Assembly: GCF_001748385.1 (NCBI RefSeq)
Contig: NZ_BCLI01000005.1
Span: 186,001 to 250,000, forward strand
DNA: 64,000 bases
Source: Vulcanisaeta thermophila
Lineage (GTDB): Archaea; Thermoproteota; Thermoprotei; Thermoproteales; Thermocladiaceae
Direction: 5' to 3'
A model generated the notes under the pieces. The model ran no database searches, was not told the origin of the DNA, and saw only the letters and a list, made by a program, of their open reading frames with translations. Shown in pieces: positions 1-64,000 of the stretch. How positions within the stretch are numbered: the first letter of the stretch is position 1; every line of letters starts with the position of its first letter. A program made the translations under genes and the position numbers.

Positions 1-9
1 TTGTAAAGT

Positions 10-216
10 ATGGTTGAGTTCTTAAATGGCTGTATTATGCTAACAACAATAGGTCTCCCGTCAATTCCCGTCATTATCACCGGTATTTTACTCGACATGA
101 AGAAGAGGTATGTCTTGACCACTATGAATATTAGGAGTGCCGTTAGGGATATGCCAAGCCACAGTCGAAGGTACCTCGTGAATATGTTATTACCATACGT
201 GGGCATTGAGTATTAA
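10..216 (+). CDS. Hypothetical 68-residue protein
   Basis: I do not recognise this protein. It has an ATG start directly after an in-frame TAA. A hydrophobic stretch covers about residues 8-29, followed by a basic, polar C-terminal half, so it could be a small single-span membrane protein. The window edge hides its upstream signals, so I cannot judge a promoter. It lies upstream of cbiP on the same strand with a 77-base gap. It may be a chance reading frame. Confidence 0.25.
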   Translation: MVEFLNGCIMLTTIGLPSIPVIITGILLDMKKRYVLTTMNIRSAVRDMPSHSRRYLVNMLLPYVGIEY

Positions 217-293
217 GTGGGTAGCCAATTTATATGCTTTCCCTCCTAAATCCCCAGGGATTCTTTATTAGTTTGTGGCTTAAACTAAGCACG

Positions 294-1781
294 ATGCATG
301 CTTACATCGTCTCCACAATGAGTGATTCTGGGAAGACCACGTTAGTGGCTGGCCTGATAAGGTTGGCGGTGAACAAGGGTTTGAGAACAGCGCCATTCAA
401 GGCGCAGAACATGTCATTGAATAGCTACCCGGCCATTGAGGGTGGTGAGATAGCCCTGGCACAGGCCATGCAGTCATACGTAGCTGGTGTGAAACCCAGT
501 ATTTACTTCAACCCAGTGCTCATAAAGCCCATGGGTGAGGACAGGGCTGAGTACGTGGTTCTTGGTAAGCCCAGGAAACAAATAACCTTCGGTGATTACC
601 TCAGGGATGCGAGGTTCAGGGCCCTGGTGATAAGGGCCATTAAGGGCAGCATTAAGAGGTTAATCAATGAGTACGACTTGGTGATAGGTGAGGGGGCTGG
701 CTCCGCTTACGAACCAAACCTGGCACCGTACGACCTGGCAAACTTCAGACCAGCGCAGTGGCTTGGGGCCAATGTCTACGTTGTCCTGGACATAGACAGG
801 GGAGGGGCATTCACACAGGGGCTTGGGCTCATGAACTCACTACCCAGTAAGTGGAGGGGCATGGTCCGTGGATTCATAATAAACAAGTTTAGGGGTGACG
901 AGAGGCTGCTCAGGGATGCCGTGAAGTGGCTTGAGGATAGGACTGGGAAGCCCGTACTGGGCGTTATACCTTACATAAACGACTTAATACTGTGGCCCGA
1001 GGACTCCATGGACCTCAAGCCCATTGGGAATGGGCCCCTGGACATAGCCCTCATAGCCTACCCATACATCTCCAACTTCAACGACATATACCCACTGGCG
1101 TTTGAGGGGGACGTCACGGTGAGGATTGTTAGGTCACCCATGGAACTGGGGGAACCACACATGATAATACTACCCGGCTCCAAAAACGTGGTAGCCAGCG
1201 TGGAGTGGCTTAGAAGGACGGGGCTTGATAAAGCGATAAAGAGGCTGGTGGGCTCCTCAGTGATACTGGGCATATGCGGAGGATTCCAAGCACTAAGCAA
1301 AAAACTCAGCGACCCCACGGGAATCGAGGCGGGGGCACCAGGGCATTACCACGGGCTAGGGCTCATAGACCTGGAGGTTGAGTACGGAGTTGAGAAGATC
1401 ACCGCACTATCAAGGGCTGTGGTTAACCACGGGGGCATTGAGGGCGCGGAAATAAGGGGCTACGAAATACACAGGGGAATAATAAAATACACAGGAAGCA
1501 CGACCCCCTTCATAACAATAATCGAAAGAAACAACAGGAAGGTAAACATACCAGATGGAGTACTCGATGAGGGGAGAATGATCGTGGGAATAACACTACA
1601 CGACTCACTGGGAAACCCAGAATTCAGAACATTCATACTCAACCTGGCCAGGGAAATAGCGGGACTCCCAAAACAAAAACCCAACAACACAACAAGCATA
1701 ACAGCACTAATCAACCAAATAGACAAACTAGCCACAACAATAAAAAACAAAATAGACGTCGAATACATAATAAACCTCTAA
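294..1781 (+). CDS. cbiP: Cobyric acid synthase (CbiP/CobQ)
   Basis: Amidates the b, d, e and g side chains of adenosyl-cobyrinic acid diamide with glutamine and ATP, in the cobalamin pathway (family knowledge). The N-terminal half is a dethiobiotin-synthetase-like ATPase with the P-loop SDSGKTTLV near the start. The C-terminal half is a class I glutaminase domain with the nucleophile elbow LGICGGFQAL and a late His in HDSLG. The open frame extends up to 234, but I place the start at the ATG at 294. The protein then begins MHAYIVSTMSDSGKTT as in the family, and a TATA-like box (tttattagt, 262-270) lies about 27 bases upstream, which fits a leaderless message. The length of 495 residues is normal. 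The last 130 bases are noticeably A-rich. No other cobalamin gene is in the window. Confidence 0.95.
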   Translation: MHAYIVSTMSDSGKTTLVAGLIRLAVNKGLRTAPFKAQNMSLNSYPAIEGGEIALAQAMQSYVAGVKPSIYFNPVLIKPMGEDRAEYVVLGKPRKQITFGDYLRDARFRALVIRAIKGSIKRLINEYDLVIGEGAGSAYEPNLAPYDLANFRPAQWLGANVYVVLDIDRGGAFTQGLGLMNSLPSKWRGMVRGFIINKFRGDERLLRDAVKWLEDRTGKPVLGVIPYINDLILWPEDSMDLKPIGNGPLDIALIAYPYISNFNDIYPLAFEGDVTVRIVRSPMELGEPHMIILPGSKNVVASVEWLRRTGLDKAIKRLVGSSVILGICGGFQALSKKLSDPTGIEAGAPGHYHGLGLIDLEVEYGVEKITALSRAVVNHGGIEGAEIRGYEIHRGIIKYTGSTTPFITIIERNNRKVNIPDGVLDEGRMIVGITLHDSLGNPEFRTFILNLAREIAGLPKQKPNNTTSITALINQIDKLATTIKNKIDVEYIINL

Positions 1782-1929
1782 ACACCCCATCTCTTTCCTT
1801 CTTCGGTCTTCATAGTTGTGGGTAGATCCCTCAACCTTACTCCACAATCACTACTCAATCCCTAAAGCATACCTCTGCATTAAATTCAATCCCCCAACGA
1901 AGAAGACGCACCCGCAGTATGAGAGCTAT

Positions 1930-2053
1930 GTATTTATTTCGTGTCTTTTTGCTTTATTATTTTTGTTATTTTATGTTGAATTGCATGAGATTTTTAATGG
2001 TTATTTGTTCTTTTGTTTTTGTTTATTTGTGGTTTATTGTTGCATTGTTGGGT
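1930..2053 (+). terminator. T/G-rich tract, possible cbiP terminator
   Basis: About 120 bases in which the + strand is dominated by T and G, with several runs of four or five T (for example tctttttgc and atttttgtta). It lies 150 bases after the cbiP stop and before the asnA promoter. Oligo-T stretches act as intrinsic terminators in archaea, so this is a reasonable terminator zone. It is open in the asnA frame and would encode a very hydrophobic leader, but the promoter position argues against translation. Confidence 0.35.
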
Positions 2054-2086
2054 ATGCTTAATAATCCCTCACAGTCGCCGTGCTTG

Positions 2087-3160
2087 ATGGATAAGTGGCC
2101 CGAGAGGGAGAAGCCTCGTTTTCACCCTGCGGTTTTGGAGTTTGAGAAGATGGTTACGGATAGGGATGGGTATTTGAAGTTTATTAATGAGTGGCTTTCT
2201 TATTCCTGGCGGTGGGCTAGAGATGATAAGTATAGGCTTGTCTTTAGGGTCCAGGCTTCGATAGTGAATGCCCTGAGGGAGTTTTTGGATTCCCAGGGGT
2301 TTACGGAGGTCCTTGCGCCGATAATTGGCCCCGTGACTGATCCTGGTATTAGGGGTGCTAAGCAGGCTACGGTGGATTTCTACGGGATGGAGTATAAGGT
2401 CATGTCCAGCGCCATCCTCTATAAGCAGTACATGGCTGCGTCCCTGGGCAAGATCTACTTCCTGAGCCCGAACATTAGGTTCGAGCCCAATGACAGTGTG
2501 TTCACGGGTAGGCACCTGGTGGAGTTTTACCAACTGGATTTGGAGGTTTACGGCGCCACTTATGACCAGGTTATTAATCTGGCTGAGGACATGATAATAT
2601 ACGTGGTTAAGTACGTGAGGGATCTCCATGGTAAGGAGCTTGAGGATAAGCTAAATAGGCAGTTGCCCGAGTTTAAGAAGCCCTTTAGGAGGTATACGCA
2701 TGCGGAGGCTGTGGAGATAGTGAATAAGCTTGGTTGTGAGAATCCCAAGGGTTCGGAGATAAGGTGGGAGTGTGAGAAATTGCTCTCTGCCTATCATGAT
2801 AACCCATTCTTCATAATAGACTACCCCAAGGGTGCCAGGGGATTCTATGACAGGGAGGACCCGGAGAGGCCCGGTATTCTCAGGGATTTTGACATGCTAT
2901 ACCCGGAGGGTTTTGGGGAGGCGATTAGCGGTGCTGAGCGTGAGTACGAGCCAGTGAAGGTCATAGCCAGGATGAGGGAGAGTGGTGAGGACCCAAATAA
3001 GTACAGGTGGTACCTAATGATGCTCAGGGAGTTCTACCCACTGAAGACCGCGGGGTTTGGGATAGGTGTTGAGAGGCTCACGAGGTACATATGCGGGTTA
3101 AGGGCTGTTTGGGAGGCGAGGCCCTACCCCAAGCTTGCGGGTATTGGACCAACACCGTAA
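2087..3160 (+). CDS. asnA: Archaeal asparagine synthetase, AspRS/AsnRS paralogue
   Basis: Resembles the class II aminoacyl-tRNA synthetase catalytic core of Asp/AsnRS but has no N-terminal anticodon-binding domain. This is the layout of the archaeal asparagine synthetase family, which makes Asn from Asp, ATP and ammonia. Visible class II elements are motif 2 (NIRFEPNDSVFTGRHLVEFYQLDLEV) in the middle and a C-terminal motif 3 (GFGIGVERLTRYI). The open frame reaches back to 1919, but that leader is T-rich and hydrophobic. I choose the ATG at 2087 because the TATA-like box gcttaataat (2056-2065) is about 26 bases upstream. An ATG at 2054 is the alternative. The start choice is an inference; the family assignment is firmer than the exact substrate. 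Confidence 0.85.
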   Translation: MDKWPEREKPRFHPAVLEFEKMVTDRDGYLKFINEWLSYSWRWARDDKYRLVFRVQASIVNALREFLDSQGFTEVLAPIIGPVTDPGIRGAKQATVDFYGMEYKVMSSAILYKQYMAASLGKIYFLSPNIRFEPNDSVFTGRHLVEFYQLDLEVYGATYDQVINLAEDMIIYVVKYVRDLHGKELEDKLNRQLPEFKKPFRRYTHAEAVEIVNKLGCENPKGSEIRWECEKLLSAYHDNPFFIIDYPKGARGFYDREDPERPGILRDFDMLYPEGFGEAISGAEREYEPVKVIARMRESGEDPNKYRWYLMMLREFYPLKTAGFGIGVERLTRYICGLRAVWEARPYPKLAGIGPTP

Positions 3161-3171
3161 TTAAAACACCC

Positions 3172-4407
3172 CTAAGTCAGTAGTGATGCCAGCACCACCT
3201 TGACATCGCTCAGTACATCGTTTATGTTAACATGCTCATCGGGTGCGTGGGCCGTTTCGCTGGTTGTCATCCAAACCGCTGCGGGTATCCCCCTCATCCT
3301 CAGGTACTTGGCGTAGGTCCCGCCACCAATACCCATGGGCTTTGCCTCCTTATTTTTAACAAGCCTTATCGCGTTGGCCAGCCTCCTCACAATCTCACTG
3401 TTGGGGTCCGTGGGTGGTGCCGGGTCCTCCCTACTAACGACCTCAACGGTGACCTTGCAGCCATGTTTGGCGCAGAATTCATTGCTTACGTTATTCACTG
3501 TGTTTAGCACATCATCCAGTGGGTATGTTGGTAATACTCTGCAGTCTATGTAGAATACGTGCTTCCCTGGTATGGTATTTACATTGCCCACGTTGGGCTC
3601 CACCTTGGTTGGTTCGAAGGTGGATTTTGGCGGTACGAAGAGCGGGTCCTCCGCTTTGAATTTCTCGTGGAGTGCCCTGTCTAATTCGAGCATTAATTCC
3701 GCCCCCAGCCTATGTGCGTTGAGTCCAAGCTCGGGTAGGCTTGCGTGGGCTTGTTTTCCATATACCGTTACCTTAATCCATAGTATGCCCTTTTCGGATA
3801 CCTCTATCATGGTTCCCTCGGGATTACCAGCGTCTGGTACTAGGACTAGGTCCGTGGGCTTTATCAGCCCTGGCTCCTTGTCTATCACGTACCTAATACC
3901 GTACCTTGACCCCACCTCCTCATCAGCAGCAAGCATGATGCCGAGGTTCACTGGCGGCTTAATACCCAGGTCCCTCAATGCCTTGGCCGCCGTGAGCCCC
4001 ATGACTATGCCCTGCCCGTCATCCTCAACGCCCCTACCGTATATTACGTCATTGATTACGGTTGCCCTGAAGGGTTCGTGGGTCCATAGGGACTTGTCCC
4101 CCTCTGGCACCGTGTCCATGTGGGCGATCACCCAGTATGTTCTTTCTGTGTTTAATCCCCTGATTAAACCCACTATGTTGGGCCTACTACCGCGCTTGGC
4201 CCTTGGGTCTGGCGCCTCGATCACCCTCACCTCATTGAATAAGTCCTTCATTATGCCTAGGAAGTACTCTGCCCTGTCCCACTCGCCGTCGCCGCCGTTT
4301 TCTGGGGCTAGGGCTTTTATTGGTATGAATTCCCTGCAGAGGTTTATTACGTAGTCCCTTAACTCATCTACGTGCCTCAACACCCTGTTAATTTCATTAC
4401 TGGCCAT
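3172..4407 (-). CDS. M20-family metallopeptidase (ArgE/DapE/carboxypeptidase type)
   Basis: A two-zinc amidohydrolase/peptidase of the M20 family. The metal-site motifs are in order: AHMDTVPEG (first His and Asp), GRGVEDDGQG (bridging Asp), AADEEVGSR (catalytic Glu pair), VPDAGNPEG and, near the C terminus, the last His in ETAHAPDEH. The central lid/dimerisation domain lies between. At 411 residues it has the usual length. The exact substrate cannot be read from sequence; a dipeptidase or acyl-amino-acid deacylase are both possible. The start is supported by a TATA-like box (tatttaag, about 4431-4438) some 27 bases upstream. It converges with asnA. Confidence 0.85.
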   Translation of the reverse strand: MASNEINRVLRHVDELRDYVINLCREFIPIKALAPENGGDGEWDRAEYFLGIMKDLFNEVRVIEAPDPRAKRGSRPNIVGLIRGLNTERTYWVIAHMDTVPEGDKSLWTHEPFRATVINDVIYGRGVEDDGQGIVMGLTAAKALRDLGIKPPVNLGIMLAADEEVGSRYGIRYVIDKEPGLIKPTDLVLVPDAGNPEGTMIEVSEKGILWIKVTVYGKQAHASLPELGLNAHRLGAELMLELDRALHEKFKAEDPLFVPPKSTFEPTKVEPNVGNVNTIPGKHVFYIDCRVLPTYPLDDVLNTVNNVSNEFCAKHGCKVTVEVVSREDPAPPTDPNSEIVRRLANAIRLVKNKEAKPMGIGGGTYAKYLRMRGIPAAVWMTTSETAHAPDEHVNINDVLSDVKVVLASLLT

Positions 4408-4515
4408 ACATTTTGGTTGGTGGTTATGGCTATTTAAGTTATGCCCTGTGTCATGTTATTTTTCTTGAAATGGGGAATTTAATTTTTAAGTTGTTTTTGA
4501 CCCGTTGATTAGTGA

Positions 4516-5688
4516 ATGATTGGTTTGAGGGCATTGGTGCTTAGTTATAGGGATTACGAACTGGATCAATTGGCTAAGGCTTATCTTAATGAGGAGGAGG
4601 TCAGGGAATTACTCAATAACCTAAACTCAGCCGTTATACTACAGACATGCAATAGGGTTGAGTTTTACCTGGACCATGATGAGGATTTCAACCAAGTGAG
4701 CAAGCTGATAACCGAAAGGTCAGGCCTAAGGCCCAGGGTCTATGAGGAGTTAGATGCGGTTAGGCATTTGTTAATGGTTACCGCGGGCCTGGACTCCATG
4801 TTCTTTGGTGAGCGTGAAATACTAACGCAGGTGAAGCGCGCATTGAGCGCAGGCAAGCCCTCGCCCATGCTTAGGAAGTTGTTTGAGATGGCCATTAGGT
4901 TTGGGGAGAGGTTTAGGCGGGAGCACAACCTTGGGGAGTTATCCTTCACCTCCTTCCTCAATGACTTCATAGCGGGTAGGGTTAGTGAGGGGGACAGTGT
5001 GTTGGTTGTGGGTGGTGGTGAGGTTGCGAGGGCCGTGGTTAGGGGCCTCATTAGGCGTGGTGTGAGGGGTGTCACGGTGGTTAATAGGAGCCTTGATAGG
5101 TTGATTCATGAGTTTGGTAATAAGGGAGTGAGGGTGCTGGGTCTTGATAAACTCCATGAGGAGTTATCCCTCAATCACTATGACGTGTTGGTGTCCGCAG
5201 TATCCGTTAAGTCCCCAATAATAGACATAACCAAAATACCCAGCGATCACGTCCCCAGGTTAATAATTGATGTCTCCACGCCAAGGTCCGTGGATGTTAA
5301 TGGTAAGTTCAGGGATAGGATTGTGACGCTTGAGGATTTAAGGGGTGAGTATGTTAAGTACATCAACGGTAAATTCCAAGCACTGAACTACAGCGGTGAG
5401 GTTGAGGGGGAGGCCAGGAGGATTTATAGGTTATTATTGAGGGGGTTGGCTGATGATGTGGTTAGGGATGTCATGGGTTTCGTGGAGAGGATTAGGGAGG
5501 AGGAGGTTCGTGAGGCCGTGAACGCATTAAGGAGTGGTAGGAGTCCCGAGGAGGTTATTGAGGCCATGAGTAGGTCTTTGGTGAAGAAGCTCATGCATAA
5601 TTACCTGGAGAGCATTAGGAGGGGTGTTGAGGTAGGTAGGATGGACATCGTCAATGAGCTCAAAAACTCATTACTGGGCAGGTCCTAA
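4516..5688 (+). CDS. hemA: Glutamyl-tRNA reductase
   Basis: Reduces glutamyl-tRNA(Glu) to glutamate-1-semialdehyde with NADPH, the first committed step of C5 tetrapyrrole synthesis. The catalytic cysteine is Cys45 in LQTCNRVEFYL. A Rossmann NADPH site follows (VLVVGGGEVARAVVRGL), then the long C-terminal helical dimerisation domain. At 390 residues it is typical. A TATA-like aatttttaag at 4481-4490 precedes the ATG by about 30 bases. It converges with hemL, which performs the next reaction, with only 13 bases between their stops. Confidence 0.96.
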   Translation: MIGLRALVLSYRDYELDQLAKAYLNEEEVRELLNNLNSAVILQTCNRVEFYLDHDEDFNQVSKLITERSGLRPRVYEELDAVRHLLMVTAGLDSMFFGEREILTQVKRALSAGKPSPMLRKLFEMAIRFGERFRREHNLGELSFTSFLNDFIAGRVSEGDSVLVVGGGEVARAVVRGLIRRGVRGVTVVNRSLDRLIHEFGNKGVRVLGLDKLHEELSLNHYDVLVSAVSVKSPIIDITKIPSDHVPRLIIDVSTPRSVDVNGKFRDRIVTLEDLRGEYVKYINGKFQALNYSGEVEGEARRIYRLLLRGLADDVVRDVMGFVERIREEEVREAVNALRSGRSPEEVIEAMSRSLVKKLMHNYLESIRRGVEVGRMDIVNELKNSLLGRS

Positions 5689-5701
5689 CCACACCCCTTC
5701 A

Positions 5702-6991
5702 CTACTTACTTAATGCGATGCTCCTCACAGCATCCTCAAACGCACCCAGTGTTTCGTTGATAATGTCATCCGTATGCGCAGATGATGTGAATACGCCCTC
5801 AAACTGACTCGGCGCAATGAAGACCCCGCGCTTTAGTAGTTCCTCGTGGATCCTAACGTAGAGCTTGGCGTTGGATTTATTCGCTGTCTCGTGGTCGTAA
5901 ACCTCCCCCTTGGTCAGGAAGAATTGAAGCATGGTGGGTGCCCAGTTAACTGTGTGGTCAATACCATACCTACCCAGTACATCGTCAAAGCCCCTGGCCA
6001 ACTTCCTAGAGGCCTCGATGGCGATTTCATAGGCGTTCGTGGTCTCGAGAACCTCTATTGTGGCTAGGCCCGCGATCATCGTGATTGGGTGCCCGTTGAA
6101 TGTCCCCGCATTGAACACAGGGCCGCTTGGTGATAGTTTATCCATTATCTCCTCACTGGCCCCAACAGCACCCACTGGGAACCCACCACCAATGATCTTT
6201 CCCAGGGTGGTTATGTCCGCCTTGACGCCGTAGAGCCTCTGGGCCCCTCCAAGGCCCACCCTGTAGCCAGTGACCACCTCATCGAGTATGAGCAGTACGC
6301 CGTACTTATCTGCAAGTTCCCTCAGGCCCTTTAGGAAGCCTTCCCTGGGTGGTATTATTCCGTAATTTGCCATTATGGGTTCCACTATTATTGCTGCCAC
6401 ATCATTGGCCTCGCTCCTCAGTATCCTCTCCACGCTCTCTAGGTCGTTGTACCTGGCCACCAGGGTTAATTTAGCCACGTCCTCAGGGATGCCCGCTGAT
6501 GATGGGGTTCCGAAGTGGGCAGCGGCACTGCCGGCCTTAACTAGTACGTAATCCACCGCGCCGTGGTAGCAACCCTCGAACTTGATTATCTTCCTCCTCC
6601 CCGTGAACCCCCTGGCCAACCTAATGGCTGTGGCCACGGCCTCGCCACCGCTGTTTACGAACCTAACCTTCCTAATGCTTGGGAAGTGACTGGTTATTTT
6701 CCTTGCCAGTGACACCTCGGCCTCTGTGGGTGCTCCAAAGAGCCAGCCATTGCTTATGTACTCCATCACCCTCTTAACCACGGGCTCCGGTGCGTGGCCC
6801 AGTATTAATGGTCCGTAGCCCAGCACGTAATCTATCAACCTCTCCCCATCAACCGTGAATATGAATGGGCCCTTGCCTCCCCTCACGAAGAATGGGTATG
6901 GCTTCACGGCTGCCCTGACCGGGCTATCAACACCGCCAACCAGCACCCTGAGGGCCTCGTTGTAGAGCTCCCTGGATTTATCACCAGGCAT
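5702..6991 (-). CDS. hemL: Glutamate-1-semialdehyde 2,1-aminomutase
   Basis: PLP enzyme converting glutamate-1-semialdehyde to 5-aminolevulinate, the step after HemA. Class III aminotransferase motifs are clear: VNSGGEAVATAIRLAR, LILDEVVTGYR and the PLP lysine in TTLGKIIGGGFP (about Lys265). The frame opens at 7000 with a second ATG at 6991. I choose 6991 because the TATA-like element at 7011-7022 is then about 26 bases away. The protein begins MPGDKSRELYNEA, as other GSA aminotransferases do. It is divergent from ndk and shares its promoter region. Confidence 0.96.
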   Translation of the reverse strand: MPGDKSRELYNEALRVLVGGVDSPVRAAVKPYPFFVRGGKGPFIFTVDGERLIDYVLGYGPLILGHAPEPVVKRVMEYISNGWLFGAPTEAEVSLARKITSHFPSIRKVRFVNSGGEAVATAIRLARGFTGRRKIIKFEGCYHGAVDYVLVKAGSAAAHFGTPSSAGIPEDVAKLTLVARYNDLESVERILRSEANDVAAIIVEPIMANYGIIPPREGFLKGLRELADKYGVLLILDEVVTGYRVGLGGAQRLYGVKADITTLGKIIGGGFPVGAVGASEEIMDKLSPSGPVFNAGTFNGHPITMIAGLATIEVLETTNAYEIAIEASRKLARGFDDVLGRYGIDHTVNWAPTMLQFFLTKGEVYDHETANKSNAKLYVRIHEELLKRGVFIAPSQFEGVFTSSAHTDDIINETLGAFEDAVRSIALSK

Positions 6992-7010
6992 TATGCCCAT
7001 TGTGGGTTAA

Positions 7011-7022
7011 AGTATTAAAATT
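7011..7022. promoter_or_regulatory. Shared TATA region of hemL and ndk
   Basis: The short A/T element agtattaaaatt is the only good TATA candidate in the 52-base gap between the divergent hemL and ndk genes. It is about 27 bases from the ndk ATG (7044) and about 26 from the hemL ATG at 6991, so one element could serve both strands. Confidence 0.5.
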
Positions 7023-7043
7023 CATTGCCTATGAACCCCATGT

Positions 7044-7595
7044 ATGGTGGAGAGGACTTTGGTCATAATAAAGCCGGATGCGGTTAGGAGGGGCTTAATT
7101 GGTGAGATAATTAGTAGGTTTGAGAGGGTTGGGCTTCGCATAGTGGCCATGAAGATGATAAGGCTATCCAAGGAGGAGGCCGCGAAGTTCTACCCAAGCA
7201 GTGAGGAGTGGCTTAGGTCAGTGGGCAACAAGTCACTTAAGTCCTACGCGGAGTTGGGTAAGGATCCAAAGGCCGACCTGGGCACCGACGACCCCGTGGA
7301 GATTGGTAAGATAATACGTGGGTGGCTCGCGGATTACCTATCCATGGGGCCCATAGTGGTCATGGTCCTCGAGGGTAATAGGGCTGTGGAGGTGGTTAGG
7401 AAGATCGTGGGCGCCACCACACCCTACTCCTCACCGCCTGGTACAATACGTGGTGATTACTCCGTGGACAGCCCCGAGTTAGCTAATCTCGAGAAGAGGG
7501 CCCTGTTTAATCTTGTCCATGCGAGTGATAGCCCCAGGGAGGCTGAGAGGGAGATTAGGTTCTTCTTTAGGGATGACGAGTTCGTAACTTATTAA
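7044..7595 (+). CDS. ndk: Nucleoside diphosphate kinase
   Basis: Transfers the gamma phosphate from ATP to NDPs through a phosphohistidine. The N terminus (TLVIIKPDAVRRGLIG) and the active-site His region (NLVHASDSPREAEREI) are typical. At 183 residues it is clearly longer than the usual 140-150. Extra segments lie around SLKSYAELGKDPKADLG and just before the active-site His (SPELANLEKRAL). Longer NDKs of this kind are, as far as I recall, known in crenarchaea. It overlaps the stop of the convergent glucose dehydrogenase gene by four bases. Confidence 0.95.
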   Translation: MVERTLVIIKPDAVRRGLIGEIISRFERVGLRIVAMKMIRLSKEEAAKFYPSSEEWLRSVGNKSLKSYAELGKDPKADLGTDDPVEIGKIIRGWLADYLSMGPIVVMVLEGNRAVEVVRKIVGATTPYSSPPGTIRGDYSVDSPELANLEKRALFNLVHASDSPREAEREIRFFFRDDEFVTY

Positions 7596-8647
7596 AGGGG
7601 TGTTATTTGAATTACGGATTTAATATCATCGTGACCCCAGGAATATGCGTACTCATACTCATCCAGCGTAACCTCCTTGGTTATTAACCTCCTAACCCAG
7701 CCATTAAACTCAAACTTAGCCTTAACCAAATCCTCAACACCAGCCCTGAAGGCGTCTATACTGGCGTTTGTGGCCCCGATTATTAACTTGTTACGTCTCC
7801 AATCATCAAGTAGGGGTGCCAGGTTCACGTTCTTACCGTCGAGGTATATTCCCAGGAGCACGGCAACACCATCGGGGCCCAGGTGCTTTATTGCCTCATA
7901 AGCCGCGGCTGTGGATCCCGTGGCCTCTATCACTATGTCAAACTCACCCTCTACCTGGTCCATGTTCACATTCACGTACTTAGCCCCTAAATCCCTGGCC
8001 AACTTAGCCTTCAGGCTATCGTATGGCCTTGTTGCTGTTATTACGATGTCCGTGAAGCCCCTGAGCCTCATTACCATCAGTGCCAACATGCCAATGGGGC
8101 CGGCACCCATTATCAAAACCCTCCTGGGGCTCCAGGATGTGAACCTGGCCTTACCAAGCCTTAATGCCAAGTCCACACCCTTCTCAACGATGCTCAGTGG
8201 TTCCGTTAGGACGGCAACGTCTCGTATCTCCTTGGGAACCCTCACGAGGAACCTGGCATCACTCACGGCATACTCCGCCGCGAACCCGTGGAGGTACCAT
8301 ATACCATGCTCAGCGTATGTTCCCCTTGGGCAGTAGTCCAGTTCGTTTATTGGTAGTGTGCACGTTAGTGGTCTCCTTACTGTGGGTACTACGAGGTCTC
8401 CGACGCCCACGTTGTCTACGCCCTGGCCTAGTTCGGCTACTTCGGCTAGGGCCTCATGACCAAGAATTAAGTATTCCTCGCCTGGCGGTGGTGCGCCGTA
8501 CCTTCCCTCTATTATGTCCTTATCCGTACCGCAAACACCAACCTCAACAGGCCTAAGAAGCACCTGACCCCTACCAGGACTTGGTTTTGGCATGTCCCTT
8601 AGCGCCAGTGAGTCCCTTGTTAGTGGTATTACCGTGACCGCCTTCAT
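7592..8647 (-). CDS. gdh: Glucose 1-dehydrogenase, zinc-dependent MDR family
   Basis: Medium-chain zinc alcohol-dehydrogenase-type protein of the crenarchaeal glucose dehydrogenase group. It would oxidise glucose (and often galactose or xylose) with NAD(P)+ in the archaeal Entner-Doudoroff route. Visible features are GVCGTDKDIIEGRYG (catalytic zinc Cys), LGHEALAEV (zinc His and Glu), the Rossmann motif MGAGPIGMLALMVMRLRG and a C-terminal SWGHDDIKSVI. The 351-residue length is normal. A TATA-like box (gtatataaat, 8671-8680) lies about 28 bases upstream. Beyond it is an inverted repeat (8697-8715) that may be an operator. Confidence 0.85.
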   Translation of the reverse strand: MKAVTVIPLTRDSLALRDMPKPSPGRGQVLLRPVEVGVCGTDKDIIEGRYGAPPPGEEYLILGHEALAEVAELGQGVDNVGVGDLVVPTVRRPLTCTLPINELDYCPRGTYAEHGIWYLHGFAAEYAVSDARFLVRVPKEIRDVAVLTEPLSIVEKGVDLALRLGKARFTSWSPRRVLIMGAGPIGMLALMVMRLRGFTDIVITATRPYDSLKAKLARDLGAKYVNVNMDQVEGEFDIVIEATGSTAAAYEAIKHLGPDGVAVLLGIYLDGKNVNLAPLLDDWRRNKLIIGATNASIDAFRAGVEDLVKAKFEFNGWVRRLITKEVTLDEYEYAYSWGHDDIKSVIQITPL

Positions 8648-8696
8648 CTCTTGTTGTTCTGGGTGTGGTGGTATATAAATGGTTGTGGTTTATACA

Positions 8697-8715
8697 TTGG
8701 TTTCGGTTTAACCAA
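8697..8715. promoter_or_regulatory. Inverted repeat upstream of gdh and the cyclase gene
   Basis: TTGGTT (8697-8702) and AACCAA (8710-8715) form a perfect 6-bp inverted repeat around a 7-base centre. It sits just upstream of the gdh TATA box in a 182-base divergent intergenic region. The half-site sequence ggttt recurs nearby (8681-8692). A regulator binding here could affect gdh, the cyclase gene, or both. This is inference only. Confidence 0.35.
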
Positions 8716-8829
8716 TTATGATGTGTAACGCCTAATTGAAAACTACACAGATAACACCCACTATATAGGCTATTTATTAAACGCTAGTGGATGCTAACCT
8801 TTAAAAGAGGCGCATCATCATGTTGATTC

Positions 8830-9579
8830 ATGTCCCAGTTATTGAGGGATTTAATGAGTGGATTAAAGAGTGGGAGGTACGTGATGGTTGATTTAACACA
8901 CGAAATGTACAATGGAATGCCCATATACCCAGGGGATCCCCCATTCAATCACGAGTACGTGAAACTGGGCAGTAATTACGGAGAGACCACATTATCCAGG
9001 GTGTCCCTGGGCCTCCACACTGGAACCCACGTGGATCTACCAAGGCACTTCGTACCCAGCGGCGCCACGGCTGAGAGGCTGGGTCTGGATGGCTTCGTGG
9101 TTTACGGCTCAGTACTGGACCTTAGTTATAAGAGGTTTGGGGAGCCCATAACGGCCGAGGACTTGAGGAGGTTTGAAGATAAGATTAGGGTTGGTGAGGC
9201 CGTGATGCTGTACACAGGGTTCTCCAGGGCGTGGGGCACCGAGGAATTCCTCTACAACTGGCCCTACCTGGATCGATCAGGGGCTGATTACCTGGTGGAG
9301 AGGGGCGTTAGGGTCGTGGGTACCGAGGCGCTCAGCATAGCGGGTTTTGCTGGTAAGGAGGGTTATCCATACCCAGCCAGGGTTAGTAGGGATGATGTGG
9401 TTTATGTACATTATAAATTACTGTCAAACGGTGTCTACATACTGGAGGGTGTGACGAACCTTGACCTGGCATTAACCCTATGCAGGGGTGGGGAAGGGCT
9501 CTTCCTCTTCATGCCTCTTAAGATAAGGGGTGCTGAGGGTTCGCCTGTGAGGTTGGTTATGATTTGTGAGAAGGCCTAA
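8830..9579 (+). CDS. Cyclase-family (kynurenine formamidase-like) hydrolase
   Basis: Belongs to the metal-dependent cyclase/kynurenine formamidase family. The signature is present: DLTHEMYNGMPIYPGDPP near the N terminus and the metal site LHTGTHVDLPRHF. The late LEGVTNLDLAL is also typical of the family. At 249 residues it is slightly longer than the common 210. The substrate is unknown. No tryptophan-degradation genes are nearby, so I would not call it kynurenine formamidase. TATA ctttaaaag (about 8799-8807) is 27 bases before the ATG. Its end overlaps the convergent NUDIX gene by four bases. Confidence 0.8.
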   Translation: MSQLLRDLMSGLKSGRYVMVDLTHEMYNGMPIYPGDPPFNHEYVKLGSNYGETTLSRVSLGLHTGTHVDLPRHFVPSGATAERLGLDGFVVYGSVLDLSYKRFGEPITAEDLRRFEDKIRVGEAVMLYTGFSRAWGTEEFLYNWPYLDRSGADYLVERGVRVVGTEALSIAGFAGKEGYPYPARVSRDDVVYVHYKLLSNGVYILEGVTNLDLALTLCRGGEGLFLFMPLKIRGAEGSPVRLVMICEKA

Positions 9580-10160
9580 TCAGAGTCCCTTGGGTCCCTT
9601 GGTAACTCCATGTTCATGAGTAGCCTGAGCAGCCTCCTTAGTATTCTATACGTCATGCCCCATATGGTTACATCATCAATCACAATGGCAGGCCTTGGTA
9701 TACCCCTTATAACCACATTATTCCTAACATACCTCGGTATCTCCACGAACCTTATCCACAGGGCCTTAGAAAGCTCCCTGGGATTTATGCTAAGGGAGAC
9801 AGCTCCATCCAATAGCCTGAACACCACAGGTAGCACCTTAATGGTGGGTGCATTACTTGGTGATATGTAGTCCATGAAGCCCAGGGCCTCGCCTAACCTC
9901 CTAAGGTCAATACCCACCTCCTCCCTGGCCTCCCTAATGGCCGTATCAATGAGGTTTCGATCAACACCAGGCTTGAACCTACCCCCTGGGAACGCGGCAT
10001 CCCCTGACCATGGGTCGTTAGGGTTGATCGTCCTTTTACCAATTAGCACCGAGTCCATGTTTGGGCTCAGTATCACGGCTACGGCGGCCCATTGACTAGT
10101 GCAATCCGTGGGCCTTGGCTCCCCCTGCTTTAATAACCTCCTTAGGCCTTCTGGATCCAT
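9576..10160 (-). CDS. NUDIX hydrolase, CoA-pyrophosphatase (NudL)-like
   Basis: A nucleoside-diphosphate-X hydrolase. The NUDIX helix is visible as DAAFPGGRFKPG followed by AIREAREEVGID. The upstream stretch LIGKRTINPNDPWSGD and the extra spacing between GG and REAREE resemble the CoA diphosphatase (NudL/UPF0035) subgroup. It probably cleaves a nucleotide-containing cofactor in the cytosol. The specific substrate is inferred only from subgroup resemblance. Confidence 0.75.
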   Translation of the reverse strand: MDPEGLRRLLKQGEPRPTDCTSQWAAVAVILSPNMDSVLIGKRTINPNDPWSGDAAFPGGRFKPGVDRNLIDTAIREAREEVGIDLRRLGEALGFMDYISPSNAPTIKVLPVVFRLLDGAVSLSINPRELSKALWIRFVEIPRYVRNNVVIRGIPRPAIVIDDVTIWGMTYRILRRLLRLLMNMELPRDPRDSD

Positions 10161-10221
10161 TAATGCACTTCATATGACAGCATTACTAATTATAAGGATT
10201 CTTACATACCAGTTATGAACG

Positions 10222-11247
10222 TTATATGATCGGTGTGAGTGGCCTCTTGTTCATGACTTCTGGGTTTGCGAGGTACAGTGGTTTCTTGCCCATGAGGAAG
10301 TTTATCAGGTTTTGAACCGTGACCTCTGCCATTCTATTCCTAGTCTCCGTGGTAGCGGAGCCTATGTGTGGTGTGAGTACCACATTATCGAACTTGGTCA
10401 ATTCGTGGGTTGCCGGTAAGGGTTCCTCCTCGAACACGTCTAGGGCGGCCCCGGCTATCCAGTCATCCCTTAATGCCTTGATTAGTGCGTTGGTGTCCAC
10501 AATATCGCCTCTGGCCACGTTTATTAAGTAGGCCCCGCGCTTCATGAGCCTCAGTCTCTCCTCATTAATTAAGTGCCTTGTCTCCGGTGCTGCGGCTATC
10601 GTAATCACGACGTAGTCAGACTCAGAGAGCAGCGCCTCAAGGGGCCTGTATTGAATTCCCAGGGCAAACTCCACATGAGGTTTCCTCGTCCTTGACCAGT
10701 AGATTACATTCATATCGAAGGCCCTGGCCCTCTTCGCAACCGCAGTGCCTATGTTGCCCAGCCCAATGATTCCCAGGGTCTTACCATGGACCTCAGACCC
10801 CAGTAGCCATCCCCAACGGTCGTAAATCCTACCCTCCCTGATTAACCTGTCACCAAGCACTATCTTCCTGGCTAGGGATATTAGTAAGCCCATGGCCAGG
10901 TCAGCCACAGCATCCACCAAAACCTCGGGTGTGTGCATTACGTAGATTCCCTTCTCGGTGGCTGCCCTGACGTCTATGTGGTCCACGCCCACGCTGTAGG
11001 TGCTTATTGCAATTAGGTTCTTCGCCTCGTTTATGAGCTCCGCATCTATTACGTCGCCGAGGGTCACGATGGCCCCAGTGCACTCCCTAAACACCTCGCG
11101 CCAGACCTCCCTGGGTGGTGATGCCTGCCTACTCCACATGGGGCCACTCCCCTTCCACATTCTCATCTCTATGGATAATTTATTCAATTCCGCATAGATT
11201 ATTGACGGTAAGTCACTCCTACTTATGAATATGCAGGGCCCACCCAC
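10222..11247 (-). CDS. D-2-hydroxyacid dehydrogenase (glyoxylate reductase / phosphoglycerate dehydrogenase type)
   Basis: NAD(P)-dependent D-isomer-specific 2-hydroxyacid dehydrogenase. Motifs: Rossmann GKTLGIIGLGNIGTAVAKRA, the catalytic Arg region LINVARGDIVDTNALI, Glu in FEEEPLPATHEL, and His in TPHIGSATTETR. With no ACT domain it looks more like glyoxylate/hydroxypyruvate reductase than a long PGDH; the choice is uncertain. The open frame runs to 11283 (ATG), but I prefer the GTG at 11247. The protein then starts VGGPCIFISRSDL, and a TATA-like box (ccattattaagc, 11270-11281, read on the minus strand) is about 28 bases away. Confidence 0.82.
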   Translation of the reverse strand: MGGPCIFISRSDLPSIIYAELNKLSIEMRMWKGSGPMWSRQASPPREVWREVFRECTGAIVTLGDVIDAELINEAKNLIAISTYSVGVDHIDVRAATEKGIYVMHTPEVLVDAVADLAMGLLISLARKIVLGDRLIREGRIYDRWGWLLGSEVHGKTLGIIGLGNIGTAVAKRARAFDMNVIYWSRTRKPHVEFALGIQYRPLEALLSESDYVVITIAAAPETRHLINEERLRLMKRGAYLINVARGDIVDTNALIKALRDDWIAGAALDVFEEEPLPATHELTKFDNVVLTPHIGSATTETRNRMAEVTVQNLINFLMGKKPLYLANPEVMNKRPLTPII

Positions 11248-11280
11248 GGGGTTAAAACTAGGGCGTCCATTATTAAGCAA

Positions 11281-11322
11281 CACCCCACGTGGGGCTTACG
11301 GACCACTACCCTGGCAGTTAGT
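11281..11322. repeat. Dispersed ~41-bp repeat with CCCCACGTGGGG palindrome (copy 1)
   Basis: Begins CACCCCACGTGGGG, which contains a perfect 12-bp palindrome. By hand it matches the stretch starting at 38496 at about 31 of 41 positions. It sits just upstream of the TATA box of the 2-hydroxyacid dehydrogenase gene. The second copy lies in the gene-poor DNA beside tnpB, so it may be the end of a mobile element. Apart from this I see no gene in 11284-11469, except the promoter of the next gene (gtttataaa, about 11444). Confidence 0.4.
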
Positions 11323-11469
11323 ACAAAATATGTATTTTACAAAAATCAGGCATTTAATGCCCGAGCCCTCCCCAGCCCTGTTACTAAGTGCCCTCGCACA
11401 CCGATGGCCATAAAGAGCCTTGTTAATTGGGTATTACAACTATGGTTTATAAATTAATGCCCGGTTTTA

Positions 11470-11733
11470 ATGAGGGACATGGTAACAATTAGGGAGGTAT
11501 TGAACAAGCTCAAGTGGACTAACCAGTTGGGTAATTACGTGGTTGTTTACATTTCCAGGGGCTCGCCAAATAATGAGGAGGTTTTGGATTTATCGAGGGT
11601 CGTCAACATAGGTAGGGACGGGTTCACCTTCATTGGTAGCGGTGGTAGGGAGACATACATACCGTACCACAGGGTTGTGGAGATCAGGAGGAAGGATGGG
11701 ACGGTGGTATTTCGCCGTAACGTACCACATTAA
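11470..11733 (+). CDS. DUF504/UPF0248 family protein
   Basis: A small basic protein matching the archaeal DUF504 (UPF0248, MJ1316-like) family: an N-terminal REVLNKLKW, then VVVYISRGSPNNEE, and a late YIPYHRVVEIRRKDGTVV. The family has been linked by comparative genomics to RNA end recognition or repair, but I know of no firm biochemical role. TATA-like gtttataaa precedes it. An internal ATG at 11479 is an alternative start. It converges with dphB, overlapping by four bases. Confidence 0.75.
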   Translation: MRDMVTIREVLNKLKWTNQLGNYVVVYISRGSPNNEEVLDLSRVVNIGRDGFTFIGSGGRETYIPYHRVVEIRRKDGTVVFRRNVPH

Positions 11734-12560
11734 TGCGTGCCAGCGGTCATGAGCCTCTTCACGAGTCTCTGGTGCCTCTGTATCAATTCATTATCTGCAT
11801 TGAGGACTTGAACTAGGTAATCCATCTCCACTGGGTTTAATTCGCCCGGGATTATAATGACGTGTGGTGGATCACCAATACTCGGCACCTTGGTAATGCT
11901 GGAAACCCTCACCTCCTGGTTTCTCCATCCTATCCTGGCCATGAATATGCCCATCAAGTCATCATTAATGATGCCCAGGCCCTCCTCCCCCTCCATCCTC
12001 ATTAGGAGCTCCACCGCCTCGTTAATACCCATGAATGAACCATCGTCCTTAATGTCCAGGAGGAGGAGCGTGTGTAATCCCCTGCTTAGGTTATCCCTAA
12101 GCACTTCATATGCCCTGTGGCTTAGTATGTTAATTCTTGGGTATGTTACTGTGGCCACGGGCCCCAATTTATACGGTGACAAACCCGCCTGGCTCAGTGC
12201 GGCGCATAGTATTGATACTGAATTAACTATCTTTACCTCAAACCCCATCCTCCTGACTATGTACGCCACGGATGCGTGTGACGTGGCTATCATTGGGTCC
12301 CCAATGACCAGCAGGGCGGCGTCCCTCCCCTCCCTGAGAACCCTTATTATCTCCTCGGCGTTTCTATCCTCGAGGTCGGTCCTTGTTAGGATCCTCACAC
12401 CACCCCTGGCCTGACTTATTACTGTGTTTATGTCCTCGTGCATTGATGTGTAGGTTTCCAGGAATACGTGGTCCACACTCCTAATTATGTCCAGGGCCTC
12501 CCTCGTTAAATGCCCAACACCCAGTCCCACACCCACTATGTAAAGTGTCGTTTTTCTCAT
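11730..12560 (-). CDS. dphB: Diphthine synthase (diphthamide methyltransferase)
   Basis: SAM-dependent methyltransferase of the tetrapyrrole-methylase fold. It methylates the modified histidine of elongation factor 2 in diphthamide synthesis. The N terminus LYIVGVGLGVGHLTREALDII and the central GDPMIATSHASVA are characteristic. The frame opens at 12602, but the ATG at 12560 gives the normal N terminus (MRKTTLYIVG) and lies 26 bases from the symmetric TATA box at 12581-12590. The last diphthamide enzyme, Dph6, is encoded at 43.9 kb. Confidence 0.93.
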   Translation of the reverse strand: MRKTTLYIVGVGLGVGHLTREALDIIRSVDHVFLETYTSMHEDINTVISQARGGVRILTRTDLEDRNAEEIIRVLREGRDAALLVIGDPMIATSHASVAYIVRRMGFEVKIVNSVSILCAALSQAGLSPYKLGPVATVTYPRINILSHRAYEVLRDNLSRGLHTLLLLDIKDDGSFMGINEAVELLMRMEGEEGLGIINDDLMGIFMARIGWRNQEVRVSSITKVPSIGDPPHVIIIPGELNPVEMDYLVQVLNADNELIQRHQRLVKRLMTAGTH

Positions 12561-12580
12561 CAGCAATTGCGCCCTTAAAT

Positions 12581-12590
12581 GCTTATAAAG
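12581..12590. promoter_or_regulatory. Symmetric TATA box shared by dphB and icd
   Basis: The element gcttataaag contains CTTATAAG, an 8-bp palindrome. Its centre is 26 bases from the dphB ATG (12560, minus strand) and 28 bases from the icd ATG (12614, plus strand). The whole intergenic region is 53 bases. One TATA box therefore has correct leaderless spacing in both directions. Confidence 0.65.
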
Positions 12591-12613
12591 TACATTTCGC
12601 ATTGATAGTTGGT

Positions 12614-13867
12614 ATGTCCTCTAAGGTCAAGATACCCGAGGATGGAGAGCCCATTGTGATTCAGGGTGGTGTTTGGAAAACACCGAATAAACCCATAGTG
12701 CTCTACATAGAGGGTGATGGGATTGGTCATGACATAACTCCAGTGGCCATTGAGGTTATTAATAAGGCGGTGGAGGTGGCCTACGGTAGTTCCAGGGAGA
12801 TTAAGTGGGTCAGGGTCTACGCGGGTGAGGATGCGGAGAAGGAGTACGGTAATAGGTTCCCAGAGGAGACCCAGGCATTAATCACTAGGTACAGGGTGGT
12901 GCTTAAGGGCCCCCTGGAGACCCCAATTGGCGGTGGTTGGAGGTCCATAAACGTGGCCATTAGGATGATGCTTGATGCCTACGCAAACGTGAGGCCCGTT
13001 AAGTACATGCCTGGGCTCGAGTCGCCACTCAAGCACCCAGAGAGGGTGGACATGGTCATAATTAGGGAGAACACCGACGACCTCTATAGGGGCATTGAGT
13101 GGAGTTGGGATAGTAAGGAGGCCGCAAAGCTCAGGGAGTTCCTCAAGAGGGAGTTTGGGGTTGAGTTGGAGGATGACACGGGCATTGGTATAAAGCCCAT
13201 GAGTAAGTTCAAGACCCAGAGGATTGCTAGGTTCGCCATTAAGTTCGCCATTGATAATAAGAGGAGGGTGGTCACGATAATGCATAAGGGGAACATCATG
13301 AAGTACACCGAGGGTGCCTTCAGGGAGTGGGCATATGAGGTTGCGCTTAGGGAGTTCAGGGACTACGTGGTCACCGAGGAGGAGGTTAATAAACTGTACG
13401 GTGGCAAGGTGCCCGAGGGTAAGATACTCATTAATGACAGGATCGCAGACAACATGTTCCAGCAAATAATAACAAGGCCTGAAAACTACGACGTCATACT
13501 GGCGCCCAACCTGAATGGGGATTACATAAGCGACGCTGCAGGAGCCTTAATAGGCGATATAGGGGTGTTGGGTGGGGCCAATGTGGGCGATACCGGGGGC
13601 ATGTTCGAGGCTGTCCACGGCACGGCGCCCAAGTACGCAGGTAAGAATGTGGCCAATCCCACGGGCATTATTAGGGGTGGTGAATTAATGCTTAGGTTCA
13701 TGGGTTGGGTGGAGGCTGCGAACCTGATTGATAGGGCCATTACCGAGGCCGTTAATCAGAAGAAGGTGACCCAGGACCTGGCCAGGTACATGGGTGTACA
13801 GCCCCTTGGCACTAGGGAGTTTGGCAAGGCCCTTATGGAGATAATGGAGACCTTAAAGGGTAAGTGA
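12614..13867 (+). CDS. icd: Isocitrate dehydrogenase (NADP-type)
   Basis: Oxidatively decarboxylates isocitrate to 2-oxoglutarate in the citric acid cycle. Motifs: the isocitrate-binding segment near PLETPIGGGWRSINVAIR, VIIRENTDDLYRGIEW, the metal-binding Asp region NLNGDYISDAAGALIGDIG, and the coenzyme-loop region AVHGTAPKYAGKNVANP. The open frame starts at 12545 inside dphB, but the ATG at 12614 gives a normal N terminus and the right TATA spacing. The length is 417 residues, typical of archaeal Icd. Confidence 0.95.
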   Translation: MSSKVKIPEDGEPIVIQGGVWKTPNKPIVLYIEGDGIGHDITPVAIEVINKAVEVAYGSSREIKWVRVYAGEDAEKEYGNRFPEETQALITRYRVVLKGPLETPIGGGWRSINVAIRMMLDAYANVRPVKYMPGLESPLKHPERVDMVIIRENTDDLYRGIEWSWDSKEAAKLREFLKREFGVELEDDTGIGIKPMSKFKTQRIARFAIKFAIDNKRRVVTIMHKGNIMKYTEGAFREWAYEVALREFRDYVVTEEEVNKLYGGKVPEGKILINDRIADNMFQQIITRPENYDVILAPNLNGDYISDAAGALIGDIGVLGGANVGDTGGMFEAVHGTAPKYAGKNVANPTGIIRGGELMLRFMGWVEAANLIDRAITEAVNQKKVTQDLARYMGVQPLGTREFGKALMEIMETLKGK

Positions 13868-13900
13868 CCAGGGCTTGGGATTTGAATTATAAAAATCCAC

Positions 13901-14791
13901 TCACTTATTAACTACAATGGCCTCCTTACCCTTAACCTCCTCAGCCCTGGGCAGCCTGGGTTTGAGGTGCTCCTCCAATGACCTAACCACCAGCTCTATG
14001 TCCGTTGGATCCAGGTCCTTTAGTATGGGTCTATGACTCCTGTAATTAACTATGTCACTGGGATCTATCTCCACGGTCTTCACATCCTCCTCATAGTACT
14101 TGGCCTTAACTAGCACGGAACCTAGCGGGTTGACCACATGACTACCCCCGAAGAAGCCGAGGCCGTCGTACTGACCAACGGTGTTTACATAAACGGTGTA
14201 GGCCACGTTTTCCAAGGCCCTAGCGATCATGAATGTCTCGAAGTGAAGCCTTGACATGTCTGGGGCTGCGCTTATGTAGACGTGAACCTCGGCACCCCTT
14301 AGCATCATTACCCTGGAAACCTCTGGGTAGAATGCGTCGTAGCATATGGCTATGCCCACCCTGTGGCCGTTGATGTTTATTACGGGTATGTCACCCTTAC
14401 CAATACCAAAGTACCTATACTCATCAAACACGCCGTAACTAGGCAGGTGCCTCTTTCTGTAAACCGCGAGCACCCCCTCGGGACCCACCGCAACTGCCGA
14501 GTTATAGAGCACGTGGGTCTCGGGGTCCCTCTCGGCAAAGCCCGTTATTACATGACAATTACGCTTAGAAGCCTCCCTAACCAACCTGCCTATGGTCTTG
14601 CCATCAATGGGCTCGGCTATTTGGAAGAACATATCCTTACTCATATAGCCAGGGAGGTAAAGCTCTGGGGTCACTATGACATCGGTCCCATCACCCACGC
14701 ATAGCTCGTCCATTGCCTTAATGAGCCTGTCCAGGTTGTAATCCACATCCCCCAACTTACTACCATACTGTAGCAGGTGGAATCTAAGCAT
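13901..14791 (-). CDS. Carbon-nitrogen hydrolase (nitrilase superfamily)
   Basis: Nitrilase-superfamily amidase with the Glu-Lys-Cys triad: VTPELYLPGY (Glu), YRKRHLPSYG (Lys) and GIAICYDAFYPEV (Cys). It would hydrolyse an amide or nitrile, releasing ammonia. At 296 residues it is a single domain. It is divergent from nadE, 245 bases away. In many bacteria the same domain is fused to NAD synthetase as its glutaminase. Whether this separate protein supplies ammonia to NadE is an inference. TATA catttttaaag is about 25 bases upstream. Confidence 0.85.
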   Translation of the reverse strand: MLRFHLLQYGSKLGDVDYNLDRLIKAMDELCVGDGTDVIVTPELYLPGYMSKDMFFQIAEPIDGKTIGRLVREASKRNCHVITGFAERDPETHVLYNSAVAVGPEGVLAVYRKRHLPSYGVFDEYRYFGIGKGDIPVININGHRVGIAICYDAFYPEVSRVMMLRGAEVHVYISAAPDMSRLHFETFMIARALENVAYTVYVNTVGQYDGLGFFGGSHVVNPLGSVLVKAKYYEEDVKTVEIDPSDIVNYRSHRPILKDLDPTDIELVVRSLEEHLKPRLPRAEEVKGKEAIVVNK

Positions 14792-15036
14792 TGCATAACT
14801 ACGGCAATACCCATTTTTAAAGTAATCTCCGCTGCAGAGCTCACCTAAGTTATTGAGGGGCAGGCACGAAACTTAACATGAGCACGGCACAACCTATGCC
14901 AGCTTGTTAATCTTACCCAAACCCTCACTAATCCTCCACCTTCGTAAATCATGGCAACCACAGCTGTGGGGTCCATGGGTATTGTGGGGCTACGTTGATC
15001 AAGTGTTTATAAAGGTGTAGATGATACTATGATTGG

Positions 15037-15900
15037 ATGCCCAGGATAACCCTTGAGGACTTAATCAGGATTGATTATGAGTACGTGACACGTAGGATAA
15101 CGGACTTCATAAGATCCTACATAAGGGATGCGGGGGCCAGTGGGGCCGTTATTGGGCTCAGTGGTGGTGTGGATTCGAGTGTGACGGCTTACCTACTGGT
15201 TAGGGCCCTGGGGCCTGAGTCCGTGGTGGGCCTCATAATGCCCTACAGGACAACACCCCCTGAGGACATTAGGGATGCTGAGTACGTGGCGGGGCAACTG
15301 GGTATTAAGTACTACTATATTGATATTGGTGATATTAGGAACTCCTTTGCCAGGTCAATACCCATATTCAGTGAGGAGGATAGGATATCCGCGGGCAACC
15401 TACTGCCCAGGATTAGGATGACCCTACTCTACTACTTCGCCAATAGGTTGAACATGATCGTGGTTGGCACTGGGGATAAGAGTGAATTATTGATTGGGTA
15501 CTTCACGAAGTATGGTGATGGTGGTGTTGATATACTACCAATAGGGGATCTCTACAAGACCCAGGTGAGGTACCTGGGTAAGTACCTGGGGCTCCCCGAT
15601 AACATAGCCTTCAAGCCCTCAAGCCCAAGGCTCTGGGAGGACCAAACCGCCGAGGGTGAGTTGGGGTTTAAGTATGAGGATGTGGATGTGATACTGGCGG
15701 CACTCGTTGATTATAGAATGACGCCGGAGCAGGCCGCTGAGGCCACGGGGAAGCCCCTGGACCTTGTGAGACTGGTTTGGCGTAGGGTGCTGAATACCGA
15801 GCACAAGAGGAGGACTCCAATAGTCCCCAGGGTGAGTATGAGGACCTTGGGAATTGATTGGAGAATGCCCGTTAATAAGACTGGGCTTTCAAACCCCTAG
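15037..15900 (+). CDS. nadE: NAD+ synthetase (synthetase domain only)
   Basis: Converts deamido-NAD, ATP and ammonia to NAD+. The ATP-pyrophosphatase loop is IGLSGGVDSSVTAYLL. Later motifs include VVGTGDKSELLIGYFTKYGDGG and LPIGDLYKTQVR, both diagnostic for NadE. It has 287 residues and lacks the N-terminal glutaminase domain, so it should use free ammonia or a separate amidase. TATA tttataaa (15006-15013) is 27 bases before the ATG. The gap 14792-15036 holds its promoter and the ccacagctgtgg palindrome, and nothing else I can name. Confidence 0.95.
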   Translation: MPRITLEDLIRIDYEYVTRRITDFIRSYIRDAGASGAVIGLSGGVDSSVTAYLLVRALGPESVVGLIMPYRTTPPEDIRDAEYVAGQLGIKYYYIDIGDIRNSFARSIPIFSEEDRISAGNLLPRIRMTLLYYFANRLNMIVVGTGDKSELLIGYFTKYGDGGVDILPIGDLYKTQVRYLGKYLGLPDNIAFKPSSPRLWEDQTAEGELGFKYEDVDVILAALVDYRMTPEQAAEATGKPLDLVRLVWRRVLNTEHKRRTPIVPRVSMRTLGIDWRMPVNKTGLSNP

Positions 15901-15947
15901 GCCCACTATGAACTCAAACATTTTAAACGCCTCACATAATAAGCCCT

Positions 15948-16487
15948 GTGGAGCAACCACTATGGCGCGCTGTTGAGGATCCAGCATACACAATGGGCGT
16001 ATTCTCCACCGTAATCATAATACTGATGATTGCGGGTGCTGTGGCAATAATAATCCTCACTAAGTCATTAATCATTGGCTTTCTGGTCTCCATCCCACCG
16101 ATAATGATTGCCCTGGTAATCATCATTGCCAGGGGTATGGTCAGGAGGACCGAGGTATCACTGTTCATTGATAGGCTGGTGGTTAGGAGGGGTGATGAAG
16201 TGGTGAGTGTGCCCCTTAGCAGTATTACCGAGGTCGTGGTCCACCCGGTTATTTTTAGGACCATTGGGGTTAGGAACTTCCAGATAATGCCTAAGAACGT
16301 GCTTAAGCTTAACACGTGGTCCATAACGTTCATGGAGGGTGAGAGGCCGGTGGTTAATGTGTGGGTTAGTGAGTATGAGTATGAGAGGTTGAGGAGGGTC
16401 CTTAACAGGCTTTGCAGTGCCAGGGCTTTGTGCTTAAAGGTGGAGTTGAGGGTTATTGGTAATAGGAAGGTTGAGATTAAGCCGTGA
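15948..16487 (+). CDS. Membrane protein with two N-terminal segments and a PH-like soluble part
   Basis: Unrecognised. The GTG start is supported by a TATA-like attttaaac at about 15920. Two hydrophobic segments (about residues 18-38 and 42-62) are followed by a soluble domain of about 115 residues. Its pattern (short strands such as VSLFIDRLVVRRGDEVVSVP, then a terminal helix) recalls bacterial PH-domain membrane proteins. I cannot assign a function. It converges with moaA, with 6 bases between them. Confidence 0.6.
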   Translation: MEQPLWRAVEDPAYTMGVFSTVIIILMIAGAVAIIILTKSLIIGFLVSIPPIMIALVIIIARGMVRRTEVSLFIDRLVVRRGDEVVSVPLSSITEVVVHPVIFRTIGVRNFQIMPKNVLKLNTWSITFMEGERPVVNVWVSEYEYERLRRVLNRLCSARALCLKVELRVIGNRKVEIKP

Positions 16488-16493
16488 GGGCAT

Positions 16494-17465
16494 TCACAGA
16501 GTGAGCTTATCAAGGCGCACCCGAATCCTAACACTCCCTAGACCGCCAGAAACACCCTCCACGAAGTTGGGCTTCCTGAGGGAGTTTGCAAATACCATGG
16601 CCTTCTTCAACCCCTCCTTATCCCTGGCCTTAATGTACGGTAGTAGATCCACCACGGGCTCCTTATAAAGGCACGTCTTCAACTTACCATCACTGGTTAG
16701 CCTCATTGTGGTACAGCCTGCGCAGAATGTGGGGTTGTTGTAATTCTTAACAATCTCAACCCTGACGCCATCAACCTCGTAAATGGGCCTGTTATGGAGA
16801 TCCTTACGCGTACCCAGCAACTTACCATGCCTATTTAACCAGGTTATTACGTCACTCAGGTCATCATAGTATCTACTAAATATTGGGAACCCATCACCCA
16901 TGGGCATGAGCTCGATAAGCTGTAACGTGAAGCCGTACTTCGAGGCATACCTAATCATCATGGGTATCTCATCCGTATTCAAACCCCTCAAGACGACCAT
17001 GTTGATCTTAACCTGTTTAAAGCCTAGGCTGCTCACGTAGTCCAGGTTCTCGAGAACCCTGTCCAGGGCGTCAACGCCGGTTATGAACTTGTACTTCCTT
17101 GGGTCCAGGGAGTGGAGTGAGACGTTTAGCCTCATTAGGCCATGGCTCAGTAAGTCCTTTGCGTAAACATCCAGTAGGTAGCCGTTGGTTGTCATTGAGA
17201 GGTCCTTGGGCCCTAACCTACTTATTGCATCAACAACATCCACAATATCCCTCCTGAGCAGGGGTTCCCCACCTGTGATTTTGAAGTCCTCAACCCCCAA
17301 TTCCATGGCGGCCTCCGCAACGAAGCCTATGTCCTCGGCGCTCAATTTACTTCCCTGAAACCTGGCCTGGCCCTCGAAATGACAGAATATGCACCTGTAA
17401 TTACATGTATCATCAACCACAATCCTGAGCTTTAGCCAGGGCCTTCCATAACCATCAATAAGCAT
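16494..17465 (-). CDS. moaA: GTP 3',8-cyclase (MoaA), molybdenum cofactor synthesis
   Basis: Radical SAM enzyme that starts molybdopterin synthesis from GTP. The N-terminal 4Fe-4S motif is CNYRCIFCHFEGQ. A C-terminal second cluster motif, CAGCTTMRLTSDGKLKTCLY, is the feature that separates MoaA from most other radical SAM proteins. At 323 residues it is typical. In Thermoproteales the cofactor often carries tungsten. No other mo-cofactor gene is visible in the window. A TATA-like attaaat (17491-17497) is about 29 bases upstream. Confidence 0.93.
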   Translation of the reverse strand: MLIDGYGRPWLKLRIVVDDTCNYRCIFCHFEGQARFQGSKLSAEDIGFVAEAAMELGVEDFKITGGEPLLRRDIVDVVDAISRLGPKDLSMTTNGYLLDVYAKDLLSHGLMRLNVSLHSLDPRKYKFITGVDALDRVLENLDYVSSLGFKQVKINMVVLRGLNTDEIPMMIRYASKYGFTLQLIELMPMGDGFPIFSRYYDDLSDVITWLNRHGKLLGTRKDLHNRPIYEVDGVRVEIVKNYNNPTFCAGCTTMRLTSDGKLKTCLYKEPVVDLLPYIKARDKEGLKKAMVFANSLRKPNFVEGVSGGLGSVRIRVRLDKLTL

Positions 17466-17529
17466 CCATCACTGTCACTGGTAATGCGCTATTAAATACT
17501 GTGTCACCTTGATAATTAAGATTGATCAT

Positions 17530-18639
17530 TTAGTCTATGAACTTATTACCGTGTATCTTATCGATTAGGTAATCATGGAGGAACCTGAGGCCGTGTGATG
17601 ACAGGGCCTCTATCTCCACCTTCTTCTTTGTCCTTAGGAATAATTCTATTTCCCTCTTCCACTGGTCCGTTTGGAACCATGGGTACTTAAGTAATTCCTG
17701 GGCCCTCTTGATGTCCCTGTCCGTTGCCTTTATCACGTACTCATCCTTAATACTGTAATTCTTTATATCCGAAGCCGTGACCCCCACGAATTTCGCATTG
17801 GGTGTTGCCAGTCTATCGCTTTCGTAACTCAGCTTTATGGACCCGCTCTTGTAGACGCTGTATATGTACCACCCGTATGGGTCCGAGTCCGTTAGCACGT
17901 ACACAGGTAATTTATACTCCTCATTGAGCCTCCTAACAAACCTCCTGGTTGCCCTGTCCGGCATACCCTTGGCAGTTATCAATAGGCAATTCTCCCTCTT
18001 CCAGAACCCCTCCCTATTGAGCCTCTGGAATATTGCGTCCTTCTCTATGACCAGCACGTAGTTGGCCTCCACCTTGACCACATCCAGCTCGTCGGGGTTG
18101 GGTGGTAGGCTTAGTGCTGTATCGCCTAGCTTGGTGGCGTCTATCTCGAAGCCCTTGGACCTGACTATTATGGGGCCCACAACCTTACCCTTAACATCAG
18201 CCGAGAGCCCCATCTCCTCTCTGAGTATTCCCGTGGCCACCTCAATATCCTCAATAACCGCGTTGGACTCTGACTGCTCATCCCACGTGTTCTCCCTAAT
18301 CACCTTACCCACGGCCTCCGCCCTGAACTCCATGGTGTGCTTACCATTGTAGTAGAGATCCCTTATGGTTGGGTAAACACCCTCCCTTATGGCCTGCACG
18401 ATAAGCCTTAGCATGAGCATTGTCTGCATGAACCTCTTGGCCTCCTTTAGGTCCAGGAACCTCCTCCTAAGCTTCTCGGGCCCTAGGACAAGCATCTTCC
18501 TCTCTGGATCCCACACCGTGTTGCTGAGGGTTCTCGATGGTATTTCAAGCACTGGCTCTTCAAGTTTCATGATACTACCAGTGGGTCCTTGGCCCCATTC
18601 CTCAAGTATCCTTAGTACCTCATCCCTCGCCTTTGCCAC
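17530..18639 (-). CDS. top6A: DNA topoisomerase VI subunit A (Spo11 family)
   Basis: DNA-cleaving subunit of type IIB topoisomerase. The winged-helix (5Y-CAP) domain carries the tandem tyrosines in TIRDLYYNGKH (Tyr96/Tyr97), one of which is the nucleophile. The Toprim domain follows with VLVIEKDAIFQRL (Glu) and VYVLTDSDPYGWYI (Asp-x-Asp). At 369 residues it is complete. TATA gatttaag (18661-18668) is 25 bases from the ATG. The ATPase subunit, often adjacent in archaea, is not in this window. Confidence 0.95.
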   Translation of the reverse strand: MAKARDEVLRILEEWGQGPTGSIMKLEEPVLEIPSRTLSNTVWDPERKMLVLGPEKLRRRFLDLKEAKRFMQTMLMLRLIVQAIREGVYPTIRDLYYNGKHTMEFRAEAVGKVIRENTWDEQSESNAVIEDIEVATGILREEMGLSADVKGKVVGPIIVRSKGFEIDATKLGDTALSLPPNPDELDVVKVEANYVLVIEKDAIFQRLNREGFWKRENCLLITAKGMPDRATRRFVRRLNEEYKLPVYVLTDSDPYGWYIYSVYKSGSIKLSYESDRLATPNAKFVGVTASDIKNYSIKDEYVIKATDRDIKRAQELLKYPWFQTDQWKREIELFLRTKKKVEIEALSSHGLRFLHDYLIDKIHGNKFID

Positions 18640-18726
18640 GTAAACGTGGGTTAACCCCTGGATTTAAGCCTTAGCCCTGTTAATTAGTGGTATATTTTAA
18701 ATATAGCCATATATTGGTGTAAATTG

Positions 18727-19668
18727 ATGGTGAACCCAAAGTCCCTCAGGGGTAGGGACTTCATAACGCTGATGGATTACACAACCGAGGAGATAAAGTA
18801 CCTACTGGCCTTGTCCAGGGATTTGAAGTCCAGGTATTACCAGGGCGATAGGTATACACCCATACTCACGGGTAGGACGCTGCTCATGATATTCGAGAAG
18901 CCCAGCACAAGGACCAGGGTTAGCCTTGACGTTGCCGCCACGCAATTGGGCATGCACGTGATATACTCAAACCCACAGGAGCTTCAGCTTGGGCGTGGCG
19001 AGACCATAGCGGATACGGCCAGGGTTGTGGATAGGTTTGTGGATGCCATAGCGGCCAGGGTTTATAGGCACGAGACCCTCCTGGAGCTGGCTAGGTACGC
19101 CGTGGCCCCCGTCATCAATGCCCTAAGCGATCAGGAACACCCACTCCAAGCCCTTGCTGATGCGCTCACCCTGTGGGAGGTTAAGGGCAGGTTAGAGGGT
19201 TTGAAGGTGGCATTTGTGGGTGATGGGGATAATAATGTGGCCCATAGCCTAATGATAATAGGGGCCAAGTTGGGTTGGGAGGTTAGGATAATAGCGCCAA
19301 GGAAGTACTGGCCCACCAAGCTCGCTGAGGAATTGACTGAGGAGACCAGGAGGACAGGGGCTCAGTTGGTGATTAGTGATAATACCGATGATGTGAGGGG
19401 TGTGGATGCAGTTTATACGGATGTGTGGGTTAGCATGGGCATGGAGGCTGAGGCCCAGGAGAGGAGGCAGTTGCTGAGGCCGTACCAGGTCAATGCGGAG
19501 TTGATGGCCAGGGCTGGTAAGCAAGCGGTCTTTATGCACTGCCTCCCTGCGCATAGGGGTGAGGAGGTCACTGACGATGTTATTGATGGGCCGCAAAGCA
19601 TTGTTTGGGATCAGGCGGAGAATAGGCTGCACACAGCCAAGGCTGTGTTGCTGGCATTGCTTGCGTAG
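18727..19668 (+). CDS. argF: Ornithine carbamoyltransferase
   Basis: Makes citrulline from ornithine and carbamoyl phosphate (arginine synthesis). The carbamoyl-phosphate motif FEKPSTRTRVSLD, the HPLQALAD motif, and the ornithine/HCLP motif MHCLPAHRGEEV are all present. The frame extends one TTG codon further (18724), but the ATG at 18727 is preferred. TATA ttttaaata (about 18694-18702) is 28 bases upstream. It is divergent from top6A. Confidence 0.95.
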   Translation: MVNPKSLRGRDFITLMDYTTEEIKYLLALSRDLKSRYYQGDRYTPILTGRTLLMIFEKPSTRTRVSLDVAATQLGMHVIYSNPQELQLGRGETIADTARVVDRFVDAIAARVYRHETLLELARYAVAPVINALSDQEHPLQALADALTLWEVKGRLEGLKVAFVGDGDNNVAHSLMIIGAKLGWEVRIIAPRKYWPTKLAEELTEETRRTGAQLVISDNTDDVRGVDAVYTDVWVSMGMEAEAQERRQLLRPYQVNAELMARAGKQAVFMHCLPAHRGEEVTDDVIDGPQSIVWDQAENRLHTAKAVLLALLA

Positions 19669-19713
19669 GTTAAGTGTGTAAGCTTTATTAATGATGAGGA
19701 GCCCATTAACACG

Positions 19714-21609
19714 ATGAGGGTCCCCAAAGCCCTGGTGGTTACATTAATAATCATGATGGTGGCGGGCACCGCATTAGCCGCCCAGTGGGTCATGGTGACT
19801 GAGTACGAGAACTCAACAACCATACACGCACTGGCAGTCAGCTCAAATAGCACAGGCGCTGTCATTAACATAACAATAACCGCCGTAACCCCAGGGAGCG
19901 GTAATGTATACGTAGCAGCAAACCCACTACCCACGGCTGAGAGTGGTACATTCCTATCATCATCGCAAATAGCGGCTCTCGTGGCCACGTACCTGGCCAA
20001 CCAATCATTCACAAGGTACGACTTCCTAATAAACGTGGAACCCACAACACTAGAAATTGGCGGGCCCTCCGCGAGTGGTTACATGACCGTGGCCATGTGG
20101 GCATTAATAACAAACCACACATTAAACCCAGACGTGGTGATGACAGGCATGATATTACCCGACGGCACCATAGGGCCCGTGGGCGGCCTCCCCGAGAAGA
20201 TAGCAGCCGCCGCTCAGGAGGGTTACGAGGTTGTGCTTATACCGTATGGCCAGCAGATGTACCAAACCCAGTCTGGTCAGGTAATTAATTTGATAAGTTA
20301 TGGTAAAAGATTGGGTGTTGATGTGATCCCCGTGATGGATGTTAGGCAGGCCATTTACTACTTCACGGGGGTCAACATGACCATACCTAACATACCCCCA
20401 TCAGAACTTAAGAATGATTATTACATGAACATAACGAAGTTCCTGTGGGATAGGATATACGAGAGGCTTGTCGAGAGTGGTGCTGTTAATTCCACAGACC
20501 CCAACGTGGTGAATTACGTCAGGCAGGCAATGAACGCCGCCAATGATAATGAGTACTACACAGCAGCAAGCCTTGGTTACACGGCCCTCATTAATTACTA
20601 CCGAGATGAATTACAGAATTACACGGTGCCTCAGTTACGGCAATTAGTGAATACTCTAACTAATGAATTGAATTATTACCAGAACGTGATGTCCAGTGTT
20701 AATACGACAACCGCCAATGTGGACATTGTAATAGGCATTTATGATAGGATTCAAGAGGCCCAGCAATTACTATCCCAGGCGGAGCAGGACTTATCCAGTG
20801 GCGATATTACTGACGCCATTAGCAACATAGCCATTGCCAAGGCTAGAACTGAAACCCTGAGTGACTGGCTCTCTGTTCTCAATGCAATCAATGGTGGTGT
20901 TCCCATTAATGAAACAGCACTGGAGAGGTTATCCGCCATATACCTCACTTATGCCCAATCAATAACTGGGTACACACTTTCACTGGCTAATGCAGTGGGT
21001 GTGCCTAGCTCGAGTATTGGGTTGAATACCGTGCTTCAGGAACTCCAGCAGTCACAGAATAATTATCAAAACGGGCTTTATCTACTGGCCTTGGCCCAGA
21101 GTCTAGATGTGATATCAACAGATGATGTAGCCCTTCATGAATTATTCATGCCCGTAATCAATGGACAACCCACTATTGGTTATCTAATCAACATAACCAA
21201 TTACGTGAGGGGGCTCGCCGTGTATAATACGTACATTGCCGAGAATAAGTGCGATCTCTTCCCCATGCTTTCAATCTCATACATAGACTACGGTAATTAC
21301 TTCCTAAATCAATACTATACCAGCGGTGATGAGGGTGACTTAGTCACTGCATTATCACTTTACGAATTAGCGGCATCATACTCACAAGCAATTTATGAAC
21401 TGGCTCGATCAACATCGTCATGTGGCTATGCGTACTCCGTGGGACCCATATATCCGTATAACCCCGTGTTCAATTCCTCCGCGGGTTTCACAACGGTGAC
21501 CATAGGCTCTCTGGGGCAGGTTAATGTTGTGAATTTAGTAATTGGTATAGTGTTGATAGTGGTTGCCATTGAGGTGGCCATATTCTCCATAAGGGGTTTA
21601 AGGCGTTGA
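19714..21609 (+). CDS. Secreted/anchored Lon-like (S16) Ser-Lys protease
   Basis: An extracytoplasmic protein with a signal peptide (about residues 1-22, MRVPKALVVTL... ALAA) and a C-terminal membrane anchor (about 605-625) followed by RGLRR. Residues about 60-200 form a Lon-type proteolytic domain with no AAA module. The catalytic Ser is in GGPSASGYMTVAM and the Lys in GGLPEKIAAAAQEG. A long Asn/Thr/Tyr-rich helical region follows, with many N-x-S/T sites consistent with surface glycosylation. It is the first gene of a likely operon with the membrane protein seven bases downstream. TATA ctttattaat is 26 bases upstream. It may process or degrade surface proteins; the substrate is unknown. Confidence 0.8.
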   Translation: MRVPKALVVTLIIMMVAGTALAAQWVMVTEYENSTTIHALAVSSNSTGAVINITITAVTPGSGNVYVAANPLPTAESGTFLSSSQIAALVATYLANQSFTRYDFLINVEPTTLEIGGPSASGYMTVAMWALITNHTLNPDVVMTGMILPDGTIGPVGGLPEKIAAAAQEGYEVVLIPYGQQMYQTQSGQVINLISYGKRLGVDVIPVMDVRQAIYYFTGVNMTIPNIPPSELKNDYYMNITKFLWDRIYERLVESGAVNSTDPNVVNYVRQAMNAANDNEYYTAASLGYTALINYYRDELQNYTVPQLRQLVNTLTNELNYYQNVMSSVNTTTANVDIVIGIYDRIQEAQQLLSQAEQDLSSGDITDAISNIAIAKARTETLSDWLSVLNAINGGVPINETALERLSAIYLTYAQSITGYTLSLANAVGVPSSSIGLNTVLQELQQSQNNYQNGLYLLALAQSLDVISTDDVALHELFMPVINGQPTIGYLINITNYVRGLAVYNTYIAENKCDLFPMLSISYIDYGNYFLNQYYTSGDEGDLVTALSLYELAASYSQAIYELARSTSSCGYAYSVGPIYPYNPVFNSSAGFTTVTIGSLGQVNVVNLVIGIVLIVVAIEVAIFSIRGLRR

Positions 21610-21616
21610 TGGCCCT

Positions 21617-22231
21617 ATGATATCAGGTTACACATTACTCTCAATATTCCTTGTGAGTTTTATCAGTAATGCACTCCCATTCTTTGGTGGGGCATATACC
21701 GTATACGCAACCCTCATCCTAATGAGAAACCCGACGGGCGTGAATACTGCACTGGTGGCATTAGTAACTGCCCTGGGTGCCTCTGTATCTAAGAACGTAT
21801 TTTACGCCCTAGGTATCGTATTAAGGAAGCCATTGAGGGGGACCAGCGCCGTTAGGTTGATAAGCGCACTTGCTGATAGGGCGCCCCTGTGGGTGTTGAC
21901 CATCATACTTGCAGCATTGCCAGGGCTGCCCTTAGATGATTACCTATACATAGGCAGTGGCGCTGCTAGGGTCAACGCTCTGTGGCTCAACGTATACATA
22001 TTCCTGGGAAAGCTCGTGAAAAGTTTCGTGGAGATACCAATAGAGTTATTGCTCTTTATCACGCTGTTTCGTGAAGTTCACGGGCTTGGGATAGGCCTAA
22101 TGCAGTTTCAAATCATCATGGCGGTGTTCTTCACGGTACTAGGTGTTGTGATTTTTAAGGTTGATTGGTTAAGAATATACAGCATACTCAGTCAGCACAT
22201 TGGTTATTTACCTAGGGTGGATTATTCATGA
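21617..22231 (+). CDS. Polytopic membrane protein, DedA/VTT-like
   Basis: A 204-residue protein with about four to five hydrophobic segments. The N-terminal FISNALPFFGGAYTVYATL and the middle LPGLPLDDYLYIGSGAARVN recall the DedA/VTT (SNARE-associated) membrane family. The resemblance is by eye only. It starts seven bases after the S16 protease stop with no promoter of its own, so the two are probably co-transcribed and may work together at the membrane. Confidence 0.6.
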   Translation: MISGYTLLSIFLVSFISNALPFFGGAYTVYATLILMRNPTGVNTALVALVTALGASVSKNVFYALGIVLRKPLRGTSAVRLISALADRAPLWVLTIILAALPGLPLDDYLYIGSGAARVNALWLNVYIFLGKLVKSFVEIPIELLLFITLFREVHGLGIGLMQFQIIMAVFFTVLGVVIFKVDWLRIYSILSQHIGYLPRVDYS

Positions 22232-22291
22232 TCATCATAATACTAATGTTCATTGAGTATTACCTTTTTAAGTCAATGAAGGCTCACGGTA

Positions 22292-22954
22292 ATGATGATA
22301 TTTAACTTCTTCAGCCCAGCGAAGTCTGCGGAGAAGAGGTATAAGAGGTACGTTGGTAAGCCCCTAACCACCACCGATGGCAAGGTAATTGGCATTATAA
22401 ACAGCATCAAATTGAGTAAGCATGATCTTAAACCTGTATCATTAGTAATAAGGTCCAGCGATGGTTCGATCAAGGAGATAAATATTACGGGGCTTAATGT
22501 TAAGTTCCTAACCGATAAGGTGGTGGTTGAGGGTTACGAGGACGGTTACACATCAATAATTAACACCCTGAAGAATGAGGCGTCAAGCATTAAGGAGAGG
22601 CTCAGGGATATCATGGACAAACTCAATAAGTTAAGTGATTTATTGCTTCAGGGGGGTATTAAGGAGGATTTGTACAGGGACATTAGGGAGCGCCTCGAAA
22701 GGGAGAGGATGAGGTGGATTAGGATGTGCAATGATAAGGTGAGCTCAATAAATGACCTCATCACAGAGATAGACAGGAAAATAACAAATGCAGAGAGGAG
22801 GAGGAGTGAGTTGTTGGTTAAGCAGGTGGTTAATGAGTTAAGCCCTGACGAGGAGAGTGAGCTCACGGCGTTGGGTAAGTTAATTGATCAATTACGGGGT
22901 GTGAGGACTGAGTTGGTTTCCCTGAAACTGGACCTGGAGAGAGAGTGCTACTAA
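22292..22954 (+). CDS. PRC-barrel plus coiled-coil protein, CdvA-like architecture
   Basis: Residues about 15-85 resemble a PRC beta-barrel (RYVGKPLTTTDGKVIGIINS, then VVVEGYEDGYTS). The rest (about 85-220) is charged, heptad-rich coiled coil. This two-part layout is that of the crenarchaeal division protein CdvA. CdvA also has a short C-terminal CdvB-binding tail, and I do not see a clear one here. No CdvB or CdvC gene is in the window. TATA ctttttaag (22264-22272) lies about 24 bases before the first ATG; a second ATG follows immediately. It converges with the next small gene, overlapping by four bases. Confidence 0.65.
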   Translation: MMIFNFFSPAKSAEKRYKRYVGKPLTTTDGKVIGIINSIKLSKHDLKPVSLVIRSSDGSIKEINITGLNVKFLTDKVVVEGYEDGYTSIINTLKNEASSIKERLRDIMDKLNKLSDLLLQGGIKEDLYRDIRERLERERMRWIRMCNDKVSSINDLITEIDRKITNAERRRSELLVKQVVNELSPDEESELTALGKLIDQLRGVRTELVSLKLDLERECY

Positions 22955-23163
22955 AGGGATTTGTACCTGGATGAGAGAGCCCTCTCGAAATCCACAAACT
23001 CCCCAGTGTCGTCGTCGTAGTACCCAAGCACCGTATGCTCAGTATTCCTACCGCATTTACTGCAGTAGAGGTATATCTTGCTTCCAATGCTCGTTAAGTC
23101 GAAGCCAACGTTCAAGGTGGTCCTCGTACCACACCTATCACACTTAATGAGCCACTTGGTCAT
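22951..23163 (-). CDS. Small zinc-ribbon protein
   Basis: A 70-residue protein with two CxxC knuckles, CDRCG near residue 8 and CSKCG near residue 34, separated by a beta-rich stretch. This is a classic zinc ribbon. A TATA-like box (atataaaa on the plus strand, about 23188-23195) is 27 bases upstream, so it is likely a real, separately transcribed gene. Function is unknown; small ribbons like this are often RNA-polymerase- or ribosome-associated in archaea. Confidence 0.65.
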   Translation of the reverse strand: MTKWLIKCDRCGTRTTLNVGFDLTSIGSKIYLYCSKCGRNTEHTVLGYYDDDTGEFVDFERALSSRYKSL

Positions 23164-23200
23164 ACAATCCCCAATTTTGACTGGGAATATAAAAGCCTTC

Positions 23201-24094
23201 CTAAGCCTTTATCCTCCTAAGCATGGCCTTAACGAGCGCCGTGGCTGGGTTCTTATTAACAACCTGGGTTAACTCGGCCCAGTCTGGGGATCCGTTGACC
23301 TCGAATATCACGTAGCCCTCCTTACCCTCACCCACATCAACACCACCATAAATAAGGCCCAGGGCCTCCACAGACTTTATGGCCAACTCCTCAAGCTCCC
23401 TGTCCATGTTGGTGCAGGGCTTGCCCACGGCCCCCTGGGCCACGTTGGTCTTCCACTGACCCGCCGGGGCCACCCTGACCATGCACCCGAAGATTTCGTT
23501 ATCTATTACCATGAGCCTAATATCCCTATTGGGCTTCTCCACGTACTTCTGAATGTAGAGCGGCTTCCTGATGGTTAGTAGGGTTTTCATTACCTGGAAC
23601 GCCACGTCGGCATCATCCACCTTAATTGCTCCATAGCCCCTGGAGCCCTGTAAGGGCTTTATAACGGCAGTCCCCATGCCCTTCACTGTGTTGTAAGCAT
23701 AGAGTATGTCCTCAGTGCCTATTGTGAATGGTACAGGCAACCCCCTGCTACTTAGTATCACGGAGGTCTCCAGCTTATTCCTTGTCCTGAGCAAACCATC
23801 CAGTGGATTTATAGTCACCGCACCACTCCCCTCTATCAACCTCATGGTTATCATCCTCCTAAATAGGGTCTCCACGTCAATAAGCACACCAAGGCTCCTT
23901 AGGAATACCCCATCAACCTTAAAGGGCCTATCCCTAATGACCGCCAGGGCTCCGTCTTTATCCACCTTCACGGATATCCTGGATATGGGTACGTAGTAGG
24001 CATTAAGCCCTGAGCTTCTGGAGTAAATGATCAGATCTCTACTGGGTCTATCTGGTATTATAGAGTCTCCAATTACCGCTATTGTGTAAGGCAT
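23201..24094 (-). CDS. RimK-type ATP-grasp ligase
   Basis: ATP-grasp protein of the RimK/LysX/MptN group, which joins amino acids (often glutamate) to a carboxyl group using ATP. The visible motifs are VIKPLQGSRGYGAIKV (phosphate loop), the RDIRLMVID strand and the metal-binding VIFEVNGSPDWAEL near the C terminus. At 297 residues it has full length. The acceptor cannot be told from sequence. No lysine or arginine carrier-protein (LysW) gene is nearby, although several zinc ribbons are. TATA agtaaatatataag (24112-24124, plus strand) precedes it. Confidence 0.8.
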   Translation of the reverse strand: MPYTIAVIGDSIIPDRPSRDLIIYSRSSGLNAYYVPISRISVKVDKDGALAVIRDRPFKVDGVFLRSLGVLIDVETLFRRMITMRLIEGSGAVTINPLDGLLRTRNKLETSVILSSRGLPVPFTIGTEDILYAYNTVKGMGTAVIKPLQGSRGYGAIKVDDADVAFQVMKTLLTIRKPLYIQKYVEKPNRDIRLMVIDNEIFGCMVRVAPAGQWKTNVAQGAVGKPCTNMDRELEELAIKSVEALGLIYGGVDVGEGKEGYVIFEVNGSPDWAELTQVVNKNPATALVKAMLRRIKA

Positions 24095-24144
24095 ACAACG
24101 AGCCGTAGTTAAGTAAATATATAAGTTTTTAACGTTAAAAACAG

Positions 24145-24723
24145 TTACTGCTGCGGAGGAGGCGGTGGCGGCGGAGGTGGTGGCCCCTGCCTCCTAATGG
24201 TCCTGGGCCTATAACGCCTACCCAACCTTGTGGCTGTGGATCTACCTAGTGTGGTTAACACCAGGGATATTACTAATAGGGCTATTGTTACGATTAGTGA
24301 GAATGTACCGGGTAGTAATGGGGATGTGGAGCTTATTAATGCAGTGCCTGTGTATTCATAGTATATAGCGAATATCCCTATTGATGAGAGGAGGGCTATT
24401 AACGTGAGGGCGATGCCCGTGAGGATCATGCGGGGTAGTGTTATGAACTCCCTCCTTAGTAAGCTTCCCCTGGACATGTAAATCACGAAACCACCCACCA
24501 ACGCCATCACCATGGTCAGGGCAGTAAAACCACTCACTGCGTTTAACCCCGGGAACGTTAGGATTGGGTAGTACTTAATGGCTATTTGGGATGGTAGGTT
24601 GTTTGAGAGTAGTACTACGGACGCCGCGGATGTAATTACGGATACCAGGTCTATCAGCGCTGCGATTAGTAGGTATAGGGAGGCCCTGTCCATCATCCTC
24701 TGTATCTCGTCATAGTACATCAA
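24145..24723 (-). CDS. Four-span membrane protein with polyproline C-terminal tail
   Basis: About four hydrophobic segments (residues roughly 15-40, 60-82, 95-120, 138-160) are followed by a basic region (RLGRRYRPRTIRRQG) and then ten consecutive prolines before QQ. It is reminiscent of archaeal DUF973-type membrane proteins, without certainty. The basic plus polyproline tail should face the cytoplasm and could recruit a partner. Ten prolines in a row would stall ribosomes without aIF5A. It lies seven bases after the zinc-ribbon gene upstream, so the two probably form an operon. Confidence 0.6.
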   Translation of the reverse strand: MMYYDEIQRMMDRASLYLLIAALIDLVSVITSAASVVLLSNNLPSQIAIKYYPILTFPGLNAVSGFTALTMVMALVGGFVIYMSRGSLLRREFITLPRMILTGIALTLIALLSSIGIFAIYYEYTGTALISSTSPLLPGTFSLIVTIALLVISLVLTTLGRSTATRLGRRYRPRTIRRQGPPPPPPPPPPQQ

Positions 24724-24730
24724 ACCTCAC

Positions 24731-24943
24731 CTAGTAAATATACACCTGCTGCTTAATCCTAACCTTACAGTGTGGGCATGTTAATGTTCTCTCCACCAAC
24801 TTAGCCCTCCTCCTACTATCCTCCCTGATGATCTCCGAATCCACATTCATAATTGACCCACAACTAGGGCATTTGTTTATGAATTGGTTCATGCTGAAGT
24901 ACGGTACGGATCCCAGTAGGTACTTAATGGATGATTCCACCAT
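24731..24943 (-). CDS. Small zinc-ribbon protein
   Basis: A 70-residue protein with knuckles CPSCG (about residue 25) and CPHCK (about residue 56) around a charged helix. It is probably the first gene of a two-gene unit with the polyproline membrane protein, whose start is seven bases downstream. Function unknown. An A/T-rich tattaataaatg lies about 31 bases upstream. Confidence 0.6.
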   Translation of the reverse strand: MVESSIKYLLGSVPYFSMNQFINKCPSCGSIMNVDSEIIREDSRRRAKLVERTLTCPHCKVRIKQQVYIY

Positions 24944-25037
24944 GGTCCCATAATACCCTACACACCCCTATTAATAAATGTTTGAGTCATTAAAGCAAAA
25001 CCCTTTTAGTCCGGTGCTGTGATAATCATGATCCGGC

Positions 25038-25247
25038 ATGAGCAACGTGAATATTGAGATACCCACGGAGTTAAGGCCCGTGCTCGAGGTTGTGAGTGAG
25101 GGTGATGCGTACCACATCAAGTGTAGGTATAGGGATAAGTCCGGTAGGGAATGCGGCGCGTTATTCTTTAACCTAAGTGACGCCATTAGGCACTTAGTCA
25201 CTCATGATAGTAAGTATAGATCATTCCTGAGGCTTGTCCAGACATAG
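25038..25247 (+). CDS. Small C2H2-like zinc-finger protein
   Basis: 69 residues. The middle holds a C-x8-C-x12-H-x3-H pattern (CRYRDKSGREC, then AIRHLVTHD) that fits a C2H2-type finger. Such small single-finger proteins are common in crenarchaea and their viruses, and often bind DNA. No strong TATA at the usual spacing; cttttag at about 25003 is 32 bases upstream. Confidence 0.55.
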   Translation: MSNVNIEIPTELRPVLEVVSEGDAYHIKCRYRDKSGRECGALFFNLSDAIRHLVTHDSKYRSFLRLVQT

Positions 25248-25285
25248 TGTAATGCATAAAAGGGCATTCATCAATTCCCTAGGTA

Positions 25286-25717
25286 ATGCCCAGGACGGTA
25301 TCCTTAAATGAATTAATAGACATGGTTCACTCAATCAAGAATTTCGAGGTGCTGGACTACCAGGACGACTCCATAGTTGTGGATGATGTTAAGGGCATTG
25401 TTAAGATAAAGGATGGTATTTCCAAGGAGGAGTTGGGGGAGTTAAGGAAGAGGAGACCCAGGGGTAAGCCCACGAATAGGCAGTTGGAGGTTACTGAGCA
25501 GGTGGTTAATAGGTTGGTTAGTGGTAGGGTTAAGTTTAAGGTGGTCTTTGGACCCAGGGAGGTGACCATTAGGTTTGACCTGGATCACTACGTGAGGATA
25601 ACCGATAAGGATGTTAGGGTCGTGGGCTTCACGAGCAAGGATGAGGGCGCCCTGGGCCTGATAAGCAATGTGCTTGAGGGCTACGGACCACTGGTATTCC
25701 TTAGGAGAGTTCAGTAA
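25286..25717 (+). CDS. Conserved-looking hypothetical protein (143 residues)
   Basis: I do not recognise it. It is a soluble, charged protein with no membrane segments. A very basic linker (KRRPRGKPTNRQ, about residues 54-65) separates an acidic N-terminal part from a beta-rich C-terminal domain. This could be nucleic-acid binding. TATA gcataaaag (25254-25262) is about 28 bases before the ATG, supporting a real gene. Confidence 0.55.
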   Translation: MPRTVSLNELIDMVHSIKNFEVLDYQDDSIVVDDVKGIVKIKDGISKEELGELRKRRPRGKPTNRQLEVTEQVVNRLVSGRVKFKVVFGPREVTIRFDLDHYVRITDKDVRVVGFTSKDEGALGLISNVLEGYGPLVFLRRVQ

Positions 25718-25770
25718 TACTGGTTTAATTCTGACCCATACCTCTATTAATAACGTGGTAATTAACCCAT

Positions 25771-26499
25771 GTGCTACCTAAGGTATTAATCACCAGGAAG
25801 CACCCGAGAATAGCCCTGAGGCTAACTAAGGACACGCTATGCGTAGTGCATAGGGTTAAGTACCTGGACTTCATAATCCCATGCCAGGAACCCAGCGATT
25901 ACGTCCTGGTAATACCCTATGATGGTGTGGTGGTTTCCAGGGAGCCCATGGAGCCCATTAGGTGGTTTGGAACTAATGAGCTGAGTATCCACGCATTACT
26001 GGGTAGTGAATTAGTGCTTTATGAATTAAGCGTAAACCCAGACGGTAAGGCCACGTACGCTAGGTATAAAGCCGGTGAGGAGTTCCTCAGGGGCGTTGCG
26101 CTGAGGGGTGATGGCGCCTCGGCCGTGATAGACGTGGTCAAGTCCTTAATTGATAATTACCTAAAGTCCAGCTTCCTGGTGTACAGCGCCTATATTAGGT
26201 CCACGGTTAATAGGAACCTGGTGAACCTCTCGGGGTATAAGGTGATGGTTAGGGGTAGGGTTAGGGTGTACCGTGGCGATGGCATGTTAATATTCAGGGA
26301 GGGCCTTGGGGAGGAGGAGTCCATATCCCTAGTTTCCACTGTGGATGCATTGGATGATTTCAGGGATAAATTACTAATGTTGGTAAGGGCCTCCAGGGTT
26401 ATACATGACATAAGGCTTGGTAGGGTTGGTCACGGGATTAAGGTCCTACTGGACATGTACCTCAGTAATGAGGCGCCCATGATGATTAAGGGTCGATGA
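25771..26499 (+). CDS. Hypothetical protein (242 residues)
   Basis: Not recognised. A GTG start is supported by TATA-like ctctattaataac at about 25742. The sequence is soluble, with alternating beta-rich stretches (N-terminal half) and a helical C-terminal end (LDDFRDKLLMLVRASRVIHDI). It begins 53 bases after the previous gene on the same strand and may be read from its own promoter. No motif that I can name. Confidence 0.5.
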   Translation: MLPKVLITRKHPRIALRLTKDTLCVVHRVKYLDFIIPCQEPSDYVLVIPYDGVVVSREPMEPIRWFGTNELSIHALLGSELVLYELSVNPDGKATYARYKAGEEFLRGVALRGDGASAVIDVVKSLIDNYLKSSFLVYSAYIRSTVNRNLVNLSGYKVMVRGRVRVYRGDGMLIFREGLGEEESISLVSTVDALDDFRDKLLMLVRASRVIHDIRLGRVGHGIKVLLDMYLSNEAPMMIKGR

Positions 26500-26570
26500 T
26501 GCCCCCCGCACCCACTGTGCGGTGCCCCATGGGTCTTAATGTTTATTAATGCCCGTTAATACTGCATGCG

Positions 26571-27443
26571 ATGCTCGGTGTACTGGGCCACGCCGCCATA
26601 GACCTGATAATAAGGGGTGGAAAGAAATCGAAATTCCCAGGCGGCCCACCAACCTACTGCTCATTCTACCTAAGCCAGGTTGGTATTGAGGTGATCCCCA
26701 TATCCGTAGTCGGTAATGACTTTGAGATTTACATAAACGATTACATGAATAGGGGGGTTGACGTAAGTGGGATTGTCATTGATAGTGCGTGTAAAACCAC
26801 ATCCTACGAAATAACCTACATGGATAATGGGCGTAGGAGGTTGAGGTTACTATCAAGGTGTAGGGATATAACCATAGGCGATATCAAGTCCCTGCCCAGG
26901 ACCACGGTGATTAATCCCATAGCCCGTGAAGTGAAGCCGGAGTTGCTCATGTACGTTAGGGATAACGCTGACTTCCTGGGCATTGATGTGCAGGGCTTCA
27001 CTAGGGATTTTGACGGTGATGGTTTCGTCATTAGTAGGGCCACCACGAGGGACCTAGCGCCCCTTGTGGGTATTGCCGATGTCATTAAGGTGAGTGTTGA
27101 TGACCTGAGTCACCTGGGTATGGAGGATCTACTCAGGTTTAGGGGTAAGTTCATCGTTGTTTCGAGAGGGCCTGGCGGATCCATCCTCATACATGATGGC
27201 GTGGCTTATGATCTCAGGGTTGATGGCTTAGTCAGTGCCGTGGATCCCACGGGTGCTGGTGATGTGCTCACGTGCTCATTAACATACCTACTAAGTAGGG
27301 GTGAGGATCCCCTGTGGTCCTTTGCCTACGCGAACGCATTGTCACTGTTGAAGACCCTGGGTGAGGGACCCTATGGGGTTGTTGATAGGGAGATGCTGGA
27401 TCGCCTTGTTGATACATTACTATCCAGAATCAAGCTTACTTAG
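26571..27443 (+). CDS. PfkB-family carbohydrate/nucleoside kinase
   Basis: Ribokinase-like ATP-dependent kinase. The N-terminal substrate motif is FPGGPPTYCSFYLSQ. The C-terminal PfkB signature with the catalytic Asp is VDPTGAGDVLTC. At 290 residues it is normal. The sugar or nucleoside specificity is not readable. TATA gtttattaat (26541-26550) is 25 bases upstream. Its last 24 bases overlap the convergent membrane-anchored regulator gene. Confidence 0.82.
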   Translation: MLGVLGHAAIDLIIRGGKKSKFPGGPPTYCSFYLSQVGIEVIPISVVGNDFEIYINDYMNRGVDVSGIVIDSACKTTSYEITYMDNGRRRLRLLSRCRDITIGDIKSLPRTTVINPIAREVKPELLMYVRDNADFLGIDVQGFTRDFDGDGFVISRATTRDLAPLVGIADVIKVSVDDLSHLGMEDLLRFRGKFIVVSRGPGGSILIHDGVAYDLRVDGLVSAVDPTGAGDVLTCSLTYLLSRGEDPLWSFAYANALSLLKTLGEGPYGVVDREMLDRLVDTLLSRIKLT

Positions 27444-27896
27444 GATGTCGCTTATGTAGTCTGGGTCCGTAACCTGTATGTAGGTCATCCTACCACTCCT
27501 CTTAATAATTATGAAACCCCTCTCATAAAGCCTCCTCACTATCCTGGAAACAGTGCTCTTGGGGAGCCCCAATTCCCTAGCTATCTCCGCCTGGTATGCC
27601 TCGGCACCCTTACTGATGAGGTACCTCAATACCTTAACCTCATCATCATTAAGCCCCTCAACACCTGCACCACCGACCTGGGGCCTCTCAGGGGCTACCT
27701 TATTGATTGCTACGTCGAACTCTAACTGGGACACACTACTGCTGCTCTCCACTGTTGGCTTAACCTCAGCCTTACCACCCTCACCCACGTTTTTAGAGAC
27801 CTGCCTTAATTGATACAATAACGAGGCCAGTACTACGAACTGTATCATGACTATAGACAGCACCACCACGTAATCACCATTAAAATAACCAGTCAT
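27420..27896 (-). CDS. Membrane-anchored winged-helix DNA-binding protein
   Basis: Residues about 8-28 are a transmembrane helix (VVVLSIVMIQFVVLASLLY). A flexible Ser/Val/Glu linker follows to about residue 78. The C-terminal 80 residues are a winged helix of the MarR/TrmB type (EAYQAEIARELGLPKSTVS as helix-turn-helix, then a basic wing). A transcription factor tethered to the membrane could sense membrane state or be released by proteolysis. It overlaps the pfkB-like gene tail-to-tail. Confidence 0.7.
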   Translation of the reverse strand: MTGYFNGDYVVVLSIVMIQFVVLASLLYQLRQVSKNVGEGGKAEVKPTVESSSSVSQLEFDVAINKVAPERPQVGGAGVEGLNDDEVKVLRYLISKGAEAYQAEIARELGLPKSTVSRIVRRLYERGFIIIKRSGRMTYIQVTDPDYISDILSKLDSG

Positions 27897-27954
27897 ACCT
27901 CAATTTATCATCACGCATGCATTTATAAGTAAAACCTCCACGAAAAAGGTAATA

Positions 27955-28695
27955 TCAACCGCAGGAGTTTATTGCACGGTTTATTAAATCATCAACCTTA
28001 AACGCAAGCAATGTCGGTATTCCAAGGCTTGGGAACTCACCATCTAGTACGGCAACCCCAAGGTCCTCATGAACAATCGTGGGCGTAAACCCATTACTCA
28101 CCAGTAAATCCACAATACACCTGAGGGGTCCCGGTGCCCTAACAAGGACGTTAATCCTAGCCCTACCCAGCTCAAGCTGAGGCCTCTCCAATTCAATGCT
28201 CACCTCAATAATATTACTACCTGCGTTGTAAACCTTAAACATGCTCAATGGTTTAGAATCCATACTCACAACCCAGCCCCTATTAACCAATTCGTAATTC
28301 ACCTCACTCCTTAGTACTGGGTTACTCACGTAATTTATCAATTCAATTAGTAGGGGTGTTAGGGCGTTTATGAGCGAGTTAATGGAGTCCAGATTGTCGA
28401 AGAATTCCGAGGACGCTGTTGGGTTTAGTATCACGGTCCTACTATCCTGTGCGTAATCCAGGGTGAAATTAAACTGTGGAGTTAGGATTGTTAATAGCGA
28501 GACCAGGTCCTCATTGACAGGCTTTATGGCTATGAACCTAAGCCTATACTTATTAAGTATCTTGTCATAAATCACCCTAACCTCCATCACCTTATCCATG
28601 ATGTTGGCCCTGTACGTAAATAGGGAAAGGGACGTGGTATCCATCTCCACCTCCCAATTAATGCCGGGGTGGCCCATGTGCAGGTATAATAACAT
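27955..28695 (-). CDS. Hypothetical protein (up to 246 residues)
   Basis: Not recognised. Soluble, leucine-rich alpha/beta protein without clear motifs. The start is uncertain: ATG codons at 28695, 28677 and 28644 are all possible. The only good TATA-like sequence (attttaaaatatataa, 28705-28720) is shared with the divergent dipeptidase gene. It lies only about 16 bases from the first ATG, so a downstream start is likely. Confidence 0.5.
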   Translation of the reverse strand: MLLYLHMGHPGINWEVEMDTTSLSLFTYRANIMDKVMEVRVIYDKILNKYRLRFIAIKPVNEDLVSLLTILTPQFNFTLDYAQDSRTVILNPTASSEFFDNLDSINSLINALTPLLIELINYVSNPVLRSEVNYELVNRGWVVSMDSKPLSMFKVYNAGSNIIEVSIELERPQLELGRARINVLVRAPGPLRCIVDLLVSNGFTPTIVHEDLGVAVLDGEFPSLGIPTLLAFKVDDLINRAINSCG

Positions 28696-28734
28696 TGAGT
28701 TAGTATTTTAAAATATATAACGCTTGGTAATGCC

Positions 28735-29841
28735 GTGCGGGTAAGAAAAGGTATTGATAAAATCAAGGGCTTACTCGATGAGTTAAGCCTTGACGTGCTG
28801 GTCATAGTTCAGAGGGCAAACCTTGAGTACATAACTAGGTTTGATGGTTCATTAATATTTATCCTAACCAGACTTGGTGACTCGGTGGTGATGGTCCCAA
28901 GGCTTGATTATGAAAGGGCGTTAAGTGTGTTGGGTAACGAGGCCAACATAATAGCCTTCACAACTTATGAAGTACCACCACGTAGGGCTGACGAAAGGCT
29001 CTTTGTATCCAAGAGTATTGGCGATTACCTACTCAGGGAATTGCAACTAAAGCCAAACAACATAGTGGGTATTGACGACCCAAGCGGGCCCGTGGGTAAG
29101 GAATTAACATCAACGGGCGTGAAGGTTACTGACATAAGCAACAACATACTCAGGCTTAGGGAGATTAAGGATGAGGAGGAGGTAAACTATGTGAGGAGGG
29201 CCACGGAAATAACTGACGAGGTACTGAACGAGATCCAGAGCATGGGGCTTGAGGGTAGGAGGGAGAACGAGATAGCGGGCTTAATATACAAGGGCTTTTT
29301 GGAACGGGGAGCACAGGACGCAGCCTTCAAGCCCATAGTGGCCTCGGGACCCAATGGGGCCTACCCTCACCACAACCCAACGGGTAGGGTTATAGGTAGG
29401 GGTGAGGCGGTAACCATAGATCTTGGGGCTCGATTTAATTATTACTGCACGGACATAACAAGGACCTTTGGGGTTGGTAATCTAAGTAAGGAGTTGAGGG
29501 ACATGGCCCTGGCAGTCCTTGAGTCCCAGAAAAAGGCCATAAACACCATAAAGCCTGGGGTTAAGGCAAGCGAGGTGGATTTAGTGGCTAGGAGGGTACT
29601 TGAGGAGTATGGTTATGGACAGTACTACATACACTCAACGGGTCATGGTGTTGGGGTAGAAATACACGAAAGACCCGCCCTGAGCCCCAACAGTAATGAT
29701 GCACTGGTTAAGGGGCACGTCGTAACAGTCGAACCTGGTGTTTACATTAAGGGTGTTGGTGGTGTTAGGATTGAGGATACACTCGTGGTAACAGAGAGTG
29801 GTGTGGAGGTGTTAAGTAAATTCTCAAGAGATTTGTTCTAA
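28735..29841 (+). CDS. pepQ: Xaa-Pro dipeptidase (M24 family)
   Basis: Two-metal prolidase that cleaves X-Pro dipeptides. An N-terminal creatinase-type domain is followed by the pita-bread domain, with all metal ligands in order: IDLGARFNYYCTDITRTFG (two Asp), HSTGHGVGVEIHERP (His), VTVEPGVYI (Glu) and GGVRIEDTLVV (Glu). It has 368 residues. The start is the GTG at 28735, about 23 bases after an A/T-rich TATA element. It is probably involved in peptide utilisation, together with the M1 and M20 peptidases in the window. Confidence 0.9.
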   Translation: MRVRKGIDKIKGLLDELSLDVLVIVQRANLEYITRFDGSLIFILTRLGDSVVMVPRLDYERALSVLGNEANIIAFTTYEVPPRRADERLFVSKSIGDYLLRELQLKPNNIVGIDDPSGPVGKELTSTGVKVTDISNNILRLREIKDEEEVNYVRRATEITDEVLNEIQSMGLEGRRENEIAGLIYKGFLERGAQDAAFKPIVASGPNGAYPHHNPTGRVIGRGEAVTIDLGARFNYYCTDITRTFGVGNLSKELRDMALAVLESQKKAINTIKPGVKASEVDLVARRVLEEYGYGQYYIHSTGHGVGVEIHERPALSPNSNDALVKGHVVTVEPGVYIKGVGGVRIEDTLVVTESGVEVLSKFSRDLF

Positions 29842-29914
29842 TATTGAAAATAAAACTTTCAGTGAACCCACTACTGTAATAAAATAACCATTAGATTAAA
29901 ATAACACGTGATAA

Positions 29915-30181
29915 ATGAGGACATGTATGGGCATTGGAACAATATTACTCAAAGCCATGGTGGCCAGGGAATTATTGAGACGTGGATCCATGGATCCGCA
30001 GGTATTCAATGACTTAGTAAGTAAGGTTATGGATACGCTCAGGTTTAATGGTTATGGTGTTAATGATGATGATATAACGCAGTTGGTAGATATAATCTCC
30101 GTGAAGGATGGAAAAATTTCCCTAAGCCCCGATGGATTGAAATACCTGGAGACATACTCCATACTTAATCAGACATCCTAA
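29915..30181 (+). CDS. Small hypothetical protein (88 residues)
   Basis: Not recognised. A helical N-terminal part (ILLKAMVARELLRRG) is followed by an acidic DDD stretch. It lies 73 bases after pepQ on the same strand. Its upstream region is A/T-rich, but no box has ideal spacing. It ends five bases before the stop of the convergent HD gene. Confidence 0.4.
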   Translation: MRTCMGIGTILLKAMVARELLRRGSMDPQVFNDLVSKVMDTLRFNGYGVNDDDITQLVDIISVKDGKISLSPDGLKYLETYSILNQTS

Positions 30182-30186
30182 CCTCA

Positions 30187-31905
30187 TTATAATGGGTTGA
30201 TTATATTACTTTCAATTTTACTTTTAACTAAATCGCTCAACTCCTCGGTCACCTCCTTAATGACGGATATAATGACCCCCTTCAAGTACTCAATAAACTC
30301 GTCAGAATCCTCACTACACCTTTCCCTAATGGCATTCACATTGACGTATGCAAATAAATGCGGGGACTGCATCCACGCACTCTCCACGGACTTCACAAGG
30401 GGTGAAATCTCATTTAAATTAAACACCTCATTACCCCTACTTAATTTAACATTTATACTGGGCCCAAAGGCCCTATAACCCAATATCACGTACCTACTAT
30501 CCACCATTCCCTCACCAACTATCCTCTCTCCACACTTACTATGGCTGTTTCTTAACTTCTCGGTTAATTTTGAATAGAATAGTTTCATGACCACGGCCCT
30601 CTCGGTTCCCGTGTTCAGTAGGTTTACAAACCTGTTATTTATTACGTCCAGGTCCGCCTTACTATTCCGTATTACGGTTAGGAATTCCGAATCCCTCTTC
30701 CAGAGGGCCTTGTAGTTCGTGTTTCTTAGGAGTATTGGGTCTAGGTAGTTTTCAATCCCCCTTATAACACCCACCAGGAAGTTCCTATTCCTTATCAATA
30801 GCGACATTAAGTATGGGTCCGTAATCTTCAAAACCTCAACACCACTCAACCTACCAATCATGAACTTATAAAATGTGCATAGGTAATCAACTAACTCATC
30901 ATTGAGTTTATCCATGTTCGTTAGCAATTCACTCATTAGTAACTTTGCGAGTGTTGTTATTAGGATTACCTTGTGGTGTAGGTAAACCCACTTGTAAATA
31001 TTATACCTAGCTATTACGAAACCCTCCACATTAGCCCTGGCCTTCTCATCAATAGCCAATTCATAATTACCATTATTAACAAGAACCCTTAGATTATCCA
31101 AAATACGCTCAACATCGCTCAGGCTTATGTAAAAGCCTATGCTGGCCCCTGTTGTGTACAGATCCCTGAGTATGTAGTCGAACCTATCAGCGTCTAAGTC
31201 GCTGGATATTAACATCCTTAGGAAATTTATCAACTTTATACCCTCACCAACCTCACTCAGGTATTTCCTATCCTCCCAACTCACCAAATCCCTGAGCGCC
31301 TCTATCGTGTTAAGCCTCCCTATTATGTCACCATGAAGCAGAAGCCTAATTATCCTGAGATCCACGTAGCCCAGGCTTTCCCTGATCTTCCCCTTCAGCT
31401 CATCATTATTATTAAGGAGCAGGTATGTTATTACCTCGTGCTCCTTAAACGGTAACTTCAGCATCCTTCCCGAAACCCTATCGTCATCGTTAACTGAGCA
31501 CTTATTAATTAGGTAATCCACATTGGGGCCCACCACACCCTCGAAGACGTGAGAGAAGGGCATGTGCCCAAGGTCGTGAAATAGGCCCGCCAACCTCACG
31601 TGTTCGAGTAGTGTTCCCTCATCATCAATCCCCAAATCCTTCATTAGGGGCTTTAATTCACTCCTTACGTAATCCATCTGAAACAACTTATTAAACATCA
31701 GGGTTGCTAATTGCATGACACCCAGTGAGTGCTCAAACCTTGTGTAGGTACCCAGGGGGTAAACCATGTATGTAAAGCCCAGTTGCCTCACATAACGAAG
31801 CCTCTGGATGTGCTCGCTAGAGTCTATCAACTTAGCCTCGTCGTCGGTTATCCTGACCCAGCCGAATACTGGGTCCGCAATGACCTTTGTGTAGTTAAGT
31901 TGCAT
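30187..31905 (-). CDS. HD-domain phosphohydrolase
   Basis: Metal-dependent phosphohydrolase of the HD superfamily, related to dGTPase/SAMHD1-type proteins. Metal ligands: HSLGVMQLA (His), LAGLFHDLGHMPFSH (His-Asp) and SDLDADRFDYILRDL (Asp). Its N terminus (VIADPVFGWVRITDDEAKLIDS) is typical of the YpgQ/dGTPase-like group. It has 572 residues, with a long helical C-terminal region. It could hydrolyse dNTPs or a nucleotide signal. TATA (tttaaat, about 31930-31936) is 26 bases from the ATG and may be shared with the divergent reductase gene. Confidence 0.82.
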   Translation of the reverse strand: MQLNYTKVIADPVFGWVRITDDEAKLIDSSEHIQRLRYVRQLGFTYMVYPLGTYTRFEHSLGVMQLATLMFNKLFQMDYVRSELKPLMKDLGIDDEGTLLEHVRLAGLFHDLGHMPFSHVFEGVVGPNVDYLINKCSVNDDDRVSGRMLKLPFKEHEVITYLLLNNNDELKGKIRESLGYVDLRIIRLLLHGDIIGRLNTIEALRDLVSWEDRKYLSEVGEGIKLINFLRMLISSDLDADRFDYILRDLYTTGASIGFYISLSDVERILDNLRVLVNNGNYELAIDEKARANVEGFVIARYNIYKWVYLHHKVILITTLAKLLMSELLTNMDKLNDELVDYLCTFYKFMIGRLSGVEVLKITDPYLMSLLIRNRNFLVGVIRGIENYLDPILLRNTNYKALWKRDSEFLTVIRNSKADLDVINNRFVNLLNTGTERAVVMKLFYSKLTEKLRNSHSKCGERIVGEGMVDSRYVILGYRAFGPSINVKLSRGNEVFNLNEISPLVKSVESAWMQSPHLFAYVNVNAIRERCSEDSDEFIEYLKGVIISVIKEVTEELSDLVKSKIESNIINPL

Positions 31906-31964
31906 GCGTAACTGCTCCTGGAGATGTTTATTTAAATCTATAATTCTAAAACCAATGGACTTTA

Positions 31965-33140
31965 ATGAGCAGTGGCTTCGTAATAATTGGTGCAGGACCC
32001 AGCGGGCTCTACCTAGCCAGGGAGTTGGGTAGATTTTTAGATAATGTGATTATTTTTGAGGAGGATAGGGAATTGGGCTTACCACCCCACTGCACGGGGC
32101 TTGTTAACATAAACTCCATATCGGCCCTGGGCATAGCACCACCCATAGTCAATACTTACAGGTATGTTAGGATAACGGATCTCGAGGGGAACAGCGTAAC
32201 CTTTGACTTCATGGGCAACTCCATAGCAATGCTCGATAGACCCGGGCTTGAGAATTACCTGGCTGAGGGCATCAATGCATCGTTGATACTTGGTGAGAGG
32301 GTTCTCGAGGTAAAACCCAGCGGTTTAGTTACTAGGAATCACCGCAATGTTGATTACTCCATTGCCGTCATAGCGGAGGGTGCCGTTGGGTCATTAAGTG
32401 GTAAGTTAATACCCTGGAGGCAGAGGTATGTCTATGGTGTTCAATCCGATGTAAGATCCTTCAGGAGCAATGGCTTAATGCCCAGGAGTCTCGATGAGAT
32501 AGTGGTCATCTTCGATAGGAGATTAAGCAACCACTTCTTCGCATGGATAGTGCCCAGGGACTCCCACGAGTACAGGATCGGGGTTGCTGATGATATTGAC
32601 GTCTGGACAAAATTCACCGCGTTAATGAGGATGGTGGATGCAGGCGGTGGTAAGTACTTCGGTGGTAAGGTAATCATTGGCGGCTCACCGGATCACGTGG
32701 TCACGGGTAGGGTAGCCCTCATTGGTGATGCAGCGGGCTTTGTTAAGCCCATGACTGGCGGTGGTATTGTCATGGGCATGGTAAGCGCCAGGTTATTGGC
32801 TGATAGCATAATCAACGCCCTCAATAATGGCCTAACCGCTGAGAATGGGTTGGCGATCTACGACAGTGTATTTAGGAGGTTGATTAGGGGTAAGATTACG
32901 GCACTCTCAGCGGCGTCCCACATACTTCATGAAGTCATGGGCACCGAATTGAATGCAGCCCTGAAGTCACTGAGTGGTGTTAGGGTTAGGGTTTCGGATT
33001 ACGATAACCACGTGGGTGCCGTGGTCAAGGCGGCGTTGGTGAGTCCTGGGCGTTTTCTACGGGCTCTATCCTTCATAATGGGTGGTGTTTTGAGCCAGGG
33101 GATTAATGATATACTGAGTATGATTAAGAACCTGGTTTGA
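31965..33140 (+). CDS. Geranylgeranyl reductase family flavoprotein
   Basis: FAD-dependent reductase of the family that saturates the isoprenoid chains of archaeal lipids. N-terminal FAD motif VIIGAGPSGLYLARELG; the family PPHCTGLVN motif near residue 45 carries the conserved cysteine. The second FAD motif is LIGDAAGFVKPMTGGGIVMG. It has 391 residues. Other oxidoreductases of the family (electron-transfer or menaquinone-specific) are possible alternatives. It converges with tyrS, two bases between the stops. Confidence 0.8.
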   Translation: MSSGFVIIGAGPSGLYLARELGRFLDNVIIFEEDRELGLPPHCTGLVNINSISALGIAPPIVNTYRYVRITDLEGNSVTFDFMGNSIAMLDRPGLENYLAEGINASLILGERVLEVKPSGLVTRNHRNVDYSIAVIAEGAVGSLSGKLIPWRQRYVYGVQSDVRSFRSNGLMPRSLDEIVVIFDRRLSNHFFAWIVPRDSHEYRIGVADDIDVWTKFTALMRMVDAGGGKYFGGKVIIGGSPDHVVTGRVALIGDAAGFVKPMTGGGIVMGMVSARLLADSIINALNNGLTAENGLAIYDSVFRRLIRGKITALSAASHILHEVMGTELNAALKSLSGVRVRVSDYDNHVGAVVKAALVSPGRFLRALSFIMGGVLSQGINDILSMIKNLV

Positions 33141-33142
33141 GA

Positions 33143-34273
33143 TTACCTGGTTATTCTCATTATGTTATTCATCTCCTCGATTAACTTAGCCCCTGGTCCT
33201 CCCTGGAACCACTTAATTATTGGGTCCATTTTCCTAAGTACCTCATTAATAACCGCGTTCTTAAGATCCAGTGGGTGTATCTTACCCTCACCATACGCCT
33301 TAACCAACTCATCAAAGGACCAAAATTCCAGTCTACCACCACCGTACTCCTGAGGCCTCTCTATTATGAAGGGTTCCCTCCTCTCCTCCCTAAATGCGAA
33401 TAAGTGGGCCAGCTCAATCACTGGGTTTGTCCTTGTCTCCCTGGGTGGGCAGTACGCCCTTAGTATCTTCTGCCTTATGGCGTCTGGTGTGTCGTGTAGG
33501 AATATTGCAGTGTCCGGTAATGACTTGCTCATTTTCATCTCGCTCAATTCCTCCCTGCTCTCCTTACCCGTGAGGTTCAGGGCAGGTAGTAACGTGTGGA
33601 ATAGGGCTATGGGCTTCACCTGCTCATTATTAATCCTCAATGGGAAGAACCTAACCTTAAGCGCCACCTCCCTCGCCAGGACGTAGGCCTTCCTCTGGTC
33701 AATGCCACCATGCGCAATGTGTGAGCCTATAACGAATACATCAGCCACCTGTAGGAGTGGGTATACAAGCCAGGACATGGGTATTGAATCACCCATCTTA
33801 CGCCCAAGGATTGTTAGGCTATGCCTAATGTCCGCTAGGTTCGTCATCCTTGCAAGGTCGAGTATTAAGTACCAATACTCGTCATTGTTATGGTACAGGT
33901 CACTAGCCATGTAGAAGTTCACACTCCCAGGATCACCACCAAGGACCTCAATAACCCTCTTGAAGGTCTCCACGTAGTACCTATTGGCAACCCTCCTTAT
34001 CAATTCCAGGTCACCACCAAGCTTGTTATTTAACCATGAGTGTATGTCGGCGAGGAGTATGGAGACCTCTACACCAGCCCTTTGCAGGTCCACAAGCTTT
34101 GATAGGCTCACTATGCCCGTGCCCAGGTGTATGAAGCCACTAATCTCAAAACCAATGTAATGCTTCAGGTGAACGCCCATTTCGAAGTATTGCCTTAACT
34201 CCTCAGGGGTTAGGACCTCCTCAGTGGGGTAACGCATTACCAAGGAAAGCCTCTCCTCAACATCCATCATCAA
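33143..34273 (-). CDS. tyrS: Tyrosyl-tRNA synthetase
   Basis: Class I synthetase of the archaeal/eukaryal TyrRS type. The HIGH-like motif is SGFIHLGTG. The tyrosine-binding region is [20 protein letters not shown], and the KMSKS motif is [11 protein letters not shown]. It is 376 residues long. TrpRS is excluded by the tyrosine-pocket layout and the short N terminus, although the two families are related. It starts in a run of three ATG-type Met codons. The 48-base gap to the divergent DUF371 gene must hold both promoters. Confidence 0.9.
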
Positions 34274-34321
34274 CTAAACCGCATAGGAAATAAATAAGCT
34301 TTATTTAGCCTAGAAATTAAC

Positions 34322-34765
34322 GTGGCCAGGGTAGCCATAGACGTGGTTAGAGCATGGGGTCATGAGAACGTCAGTGCCAGGCACAGAACCACCATCGAGA
34401 TCACCAGGGATGATTACCTAACACCCAGGGGCGATTGCATAGTGGGTATCAAGGCCGATAAGGGCTTGGCTAACCTAAACCCAGAGCTGAGGGAGGTGAT
34501 ACGTAGGGATGGCTCCATAGTACTGGTAATATTCATTGCCGGTGACGTGGTTGATTACGTAGTTGGCCAGGGCTCGGAGAACCTAACCCTCAACGACCCC
34601 AATAGGTTAATCATAAGGAGGAGCAGTTACATCAATGACTCCACACTCATGATTAGGTCCAATAAAGCCGCAATTGACCTGAGGAGGGATCTTGTGGATA
34701 GGTTAAAGAGAGGCTCAGAGTTAACAGTGGTAATAGTGGGTGTGGACCCACATGAACAGGCTTGA
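34322..34765 (+). CDS. DUF371 family protein
   Basis: Matches the archaeal DUF371 family: a conserved N terminus (AWGHENVSARHRTTIEIT), then YLTPRGDCIVGIKADKG. It starts with GTG. The family is archaea-wide and its function is unknown to me. The dolichol-kinase-like gene starts inside its 3' end, so the two are translated from one message. Confidence 0.75.
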   Translation: MARVAIDVVRAWGHENVSARHRTTIEITRDDYLTPRGDCIVGIKADKGLANLNPELREVIRRDGSIVLVIFIAGDVVDYVVGQGSENLTLNDPNRLIIRRSSYINDSTLMIRSNKAAIDLRRDLVDRLKRGSELTVVIVGVDPHEQA

Positions 34766-35474
34766 GAAGCTTAAGGCCATAGCACTGAGAAAGCTGATAC
34801 ACGTGGTACTCTCGGTATTCCTAATCATACCCTACATAGCAAACCTAAGCCTCATAGGCCTAACCACGCAGTTATACTTCACAATACTAATGGTGAGTGT
34901 GGCCTTCATCTACGTGATCCAGGTCAAGAGACCCATAATAACCGCCATGATAATGGACGTACTCGTAAGCGCAAGGAGAACCATACTACAGCAGATAATG
35001 AAGACCTCACCAAATCTCATGAGCTCCTTCGAAGCACTGGATGAGGGATTACTAAGGCTTGAGAGGACCATGAGGGAGCTACTGGACGTGGTGGAGAGGG
35101 ATTATGAGAGGAGGGGTGGTTACCTGGGGATTTTAATGGGCATTGTGGGTGTCCTAGCCAGCAATTTAATAGCCGGTGACTACGTCTTTTACGGGATAAT
35201 ATCACTCATAGTCTACGACACCATGAGCGCGCTCGGGGGCACGCTACTGGGTAGGGTTAACCTACCCTTTAGTAATGCAACCATGGAGGGAATGCTCGTG
35301 GGCATGGCATCCCTATTCATAATCCTATTCCCACTCACGGGCAATTTGATATCCTCATTGGCAATAACCGTAGCCGCGGCATTGGCCGAGGCCTACGGTA
35401 TAGAGGACAACCTAACAATACCCATAGTCACGTCATTAATGGCCCTGGTACTTAAAACGCCAATTATACCCTAG
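34752..35474 (+). CDS. Dolichol kinase-like / CTP-transferase membrane protein
   Basis: Integral membrane protein of the Sec59/phosphatidate-cytidylyltransferase-like group. It opens with the family pattern [16 protein letters not shown], has several hydrophobic segments, and ends with the diagnostic [14 protein letters not shown]. It probably phosphorylates a polyprenol with CTP, feeding surface glycosylation. The ATG at 34752 lies 14 bases inside DUF371 and is preferred over the GTG at 34740. A cytoplasmic helical insert (about residues 70-110) is unusual in its length. It converges with hemC by a four-base overlap. Confidence 0.75.
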
Positions 35475-36385
35475 GTTCTGGACCACCTGCTCAGCAACTC
35501 ACGGGCAGCCCTAACCCCAGTACCCTCTGGGTCCTGGGCACTGCCATTAACCTTAACAACAACCTTCCTGCCACCATCAAGCGACGCTATACCCGCTATG
35601 AAGGTTAGCTCATCATTATTAACCATAGCAACGCCGCCCACGGGCATGTGGCAACCACCACCCACGGTCTTGAGAAAAGCCCTCTCAGACAATGCCTCGA
35701 TCCTAGCCCTGGAATCACTGGCTTTACGTAGCAGGTCTATGATTCCAGTGTCTGATTCCCTGGCCACCGCAACCACTATGCCCTGCCCAGGGGCTGGCGG
35801 GATTAGGTCAAGGGGTAATCTCGAGTACTTAATGGGTAAGTCCTTAACCTCACTCATTAACCTCACCAAACCAGCCTCCGCGAGTATCACCGCATCGTAA
35901 TCCCCAGAGAGCAATTTCCTAATCCTGGTATCCACATTACCCCTGATAACATCGATATTGAGGTCACGCCTAATACTTAATAGGAACGCCCTACGCCTCA
36001 CGCTAGACGTACCAACCCTCGCGTGGCTAGGTAATGATGTTAAATCGGCATTCTGCCCATCCTTAACCACCAACACATCATATGGAGGGTCCCTTGGTGA
36101 GAAACCCGCCAGGACAAGGCCTGGGCTTATTTCGCTGGGTAGGTCCTTAAGGCTGTGCACCGCTATGTCAGCTTCGCCCCTGAGTACCGCCATGTTGACC
36201 TCCTTCTCGAATATTCCCTTAACACCAATTGAGTAGAGGGGTTTGTCCTGTATCACGTCGCCCGTGGTCTTCACAATGACCAGTTCAAAATCTATGTCCG
36301 GCTCCACGCGCCTTATCATGTCCATGATAATGTTTGTCTGGATTAGCGATAACTTACTACCCCTCGTGGCAATCCTAAGCCTCAT
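35471..36385 (-). CDS. hemC: Hydroxymethylbilane synthase (porphobilinogen deaminase)
   Basis: Joins four porphobilinogen units into hydroxymethylbilane. N-terminal [17 protein letters not shown], the ALPSEI-type [14 protein letters not shown], the RRRAFLL segment and the dipyrromethane-binding cysteine in [11 protein letters not shown] (about residue 245) are all there. It has 304 residues. Its core promoter appears to be taataTAAG-like sequence at 36408-36416, which overlaps the stop codon of the tnpB gene just upstream. Confidence 0.95.
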
Positions 36386-36407
36386 TAACCCTGCATAAAC
36401 ACAGCAA

Positions 36408-36416
36408 CTTATATTA
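36408..36416 (-). promoter_or_regulatory. TATA box of hemC overlapping the tnpB stop codon
   Basis: On the minus strand this reads taatataag, centred 27 bases before the hemC ATG (36385). The first three bases are the TAA stop of tnpB. The element end (agaaacggc, reverse of 36420-36428) therefore lies directly upstream of the hemC core promoter. Confidence 0.55.
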
Positions 36417-37817
36417 CTTGCCGTTTCTCCCTACCGCTTCATGTGTCGGCGGTAGGGAGTTTGCTCTCGCCCACTCCTTCATTGGTAGCACAGCTACCTC
36501 CGGAGTGGGGTCATTGAGCTTTGGGCTCAACGGCACGGAGCCCTCATTCACTAGGCGTCTCAGGAGGTTCATACACGCAATGACGTCTTGGTCGTGGGAA
36601 AAACCGCAACGGGGGCAAGTCATGGCCCTCCCCGCAGAGCGGGTCATCGGGCGAAAGCCACAGCGTGGGCATGTTTGAGAAGAATATTTAGGGTCAACCT
36701 CAACGATAGGTACACCATGCTTTTCAGCAGCCTCTTTGATGGCCCCAATCATGCCTCTGAAGGCTGCCTGGTATATACGGTGTCTAAGTGCAGGGTTCTC
36801 GACATGGTTAATCATTTTCTCGCTGACACGCTTTGGGAGTCTTTCAACGACAATACCGTAGCCCAGACTCCCAGCGGTCTTCACTATGGCCACAGCTATC
36901 TTTCTCCTCCAATCAGTCTTCCTATCACGCTCTCTCAGCCTGGACATCCTCTTCCTCCAAATACTGAACAATGGGTACTTCTTTCCATTAACCTCAATCA
37001 CAAGCCTCTCCTGAAGCCTCCTCCTATGCTCACTATACCTCACTATAACTCTTCCTAACATCGTAATAAACTTGTATGCCTTTTCATTGACTAGTACTGT
37101 GACATTATTCTCATTCACATCCACGGTAATCCATCCCCCTGGACTATACACCTCAATTTCCTTCTCGAAAACGAAGTAAACATAAACCCTCCTCTCTTTG
37201 TGATCTAGCTTTAGCTTTGGTTGTGTTCGCAGTTTCCACCCAGAATTAATGTACTTCCAGAAAAGCTTGTGTGGTTGAAGTTCTATAACGGTCCATCCTC
37301 TATGAGTAGCTATTTTAATTGCTGTATATCCAAGTGGTTTCCATAAGTGGTCGTCTAGCCAGATAGATACGTTCTTGACAATGGGCTTCTCGGTATAAGC
37401 CTTTCCACGCTTTTTTAGCTCCATAAAGCTCTTGATACGTGTAGCAGCATCCTGGCACGCCATGTGGATATAGTGTGATGGAAGTTGAGGATACTTATTC
37501 CGTAGTATGCGGTACATATGCTTCTTCAAACCAGTAAACGTCTTAATGCCATGCATGAACCCATAGTCCACAAGCTCAAGAATCATATGCCCATATGACT
37601 CCTCAAGTTCTCTAAGAATCTCGTACTTCCTCCTAGTTAACACAACGCTAGGCACAACAACTGTCCTGGTAGCTCTGGCCATCTTTCTCAACGTGGCCCT
37701 GATCTCCGTGCTTAAGGCCCGGGCTTGGCGAGCCGGGTTTCTCCCTGCGTTGTTGACATTTGAGGCGGCGGAGTCAACTCGCCCTGGGGTTCCCTCGTTT
37801 TTGGTTTGTTTTGCCAT
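36414..37817 (-). CDS. tnpB: TnpB, IS200/IS605-type RNA-guided nuclease
   Basis: Complete 467-residue TnpB. Residues 1-230 hold a basic N terminus, the helix-turn-helix/REC part and a WED-like beta region. The RuvC catalytic acids are Asp233 ([10 protein letters not shown]), Glu325 ([10 protein letters not shown]) and Asp411 ([13 protein letters not shown]). The zinc ribbon has CPRCG at 383-387 and CPRCG at 401-405. All key residues are kept, so it is probably active. No tnpA lies nearby, so it is a TnpB-only element. Unlike most genes here it has a perfect Shine-Dalgarno site, so its mRNA has a leader. Its 3' end forms hairpins expected of an omegaRNA. The stop codon overlaps the hemC TATA box. 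Confidence 0.93.
36420..36545 (-). ncRNA. Putative omegaRNA scaffold at the tnpB 3' end
   Basis: Three hairpins are visible in the last 130 bases of tnpB (plus-strand coordinates). 36427-36436 pairs with 36450-36459 (10 bp). 36470-36477 pairs with 36502-36509 (8 bp), and its loop contains 36484-36489 paired with 36493-36498. 36523-36528 pairs with 36538-36543 around loop AACGGCACG. TnpB guide RNAs are known to come from the 3' end of tnpB plus the right end of the element. The same hairpins recur at 50.6 kb. The guide would begin just after 36420 on the minus strand, i.e. in the hemC promoter. Confidence 0.5.
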
Positions 37818-37823
37818 GTGCTT

Positions 37824-37832
37824 TCACCTCCT
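37824..37832 (-). promoter_or_regulatory. Perfect Shine-Dalgarno sequence of tnpB
   Basis: AGGAGGTGA on the minus strand, 6 bases before the tnpB ATG. This is fully complementary to the archaeal 16S 3' end. It is noticeable because most neighbours show leaderless TATA spacing instead, and it supports the ATG at 37817 as the true start. Confidence 0.75.
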
Positions 37833-38046
37833 GACTCATTACCCTGGTCCTTGAGCCACTTACAAAGGGTCAGGTTGGTTTAAGAGGCACTCACGGTTAA
37901 GCCCCTCAGTGGCTAGTTCAATCAACTCACTGTAAACGTCCCCCAGTGACCCTAACAGTCCCGCACCCCACGTGAAGCACCATTACACATCGAGGGCGCC
38001 TTAAAAGGGCCCGTGAAACCACGACAATGCGCCACGTGCGTCATGG

Positions 38047-38358
38047 AAAACCACGACTCACCAAAGACGCCATGACATAATGAGGAGACCGCAAAAGATC
38101 ATTCCACATTGAGAAGTAGAAAGAAGGATCTGCCAGAAACAATCAACCCAAGGACTGCGTTGCTATGGATTGCATGGCCACGGAAACAAAACATGAACAC
38201 TCACCCAAAAGACCCAACAACCCACCCAGCAAAACACCAACCAAAGACCAAAACATCATTCTTCATGAAGTGATGGGTGGGTTGGTTAAGGTGCCTGGGG
38301 GCTCTTCGTAAGCAGACCCTTTCATGTTGACTTTTGCAAAACGGTTAGTCGTGGTTTT
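38047..38358. repeat. 12-bp inverted repeat bracketing 312 bp
   Basis: AAAACCACGACT at 38047-38058 and its exact reverse complement AGTCGTGGTTTT at 38347-38358. A third, direct copy of the core AAACCACGAC lies at 38016-38025. The bracketed 312 bp has no gene. The arrangement fits the ends of a small non-autonomous element, but I see no target-site duplication. Confidence 0.4.
38214..38287. repeat. Nested hairpin in gene-free DNA
   Basis: The outer arms (38216-38228 and 38274-38287) pair over 13 bp with one bulged base. Inside, CATCA (38254-38258) can pair with TGATG (38271-38275), enclosing the palindrome CTTCATGAAG. The inner and outer stems share two bases, so they would compete. It could be a structured RNA or a transposon end. 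Confidence 0.4.
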
Positions 38359-38495
38359 GTAATGAGGAACCCCTGAAAACTCTCTAATTCATCACTGGGT
38401 ACTTAATGAACAATTATTCCACGGCTCGTGAAAAACTTCTACTAATCCGTGGGAATAGAGTTCAATGCTCCACCTGTGAACCATGGATTTTTACC

Positions 38496-38536
38496 CACCC
38501 CACGTGGGGTTTGTGGACCCGGAACCTGCAAGCTAG
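38496..38536. repeat. Dispersed ~41-bp repeat with CCCCACGTGGGG palindrome (copy 2)
   Basis: Matches the copy starting at 11281 at about 31 of 41 positions counted by hand, beginning with an identical 14-base block around a 12-bp palindrome. It lies in the gene-free region between tnpB and the membrane ATPase gene. Confidence 0.4.
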
Positions 38537-38722
38537 GAGCGCTAACACCAGCACTAATTTACGCACCAGTCAACCAGGTATCTAGTCCTCACAACCCTAG
38601 GACTACTCTTCAAAGTAACATAATGAGTGCCCAGCCGTCTACAAGCCTCTCTTGGAGGTAGTAGCTTTTCATCCATATGCTTCAGTCCACTATAGAATGT
38701 TATGATTTGTTATATTTAAATG

Positions 38723-40897
38723 TTACTTGCCCTCAATCCTAAATGACGAGGCAAATTCCCTGTACTTCTCCAAATTCCACACGCAGATGCTTACCTGATC
38801 CCCACTTAATAATTGTTTCAGTTTTTCTACAGCCTCCACAGGGGGGCACGTGGATAGTATACTAAGTGCGTATTTCGCATAATCACCCTCAAGCTTTAAC
38901 CTTCCAATAATCTCCCTTAATTCCTCAGAATCCGCTGGCTCAATGACCACGACCCTATCCACAAGGTTTTTAATAACGTTGCTGTCAATCCCCCATGGAT
39001 CATCACACTCAATGAGTAAAGCCATGTGCTTCATCCTCACAATATCAACTAATCTACTCAACACATTGGGTGCCTTATCCATCAACTCCCTAAGGTTTGG
39101 TACGTGAACAATCACGTTATCCATCATTGTGATGGATGGATCATCATAACCAACTACCGTTAACCCCAATTGCTTAGCCACATAATTCACCAACGCAGTC
39201 TTGCCAGACTTGGAGGGGCCCACTATCATTATCACGGATGCCGTGCCTATGCCCAGCTCCTTCATCATGTCCTTAAGCCTCACTGCAGAATCCACGTAAT
39301 TAATCAACTTGGACTTAACACTCTCATGTACTAAATCCAGTGGGTCTATGCTCACATGAACCTCCTGCACCCTAGCCCTTGCCCCCCTATGTTCCTTAGG
39401 TTTCGCCTTACTCCTGGGCGTGGTTACGATTGGCTGCTTCGGGATAACCGCACTAGGTTGCTCAACACCCTGGGGCGTGGTTGCACCGCTTGTGGTGACT
39501 AAATTCTTTCTCTTGACCTCCTCCACGGGCTGCGGCTGCTTCGCTTCCATAGGCTTGCTCACGGTTTCCTCCACTGCCTTGGTTTGCGATACTATGGTGA
39601 TGCTTGGCTTTACCTGTGTGAGCACCACTAGGTTATTACGCATGGTGCTCCTCATGACCTCCTCATTATTGGTAAGTATTACAATACCAAACCTACGCGC
39701 CCTTGATAAATCCCTAACCTGCTTAATAACCCCCTTACCCAACTTATTGGGTATCAATACCAGCGCAGCCCCATGACTCAATGAGTAATTCAAAACCTCG
39801 GTGGGTATCTGCTCAATATCACCCATGACCACGAATCCCTTGCTCATTGAGGCACCGAGTAATGACTTACCCATTAACTCAAGCTTATTGGGTGTTTCGT
39901 TTATGAAAACCACCGCGGAACCCTTATTATTAATTACTTCAATGACCTTGCTCATTAACTCTCCATACTCCTTACTATGCTCCACCACCTTCTTAAACAC
40001 ACCACCGTACTCCATGAGCATTAGGTGATCTAGCATGGGTATGACAATGGGCGCCCTGGCACCCATGCCCTCAGGCCTTGTCCATGTCGACACCCCCTCA
40101 ATTACATGCGTACCATACAGCGCCAGGCCCATTAGTATGGAGCCGATAAGCATCAGTGGGCTCACCACCATACTCACTGGGTTGTAGGGTATGTAGAGCA
40201 GGGCTACTGTTAGTAATTCGGGCGTCACGTAGTTCACCACCAACTTCATATTCTTATTAATCTGCACACCAAGGAGTGTTTTGGATAGTACGAGGCTGGT
40301 TATGAGGGGCATCATTATTAATACGATGATTAGGTAGTAAAGGGGTATGAGGGATAATTCACTGAGTAGTGATGATAATGAGAGCCCCTGCTCAGTAAAC
40401 ACGCTGTAAAACCCACTTATAATATTCACGTTCCCCAGCGAGATCCTGGTTATTGGCTCCCAATTAATACCCAGCGATGACTGTGCAATCACGTAATTGA
40501 ACAGCAATAGCACGTAAGTAACAACACCCCTAACACTGCCCCTATAAATACTAGGTGTGATGCTCAACGGCACAGATAACCAGTAAAGTGGCGTGAAAAG
40601 TAACGCCCAGGATATAAGGGTTATGGAACCCACGATACCAGGTTCAACAATGAGTAATGAAGCTATGAGCGTTGGTAATACAATCACTACGGCACGCCCC
40701 AGAGACGCTATGAAGCTAAGTATTACATAAACCAGAAGTATAAACGTGGATAGACCCTCCCTACCCATAATGGTAAGTGCAATTACTAATACAATTAATG
40801 GTGGCAGTACGTAAGAGGGAATTATTGGGAATATCAGGTAGAGGAGGGCCAGGGCTATGGATGCTATGGTGGCGTTTACTATGTTGTTCAGTTTCAC
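38723..40897 (-). CDS. Polytopic membrane protein with C-terminal P-loop ATPase domain
   Basis: 724 residues. Residues about 5-265 contain some eight to ten hydrophobic segments. A soluble part follows (about 290-430), then a Pro/Lys/Thr-rich linker (about 450-510). The C-terminal ATPase has Walker A IVGPSKSGKTALVNYVAKQ near residue 560 and a Walker-B-like ALLIECDDPW near residue 630. The small domain ends in a helical lid. I do not recognise the family; the layout suggests a membrane-bound AAA-type ATPase working on the cytoplasmic face. It probably follows the HTH gene, 76 bases upstream, in one unit or under its control. Confidence 0.7.
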   Translation of the reverse strand: MKLNNIVNATIASIALALLYLIFPIIPSYVLPPLIVLVIALTIMGREGLSTFILLVYVILSFIASLGRAVVIVLPTLIASLLIVEPGIVGSITLISWALLFTPLYWLSVPLSITPSIYRGSVRGVVTYVLLLFNYVIAQSSLGINWEPITRISLGNVNIISGFYSVFTEQGLSLSSLLSELSLIPLYYLIIVLIMMPLITSLVLSKTLLGVQINKNMKLVVNYVTPELLTVALLYIPYNPVSMVVSPLMLIGSILMGLALYGTHVIEGVSTWTRPEGMGARAPIVIPMLDHLMLMEYGGVFKKVVEHSKEYGELMSKVIEVINNKGSAVVFINETPNKLELMGKSLLGASMSKGFVVMGDIEQIPTEVLNYSLSHGAALVLIPNKLGKGVIKQVRDLSRARRFGIVILTNNEEVMRSTMRNNLVVLTQVKPSITIVSQTKAVEETVSKPMEAKQPQPVEEVKRKNLVTTSGATTPQGVEQPSAVIPKQPIVTTPRSKAKPKEHRGARARVQEVHVSIDPLDLVHESVKSKLINYVDSAVRLKDMMKELGIGTASVIMIVGPSKSGKTALVNYVAKQLGLTVVGYDDPSITMMDNVIVHVPNLRELMDKAPNVLSRLVDIVRMKHMALLIECDDPWGIDSNVIKNLVDRVVVIEPADSEELREIIGRLKLEGDYAKYALSILSTCPPVEAVEKLKQLLSGDQVSICVWNLEKYREFASSFRIEGK

Positions 40898-40902
40898 AAA
40901 TT

Positions 40903-40977
40903 AAACAAATTGAAACTAACACTTAAAAACCTTACTATACGGCGAAATAGAAAGAAAGAGAAACCAATTGAAACTAA
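40903..40977. repeat. 17-bp direct repeat (two copies) between the ATPase and HTH genes
   Basis: AAACAAATTGAAACTAA (40903-40919) and AAACCAATTGAAACTAA (40961-40977) differ at one base and are 58 bases apart. The first copy also forms an imperfect inverted repeat with GTTTCA at 40890-40895, next to the ATPase start. The second copy overlaps the HTH stop codon. They may be operator sites for the HTH protein. Confidence 0.45.
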
Positions 40978-41489
40978 GTACGTATTGACCTAAGCACGTC
41001 AATCCATGGGTTATCCCTCAAAAAATCGGGTAGGGGGTCATCCACAGGGCCTGACTCCACAATGGTCTTAATGCTGGGGCTAGGGGAATCCCTACAACCC
41101 AGGGACTCCATCTTCGAAATCCTAGCAAGCAACTCCTCAACGAGCTTCCTTAACTCCCTCAACTCATTCAGAAGCTCCTCCTCATTAACCCCGTAACCCC
41201 TAACCACCACGCCCCCAGTGGGTTGTTGGTTCATTATCACTGAGAAATTGATTGAGTATGTGAATGCACCATTATAATCAGAGGACTCACCATCCCCATT
41301 AGTATTATTAATAGTATTGTTGGGTTGGTTATCATCAATGGTGCGAAACAACGATCTATACTTAGATATTGCCTTGTAGACCGTGTTAACGGAGATACCC
41401 AGTTTCTGGGCTATCTCCTTAGGCTTCAATTTCTCATTGAAGTAAAGCTTCGCCGCCATCTCCTCAGTCTTACTCAGCTTGCTGGACAT
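40974..41489 (-). CDS. HTH protein with C-terminal coiled coil
   Basis: Residues about 5-45 form a helix-turn-helix of the resolvase/sigma-region-4 type (KLKPKEIAQKLGISVNTVYKAISKYR). An Asn/Gly/Ser-rich linker follows, then a leucine-heptad coiled coil (about 115-140). The acidic C-terminal tail ends DNPWIDVLRSIRT. It is likely an oligomeric DNA-binding regulator. I prefer the ATG at 41489 (28 bases from aatataagg at 41514-41522) to that at 41495. The adjacent gene downstream is the membrane ATPase. Confidence 0.65.
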   Translation of the reverse strand: MSSKLSKTEEMAAKLYFNEKLKPKEIAQKLGISVNTVYKAISKYRSLFRTIDDNQPNNTINNTNGDGESSDYNGAFTYSINFSVIMNQQPTGGVVVRGYGVNEEELLNELRELRKLVEELLARISKMESLGCRDSPSPSIKTIVESGPVDDPLPDFLRDNPWIDVLRSIRT

Positions 41490-41612
41490 TACCATAAATT
41501 ACGTGGCTGAGAATATAAGGGATTTCGCACCAAGACTCCAGGCAATACCCGCATATTACATGAGTATTGCCAAAACGTACTACTTATTAATTCAATACAG
41601 TACACGCTGTTA

Positions 41613-42566
41613 ATGGGTGGGTACGTACCCACGGTAGCCGTGCACGGAGGGGCAGGGAGCCTAGCGTACTTTACAAATGAGGAGCATAGGCGTAGGTACC
41701 TACAGGGCCTGGTTGATGCAGTTAAGGCAGGGCTTGAGGCGCTCAGGAGGGGAAATGCCCTAGATGCCGTTATGGACGCGGTCACGGTAATGGAGTATGA
41801 CGGATCGTACGATGCGGGTAGAGGGTCCGTGCTTAATATACATGGTGACGTGGAGCAGGACGCCGGTGTTATGTTTGGTGGGGACATGAGCGTGGGTGCC
41901 GTGGCCGCCGTGAAACACGTAGTGAACACGATAAAGCTCGCGAGGCTTGTTATGGAGAGGACGGACCACGTATTAATAGTGGGTAAGGGCGCTGAGGAAC
42001 TGGCCAAGATGTTCAATTTATGGGTACCTAACACCGAATTAATAAATGAGAATAAAATTAATAGGTATAAATCATTAATAAGGAACCTCGGGGATAGGTA
42101 CCCAAGAAATCGTGAGTTGGTTAAAGAATTGGGATTACTGGGCACGGTAGGTGCGGTGGCTCTGGATCGAGATGGTAATCTGGCTGCCGCAACCTCCACT
42201 GGCGGAACGATATTAAAGTGGCCAGGTAGGGTTGGGGATTCACCAATTCCAGGGGCTGGTTATTGGGCTGAGAATGGGGTTGTTGCGGTCTCCGCCACAG
42301 GTATTGGTGAGTACATCATTAGGTCCATGGCATCTATAAACGTGGCATTCCTAATAAAATCAGGGCTTAGTGTCCAGGAGGCCGTTAATGAAGTGGTTAG
42401 TAGAATCACGAAGAGGTTTGGTAGGGGTAATGTGGGCTTACTGGCAATTGACGCGAGGGGTAACGTGGCCTCTGCATTCAACACGGAGGCCATGGGTAGG
42501 GCATGGTCCAGGGAGGGCATGGATAAGGTGATTGTGGCTCACCTACCCACGGATAAATTCCCCTAG
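41613..42566 (+). CDS. Isoaspartyl peptidase / plant-type L-asparaginase
   Basis: N-terminal-nucleophile hydrolase made as a precursor and self-cleaved before Thr178 in LLGTVGAVALD. The substrate-binding region is DAGRGSVLNIHGDVEQDAG and the C-terminal part contains ATGIGEYIIR. It removes isoaspartyl damage from peptides or hydrolyses asparagine. TATA acttattaatt (41580-41590) is 27 bases before the ATG. It overlaps the convergent deaminase gene by four bases. Confidence 0.9.
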   Translation: MGGYVPTVAVHGGAGSLAYFTNEEHRRRYLQGLVDAVKAGLEALRRGNALDAVMDAVTVMEYDGSYDAGRGSVLNIHGDVEQDAGVMFGGDMSVGAVAAVKHVVNTIKLARLVMERTDHVLIVGKGAEELAKMFNLWVPNTELINENKINRYKSLIRNLGDRYPRNRELVKELGLLGTVGAVALDRDGNLAAATSTGGTILKWPGRVGDSPIPGAGYWAENGVVAVSATGIGEYIIRSMASINVAFLIKSGLSVQEAVNEVVSRITKRFGRGNVGLLAIDARGNVASAFNTEAMGRAWSREGMDKVIVAHLPTDKFP

Positions 42567-43855
42567 TCCAGGAACCTACTCATGAACTCATTAATGGACT
42601 CACTCAACTCCAAGGCCCTATTGACAAACCTCTCATAATCCGCATCCCTATCATAAACTACCCTACCATTCACTATCGTAGTTACCACGTCGGAGCCCGT
42701 GGCCGAGTAAACAATGTTGGAAATAATATTATCAGGCCTCAGGGGCTGCATCCTGGGGCTCCTGGCATCAAGTAGTACGATGTCGGCTATGCAGCCCCTA
42801 TCAATACAACCACCATTGAGACCCAATAACCTATAGCCATTAAGCGTGGCAGCCTTCAGGGCGTGCAATGCCTTTATTGAAACGTCCCAGTAGGAGTGTC
42901 TTTGAAGTAGTATGGCCATCTTCATCTCCCTGAACATATCCAGGGAATTATTGCTGGCGGGTCCATCAGTGCCCAGGGTGACAACGACGCCCCTACCCAT
43001 TAACTCCCTCATTGGGAAGTGCCCCGCCGTTGCCAGTTTCATGTTTGACGTGGGTGCGTGGGTGACCTTGGCCTTCCTCTCAACTATTAAATTCAACTCC
43101 CAATTGGTGACCCAGCCCAGGTGTATTAATTGGGTATTACTACCCAGCAGGCCCAGTGAGTCCAGGTACTCCACGGGTAACTTACCATACCTCCCCTTAA
43201 CCTCATAAACCTCATCCCTGGTCTCTGAGGCGTGTATTTGTAAGTTGGTGCCCAGTCTATTCATGAGATCCCTAGCCCTTAGTAGGGTGTCCGTGGAGTT
43301 GGCATAGACGCTGTGCACATTCACTATGGGCTTAATCAAACCACTACCACTAAATTCACTGTGGAAATTCAAAACCTCATTCTCCACATACCCAGGGTCC
43401 AGCAGGGTGTCTATGAATGTGGGGCCCAGGGCAGCCCTAATACCGTACTTAAGGGCCACCTGTGCTGTGACTTCAGGCCTTAGGTACATGTCCACAAACG
43501 CCGTGGTACCACTCATGAGCATCTCAATGATGGATAACTCACTACCCATGGCAATAACCCCGTCATTGAGACCCCTCTCCACAAGCCACATCCTACCAAG
43601 CCACTCTGGGAGTTCAGCGTCATCGTAGAAGCCCCTCATTATGGACATTGGTGTGTGAACGTGAGCATTGACTAAACCCGGCATCGCAATCCTACCATTA
43701 CACCTAATAACCAAATCACTGGGCTGGCTTAGGTTCTTGTCCACGTCAGCTATAACGCCATCCTCAACGTATATACTAACGCCCCTCATCACCCTGGCCT
43801 CATCACCATCCCAGGTTATCACGTAATCACAATCCCTAAGTAGTAATGTGTTCAT
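42563..43855 (-). CDS. mtaD: Amidohydrolase, MTA/SAH deaminase-like
   Basis: Metal-dependent amidohydrolase of the 5'-methylthioadenosine/S-adenosylhomocysteine deaminase group. Metal ligands: GLVNAHVHTPMSIMRG (HxH), IHASETRDEV (His, Glu) and TLGTDGPASNNSLDM (Asp). An N-terminal composite beta domain carries the strand pair typical of the family. The ATG at 43855 overlaps the stop of dph6 in an ATGA arrangement, so the two are co-transcribed. Other adenine/guanine-type deaminases are possible. Confidence 0.85.
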   Translation of the reverse strand: MNTLLLRDCDYVITWDGDEARVMRGVSIYVEDGVIADVDKNLSQPSDLVIRCNGRIAMPGLVNAHVHTPMSIMRGFYDDAELPEWLGRMWLVERGLNDGVIAMGSELSIIEMLMSGTTAFVDMYLRPEVTAQVALKYGIRAALGPTFIDTLLDPGYVENEVLNFHSEFSGSGLIKPIVNVHSVYANSTDTLLRARDLMNRLGTNLQIHASETRDEVYEVKGRYGKLPVEYLDSLGLLGSNTQLIHLGWVTNWELNLIVERKAKVTHAPTSNMKLATAGHFPMRELMGRGVVVTLGTDGPASNNSLDMFREMKMAILLQRHSYWDVSIKALHALKAATLNGYRLLGLNGGCIDRGCIADIVLLDARSPRMQPLRPDNIISNIVYSATGSDVVTTIVNGRVVYDRDADYERFVNRALELSESINEFMSRFLD

Positions 43856-44568
43856 GGAACCACCGAGGCCCATGAAGCCTCACCTTTCGGTACGACCCTG
43901 GCGCTCCTAATCACGTAGGTCCAGGAGTAGGGTGAGTCCTGGGTTACATAGCCATCCTCAATGACAATCCTACCCCTAAACAATGGGGCATCGACCACGT
44001 AGGTCTCACCCTCACCACCCTCCAGGGCAGGGTTAAAACCATACCTATGAGCCCTCCTAATCAACTCCCTAATGTCATCCAGGTTCAACTCCCTACCAAG
44101 CATGCTCCTTGGTATACCCATGACATTTATCGAGGTCAGTATGAACCTAAAACCCTGCATGTAAAGATCCACTAGGTACTTATCCTGATCCTTACGCCAC
44201 AGGGGTGAGTATATCCTAAGGCCCACATCCCTCGCCACCAGACTCATGTTAATCCTCTGGTAATCCGATAACAGGGCGCCCGTCACCACACCATCAATGC
44301 CAAACAACTCCCTAGCCCTCATTAGGGCCGTCCTCATGTCATTGAGCTCCAAATCCCTAACACCACTCGTCTCCTGGTACAGAATGGGTATCCCCAGGGC
44401 CTCCGACTGTAGCTTGGTGAATTGAACATTTGGGTAGTGAAACATCCATGAGTCTGACCGTGCAGGCTTAAGCGTTATTAGGCACATAACCTCGAAACCC
44501 TTGAGCAACGCCCAGTGCACCGCGTACGTGGAGTCCTTACCCCCCGAGAATAAAGCGCAAACCCTCAC
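43852..44568 (-). CDS. dph6: Diphthine-ammonia ligase (ATP-pyrophosphatase)
   Basis: Completes diphthamide on EF-2 by amidating diphthine. N-terminal PP-loop ALFSGGKDSTYAVHWAL, then GIDGVVTGALLSDYQRIN and the C-terminal NPALEGGEGETYVVDAPLF, all typical of the DUF71/Dph6 family. The open frame runs to 44625. I choose the GTG at 44568 because the protein then begins VRVCALFSGGKDS and a TATA box (gtttataagg on the minus strand, 44589-44598) is 26 bases away. Confidence 0.9.
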   Translation of the reverse strand: MRVCALFSGGKDSTYAVHWALLKGFEVMCLITLKPARSDSWMFHYPNVQFTKLQSEALGIPILYQETSGVRDLELNDMRTALMRARELFGIDGVVTGALLSDYQRINMSLVARDVGLRIYSPLWRKDQDKYLVDLYMQGFRFILTSINVMGIPRSMLGRELNLDDIRELIRRAHRYGFNPALEGGEGETYVVDAPLFRGRIVIEDGYVTQDSPYSWTYVIRSARVVPKGEASWASVVP

Positions 44569-44652
44569 CGCTGTGGGGTAATGTGTTACCTTATAAACCA
44601 AAGACCACCATTCACAACTTAGCAAAGTATAGGAAGCAAAACTTATTACCCC

Positions 44653-44958
44653 ATGAATACAAATAAATATTTAATGTCAGAGGTGTGGATGAAGATTAGG
44701 AGGCCCGAAATCCTCATAATAATTACATTATTCAGGGCTGGGGGTAAGGGTGTGAGGGAAATGCACATAGTGGATTTACTAATGAGTTGCGGCATCAGCA
44801 AGTCCACACTGAAGCAATCCCTAGGCACACTAAAGGAGCTTGGGCTGGTGGAGGAGGGTATGATTAAGGATAGAAAGCCAAGGACCGTGGTGAGGCTCAC
44901 GGAGAAGGGTAGGAGGGTTGCTGAGAAATTCGTGGATATTGAGGAGTTGCTTAAATGA
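44653..44958 (+). CDS. Winged-helix transcriptional regulator
   Basis: A 101-residue single winged helix. The recognition region is CGISKSTLKQSLGTLKELGLV, followed by the wing RKPRTVVRLTEKGRRV. It resembles archaeal MarR/PadR-like one-domain regulators. An internal ATG at 44674 is an alternative start. It is the first of three small genes on this strand. Confidence 0.7.
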   Translation: MNTNKYLMSEVWMKIRRPEILIIITLFRAGGKGVREMHIVDLLMSCGISKSTLKQSLGTLKELGLVEEGMIKDRKPRTVVRLTEKGRRVAEKFVDIEELLK

Positions 44959-45005
44959 ACCGACACAGTAAAGACTTTTAAACCCAGACTATGAGGTTCC
45001 CCGAG

Positions 45006-45251
45006 ATGTCATCAGGAGAGGGAGAGGAGTGGGAATTCCCAGAGGATTGGGAGTACAGCGGTGGCGTGCCAGAGAGACTGCTGAAGATTAGGATTAAGTG
45101 CCCATACTGCGGACATGTCTTCGAGACCGAGATGGGGGAGTCCTGGTACAACATGGGCATATCAGTAACATGCCCCAAGTGCGGTAAGTCCTTCTCAGTG
45201 AGTATGTACGGTGAGGTGCTGGGCGAGGTTAAGAGGACAGGTAAGAAGTAA
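45006..45251 (+). CDS. Small zinc-ribbon protein
   Basis: An acidic N terminus (GEGEEWEFPEDWEY) is followed by a zinc ribbon with CPYCG and CPKCG knuckles and a short basic tail. The first ATG is at 44991, but TATA gacttttaaac (about 44973-44983) has leaderless spacing (27) only to the ATG at 45006. Its stop shares one base with the next start (TAATG), so they are translationally coupled. Confidence 0.6.
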   Translation: MSSGEGEEWEFPEDWEYSGGVPERLLKIRIKCPYCGHVFETEMGESWYNMGISVTCPKCGKSFSVSMYGEVLGEVKRTGKK

Positions 45252-45676
45252 TGAGTGACTGCCTCGAGGAACTATTAAACTCACTAATGACATACATATC
45301 AATAGCACAAATAGAACACTACCTACTACTCCTACTCATCCACAAGGCACTGAGGGGTGCTGAGGTTCAGGACCAGCTACTGAACATATTACAATCCCAC
45401 CTAAACAAGGAGTTAACCATACTAAGGAAGATAGAACAAACAAAATGCGTGGAAGGGGATGCAGAGAAGAAACTAACGGAAGCCATAGATGCACTGAATA
45501 ATGAATTAAACACATACAAGGACCCGGAATTCATAAGCATGTACATAAACAACTTCAACAATACACTAAAAACACTGGGAACGAACCTACTACAACACAT
45601 GAGGATTATAAATGAAGTAGTGGAACACATAACGATTAGGGTAATTAATGAGACCCAAAACGAATTGGGGAGTTAA
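45251..45676 (+). CDS. All-helical hypothetical protein (141 residues)
   Basis: Not recognised. Leucine-rich and helical throughout, with two His in the first helix region (IEHYLLLLLIHKAL) and more later. The layout recalls four-helix-bundle proteins, but I see no firm metal motif. It is coupled to the zinc-ribbon gene by a TAATG overlap. Downstream, 45677-45808 contains a small hairpin (CACCC/GGGTG near 45763) and no gene. Confidence 0.5.
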   Translation: MSDCLEELLNSLMTYISIAQIEHYLLLLLIHKALRGAEVQDQLLNILQSHLNKELTILRKIEQTKCVEGDAEKKLTEAIDALNNELNTYKDPEFISMYINNFNNTLKTLGTNLLQHMRIINEVVEHITIRVINETQNELGS

Positions 45677-45808
45677 GGGCTGTGGTAAGGTATATGATGA
45701 ATACTGCAAATACCCTAACTTTATGGAATCAGAAATTGAATTATAATAAACAAAGCCCCTCGCCACCCAGGAAGTTGGGTGTGCACAAGGAAGAATTTTA
45801 AGAGGAGC

Positions 45809-46819
45809 CTAATGGCTCCTGTGGTTTAGGTTATGTATTTTAACGGCTTCCCTGTAGGACTTTATTATTCCATAAAGCCCAATAATGCCCACCACAGAGA
45901 TGACTAGTAGGAAGCCCACATCAACCGCGTCTAGGTTGGGTATGGGTATGCCCGTGCTTATGGCCCATGCATCTATCTGCGGTAGGAATACTATCAATAG
46001 GCCAACGAGGGCGAAGACAATACCACCGTAGTAAAGCGTTGTTCCAGCGGTCTTCCTACCCACATACCTAATCTCCTCCTCACTTAGCCTCTTCGCCCTA
46101 AGCATGCTACCAAATATCGAACCCAGTATCACCTGCATAATCATAGTGCCAATACCAAACATGGCCCCAGGCAATGGGGCATAAGCCAGACTGGGGACCT
46201 GCGGTGCCAATACAAAGGTGACGATGGAGGCATAGGCACCAAAGCCAAAGCCCGCTATTAAGCCATGCACGATGGTCATTTTGAGGGGCACGGGCCTTGG
46301 CCCATGAACCTCATGGAGGGGGACCCTACTGGCCTCATTGGTATGGTGCTCCCTGGCACCCAGCAACTCATCAAAGGGCAGGTGTAGGTACTTACCCCTG
46401 AGTATGTAGGACCCGGCTATGGCCATTACAATACCAACCACCATGTACACAGGCCCATCTAGGTTATACTTCACGTAGAAGTAGGCCAGGCCCAGGTAAC
46501 CAATGGTTGATAGGAAAGCCCTCTGTATCGTGAAGCCCAGGGAGAAGAGGAAACCAGCCTTCATACCACCCCTGGTACTGTACTCACCAACTGCGTAGCT
46601 GAAGGTTATGGGCCACGTATGCTCATCAGGCGTTATGCCATGAAGCATGCCGAGGAATAAGGCAACAATGAGTATCTCAATTAAGGGTAGATTCCTCGGT
46701 GGATGAAGCAGGAAGTTTAGATTCAACACCCCAAGCCCAGCGATGGTAAGGGCTATCACTAGCACCAACACATTCATTAACTGCAACGCTCCGAGACCCA
46801 ACGTGGTTTTCACGTTCAT
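45809..46819 (-). CDS. Nickel/cobalt permease-like membrane protein (NicO/UreH type)
   Basis: A polytopic membrane protein with about eight hydrophobic segments. The first half has a metal-binding-like signature LGMLHGITPDEHTWPITF, an H-x4-D-x-H variant of the NiCoT/NicO motif. A His-rich cytoplasmic loop (REHHTNEASR, then HEVHGPRP) precedes a second LIAGFGFGAYAS motif. The frame opens at 46882, but I place the start at the ATG at 46819, 26 bases from TATA (gttaataaac, 46841-46850). A 19-bp palindrome covers the start. Other divalent or anion exporters are possible. Confidence 0.6.
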   Translation of the reverse strand: MNVKTTLGLGALQLMNVLVLVIALTIAGLGVLNLNFLLHPPRNLPLIEILIVALFLGMLHGITPDEHTWPITFSYAVGEYSTRGGMKAGFLFSLGFTIQRAFLSTIGYLGLAYFYVKYNLDGPVYMVVGIVMAIAGSYILRGKYLHLPFDELLGAREHHTNEASRVPLHEVHGPRPVPLKMTIVHGLIAGFGFGAYASIVTFVLAPQVPSLAYAPLPGAMFGIGTMIMQVILGSIFGSMLRAKRLSEEEIRYVGRKTAGTTLYYGGIVFALVGLLIVFLPQIDAWAISTGIPIPNLDAVDVGFLLVISVVGIIGLYGIIKSYREAVKIHNLNHRSH

Positions 46820-46835
46820 TAGGGTTACCCTAATG
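46817..46835. promoter_or_regulatory. 19-bp perfect palindrome on the metal-permease start
   Basis: CATTAGGGTTACCCTAATG is a perfect 9+1+9 inverted repeat. The minus-strand ATG of the permease is its last three bases, and the TATA box ends a few bases upstream. A repressor dimer here would cover the transcription start. Metal-responsive regulators (NikR, DtxR or Fur types) are natural candidates, but none is identified in the window. Confidence 0.6.
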
Positions 46836-46945
46836 TGAGGGTTAATAAACCTTACTAAGCAATCAAAGCTAGAATAAGCCAATCAAGGAATGATACGAGA
46901 AAGTGAATAAGGAAGTTTAATTTTAAACCTAAGGAGACTATGCGA

Positions 46946-47502
46946 TTAAGCCGTGGCCCTGATGGGAGCCCTAGTGAGACCAGGCGCTGGCTTATTGAAA
47001 ACCTCCTGGTAGACAATGGCAAAGGCCGTGTACCATGCCGACAGTGCGGTTATTATACCCATGTAACCACCAGCCACTGTGAGACCAGCACCAAGTAGGA
47101 AGAAGGTTATGGCTAAGGTTAGGAACACGACCCAAAGGGCCCAATTCAGCCTGAAGGTGTATATCCAGAATATCAACGTGAATATCCCAAAGGCAATCAA
47201 TGTGAGGCTAACGGCAGCTGGGGTCAATGTTATGATGCCCATGGAACTCAAAACAACACTAATGAAATACCACTCCCAGAAGGCCCCGTATGTGAAGAAT
47301 GCCGTGTAACCAAAGGTATTCCCAGACCTCCACTCAAGTATGCCAGCGGTGAGTTGGGCAAGACCCCCATAGAACGCAGCCAAACCAGCCACAGTACCTG
47401 GACCATGCACAATACCCGCATTAATGAAGCTCAAAACCAGCGTTGTTAGGGCAAAGCCCGAGAGCCCCAGGGGGCTGGGTTAGCGGTCTTGGCCTGTGCC
47501 AT
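46946..47502 (-). pseudogene. GPR1/FUN34/YaaH acetate permease, frameshifted
   Basis: Six-span succinate/acetate channel family. The long open part (46946-47434) starts only with TTG inside transmembrane segment 1. Upstream, an ATG at 47502 opens the normal N terminus [11 protein letters not shown] in another frame. The family signature NPAPLGLSGF is split at a run of five C on the coding strand (plus-strand G run 47470-47474); adding one C restores it exactly. The start is ten bases after the acs stop, so the pair forms an acetate uptake/activation operon. This may be a sequencing error, a true mutation, or slippage during expression. The rest of the gene is intact. Confidence 0.8.
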
Positions 47503-47512
47503 CCTCACCGCC

Positions 47513-49525
47513 TCATTGTTGTCCCTTCAATTTCTCAATCTCAGCCTTAAACTCCTCATAAGCCCTCTTAACCTCCTCCACACTGGCCTCATCCTCTAGC
47601 GTCGTCACGTCACCCAACGGTTGGCCAGTAACCACGGCCTTAACGAGCCTCCTCATGATCTTACCACTCCTGGTCTTGGGGAGCTTGGTTACGAAGAAGA
47701 CATTCGCCAGAGTGGCTATGGGACCCACCAACTCCCTAACCGTATTATTCAACTCCCTCTTAAGCTCCTCACTGGGCTGGTAACCCTGCCTCAGGACCAC
47801 ATACGCAACGGGCACCTCTCCCTTAACCGGATCCGGCACACCAACAACCGCAGCCTCAGCAACGGCCGGGTGCTGAATGAGCGCGGATTCTAGTTCGTAC
47901 GTACCAAGCCTATGACCGGCCACCTTAATAACCTCATCAGCCCTGCCAAGTATCCAGAAGTAACCATCCTCATCCTTAACCGCATAATCACCTGCGTAGA
48001 ACATCCCTGGGAACTTACTCCAGTAAGTCTTCACGTAACGGTCTGGGTCCTTCCAGATCGTCAGGAGCATCCCAGGCCAGGGCTTCTTAATGACCAGGTA
48101 ACCCCTGGTGCCCGGGGGTACTGGGTTCCCATTATCATCAACCACATCCGCATCAACACCGGGCAGTGGTGGACCATTTGTGCCTGGCTTCAAAGGCACC
48201 AGCGCAAGCCCCGGCACGTGGCTTATCAAAATGCCTCCGGTCTCGGTCATCCACCAAGTTGACCCGAATGGTACCCTCTCCCTACCCACGAGCTTCCACA
48301 ACCAACGCCAAGCCTCTGGGTTTATTGGTTCACCAACACTGTGCATTAACCTTATTGTGGATAGGTCATGCTTCTTAACCCACTCATCACCAAACCTCAT
48401 GAGCGTTCTAATGCCCGTGGGCGTTGTGTAAAGAATGGTGGCTCCATACCTCTCAGCAATGGCCCACCACCTGTCTGGGTTTGGATAGTCCAGGGCGCCC
48501 TCAAACATTATGGTCGTCATCCCCTCCAGTAATGGGCCGAAGACTATGTAACTATGCCCAGTAACCCAGCCGATATCGGCTGTGCAGAAGTGTATGTCGT
48601 CTTCCCTGGCATCAAAGACCCACTTCATGGTTGCGTGGAGTAGTACCATGTATCCCCCTGTGTCGTGGACAATGCCCTTGGGCTTTCCTGTGGTGCCTGA
48701 GGTGTATAGTATGTAGAGTGGGTGCTCGCTCTCCACGGGCTCTGGCTCCACGTATACGTTGGGTGGCACGTCAGCCATTACCTCATGCCACCAGTAATCG
48801 CGCCCCCTGACCATGTTCACGTCATTGAGCCCAACCCTTCTGTACACAATGACATTCTTAACCGTGGGCGATTGCTCCAGGGCCTTGTCTACAACATCCT
48901 TAAGCCTAATCACCCTACCACGCCTATAACCGCCATCTGCCGTTATTAAGAGCTTGGCCTCGGCATCGTTAAGCCTATCCGCAAGGGCCTGTGCTGTGAA
49001 GCCCGAGAACACCACGGTAAATATAACGCCGAGCCTAGCGGCGGCTAGCATTGCTATGGGGAGCTCGGGTATCATGGGCATGTAGATACCTATGGTGTCG
49101 CCCTTCTTCAACCCAAACTTATTCTTGAGCACATAAGCCAGCCTATTAACCTCCCTCCACAGGTCGTAATACGTTAGTTTACGGACCTCAAGCGGATTAC
49201 CGCTTTGATCCACGGGCTCTCCCTCCCATATAATGGCCACCTTATTCTTACGACCACCCTTAACATTCCTATCTAGGGTTAGGTACGACGCATTGAGTCT
49301 ACCGCCCACAAACCACTTGTAAAATGGTGGTTGGGGATCGGCAACCAGGACCTTGTCCCAGGGCTTGAACCACTCAAGCTCTTTAGCCACGTTTGCCCAG
49401 AAGGACTCAATGTCCTTGAGGCTCTCTGCGTGAATTCTCCTGTACTCCTCAGGGTCAACGGCCCTCTCCTTACCTACCTCTGGTATTATTTTCTCTTTGA
49501 AGGGGAGGGCCCAGGTTACTGACAT
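47513..49525 (-). CDS. acs: Acetyl-CoA synthetase (AMP-forming)
   Basis: Activates acetate to acetyl-CoA via acetyl-AMP. Adenylate-forming motifs: YTSGTTGKPKGIVHDTGGYM, TWWMTETGGILISH, YAGDYAVKDEDGYFWILGR, and the C-terminal catalytic lysine in LPKTRSGKIMRR. It has 670 residues, the usual length. TATA gcatttttaag (about 49547-49557) is 27 bases before the ATG. It is followed by an acetate-permease gene in the same unit. Confidence 0.95.
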   Translation of the reverse strand: MSVTWALPFKEKIIPEVGKERAVDPEEYRRIHAESLKDIESFWANVAKELEWFKPWDKVLVADPQPPFYKWFVGGRLNASYLTLDRNVKGGRKNKVAIIWEGEPVDQSGNPLEVRKLTYYDLWREVNRLAYVLKNKFGLKKGDTIGIYMPMIPELPIAMLAAARLGVIFTVVFSGFTAQALADRLNDAEAKLLITADGGYRRGRVIRLKDVVDKALEQSPTVKNVIVYRRVGLNDVNMVRGRDYWWHEVMADVPPNVYVEPEPVESEHPLYILYTSGTTGKPKGIVHDTGGYMVLLHATMKWVFDAREDDIHFCTADIGWVTGHSYIVFGPLLEGMTTIMFEGALDYPNPDRWWAIAERYGATILYTTPTGIRTLMRFGDEWVKKHDLSTIRLMHSVGEPINPEAWRWLWKLVGRERVPFGSTWWMTETGGILISHVPGLALVPLKPGTNGPPLPGVDADVVDDNGNPVPPGTRGYLVIKKPWPGMLLTIWKDPDRYVKTYWSKFPGMFYAGDYAVKDEDGYFWILGRADEVIKVAGHRLGTYELESALIQHPAVAEAAVVGVPDPVKGEVPVAYVVLRQGYQPSEELKRELNNTVRELVGPIATLANVFFVTKLPKTRSGKIMRRLVKAVVTGQPLGDVTTLEDEASVEEVKRAYEEFKAEIEKLKGQQ

Positions 49526-49658
49526 GGTAAATTAACCCTTCCTATTGCATTTTTAAGCATTACTTTGCAGTTAATAATTTATTAACCTTAATTATTAATC
49601 ATTAATGATATATTGTATTACTACTAGCGTAGAAAATAATGTTTAATCGGAGTCGTGG

Positions 49659-50216
49659 TCATCTACTCATGATAATATGCTCCACCTGTCTGGTTAGGTG
49701 GTTGATTAGGGGTTCTGTGGCTTTCAATCTCTCGTCAATCTCCTTAATTTTGGGTTTAATCTCCTCATTATACACCTTCCAAGTCCTTGGGGGTATTGAT
49801 CTGGCGAGTAGGGCTGTTCTGTACATGGCCGTAATCTCCGTGGGCCTTAGGTTCCAGGGTAGCTTCAATTCCTCTGTCCTCCTAATTTGCTCAAACCTTT
49901 CCCTACCCATCTCAATGGCTTGTAGGTGGTGTGAGTACAGGTGTAGTAATGTGCTCATTGACATTCTATAATTAATTAGGACTATGTGACCATCCACGAG
50001 GTATCGACCCCCAACCTCACCGCATGGGCCCACCTCGCCTGGGTTGCACTCACTCACTGGGTTTATGGTTGCGATTACCCTGGGCCTATCCACGTTGAGT
50101 GCCTCTGAAATGGTCTCCAGTATTCCCTCGGCACTACTCTCTATATCGCCTAGTGGTTTTATTATTGATTCATTAATTTCATTTAATACCTTGTTTATGT
50201 AGTCCCTGAGGGACAT
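49659..50216 (-). CDS. Hypothetical protein with a histidine-rich helix
   Basis: Not recognised; 185 residues, soluble. The middle helix LLHLYSHHLQAIE has His spacing that could bind a metal, and a Cys pair (CNPGEVGPCG) lies about 25 residues before it. The C-terminal third is charged helix. TATA (ctttatg, about 50237-50243 on the plus strand) is 25 bases before the ATG. The gap 49526-49658 has only the acs promoter and A/T-rich DNA. Confidence 0.5.
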   Translation of the reverse strand: MSLRDYINKVLNEINESIIKPLGDIESSAEGILETISEALNVDRPRVIATINPVSECNPGEVGPCGEVGGRYLVDGHIVLINYRMSMSTLLHLYSHHLQAIEMGRERFEQIRRTEELKLPWNLRPTEITAMYRTALLARSIPPRTWKVYNEEIKPKIKEIDERLKATEPLINHLTRQVEHIIMSR

Positions 50217-50386
50217 GTGATTAATTACCCTCAGTCCTTTATGAACCTTATCTCCGAATTATAACCAATAACATGCTGGGGATATCATCCATGTTGGCTT
50301 AGGTATAACGGCCCACCTTAGTTTCTTCAGGGTTAGAAAATGCATAATTCATTGGTTATTTAAGTACTGTGAAGCCTGCGCTTTTA

Positions 50387-50626
50387 ATGAGGGCTGGGGA
50401 GTTATCGGTGGATCTTAGGGGTGTGGGTTGTCCGTATGGTAGTATGGTGGCCATTCAATACTTTAGGGATGCACCCACGGGCTTAATCATCACCTTCATA
50501 CTGGATGATGAGGATTGCTTCACAACACTCAAGAAGTTATTCCCACTCCTGGGCCAAAGGGTTATTAGTGCCGAGGGTGGTAATGGAATTTACAGACTAA
50601 AGATTATGAAGGTGAAATCCCTCTAA
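50387..50626 (+). CDS. TusA/SirA-like sulfur-carrier protein
   Basis: A small TusA-fold protein. Its active-site pattern VDLRGVGCPYGSMVAIQYF matches the family LDLRGxxCPxP motif with the sulfur-carrying Cys kept, but Pro is replaced by Gly. It would pass persulfide sulfur in tRNA thiolation, cofactor synthesis or sulfur metabolism. The frame opens at GTG 50369. I choose the ATG at 50387 because TATA gttatttaag (50355-50364) is then 27 bases upstream. It ends next to the decayed TnpB end. Confidence 0.75.
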   Translation: MRAGELSVDLRGVGCPYGSMVAIQYFRDAPTGLIITFILDDEDCFTTLKKLFPLLGQRVISAEGGNGIYRLKIMKVKSL

Positions 50627-50634
50627 TCCCCAGA

Positions 50635-50776
50635 GCCGTTTCTACCTGGTTGTTTCCAGGGAGTTCCACCTCGCCCGTGGTTCCTTTTGATTGAGCCACG
50701 AGGTCATGGGTGGCTGTCGAGCCCAACGGCACAGGGCTCCCATCTAGGTGGGGAAGCCCACCAGGGCTCAGAGCAC
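50635..50776 (-). mobile_element. Decayed TnpB 3' end / omegaRNA-like fossil
   Basis: Shares the terminal gccgtttct and GGGAGTT-n4-CTCGCCC blocks with the 3' end of the tnpB at 36.4 kb, in the same order. Hairpins are kept: 50642-50649 with 50656-50663 (one mismatch), CGTGG/CCACG at 50676-50680 and 50696-50700, and 50719-50724 with 50734-50739 around loop AACGGCACA. The minus strand also reads GSPVPLGS, like TnpB C termini (intact copy: EGSVPLSP). No nuclease body remains. The end abuts the tusA-like gene. Confidence 0.55.
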
Positions 50777-50840
50777 CGCTCCCATCACCCCAGCGGGCAC
50801 AATCAAGTAAATACCATTTTCCCCAACCACCAAAATATTT

Positions 50841-51272
50841 TCAGCTCCTAACAATCCTATCCAGCGCGTCCCTAACCCCCTGCATGAAGTGCTTCCTAAC
50901 CCACCATTTCATGGGGATTTGCCACCAGGTAATGTCTACATCGTACTCACAAACCAGTGCCTTACCTGCCTCATCAACATAAGCCTTTATTACGCCTCTG
51001 ACTGGTCCGTCCACGTTGTTGAAGGTGAGGGTTTTTGTTTTATTGTCCACGTTTATCCATGCGTGCCCTATGTTGAGGTTTCTGGGGGCTGGGAATGCGT
51101 ACCTAATCCTCACGTAGTAACTATTGCCCCTTCTCTCAATTACCGTCACCTCCCTATGGCCGTGCCAGTACTTGGGGATTGACTCCACATCACTTAACCT
51201 ACCCCATGCTGTTTCCGGGTCCAGATTGTCTAGGCTCACGGATACCCTAAACGTTATTCTGCCAAGGCCCAT
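50841..51272 (-). CDS. SRPBCC/START-fold protein
   Basis: 143 residues with the polyketide-cyclase/Coq10-like ligand-binding pattern: an N-terminal strand (ITFRVSVSLDNLDPETAW), DVESIPKYWHGHREV, alternating beta strands and a long C-terminal helix (WVRKHFMQGVRDALDRIV). It probably binds a hydrophobic ligand. TATA (ctttaagg, about 51299 on the plus strand) is about 30 bases upstream. It is divergent from the M1 aminopeptidase gene. Confidence 0.7.
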   Translation of the reverse strand: MGLGRITFRVSVSLDNLDPETAWGRLSDVESIPKYWHGHREVTVIERRGNSYYVRIRYAFPAPRNLNIGHAWINVDNKTKTLTFNNVDGPVRGVIKAYVDEAGKALVCEYDVDITWWQIPMKWWVRKHFMQGVRDALDRIVRS

Positions 51273-51349
51273 GGTTGGGGGTTGTTAGCATGACCTCCCT
51301 TTAAGGTGTTGGGGTTAGTGCTTTTAAGAGATGTGGTTTTGTGTAAAAT

Positions 51350-53860
51350 GTGTCCTTTGATAAACCCAATTACCTGGTGGGTAGGAACTTCGTATACAGT
51401 GATTATAGGCCTAGGTTCCCACGCTACTACGGCTACTCGGTGAAGCACCTAAAGGCCCAATTAAGGATAAATATCAACGAGAAATCCATAACGGGAATAG
51501 CCGAGTACCAGGTTAGTGTCCCGGGTAATGGCCCCATAAGCCTGGATGCGGCTGAGATGAGGATAAACAGGGTGTTGGTTGATGGGTCAGAGGCCAGGTT
51601 TGATTATGATGGTAGGGTGGTCACTGTTTACGTGGGCCAGGGGGACCATGTGGTGAGCATTGAGTACTACACGAAGCCCAGGAAGGGCGCTTACTTCATA
51701 GTGCCCGATGAGTACTACAGGGACCGGAAGCCCATGGTTTGGACTCAGGGCGAGTCCGAGGATAATCACTACTGGTTACCACTTCCCGACTACCCAAACA
51801 TGAAGTTCACTAGTGAGTTAATAATTACGGTGCCCAAGCCACTCATGGCCGTGTCCAATGGGGAATTGATAGAGACCAAGGACCTGGGTCAGGAAACCCT
51901 GTGGCACTGGAGGCTTGATAAGCCCCACTCAGCCTACTTAATAGCATTTGCCGCTGGTGAGTTCGACGTAGTCAGGGAGGACTGTGACGGAGTGGTATTG
52001 GAGCACTACGTACCCAAGGGAATGGGCGACAGGGCCAGGTTCAGTTTCCATAGGACGTGCGACATGATGAAGTTCTACAGTGAGTACACGGGGGTTAAGT
52101 ACCCATGGCCCAACTACAAGCACGTGGCTGTTTCGGAGTTCATATACGGTGGTATGGAGAATACCACCGTGACCATAGTGACGGACACCACGATCCACGA
52201 TGAACACGCGCACTGCCCTGGTGGCAGGTTCCCATGCCCGGGATATGAGGACTTCACGTCCGATGGTTTGGTGGCTCATGAGCTGGCTCATCAGTGGTTT
52301 GGTGATTACGTTACCACTAAGGATTGGGCCAATATATGGCTTAATGAGGCCTTCGCCACATACTTCGAGGCCCTCTACATGGAGCATGCCAAGGGCCGTG
52401 ATGAGTTCCTGTACGAGCTCTACCAAAACCTAAGGTCCTACCTGAATGAGTATGGTAGGTACGCTAGGCCCATAGTTACGAGGCTTTACAAGGACCCTGA
52501 GGAAATGTTTGACAGGCACACCTACGAGAAGGGTAGCCTCGTACTACACACCCTACGTAGCCTATTGGGTGATGAGGCCTTTAGGCGTGGCATCAATATT
52601 TACCTAACCAGGCATGCACACGGTAATGCGGATACTGAGGACTTGAGGAAGGCCCTTGAGGAAGCCTCGGGCCAGCCCCTGGACTGGTTCTTCACACAGT
52701 TTGTTTACTCCTCGGGCCACCCCGTGATTAAGTACTCATGGAGTTACGACGCCAACGCCAAGCTGGTTAAGTTAAGTATATCGCAGACCCAGGGTGATGA
52801 CTCATACCCCATTTACAGGCTACCGTTGGAGTTTGAGGTCAAGTACCCAAGTGGTAAGGTTGATACAATAAGGGTTGATTTGGAGGAGAGGGAAGCCACC
52901 ATCTACGTGCCGGCCAGTGAGAGGCCGCTTTACGTATGTATTGACCCGCAGTTTAAGGTTGCCGTTAAGTCAGTGAGTGCAGATAAGGGTGTTGAGGAGG
53001 CCCTGGCAGAGCTGGGTAGTGGTAGTTTGATGTGCAGGTTAGAGGCTGTGGATTCACTGGCTAGGGATGGTAGTGCCAGGGCTGTGGAGGGGCTTGCCAA
53101 GGCCCTCACCGATCCCTTCTGGGGTGTGAGGGCAGAGGCTACCAGGGCCTTAGGTAAGGTGGGTACTGAGGACGCGCTCAGGGTGTTACTGAATGCCCTG
53201 AATAGTGAGGGGCACCCCAGGGTTAGGCAGGCCATTGTTGAGGCCCTTGGTAACTTCAGGGGTAAGGCTGATGTTGCCAAGGTTCTTGTTGATGTCCTAC
53301 GTAACCCCTCGGAGAGTTACTACACGAGGTACAGGGCTGCCCAATCCCTGGGTAAGTTGGGCATTACGGAGTACGTGGGCGAGTTAACAAAGGCCCTTGA
53401 TTACCCGAGCCATAATTACGTAATAACGCAGGGGGCCCTTGAGGGGCTGGCTGAGCTGGGTACTGAGGATGCCGTTAACACAATACTGAAATACACAGAG
53501 TTGGGTAAGCCAACGCTTGTTAGGGCGACTGCCACTAGGGTTCTTGGGAAGTTCGTTGGTGATAGGAGGGTTTATGAGAGGGTTAGGCAGTTGCTTAGGG
53601 ATCCGTACTTCAGGGTTAGGTTTGCGGCCCTGGCCGCGGTGGAGTCCTCGTTGGATCCGAGGTTCCTCGACATACTTGATGAGCTGGCCATGAGGGATCT
53701 TGATGGTAGGGTTAGGCGTTATGCCAGGGATGTGGCTAAGAGGATTAGGGATCAGTTGAGCCGTGGTGTTGAGTATGCGAGGCTTAGGGAGGAGATTGAT
53801 AGGATTAGGGAGGAGCAGAGGAGGATTGCTGAGAGGCTTGATAGGCTTGAGTATAAGTGA
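51350..53860 (+). CDS. M1 aminopeptidase with C-terminal HEAT repeats
   Basis: Zinc aminopeptidase, 836 residues. Residues 1-200 form the beta N-terminal domain. The catalytic domain has YGGMENTTVT (substrate amino-end site, about 267), VAHELAHQWFGDYV (HExxH, about 309) and LNEAFATYFE (third zinc ligand, about 332). In place of the usual helical ERAP-type C domain, residues about 545-800 are five to seven HEAT/PBS-lyase-like repeats (for example DPFWGVRAEATRALGKVG). A short terminal coiled coil follows. The start is GTG, 24 bases from TATA cttttaagag (51321-51330). Cytosolic peptide trimming is likely. Confidence 0.9.
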   Translation: MSFDKPNYLVGRNFVYSDYRPRFPRYYGYSVKHLKAQLRININEKSITGIAEYQVSVPGNGPISLDAAEMRINRVLVDGSEARFDYDGRVVTVYVGQGDHVVSIEYYTKPRKGAYFIVPDEYYRDRKPMVWTQGESEDNHYWLPLPDYPNMKFTSELIITVPKPLMAVSNGELIETKDLGQETLWHWRLDKPHSAYLIAFAAGEFDVVREDCDGVVLEHYVPKGMGDRARFSFHRTCDMMKFYSEYTGVKYPWPNYKHVAVSEFIYGGMENTTVTIVTDTTIHDEHAHCPGGRFPCPGYEDFTSDGLVAHELAHQWFGDYVTTKDWANIWLNEAFATYFEALYMEHAKGRDEFLYELYQNLRSYLNEYGRYARPIVTRLYKDPEEMFDRHTYEKGSLVLHTLRSLLGDEAFRRGINIYLTRHAHGNADTEDLRKALEEASGQPLDWFFTQFVYSSGHPVIKYSWSYDANAKLVKLSISQTQGDDSYPIYRLPLEFEVKYPSGKVDTIRVDLEEREATIYVPASERPLYVCIDPQFKVAVKSVSADKGVEEALAELGSGSLMCRLEAVDSLARDGSARAVEGLAKALTDPFWGVRAEATRALGKVGTEDALRVLLNALNSEGHPRVRQAIVEALGNFRGKADVAKVLVDVLRNPSESYYTRYRAAQSLGKLGITEYVGELTKALDYPSHNYVITQGALEGLAELGTEDAVNTILKYTELGKPTLVRATATRVLGKFVGDRRVYERVRQLLRDPYFRVRFAALAAVESSLDPRFLDILDELAMRDLDGRVRRYARDVAKRIRDQLSRGVEYARLREEIDRIREEQRRIAERLDRLEYK

Positions 53861-54457
53861 TTACTTTAAATCCCTGGCCATGTAGGCCACGTGGGTTCCC
53901 GACTTACCAATCTTCAGGACCAGGTCAAAATTTGCCCTTAGTATTTCCTCGAAGCGCTCATGAACCTTCCTTGGGAATACAATCTGTAGGGAGCCCCCTG
54001 GGGCTAGGTGCTCCTTGGATTTCTCTATCAATTCCCTATTGACCTCAAGCCCCGCGCTTATTGGTGGATTCGTGACCACCGTATTGAACACCTCATTCTT
54101 CACAGGCTCGTATAGGTTCCCACGCCTAACCTCTGCGTTGGGGACTTTGTTGAGCCTTATGTTTATGGAGGCTAGCTTAACGGCTAGGGTGTTCACGTCG
54201 GTCATGATCACAAAGCCCTCGGTGGCCAGCTTAGCGGCCACTATGCCGAGAACCCCATAACCACAGCCAAGATCCAGAACCCTCCAGTCTCTCATTATTA
54301 CCATGTTCTCCGCAAGCAGTCTTGTTCCTGGATCCACATGGTCCTTGGAGAATACCCCAGGGGCCACTAGGAGGGTTAGGTTCAATCCCCTAATTACAGT
54401 CCTCAACTCCCTAACCCTCAACTCCCGAAACACAGGCTCATCGGAGTAGTAATGCAC
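53861..54457 (-). CDS. Class I methyltransferase, RsmC/MTS-like
   Basis: SAM-dependent methyltransferase with motif I LDLGCGYGVLGIVAAKLA and motif IV VVTNPPISAG. The NPP tetrad and N-terminal LRTVIRGLNLTLLVAPGVFS fit the RsmC/MJ0882 group, which methylates guanine N2 in rRNA or tRNA. The start is GTG, 28 bases from a TATA-like aaatttaaac (54480-54489). It converges with the M1 gene, with stops directly adjacent. Confidence 0.82.
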   Translation of the reverse strand: MHYYSDEPVFRELRVRELRTVIRGLNLTLLVAPGVFSKDHVDPGTRLLAENMVIMRDWRVLDLGCGYGVLGIVAAKLATEGFVIMTDVNTLAVKLASINIRLNKVPNAEVRRGNLYEPVKNEVFNTVVTNPPISAGLEVNRELIEKSKEHLAPGGSLQIVFPRKVHERFEEILRANFDLVLKIGKSGTHVAYMARDLK

Positions 54458-54534
54458 CTAAATACACCCTCACTGTCCAAATTTAAACCCTTTTTAAGAT
54501 AGGTTTAAGTAGGCCAGCACCCCACGCCCGATTG

Positions 54535-55401
54535 ATGGGTAAGAATTTAGGTTTGATTACCTACTTTATGATGTACGTAGTGACCGCATCAACAAACTTC
54601 TTCTTCGTTAAGTTCGCGCTTAAGTATTTAGCACCATTGCCGCTAATGAGCATTAGGTATGCGATAGCTGGTGTTACGTTGGCATTAATATCATTGGCTG
54701 TGCAGGGTAACTTTAAATTAATAATTAATAATAAGGATATGTTACTTCTGGCGTTGTTCTCAAGCCTTAGTAGTACCCTGTGGGCTTATGGCCTGGTTTA
54801 TGTGGACCCCGCCTCCTCAGCACTATTTAGTTACACAATGCCCTTCTTCGCACTCATACTATCCCCGTTACTTACTAACGAGAGGCCAAGGCTTATGAAC
54901 ATAGTGGGCGTTACCATTGGATTCTCAGGCGTGGTTCTATACGCCGAGTCATACATAGCCCGTGGCTTCTCGCTAATTGGGGCTTTATTTACGATTGCGA
55001 ATGCGGTGTTTTGGGCCCTGTATAGTACCTATTTCAAGAGATTGGGTGAGTTTGATGGGTTTAGTGTTGTTGTTAGTATGTTTTTTCTTGGTTCCCTAAT
55101 GATGGCACTACCCTCGCTGATTCTTTACGGGCCTGGATTCCTGGTTAATACCGATTGGGGTAATGCGGATTTCCTGTTTTACCTCCTGGGTACGTCGGTG
55201 ATTGGGGGTGCCCTGCTCTTCCTCACTTGGTACCTAATAGTGAATGTGGCTGGTATTACGAATGCTGTTTCATACATATTCGCAGTGCCTGCGTTAACAC
55301 TGCTCCTGGAGTACATAGTACTGGGCATAAAACCCACTCCGCTGGAGCTTGTGGGTTCTGGGGTCATGTTCCTGGGTATTTACCTGTCCTCGCTACGTTA
55401 G
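54535..55401 (+). CDS. EamA/DMT-superfamily transporter
   Basis: Ten hydrophobic segments in two similar halves. Typical EamA features include SLSSTLWAYGLVYVDPASSALFSYTMPFF and SYIFAVPALTLLLEYIVLG. Substrate unknown (amino acids, nucleotides or drugs in the family). The frame has a TTG one codon earlier (54532); the ATG at 54535 fits TATA ggtttaagt (54503-54511). Confidence 0.82.
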   Translation: MGKNLGLITYFMMYVVTASTNFFFVKFALKYLAPLPLMSIRYAIAGVTLALISLAVQGNFKLIINNKDMLLLALFSSLSSTLWAYGLVYVDPASSALFSYTMPFFALILSPLLTNERPRLMNIVGVTIGFSGVVLYAESYIARGFSLIGALFTIANAVFWALYSTYFKRLGEFDGFSVVVSMFFLGSLMMALPSLILYGPGFLVNTDWGNADFLFYLLGTSVIGGALLFLTWYLIVNVAGITNAVSYIFAVPALTLLLEYIVLGIKPTPLELVGSGVMFLGIYLSSLR

Positions 55402-55439
55402 GTTAAGATTTTTAAAATGCAGGTTTTTGTGGTTTTGGA

Positions 55440-55922
55440 ATGCCACCATTAACGAGGTCCAAACAACCAAGGAAGCAGAGGAAGGCTTTATTCAATGCGC
55501 CATTGCACGTTAGGCATAGGTTACTCACGGCTAGGCTAAGCGAGGACCTGCAGAGGCAGTATGGTATTAAGAGGCTCCCTGTGAGGAGGGGTGATACGGT
55601 CCTGATACTCAGGGGTGACTTTAAGGGTGTTAGGGGTAAGGTTGTTGAGGTGGATTTGAGAAGGGTTAGGATCTACGTGGACGGGGCAACCCTAAAGAAG
55701 CCAAGTGGCGAGACGGTTTACTACCCAATACACCCATCGAAGGTGATGATTGTGGAGCTGGACACAAGCGATAAGAGGAGGCTCGAGGTTATTGATAGGA
55801 TTAAGAAGCAGCGTGAGGAGACCCTGAAGAGGATTGAGGAGTTTAAGGAGGCCAGGGCCATTAGGAAGCCCGAGGTCATAGTACTGGGTGGGGAACAGAA
55901 GGAAAAGGGTGAGTCCCAGTGA
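55440..55922 (+). CDS. rpl24: Ribosomal protein L24 (uL24)
   Basis: Large-subunit assembly protein. It has the archaeal N-terminal extension ([20 protein letters not shown]) and the KOW motif [20 protein letters not shown]. It has 160 residues, with a longer, charged C-terminal tail than most archaeal L24. TATA atttttaaaat (55407-55417) is 28 bases upstream. It lies 38 bases before rps4e, which has its own promoter signal. Confidence 0.96.
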
Positions 55923-55960
55923 GGAAGTGCTTATTAAGCCTGTCACTCACGGTGGTGTGA

Positions 55961-56713
55961 ATGGGCAGGAGGCATTTAAGACGCTTCACAGCCCCCGAGT
56001 GGTGGAGCATCTCAACAAAGGAGCATGTGTGGGTTGTTAAGCCAAGCCCAGGGCCTCACCCACTAAGTAAATCCATACCACTGGCCCTATTGGTCAGGGA
56101 TGTACTTAGGTATGCAAAGACCCTTAGGGAGGCTAGGTACATTATTGGGCACGGCATGATAAAGGTTGATGGGGTTGTGAGGAGGGATTACAAGTACCCC
56201 GTGGGCTTAATGGACGTGGTCGAGATAGTGCCAACACATGAGGTGTACAGGATGATGCCACACCCCACCAGGTACCTATGGCCCATACCCATAAGCCCCG
56301 AGGAGGCTAGGTACAAGCTTTGTAGGATTGAGAATAAGACCATGGTTAAGGGTGGGGAGATACAATTAAACCTTCACGATGGGAGGAACATCCAACTAAG
56401 CCGTGAGGAGGGCTCCAAGTACCACACACTGGATAGCGTTTTGGTGGATCTGGAGGAGAATAGGATTGTGGATTCAGTGAGTATAGAGCCTGGGGTTCTT
56501 GGGCTAGTGGTTGATGGTAGGAACGTGGGGCGTTATGGCATTATAACGGAGATGGTGGAGACGTACATAAGGCGAAAAACCGCCGTTGCCATAAAGAGTA
56601 GTGAGGGGCAGGAGTTTAGGACTGTGATTGACTACGTATTCGCGGTGGGTAGGGAGAAACCACTAATAACCCTACCAGAACTTAAGGTGGAGCAACAGGT
56701 CCAGCAGACTTAA
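55961..56713 (+). CDS. rps4e: Ribosomal protein S4e
   Basis: Small-subunit protein with the N-terminal MGRRHLRRFTAPEWW, an S4-type RNA-binding segment (IGHGMIKVDGVVRRDYKYPVGL) and the central S4e domain. It has 250 residues, normal for archaea. In other archaea L24, S4e and L5 sit in the large ribosomal operon. Here the cluster stops after S4e, with an ACT-domain gene next. TATA cttattaag (55929-55937) precedes the ATG by 28 bases. Confidence 0.96.
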   Translation: MGRRHLRRFTAPEWWSISTKEHVWVVKPSPGPHPLSKSIPLALLVRDVLRYAKTLREARYIIGHGMIKVDGVVRRDYKYPVGLMDVVEIVPTHEVYRMMPHPTRYLWPIPISPEEARYKLCRIENKTMVKGGEIQLNLHDGRNIQLSREEGSKYHTLDSVLVDLEENRIVDSVSIEPGVLGLVVDGRNVGRYGIITEMVETYIRRKTAVAIKSSEGQEFRTVIDYVFAVGREKPLITLPELKVEQQVQQT

Positions 56714-56756
56714 CAGTGAGGTACTCCTTTAATAGGAGAGTTTGCGGAGTTAATCC

Positions 56757-57059
56757 GTGGGCCTAGAGAGGAAGATGTTCGACGTATTATACTCGGGAAA
56801 GAAATTACTAATGCTTCACCTGGAACTCACGAATAAGCCAGGCGCCCTGGACAACGTACTGAGGGTCTTTTCACGACTCAGTATTAATGTTATCTCGGTA
56901 TCGGCCGTTGGGGCGCCTGATGAGGCCACCGGGGATGTTACGTTAATTGCGGATGTGAGTAATATGGATGATATTAGGAGACTAATTAATGAGTTGCACC
57001 TCGTTAATGACATTAGGCGTATGAGGGCCATGGTTCTGACGGCCACTGAGTATCTATGA
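56757..57059 (+). CDS. Single ACT-domain protein
   Basis: About 100 residues with one ACT domain (LELTNKPGALDNVLRVFSRLSINVISVSA). ACT domains bind small ligands, usually amino acids, and regulate metabolic enzymes. Its placement near glyA, hom and thrC suggests a link to the serine/threonine group. The GTG start fits TATA tttaatag (about 56728). The ATG at 56775 is an alternative. Confidence 0.7.
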   Translation: MGLERKMFDVLYSGKKLLMLHLELTNKPGALDNVLRVFSRLSINVISVSAVGAPDEATGDVTLIADVSNMDDIRRLINELHLVNDIRRMRAMVLTATEYL

Positions 57060-57069
57060 TGGATTTAAG

Positions 57070-58362
57070 TTAAAGGAGCATTTCGATGGTTACGGGTATA
57101 TCCACATCCTTGGGTGTTAATCCATACTTAACGGTGGTGAACTCCCTCCTAAACTCAATAACCTCCCTCTTAACCCTCCCTGGATCCTCACCCTTAATGA
57201 GGACCCTGGCCATGAATTCCCCAATGACCCTCATCTCATCCTTACCCATACCAAACCTTGTCATTTCCTGAACACCAAGCCTCAATCCACTGGGGTCCCT
57301 GAACCCCTTATCCCAGGGTAGTGCGTTCTTATTAACGATTATGTTGGCATTCTCCAGCAAAACCGCGGCCTTGGCGCCACCACCGAGGTTTGATACATCA
57401 ACAAGGACCTGGTGGGTCCTTGTGAAGCCGAGATTCTCCGCAACAACCTTGAAGCCCAGGGCGTGCAGTGCCTCTGCTAATGCCCTGGCATTCTCCACTA
57501 CCCGCCCTGCGTAGGCCTCGCCGAACTTCATCATCTCTATTGCTGTGATTGCCGTGGCGGCGTACCTGTGATGGTGGTAGTTCGATGTTAATCCAGGGAA
57601 TACAGCCCGCTGTATTGGCTTTATCAGGTCCTCCCTATTGGTGAATATCACACCACCCTGGGGCCCAGGGAATGTTTTATGGGTTGAGGAGGTCATTACA
57701 TCGGCGCCAAGGTCCAGGGGGTTTGGGAATACACCACCCGCTATTAAGCCCAGTACGTGTGCTGAGTCATGCATTAGGTAGGAATTGACCTCATGAACCA
57801 CATCAACCAACTCCTTAACAGGATGTGGAAATAGGTAGACGGAGCCCCCCAGTATCACGAGCTTTGGCTTAACCTCCCTAATCAACTTAATGGCTGCATC
57901 CACGTCCACATTGAAGTTCTCATTATCCCAGGGTAAATCCACAACCTTTAGCTTAAATACGCCTGGGGCTCCCGTAGTCTTATGACTAATATGACCACCT
58001 GAATTGAGCGGTACCGAAGCTATCACATCGCCCGTGTTTGTCAATGCGGCGTAGACTGCGGCGTTGGCTATGGTACCCGATATGGGCCTTACATCGGTAA
58101 ACCTGGCATGGAATAACTGCTTCATTAACTCAGTGAGTAAGCCCTCCAGCTCATCAATGTACTTTGTTCCCTGGTAATACCTACTACCCAATGTGCCCTC
58201 CGCATACCTACCCTCCATATCGTTGAGGTAGACATACTCGGCGAGGGGGCTCATTACGTTCTCACTGGGTATGAGGTTTATGGTCTCGAGGCGGCGCCAC
58301 CTATTGTGTGTTCTAACCAGGTTTAGGACCTCCCTTAATGATGAATCCGGGTCCAGCGGCAT
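57070..58362 (-). CDS. glyA: Serine hydroxymethyltransferase
   Basis: PLP enzyme interconverting serine and glycine with a folate or pterin one-carbon carrier. The PLP-lysine motif is [14 protein letters not shown], with [12 protein letters not shown] and [13 protein letters not shown] upstream. It has about 430 residues. The ATG at 58362 (MPLDPDSS) is preferred over a GTG at 58368, with TATA (gcctattaaag, 58382-58392) about 25 bases away. Confidence 0.95.
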
Positions 58363-58417
58363 TACCACGTAATTGGGGCTCGCCTATTAAAGTTTATGTT
58401 TTCAATGAGCTAATTAA

Positions 58418-59383
58418 TCACCTAAGTCCATACCTCCTGACTATTGACATGAGGTCCGTGAGCACCGCCTGGGCTGTTTCAACCCTGCCAGCCCCAGGGC
58501 CGATTATGATTAACGAACCCAGTGTGTCCAGTTTGAATTTAATGGCGTTTAGGTTCCCATTAACGTGCGCCATGGGGTCCGCTGGGTCCAGAACCATGGG
58601 CTTCACAAAGGCCCTCTTCTCATCCGCGTAGGCAATTAACTTAACAACCCCATTACCCGCCATTTCAATGTTCCTTATACCCACAACCTCCATGGAATCC
58701 AGTGAGTGCCTCCAACCCAGGACCCTGGAGATTATGATTGCCTTGAGGGCCGGGTCTACACCGTCTATGTCCAGCGATGGGTCGGCCTCCGCATACCCCA
58801 TTTCCTGGGCCAGCCTCAGGGCATCATTGAAGCTTAGTCCCTCATGCATCTTGGTGAGTATGAAGTTCGTGGTGCCATTTAGTATCCCCTGGAAGTACTC
58901 CACGTGGGCCCCAGGTAGTAACTCCAGTACGTTGAATGACGGGGTGCCGGCCATTACCGTGCCCTTGAAACCAAAGCCCACATTGTACCTCCTCGATAAC
59001 TCCATGAGCTCATCATAGTGAAACGCCACCGGGCCTTTATTCGTGGTAATCACATGCTTACCACTACGCATGGCTGTGGTTATATAAGTGAAGGCGGGCT
59101 CCCCCTTATCCCTTATGTTTAAGTCCGTGAACTCGCAGACCACGTTTGCATCACTCTCGGTTATTAACCTCGGTATATCCTCTGGATCAACCTTAACACC
59201 CAATTGCCTCCCTGCCCTGGCATCAGGGAGTATTTCTGGGCCTGGATTCCTTATGAATCCCCTCCTCCTATCCACAATCTCCGTAACCACGGCATCAATG
59301 CCCAACTCATCCCTCCTGGCATTGAGTAGTTCGAAGAATCCCTGACCCACGTTGCCGAAGCCCACAATCATTATCTTAATCAT
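58418..59383 (-). CDS. hom: Homoserine dehydrogenase
   Basis: Reduces aspartate semialdehyde to homoserine. The NAD(P) motif is MIVGFGNVGQGFFE. The catalytic region has GTTNFILTKM and the conserved ADPSLDIDGVDPALK. It is monofunctional, with no aspartokinase or ACT domain. The ATG at 59383 is preferred to the TTG at 59386; TATA (gtataattataagg, 59400-59413) is 25 bases away. It is divergent from thrC, which acts two steps later. Confidence 0.94.
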   Translation of the reverse strand: MIKIMIVGFGNVGQGFFELLNARRDELGIDAVVTEIVDRRRGFIRNPGPEILPDARAGRQLGVKVDPEDIPRLITESDANVVCEFTDLNIRDKGEPAFTYITTAMRSGKHVITTNKGPVAFHYDELMELSRRYNVGFGFKGTVMAGTPSFNVLELLPGAHVEYFQGILNGTTNFILTKMHEGLSFNDALRLAQEMGYAEADPSLDIDGVDPALKAIIISRVLGWRHSLDSMEVVGIRNIEMAGNGVVKLIAYADEKRAFVKPMVLDPADPMAHVNGNLNAIKFKLDTLGSLIIIGPGAGRVETAQAVLTDLMSIVRRYGLR

Positions 59384-59545
59384 CAACCAATGAGTAACTA
59401 GTATAATTATAAGGCTTATCTAAATCATTAGCCCTCTATAACTAGCGGTAACACTTAAATACCCCTAAGTAATAAGGGGCTGGGTTGGTAACATGGAAAC
59501 CCAGGAAATCGAGAACTAATATCAAGGATCCTGGGCAAGTACATA

Positions 59546-60718
59546 ATGAAATGCCCAAGATGCGGGTTGGAACTTCCGCCGAGCCCGCTCATGTTCAGAT
59601 GCCCAAGGTGTGGTGAGCTGCTTGATACGGTGCTAATAACGGACAGGGTGAAGGGTGATGGATCATTAAGTGGGAGGGGTGTGTGGAGATACAGGAGGTT
59701 CCTGCCGGATATTGAGGAACCCGTGAGCATGGGTGAGGGTGGAACCCCATTAATAAGGCTTAGGGGTTATGGGAATGCTTACGTTAAGTTTGAGGGTGCC
59801 AATCCCACAGGCTCCTTCAAGGATAGGGGTATGACCGTGGGTGTTTCGCTAGCGAGGAACCTGGGTTTTAGGGGTGTTATAGTGGCGTCCACGGGGAACA
59901 CCGCCGCGTCAGCTGCTGCATACTCAGCCAGGGCTGGGCTTGAATGCATAGTGGTGCTTCCCAGGGGTAATGTGGCTAGGGGTAAGTTGGGGCAGGCGGT
60001 TATTCACAGTGCCAGGATCCTGGAGGTTGAGGGGTCCTTTGACGATGCGTTGGAGTACGTCATAGAGGGTGTGGTGAATAATGTGGGTAGTGACGGGGTT
60101 AGGTACTACCCACTTAATTCCATTAATCCCTGGAGACTTGAGGGCCAGAAGACCGCGGCCTTCGAGATATTCGAGGAGATTGGGGTGCCGGACTTCGTAA
60201 TAGTACCCGTGGGTAATGGGGGCAATATCTACGCAATTTGGAAGGGCTTTGAGGAGCTTAGGAGGATTGGGTTAATAAGCGATGTTCCTAGGATGATTGG
60301 GGTGCAGGCTGAGGGGGCTGCACCGCTGGTTAGGTATTGGAGGGGTTTGGGTGAGCCTAGGATTGACAATCCAAGGACCGTGGCAAGCGCAATAAGGATT
60401 GGCAAGCCCGTTAACTGGTTCAGGGCATACAGGGCTGTTAAGGAGAGTGGTGGCTTATTCATTGACGTGAGCGATGAGGAAATACTAAGGGCCCAGAGGG
60501 AACTTGGTAAAATGGGCATTGGCGTGGAACCAGCCAGCGCGGCCTCACTTGCCGGTTACATTAGACTACTTAATGAGGGGTACGTAAGCAGGAGTGATAG
60601 GGTGGTCCTAATAGCCACGGGCCACGCACTAAAGGACCCCGATTTACTGATTAGGGAGTTGAGGTCGGAGGTTGTGAGGGGCTTTGAGGAGTTCATGAGC
60701 ATTATAAGGCGGGGCTAA
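59546..60718 (+). CDS. thrC: Threonine synthase with N-terminal zinc ribbon
   Basis: PLP enzyme converting O-phosphohomoserine to threonine. It opens with a zinc ribbon (MKCPRCGLELPP, then FRCPRCGELLD). The PLP lysine is in NPTGSFKDRGM, the phosphate loop in VPVGNGGNIYAIW. It has 390 residues. The only in-frame start is the ATG at 59546. The 159-base region before it includes the hom promoter and a CCCCT/AGGGG hairpin near 59461-59478. Confidence 0.93.
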   Translation: MKCPRCGLELPPSPLMFRCPRCGELLDTVLITDRVKGDGSLSGRGVWRYRRFLPDIEEPVSMGEGGTPLIRLRGYGNAYVKFEGANPTGSFKDRGMTVGVSLARNLGFRGVIVASTGNTAASAAAYSARAGLECIVVLPRGNVARGKLGQAVIHSARILEVEGSFDDALEYVIEGVVNNVGSDGVRYYPLNSINPWRLEGQKTAAFEIFEEIGVPDFVIVPVGNGGNIYAIWKGFEELRRIGLISDVPRMIGVQAEGAAPLVRYWRGLGEPRIDNPRTVASAIRIGKPVNWFRAYRAVKESGGLFIDVSDEEILRAQRELGKMGIGVEPASAASLAGYIRLLNEGYVSRSDRVVLIATGHALKDPDLLIRELRSEVVRGFEEFMSIIRRG

Positions 60719-60739
60719 ATTCAATTTAAACGGGTGGGA

Positions 60740-61186
60740 TTAACCCAGTAGGTTTACCTCAGGCACATTCTCCGTACTCGCCTTCTCAGCCAGTACATCA
60801 TTGCTAATTTCTATCGTGTACTTAAGCTTGGCCGTGTAAACCACGTTATTCCCCTCCTCACCCGTTGGTGTTTGTGGTATCTCACCACTAACCCTTGCGT
60901 AGCCCTTCTCCTCACCACCCCTCATTAACTTCCAAACCATACTCACTGAGTACTTACCACCCACATCCTTAACATCCCAAGTCCTCTCACCTGGCTCAAG
61001 CCCGTAGTCACTGGCCATGGACTTAACCAACTGCAGGAAGTTGGTTCCTGAGTCGTCAAGTGGCACGGTTAGTCCTGCCTCCCTGGGCCACCTCTCAAGC
61101 CTCCTCTTCCTGGCATCCTCATTGGCACTCTTGCTTATCTTAATGGGGGTTTCCAACTCCCTCTCGTAAACCACGGTGTAGCTCAT
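60740..61186 (-). CDS. Hypothetical protein (148 residues)
   Basis: Not recognised. Soluble, beta-rich and charged, with no cysteine motif. TATA ggtatttaaataac (about 61210-61223, plus strand) lies about 30 bases upstream and supports a real gene. It converges with thrC with 21 bases between them. Confidence 0.5.
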   Translation of the reverse strand: MSYTVVYERELETPIKISKSANEDARKRRLERWPREAGLTVPLDDSGTNFLQLVKSMASDYGLEPGERTWDVKDVGGKYSVSMVWKLMRGGEEKGYARVSGEIPQTPTGEEGNNVVYTAKLKYTIEISNDVLAEKASTENVPEVNLLG

Positions 61187-61285
61187 GATCGTCCTAACTC
61201 ACTTTGACTGGGTATTTAAATAACTTACCTAGGTCAGTCAACACCTTAATCCTCACCTACTCGGGGCAGCCATTCGCTCATCACG

Positions 61286-62233
61286 TCACTCCACAGTAAT
61301 TACTTCATTTATATCCCTTATCTCCACCTCACCCTCATTATTCCTGGTTAGGTTAGCTAAACATATGGGGCATAGTGTGACTACATTCCTGGAGAGCTTG
61401 GCCAGGTTCCTTATCCTAATCTTGGCAATCCTCTCGCTAAGCCCTGGATTCAGGCTCTCAATGGGCCCTCCACAGCAGGTTGATGTTTCCCTACCAGTTA
61501 TCACGGGGTCCTCCACATGCTTAATACCCGCCCTATCCAGTATGGACCTGTATACGTCGTACTTATTCAAATACCTGGCGTAGAGGCATGAGTCGTGTAT
61601 AACTACGGTGTCCAGGTTAATGAGGGGCTTCACCCTAGCCTTACTTATTATGTCCAGGTAATTAACCACGTCGAAATCCAACTTAAAGTACCTGGGGGCC
61701 ACCTCGGTGAGTATATTATGTGTGTGGGGGTCTATGGTTATGACCTTCCTCACACCAAACCTCTTGAATGTGGGCATTACTGTCTTCTCGAAGTAATCTA
61801 GGAATTGATCAATGGCGCCCAACTCGTAAAGCAGGGCACCACTGTAGGGCTCGTCCTCGTATAAATAGCCAAAATTAATGCCGGACTTCCTGAGGGATTG
61901 GGCTATGTTCTTAACAATACCATTGGCCCTAGTAATATCGCTGGGCGAGGGCTTCACCACGAAGCCAGCCACTAAACCACTGAACCTCGAGAAAACCCTC
62001 GCGACACCACCCAGTGGCGAGCCCTGTAACTTCTCAATCCAGGGTATCATTTGGTTTATCACGGGAGCCATTTGGTAGAGGCATGAGGTATAGATTACGG
62101 TGTCCCCTCCCTTGGGCACATTCAATTCCCCCGCCCACTGGGTACAGAGGGATTTATCCATGGGTATGGGTAGGCCATTGCTGCCGAGGCTTCCCTGTAT
62201 AATACTAACCAGCGTCTTAACCCAACTCTCCAT
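61286..62233 (-). CDS. HdrB/GlpC-like CCG-domain protein, first motif degenerate
   Basis: Resembles the heterodisulfide reductase B / glycolate oxidase FeS family with two CCG repeats. The second repeat is complete: HDSCLYARYL, STCCGGPIES and TLCPICLANL. In the first, SCLYQ is kept but the CCG position reads EDEPYSGALLYELG, so two cysteines are missing. One non-cubane 4Fe-4S site could remain. It may be an electron-transfer partner of an oxidoreductase encoded elsewhere. The ATG at 62233 is preferred to a GTG at 62239, by TATA spacing of about 26. Confidence 0.78.
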   Translation of the reverse strand: MESWVKTLVSIIQGSLGSNGLPIPMDKSLCTQWAGELNVPKGGDTVIYTSCLYQMAPVINQMIPWIEKLQGSPLGGVARVFSRFSGLVAGFVVKPSPSDITRANGIVKNIAQSLRKSGINFGYLYEDEPYSGALLYELGAIDQFLDYFEKTVMPTFKRFGVRKVITIDPHTHNILTEVAPRYFKLDFDVVNYLDIISKARVKPLINLDTVVIHDSCLYARYLNKYDVYRSILDRAGIKHVEDPVITGRETSTCCGGPIESLNPGLSERIAKIRIRNLAKLSRNVVTLCPICLANLTRNNEGEVEIRDINEVITVE

Positions 62234-62357
62234 CGGCACCCACTGGCGCCGCCCCTTATTAAGTATTTAGTGTAATGTGTTAGTTAGATTATTATCAAAA
62301 GTGAACAATCCCATTAGGTGAATAATACTTAAATCTTCAAACCCAGTAAGTCTATCA

Positions 62358-63131
62358 ATGTCACTGAAGGTAGTAACCTTCGACGCATACAACACATTGA
62401 TTAACTACGGGAGGGAATTCATAGATGAGGTAACAAGTAACATAACCAAGTACCTAAGATCCCTCAGTATGGAGGTTAGCTTCGATTACGTGCGCGAGGC
62501 CTATGTGAACCTGGATAGGGAGATTAGGCTTAGGCGCGTTGTGGAGATGGCCTACGTACCACCCATGGACAATGTTAGGAGGTTCCTGGAGACAGTCTCT
62601 AGGAAGTACGGGTTCAGGTTAAGTGAGGATATAGTCATGAACGTGGCCGAGATAATAAACAACACACTGCTTGAGTCCAAGAATGTGAGGCCCAATGAGG
62701 ATGCGCAGTACGTACTCTCGGAAATGAAGAGCGAGGGATTCAGCATAGGCGTTATATCCAATGTAATATTTTGGAGCAGCTCAGTCACAAGGAAGCTACT
62801 GAGTAAGTACGGCTTTAGCAAGTTCATTGATGTGCAGGTATACGCGGACGAGGTGGGCAGGGCAAAGCCGCACCCAGCAATTTTCGAGAGGGCGCTGGAG
62901 CTTTTGACCCACGGTATTGAGCCCGACATTGCCATTCACGTGGGTGATGGGTTTAAGGAGGACTTCCTGGGCGCGGTGCTTGATGACATAGTTGGTGTTT
63001 TTATTGATAGGGATGGTTCACTAGTGAAGGGTGGTAGCCCCATGGAGTTCATTAGATGCAGGGCCTACGGGGTTAGGAGATTGAAGGAGGTACTACTCAT
63101 ACCCCACCTACTGAGTGAGTGTGGAACCTAG
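62358..63131 (+). CDS. HAD-superfamily hydrolase
   Basis: Haloacid-dehalogenase-type phosphatase. Motif I is TFDAYNTLINYG, motif II ISNVIFW, motif III Lys in VGRAKPHPAIF and motif IV HVGDGFKEDFLGA. The nucleophile motif reads D-A-Y-N-T, with the second acid replaced by Tyr, as in dehalogenase-like rather than classic phosphatase members. Substrate unknown. TATA acttaaatc (62328-62336) is 26 bases upstream. Confidence 0.85.
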   Translation: MSLKVVTFDAYNTLINYGREFIDEVTSNITKYLRSLSMEVSFDYVREAYVNLDREIRLRRVVEMAYVPPMDNVRRFLETVSRKYGFRLSEDIVMNVAEIINNTLLESKNVRPNEDAQYVLSEMKSEGFSIGVISNVIFWSSSVTRKLLSKYGFSKFIDVQVYADEVGRAKPHPAIFERALELLTHGIEPDIAIHVGDGFKEDFLGAVLDDIVGVFIDRDGSLVKGGSPMEFIRCRAYGVRRLKEVLLIPHLLSECGT

Positions 63132-63189
63132 TGACCGCTTGACTAGCCATGGAGAAAACAATATTAATTTACCCACTGGGGTGGGGGTA

Positions 63190-63885
63190 ATGATGCCATT
63201 TAAGTGCATGCCAAATTGTGGTTACTGCTGCACCATATCACCAGTCACGGTATTTCCCCACGAAATGATAATACTGAGGATGCTCGCGGAAGACCTTGAT
63301 GTGAAGGATCTAACCTTCAAGCCTGGCTATGTGATTCTAGATGTTAAGAATGGGGTTAGGATAGCCCTATCATACCTAATGCAATTGAACGATGAGGGAC
63401 GATGCCCATTCCTGGAGCCCAGTACCAAGGCATGCCTCGTTCACTCCCTCTATAAGCCACTAACCTGTAGGTCATTTCCATACCTACCCAGGGTCATTAG
63501 GTACGTAATAGACCCGGAGCTCAAGTTGGTGGATTTCGACGTGGAATTCGTGGTCTCGAGCCTATGCCCAGTCATTAAGAATAATTACTCAATGGAGGAT
63601 TTGGAGCTCATGTCCCGTAATGTCAGGGTGGCCGTTAAGGTAATGCCCAAGGAAGTGAACGCTGCTGAGGAGGCCATTAGGGTTAGGAAGATCTACGCGG
63701 ATACACTAACGGCGCTGTGGAGGGCGGGGCTTGTGGAGCTTAGGGGTGGTGATGGTAATAATAATAATAATGTTAATTGGCCGTTGGTAAATGCCTTTGA
63801 GTATATTAGGTACTTCATGCCCAGCATATCCCTCGAGTCCTTCGTACCCAACATAACAAGCATCATAAGGGGTCTTCGTGAATGA
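63190..63885 (+). CDS. YkgJ-type cysteine-cluster protein
   Basis: A putative zinc- or iron-binding protein of the YkgJ/CxxCxxCC family: FKCMPNCGYCC at the N terminus, then CPFLEPSTKACLVHSLYKPLTCRSFPYL. The open frame reaches back to 63115, overlapping the HAD gene. I choose the ATG at 63190 because the cysteine cluster is at the N terminus in the family and an A/T-rich aatattaattta (about 63159-63170) lies about 25 bases upstream. Function unknown. Confidence 0.75.
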   Translation: MMPFKCMPNCGYCCTISPVTVFPHEMIILRMLAEDLDVKDLTFKPGYVILDVKNGVRIALSYLMQLNDEGRCPFLEPSTKACLVHSLYKPLTCRSFPYLPRVIRYVIDPELKLVDFDVEFVVSSLCPVIKNNYSMEDLELMSRNVRVAVKVMPKEVNAAEEAIRVRKIYADTLTALWRAGLVELRGGDGNNNNNVNWPLVNAFEYIRYFMPSISLESFVPNITSIIRGLRE

Positions 63886-63888
63886 TTA

Positions 63889-63918
63889 ATATCTAATCCG
63901 ATATCAATATTTAGATAT
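63889..63918. promoter_or_regulatory. Inverted repeat upstream of the last gene
   Basis: ATATCTAA (63889-63896) and TTAGATAT (63911-63918) are an exact 8-bp inverted repeat, with two GATATC palindromes (63900-63905 and 63914-63919) inside and over its right arm. It ends about 15 bases before a TATA box (atttataaag, 63933-63942), itself about 24 bases before the ATG at 63961. It could be an activator or repressor site. Confidence 0.4.
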
Positions 63919-63960
63919 CAGAATAGAGAAAGATTTATAAAGAACGCACACTCAGTACCA

Positions 63961-64000
63961 ATGATCATCATGGAGGTAGCCATTAAGGCAATAAACCTAA
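63961..64000 (+). CDS. Start of a gene cut by the window edge
   Basis: Only 13 codons are visible, reading MIIMEVAIKAINL. The strong TATA box at 63933-63942 fits the ATG at 63961. The pattern (I)KAINL near the N terminus resembles the beginning of ABC-transporter ATPases, but this is too short to decide. Confidence 0.4.
   Translation, partial: MIIMEVAIKAINL

What the first reader, a model, noticed from the sequence alone, without database searches (positions are those of the whole stretch)
50635..50776. OmegaRNA-like fossil whose hairpins are preserved by compensatory changes
The 50.6-kb locus and the 3' end of the intact tnpB (36420-36545) share short sequence blocks, and their stems are kept despite sequence change. 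In the last hairpin the loop AACGGCAC is conserved, while the stem reads GGGCTC/GAGCCC in one and GAGCCC/GGGCTC in the other, giving two paired substitutions. The terminal stem has 10 bp in one and 7 bp plus a mismatch in the other, with different sequence. The nuclease body is gone at 50.6 kb. The locus may be a dead remnant, or a stand-alone guide RNA usable by the TnpB at 36.4 kb in trans.
Basis: partly seen in the sequence, partly recalled or inferred. Interest (0 to 1): 0.75.

Follow-up and report, generated by a model that had tools for sequence, protein, structure and literature searches.

The report
Miniature IS607 transposon carrying only guide RNA
The 50.6-kb locus is not a random scrap of the nearby tnpB gene but a tiny (~210 bp) archaeal transposon that has lost its transposase and nuclease genes while keeping its left end with a likely promoter and a complete, well-folded guide RNA; it belongs to a family of such RNA-only elements in related genomes, though whether any of them works is untested.

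Summary
In detail: window 50636-50746(-) folds like the 3' end of the 36.4-kb tnpB, and one covariance model recognises both. The interpretation needs changing. The closest relatives are not the 36.4-kb gene but full IS607 elements (serine-recombinase tnpA + tnpB) in other genomes of the family. The 50.6-kb locus is a ~210-bp miniature IS607 element: left end with a BRE/TATA-like box (50832-50848), complete omegaRNA scaffold (four hairpins plus a pseudoknot, 50636-50797), right end ...AAACGG, then a flank-derived guide. I found 12 TnpB-less copies in 7 genomes of 3 genera, 3 of them in this genome, plus a decayed fourth here. Several keep the left end of the full elements: 22 nt identical in one case, and in G018 a miniature whose RNA is 92% identical to that of an intact element in the same genome. 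In one subgroup three genera share the same deletion junction, so miniatures persisted as miniatures. Stems covary within the TnpB-less set. This genome has no intact IS607 TnpA and only one TnpB with this RNA type, so the local copy is stranded; trans use is possible but unshown. Precedent: haloarchaeal PATEs. New variant of a known kind.

The parts
50636..50848 (-). whole miniature IS607-type element (LE + omegaRNA + RE)
   Evidence: homology to full IS607 elements and other miniatures
50832..50848 (-). left end GGAGCTGAAAATATTTT, BRE/TATA-like; matches GGGCTGAAANNTTTTTAATG / GGGCAGAAACGTTTAAATAT of other copies and of full elements upstream of tnpA
   Evidence: promoter function inferred, not tested
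50757..50797 (-). hairpin H0 (CCCGC..GGGGT..GAGC-GGT-GCTC..GCCC..GGTGGG); its 5' edge is where homology to full tnpB elements begins
50719..50739 (-). hairpin H1 GAGCCC-TGTGCCGTT-GGGCTC
50725..50729 (-). pseudoknot 5' arm CCGTT in the H1 loop
   Evidence: paired with 50636-50640
50666..50713 (-). hairpin H2 (CCACC..GGTGG outer, CATGA/CGA internal loop, inner stem)
50643..50662 (-). hairpin H3 (TCCCTGG..CCAGGTA)
50636..50640 (-). pseudoknot 3' arm AACGG = right end of element (GG crossover dinucleotide)
   Evidence: GG crossover from PMC10711439
50616..50635 (-). presumed guide (flank sequence, overlaps the 3' end of the + strand TusA/SirA-like ORF ending at 50626)
   Evidence: position after AAACGG; perfect match in this genome only at itself
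36414..37817 (-). intact TnpB (467 aa), distant cousin and the only TnpB in this genome with an R1-type RNA
36421..36550 (-). its omegaRNA
   Evidence: 61 bits, not used to build the model
38605..38685 (-). 27-aa remnant of IS607 tnpA of the 36.4-kb element
38711..38732 (-). left end of the 36.4-kb element (GGGCAAGTAACATTTAAATATA)

Best explanation
The locus is a ~210-bp non-autonomous (miniature) IS607-family element. An internal deletion removed tnpA and nearly all of tnpB, and joined the left end (with the tnpA promoter-like box) to the complete omegaRNA scaffold (H0-H3 plus CCGTT/AACGG pseudoknot) and the right end. Shown: anatomy, homology to full IS607 elements, multiple TnpB-less copies, conserved structure (confidence about 0.85). 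Inferred: it is or was transcribed leftwards as an RNA ending in a guide copied from its right flank. A compatible TnpB supplied in trans could then cut the uninterrupted allele of the insertion site and so favour retention of the element. In this genome it is now immobile, because no IS607 TnpA is left, and it can act only if the 36.4-kb TnpB accepts its RNA.
For: Full IS607 elements (resolvase-type TnpA + TnpB) in G001, G018 and G019 end in RNAs 73-82% identical to the locus. LE: 22 nt identical between standalone C1 (L009) and the full G001 element upstream of tnpA, and similar LE in further full and miniature copies. G018: a miniature with an LE match (89% over 37 nt) and 92% RNA identity (144 nt) to an intact 1.9-kb element in the same genome, body absent. 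TnpB-less copies in 7 genomes: R1 hits without a PF07282 hit upstream. Covariation: 87.4% of cells paired versus 79.2% shuffled and 27-52% when slid; TnpB-less set alone 81.9%, 17 pairs with double changes versus 10.3, score 0.387 versus 0.179, 0/500. H0 is kept and covaries, and in the second clade it is kept while ~75 nt between H0 and H1 is deleted. The pseudoknot is invariant in 13/13 model sequences and GCGTT/AACGC in G018 L024 is a double change. Published IS607 traits match: GG crossover, three stem-loops, a pseudoknot required for activity (PMC10711439).
Against: No expression data. Some copies are clearly decaying: L023 lacks CATGACC and half of H3, L057 and L064 lost H1, G000 C6 lost the pseudoknot arm. 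Structure conservation could be inherited from intact parents. This genome has no intact IS607 TnpA, and its only TnpB with this RNA type is a distant one. Relatedness of the sequences inflates the covariation counts.
Confidence: 0.58

Rival explanations
1. Inert relic: a miniature or internally deleted IS607 copy whose RNA is neither expressed nor used. Its fold persists because it was cut recently from intact parents or because the ends are needed for transposition.
For: No IS607 TnpA in this genome; decayed sister copies; the right end lies inside the RNA, so DNA-level constraint could protect part of it.
Against: C7 is only 77% identical to the window copy yet keeps H1, the outer H2 stem, most of H3 and the pseudoknot. 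Structure covaries within the TnpB-less set. H0 is retained although it lies far from the right end. A shared LE-H0 junction in three genera points to long-lived miniatures.
Confidence: 0.35
2. Host-adopted guide or small RNA acting on the neighbouring TusA/SirA-like gene or another target.
For: The presumed guide overlaps the 3' end of the + strand ORF ending at 50626.
Against: The overlap follows from insertion just behind the gene; the guide has no other good match in the genome; the insertion is not at a conserved syntenic site; guides differ between copies.
Confidence: 0.04
3. Decayed copy of the 36.4-kb tnpB itself.
For: Same RNA family, same C-terminal reading frame (EGSVPLSPK / DGSPVPLGST).
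Against: Other genomes hold much closer full elements (82%, 75%, 73% identity over 128-140 nt); the 36.4-kb RNA is among the more distant members of the aligned set.
Confidence: 0.02

Closest known systems
IS607-family elements with TnpB and reRNA/omegaRNA (ISXfa1, ISFba1; PMC10711439, PMC11061315)
   Same: serine-recombinase partner in full relatives, ends with GG, stem-loops plus pseudoknot, guide right after the right-flanking G
   Different: no tnpA or tnpB in the element; archaeal RNA not matched by any Rfam family, RAGATH-18 included
PATEs of Haloquadratum walsbyi (PMC3119063), IS605-type elements with the core deleted; [quoted passage not shown]
   Same: transposase-free core-deletion derivatives of a TnpB transposon in archaea, several copies
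   Different: IS605-type palindromic ends there, IS607-type here; there described as terminal remnants before omegaRNA was known; here promoter-like LE plus complete RNA fold shown by covariation
MITEs in general
   Same: non-autonomous short derivatives mobilised in trans
   Different: no terminal inverted repeats noticed; carries a structured RNA gene

Membership tests
TnpB omegaRNA/reRNA | conserved stem-loop scaffold covarying with that of tnpB-linked RNAs | tested here: met
   one CM covers both; covariation
TnpB omegaRNA/reRNA | pseudoknot between a loop and the 3' end before the guide | tested here: met
   CCGTT/AACGG in 13/13 model sequences; double change GCGTT/AACGC in L024
TnpB omegaRNA/reRNA | encoded at the 3' end of tnpB | tested here: not met
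   no PF07282 hit near the copies; upstream gene is an unrelated cyclase-like ORF
TnpB omegaRNA/reRNA | binds TnpB and guides cleavage | not testable with these tools
   needs biochemistry
IS607 family | serine-recombinase TnpA with HTH and TnpB in the autonomous relatives | tested here: met
   PF00239 and HTH_17 in L094 and L028, PF07282 in L094
IS607 family | GG at both ends for dinucleotide crossover | tested here: inconclusive
   RE ends CGG, LE begins GG; no close empty site to fix the exact boundary
MITE/PATE-like non-autonomous element | several short copies sharing both ends with an autonomous element, no transposase | tested here: met
MITE/PATE-like non-autonomous element | mobilised in trans | tested here: inconclusive
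   different flanks and guides per copy; syntenic interval without the element in G017 and G024, flanks too diverged for an exact empty site
RAGATH-18 RNA | match to the Rfam model | tested here: not met
   no Rfam match even at E<=1

The most novel reading that the evidence does not exclude
These are guide-only selfish elements: miniature IS607 copies maintained as stand-alone omegaRNA genes that load a resident TnpB in trans and direct it to the empty version of their own insertion site, so that the RNA alone secures its retention.
Probability: 0.25. Interest if true: 0.75.

Novelty: new variant of a known kind. Interest (0 to 1): 0.5.

Why it matters
It gives natural TnpB-less omegaRNA genes with promoter-like left ends, some beside an intact cognate element (G018), and so makes testable whether TnpB guide RNAs act in trans and whether non-autonomous transposons exploit a resident RNA-guided nuclease for their own upkeep.

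Tried and rejected
A K-turn or C/D-box reading of H0: the motif is not kept in C7 (by eye). Derivation from the 36.4-kb tnpB: closer full parents exist elsewhere. A known Rfam family: none. Guide target elsewhere in the genome: one 3-mismatch site, no more than the reversed-pattern control. Orthologous insertion site in the genus via the cyclase-like neighbour: not syntenic, no element there. Viral copies: none with the exact H1 motif. MAFFT alignments with full H3 loops misplaced 3' ends, so loops were trimmed by hand for the model. The script machine was lost, so no tree was built.

Full report
What is there. The locus was read on the minus strand against the 3' end of the 36.4-kb tnpB. The shared blocks and the two paired substitutions in the GTGCCGTT hairpin are real. 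The 36.4-kb gene encodes a 467-aa TnpB with a TNB/zinc-finger domain, related by sequence to solved TnpB and Cas12 proteins. Translation of the 50.6-kb locus gives the same C-terminal tail in one frame (DGSPVPLGST versus EGSVPLSPK), so it derives from a tnpB 3' end.

Further copies. The host genome (G000, 2.02 Mb, 10 contigs, 99.8% complete) has two more copies without a TnpB: C1:184550-184713 (90% identity, near a tRNA-Ser gene) and C7:61019-61155 (77%). Relatives carry full elements: G001, G018 and G019 have tnpA (IS607-type serine recombinase; resolvase domain plus HTH confirmed by Pfam for G001 and for a second G018 element) and a tnpB about 44% identical to the window TnpB in G001 and G018 (frameshifted in G019), with 3' RNAs 82%, 75% and 73% identical to the 50.6-kb RNA. 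So the 50.6-kb locus belongs with those elements rather than with the 36.4-kb one.

Anatomy of the miniature. Comparison with full elements shows that similarity starts at about 50797-50798, at the 5' edge of a hairpin (H0), and runs to AAACGG at 50636. Upstream lies a short left end, GGAGCTGAAAATATTTT in the window. It resembles GGGCWGAAANNTTTWAAT in the other copies and in the full elements, where it precedes tnpA and looks like an archaeal BRE/TATA promoter. Twenty-two nucleotides of this end are identical between the C1 standalone copy and the full G001 element. That the box is a promoter here is inference.

RNA structure. A model of 113 positions was built from 13 sequences, six of them TnpB-less. 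It supports H1, H2 and H3 (87.4% of cells paired; 12 pairs with double changes; covariation score 0.285 versus 0.140 in shuffles and 0.05-0.12 when slid). The CCGTT/AACGG pseudoknot is invariant in the 13, and the divergent G018 locus L024 has GCGTT/AACGC, a double change. Restricting to 12 TnpB-less copies still gives 81.9% paired, 17 pairs with double changes (10.3 in shuffles) and a score of 0.387 versus 0.179, against 85.8% and 0.466 for 15 tnpB-linked RNAs. These alignments were fitted to the model and the sequences are related, so the controls are not strict probabilities. H0 covaries as well (92.8% paired). By eye 11 of the 12 TnpB-less copies keep all five pseudoknot pairs.

Distribution. 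The model finds 42 RNAs in 13 of 25 genomes of the family, including the 36.4-kb one that was not in the model, and weaker matches in another family of the order, e.g. 12 in G029. Setting these beside TNB-domain hits (list truncated) and the sequences themselves gives 12 TnpB-less copies in 7 genomes of 3 genera, plus a decayed one at G000 C6. For L056 (G024) no left end was recognised. In G018 a miniature (C1:897172) shares its RNA at 92% over 144 nt, and its left end, with an intact 1.9-kb element at C1:1860068-1861992. In a second subgroup, miniatures of G012, G018 and G003 share the left-end-to-H0 junction; those of G012 and G018 have lost about 75 nt between H0 and H1 that full elements keep as coding sequence, while the G003 ones have lost more, H1 included. 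H0 was therefore kept while the spacer was dropped, and the miniature form is older than the split of those copies or was passed between genera.

Mechanism. IS607 elements cross over at GG dinucleotides, in ISXfa1 the flanking nucleotide is part of the RNA scaffold, and the same study tested a pseudoknot as a requirement for activity (PMC10711439); the anatomy here matches. The likely cycle is this: TnpA from a full relative mobilises the miniature in trans; the left-end promoter transcribes the RNA into the right flank; a compatible TnpB uses it to cut uninterrupted copies of the site. Only the anatomy is shown. In the window's genome the sole match to an IS607 TnpA query is a 27-aa remnant, and the sole TnpB with this RNA type is the distant 36.4-kb one (other TNB-domain genes exist, without an R1-type RNA), so the copy is stranded and may be inert. 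The guide matches the genome perfectly only at its own site.

Known or new. [quoted passage not shown] In the RAGATH-18 survey of IS607 TnpBs, 64% of the RNAs lay next to a TnpB (PMC11061315), so TnpB-less copies may exist there too. From memory, not tested, TnpB-less omegaRNA elements have also been noted in Geobacillus. What is added here is an IS607-type archaeal family in which promoter-like left end, complete RNA and right end are kept across genera. I file it as a new variant of a known kind.

Noticed in passing
window 36414-38732 (-): The 36.4-kb tnpB lies in its own degraded IS607 element: left end at ~38732, only a 27-aa tnpA remnant (38605-38685), then ~800 bp without a large ORF before an intact tnpB.
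   Followed up: partly
L097 (G000 C6:37390-37502): A fourth, decayed miniature in the same genome: left end with BRE/TATA-like box intact, pseudoknot arms and H1 lost.
   Followed up: yes
G029: Twelve matches to the RNA model in one near-complete genome of another family of the order; not examined for TnpB linkage.
   Followed up: no
L095 (G018 C1:635995) and L096 (G014 C1:1807406): An isolated IS607 left end, nearly identical together with its flanks in two species, sits next to what looks like a tnpB-type gene in the opposite direction.
   Followed up: partly
window 50390-50626 (+) and 50841-51272 (-): A small TusA/SirA-like ORF ends 10 bp from the right end of the element, so the guide is antisense to its 3' end; on the other side the cyclase-like ORF takes its last codons from the left end.
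   Followed up: partly
L024, L047, L062: A second, divergent TnpB group in the family whose RNAs use GCGTT/AACGC instead of CCGTT/AACGG for the pseudoknot.
   Followed up: partly
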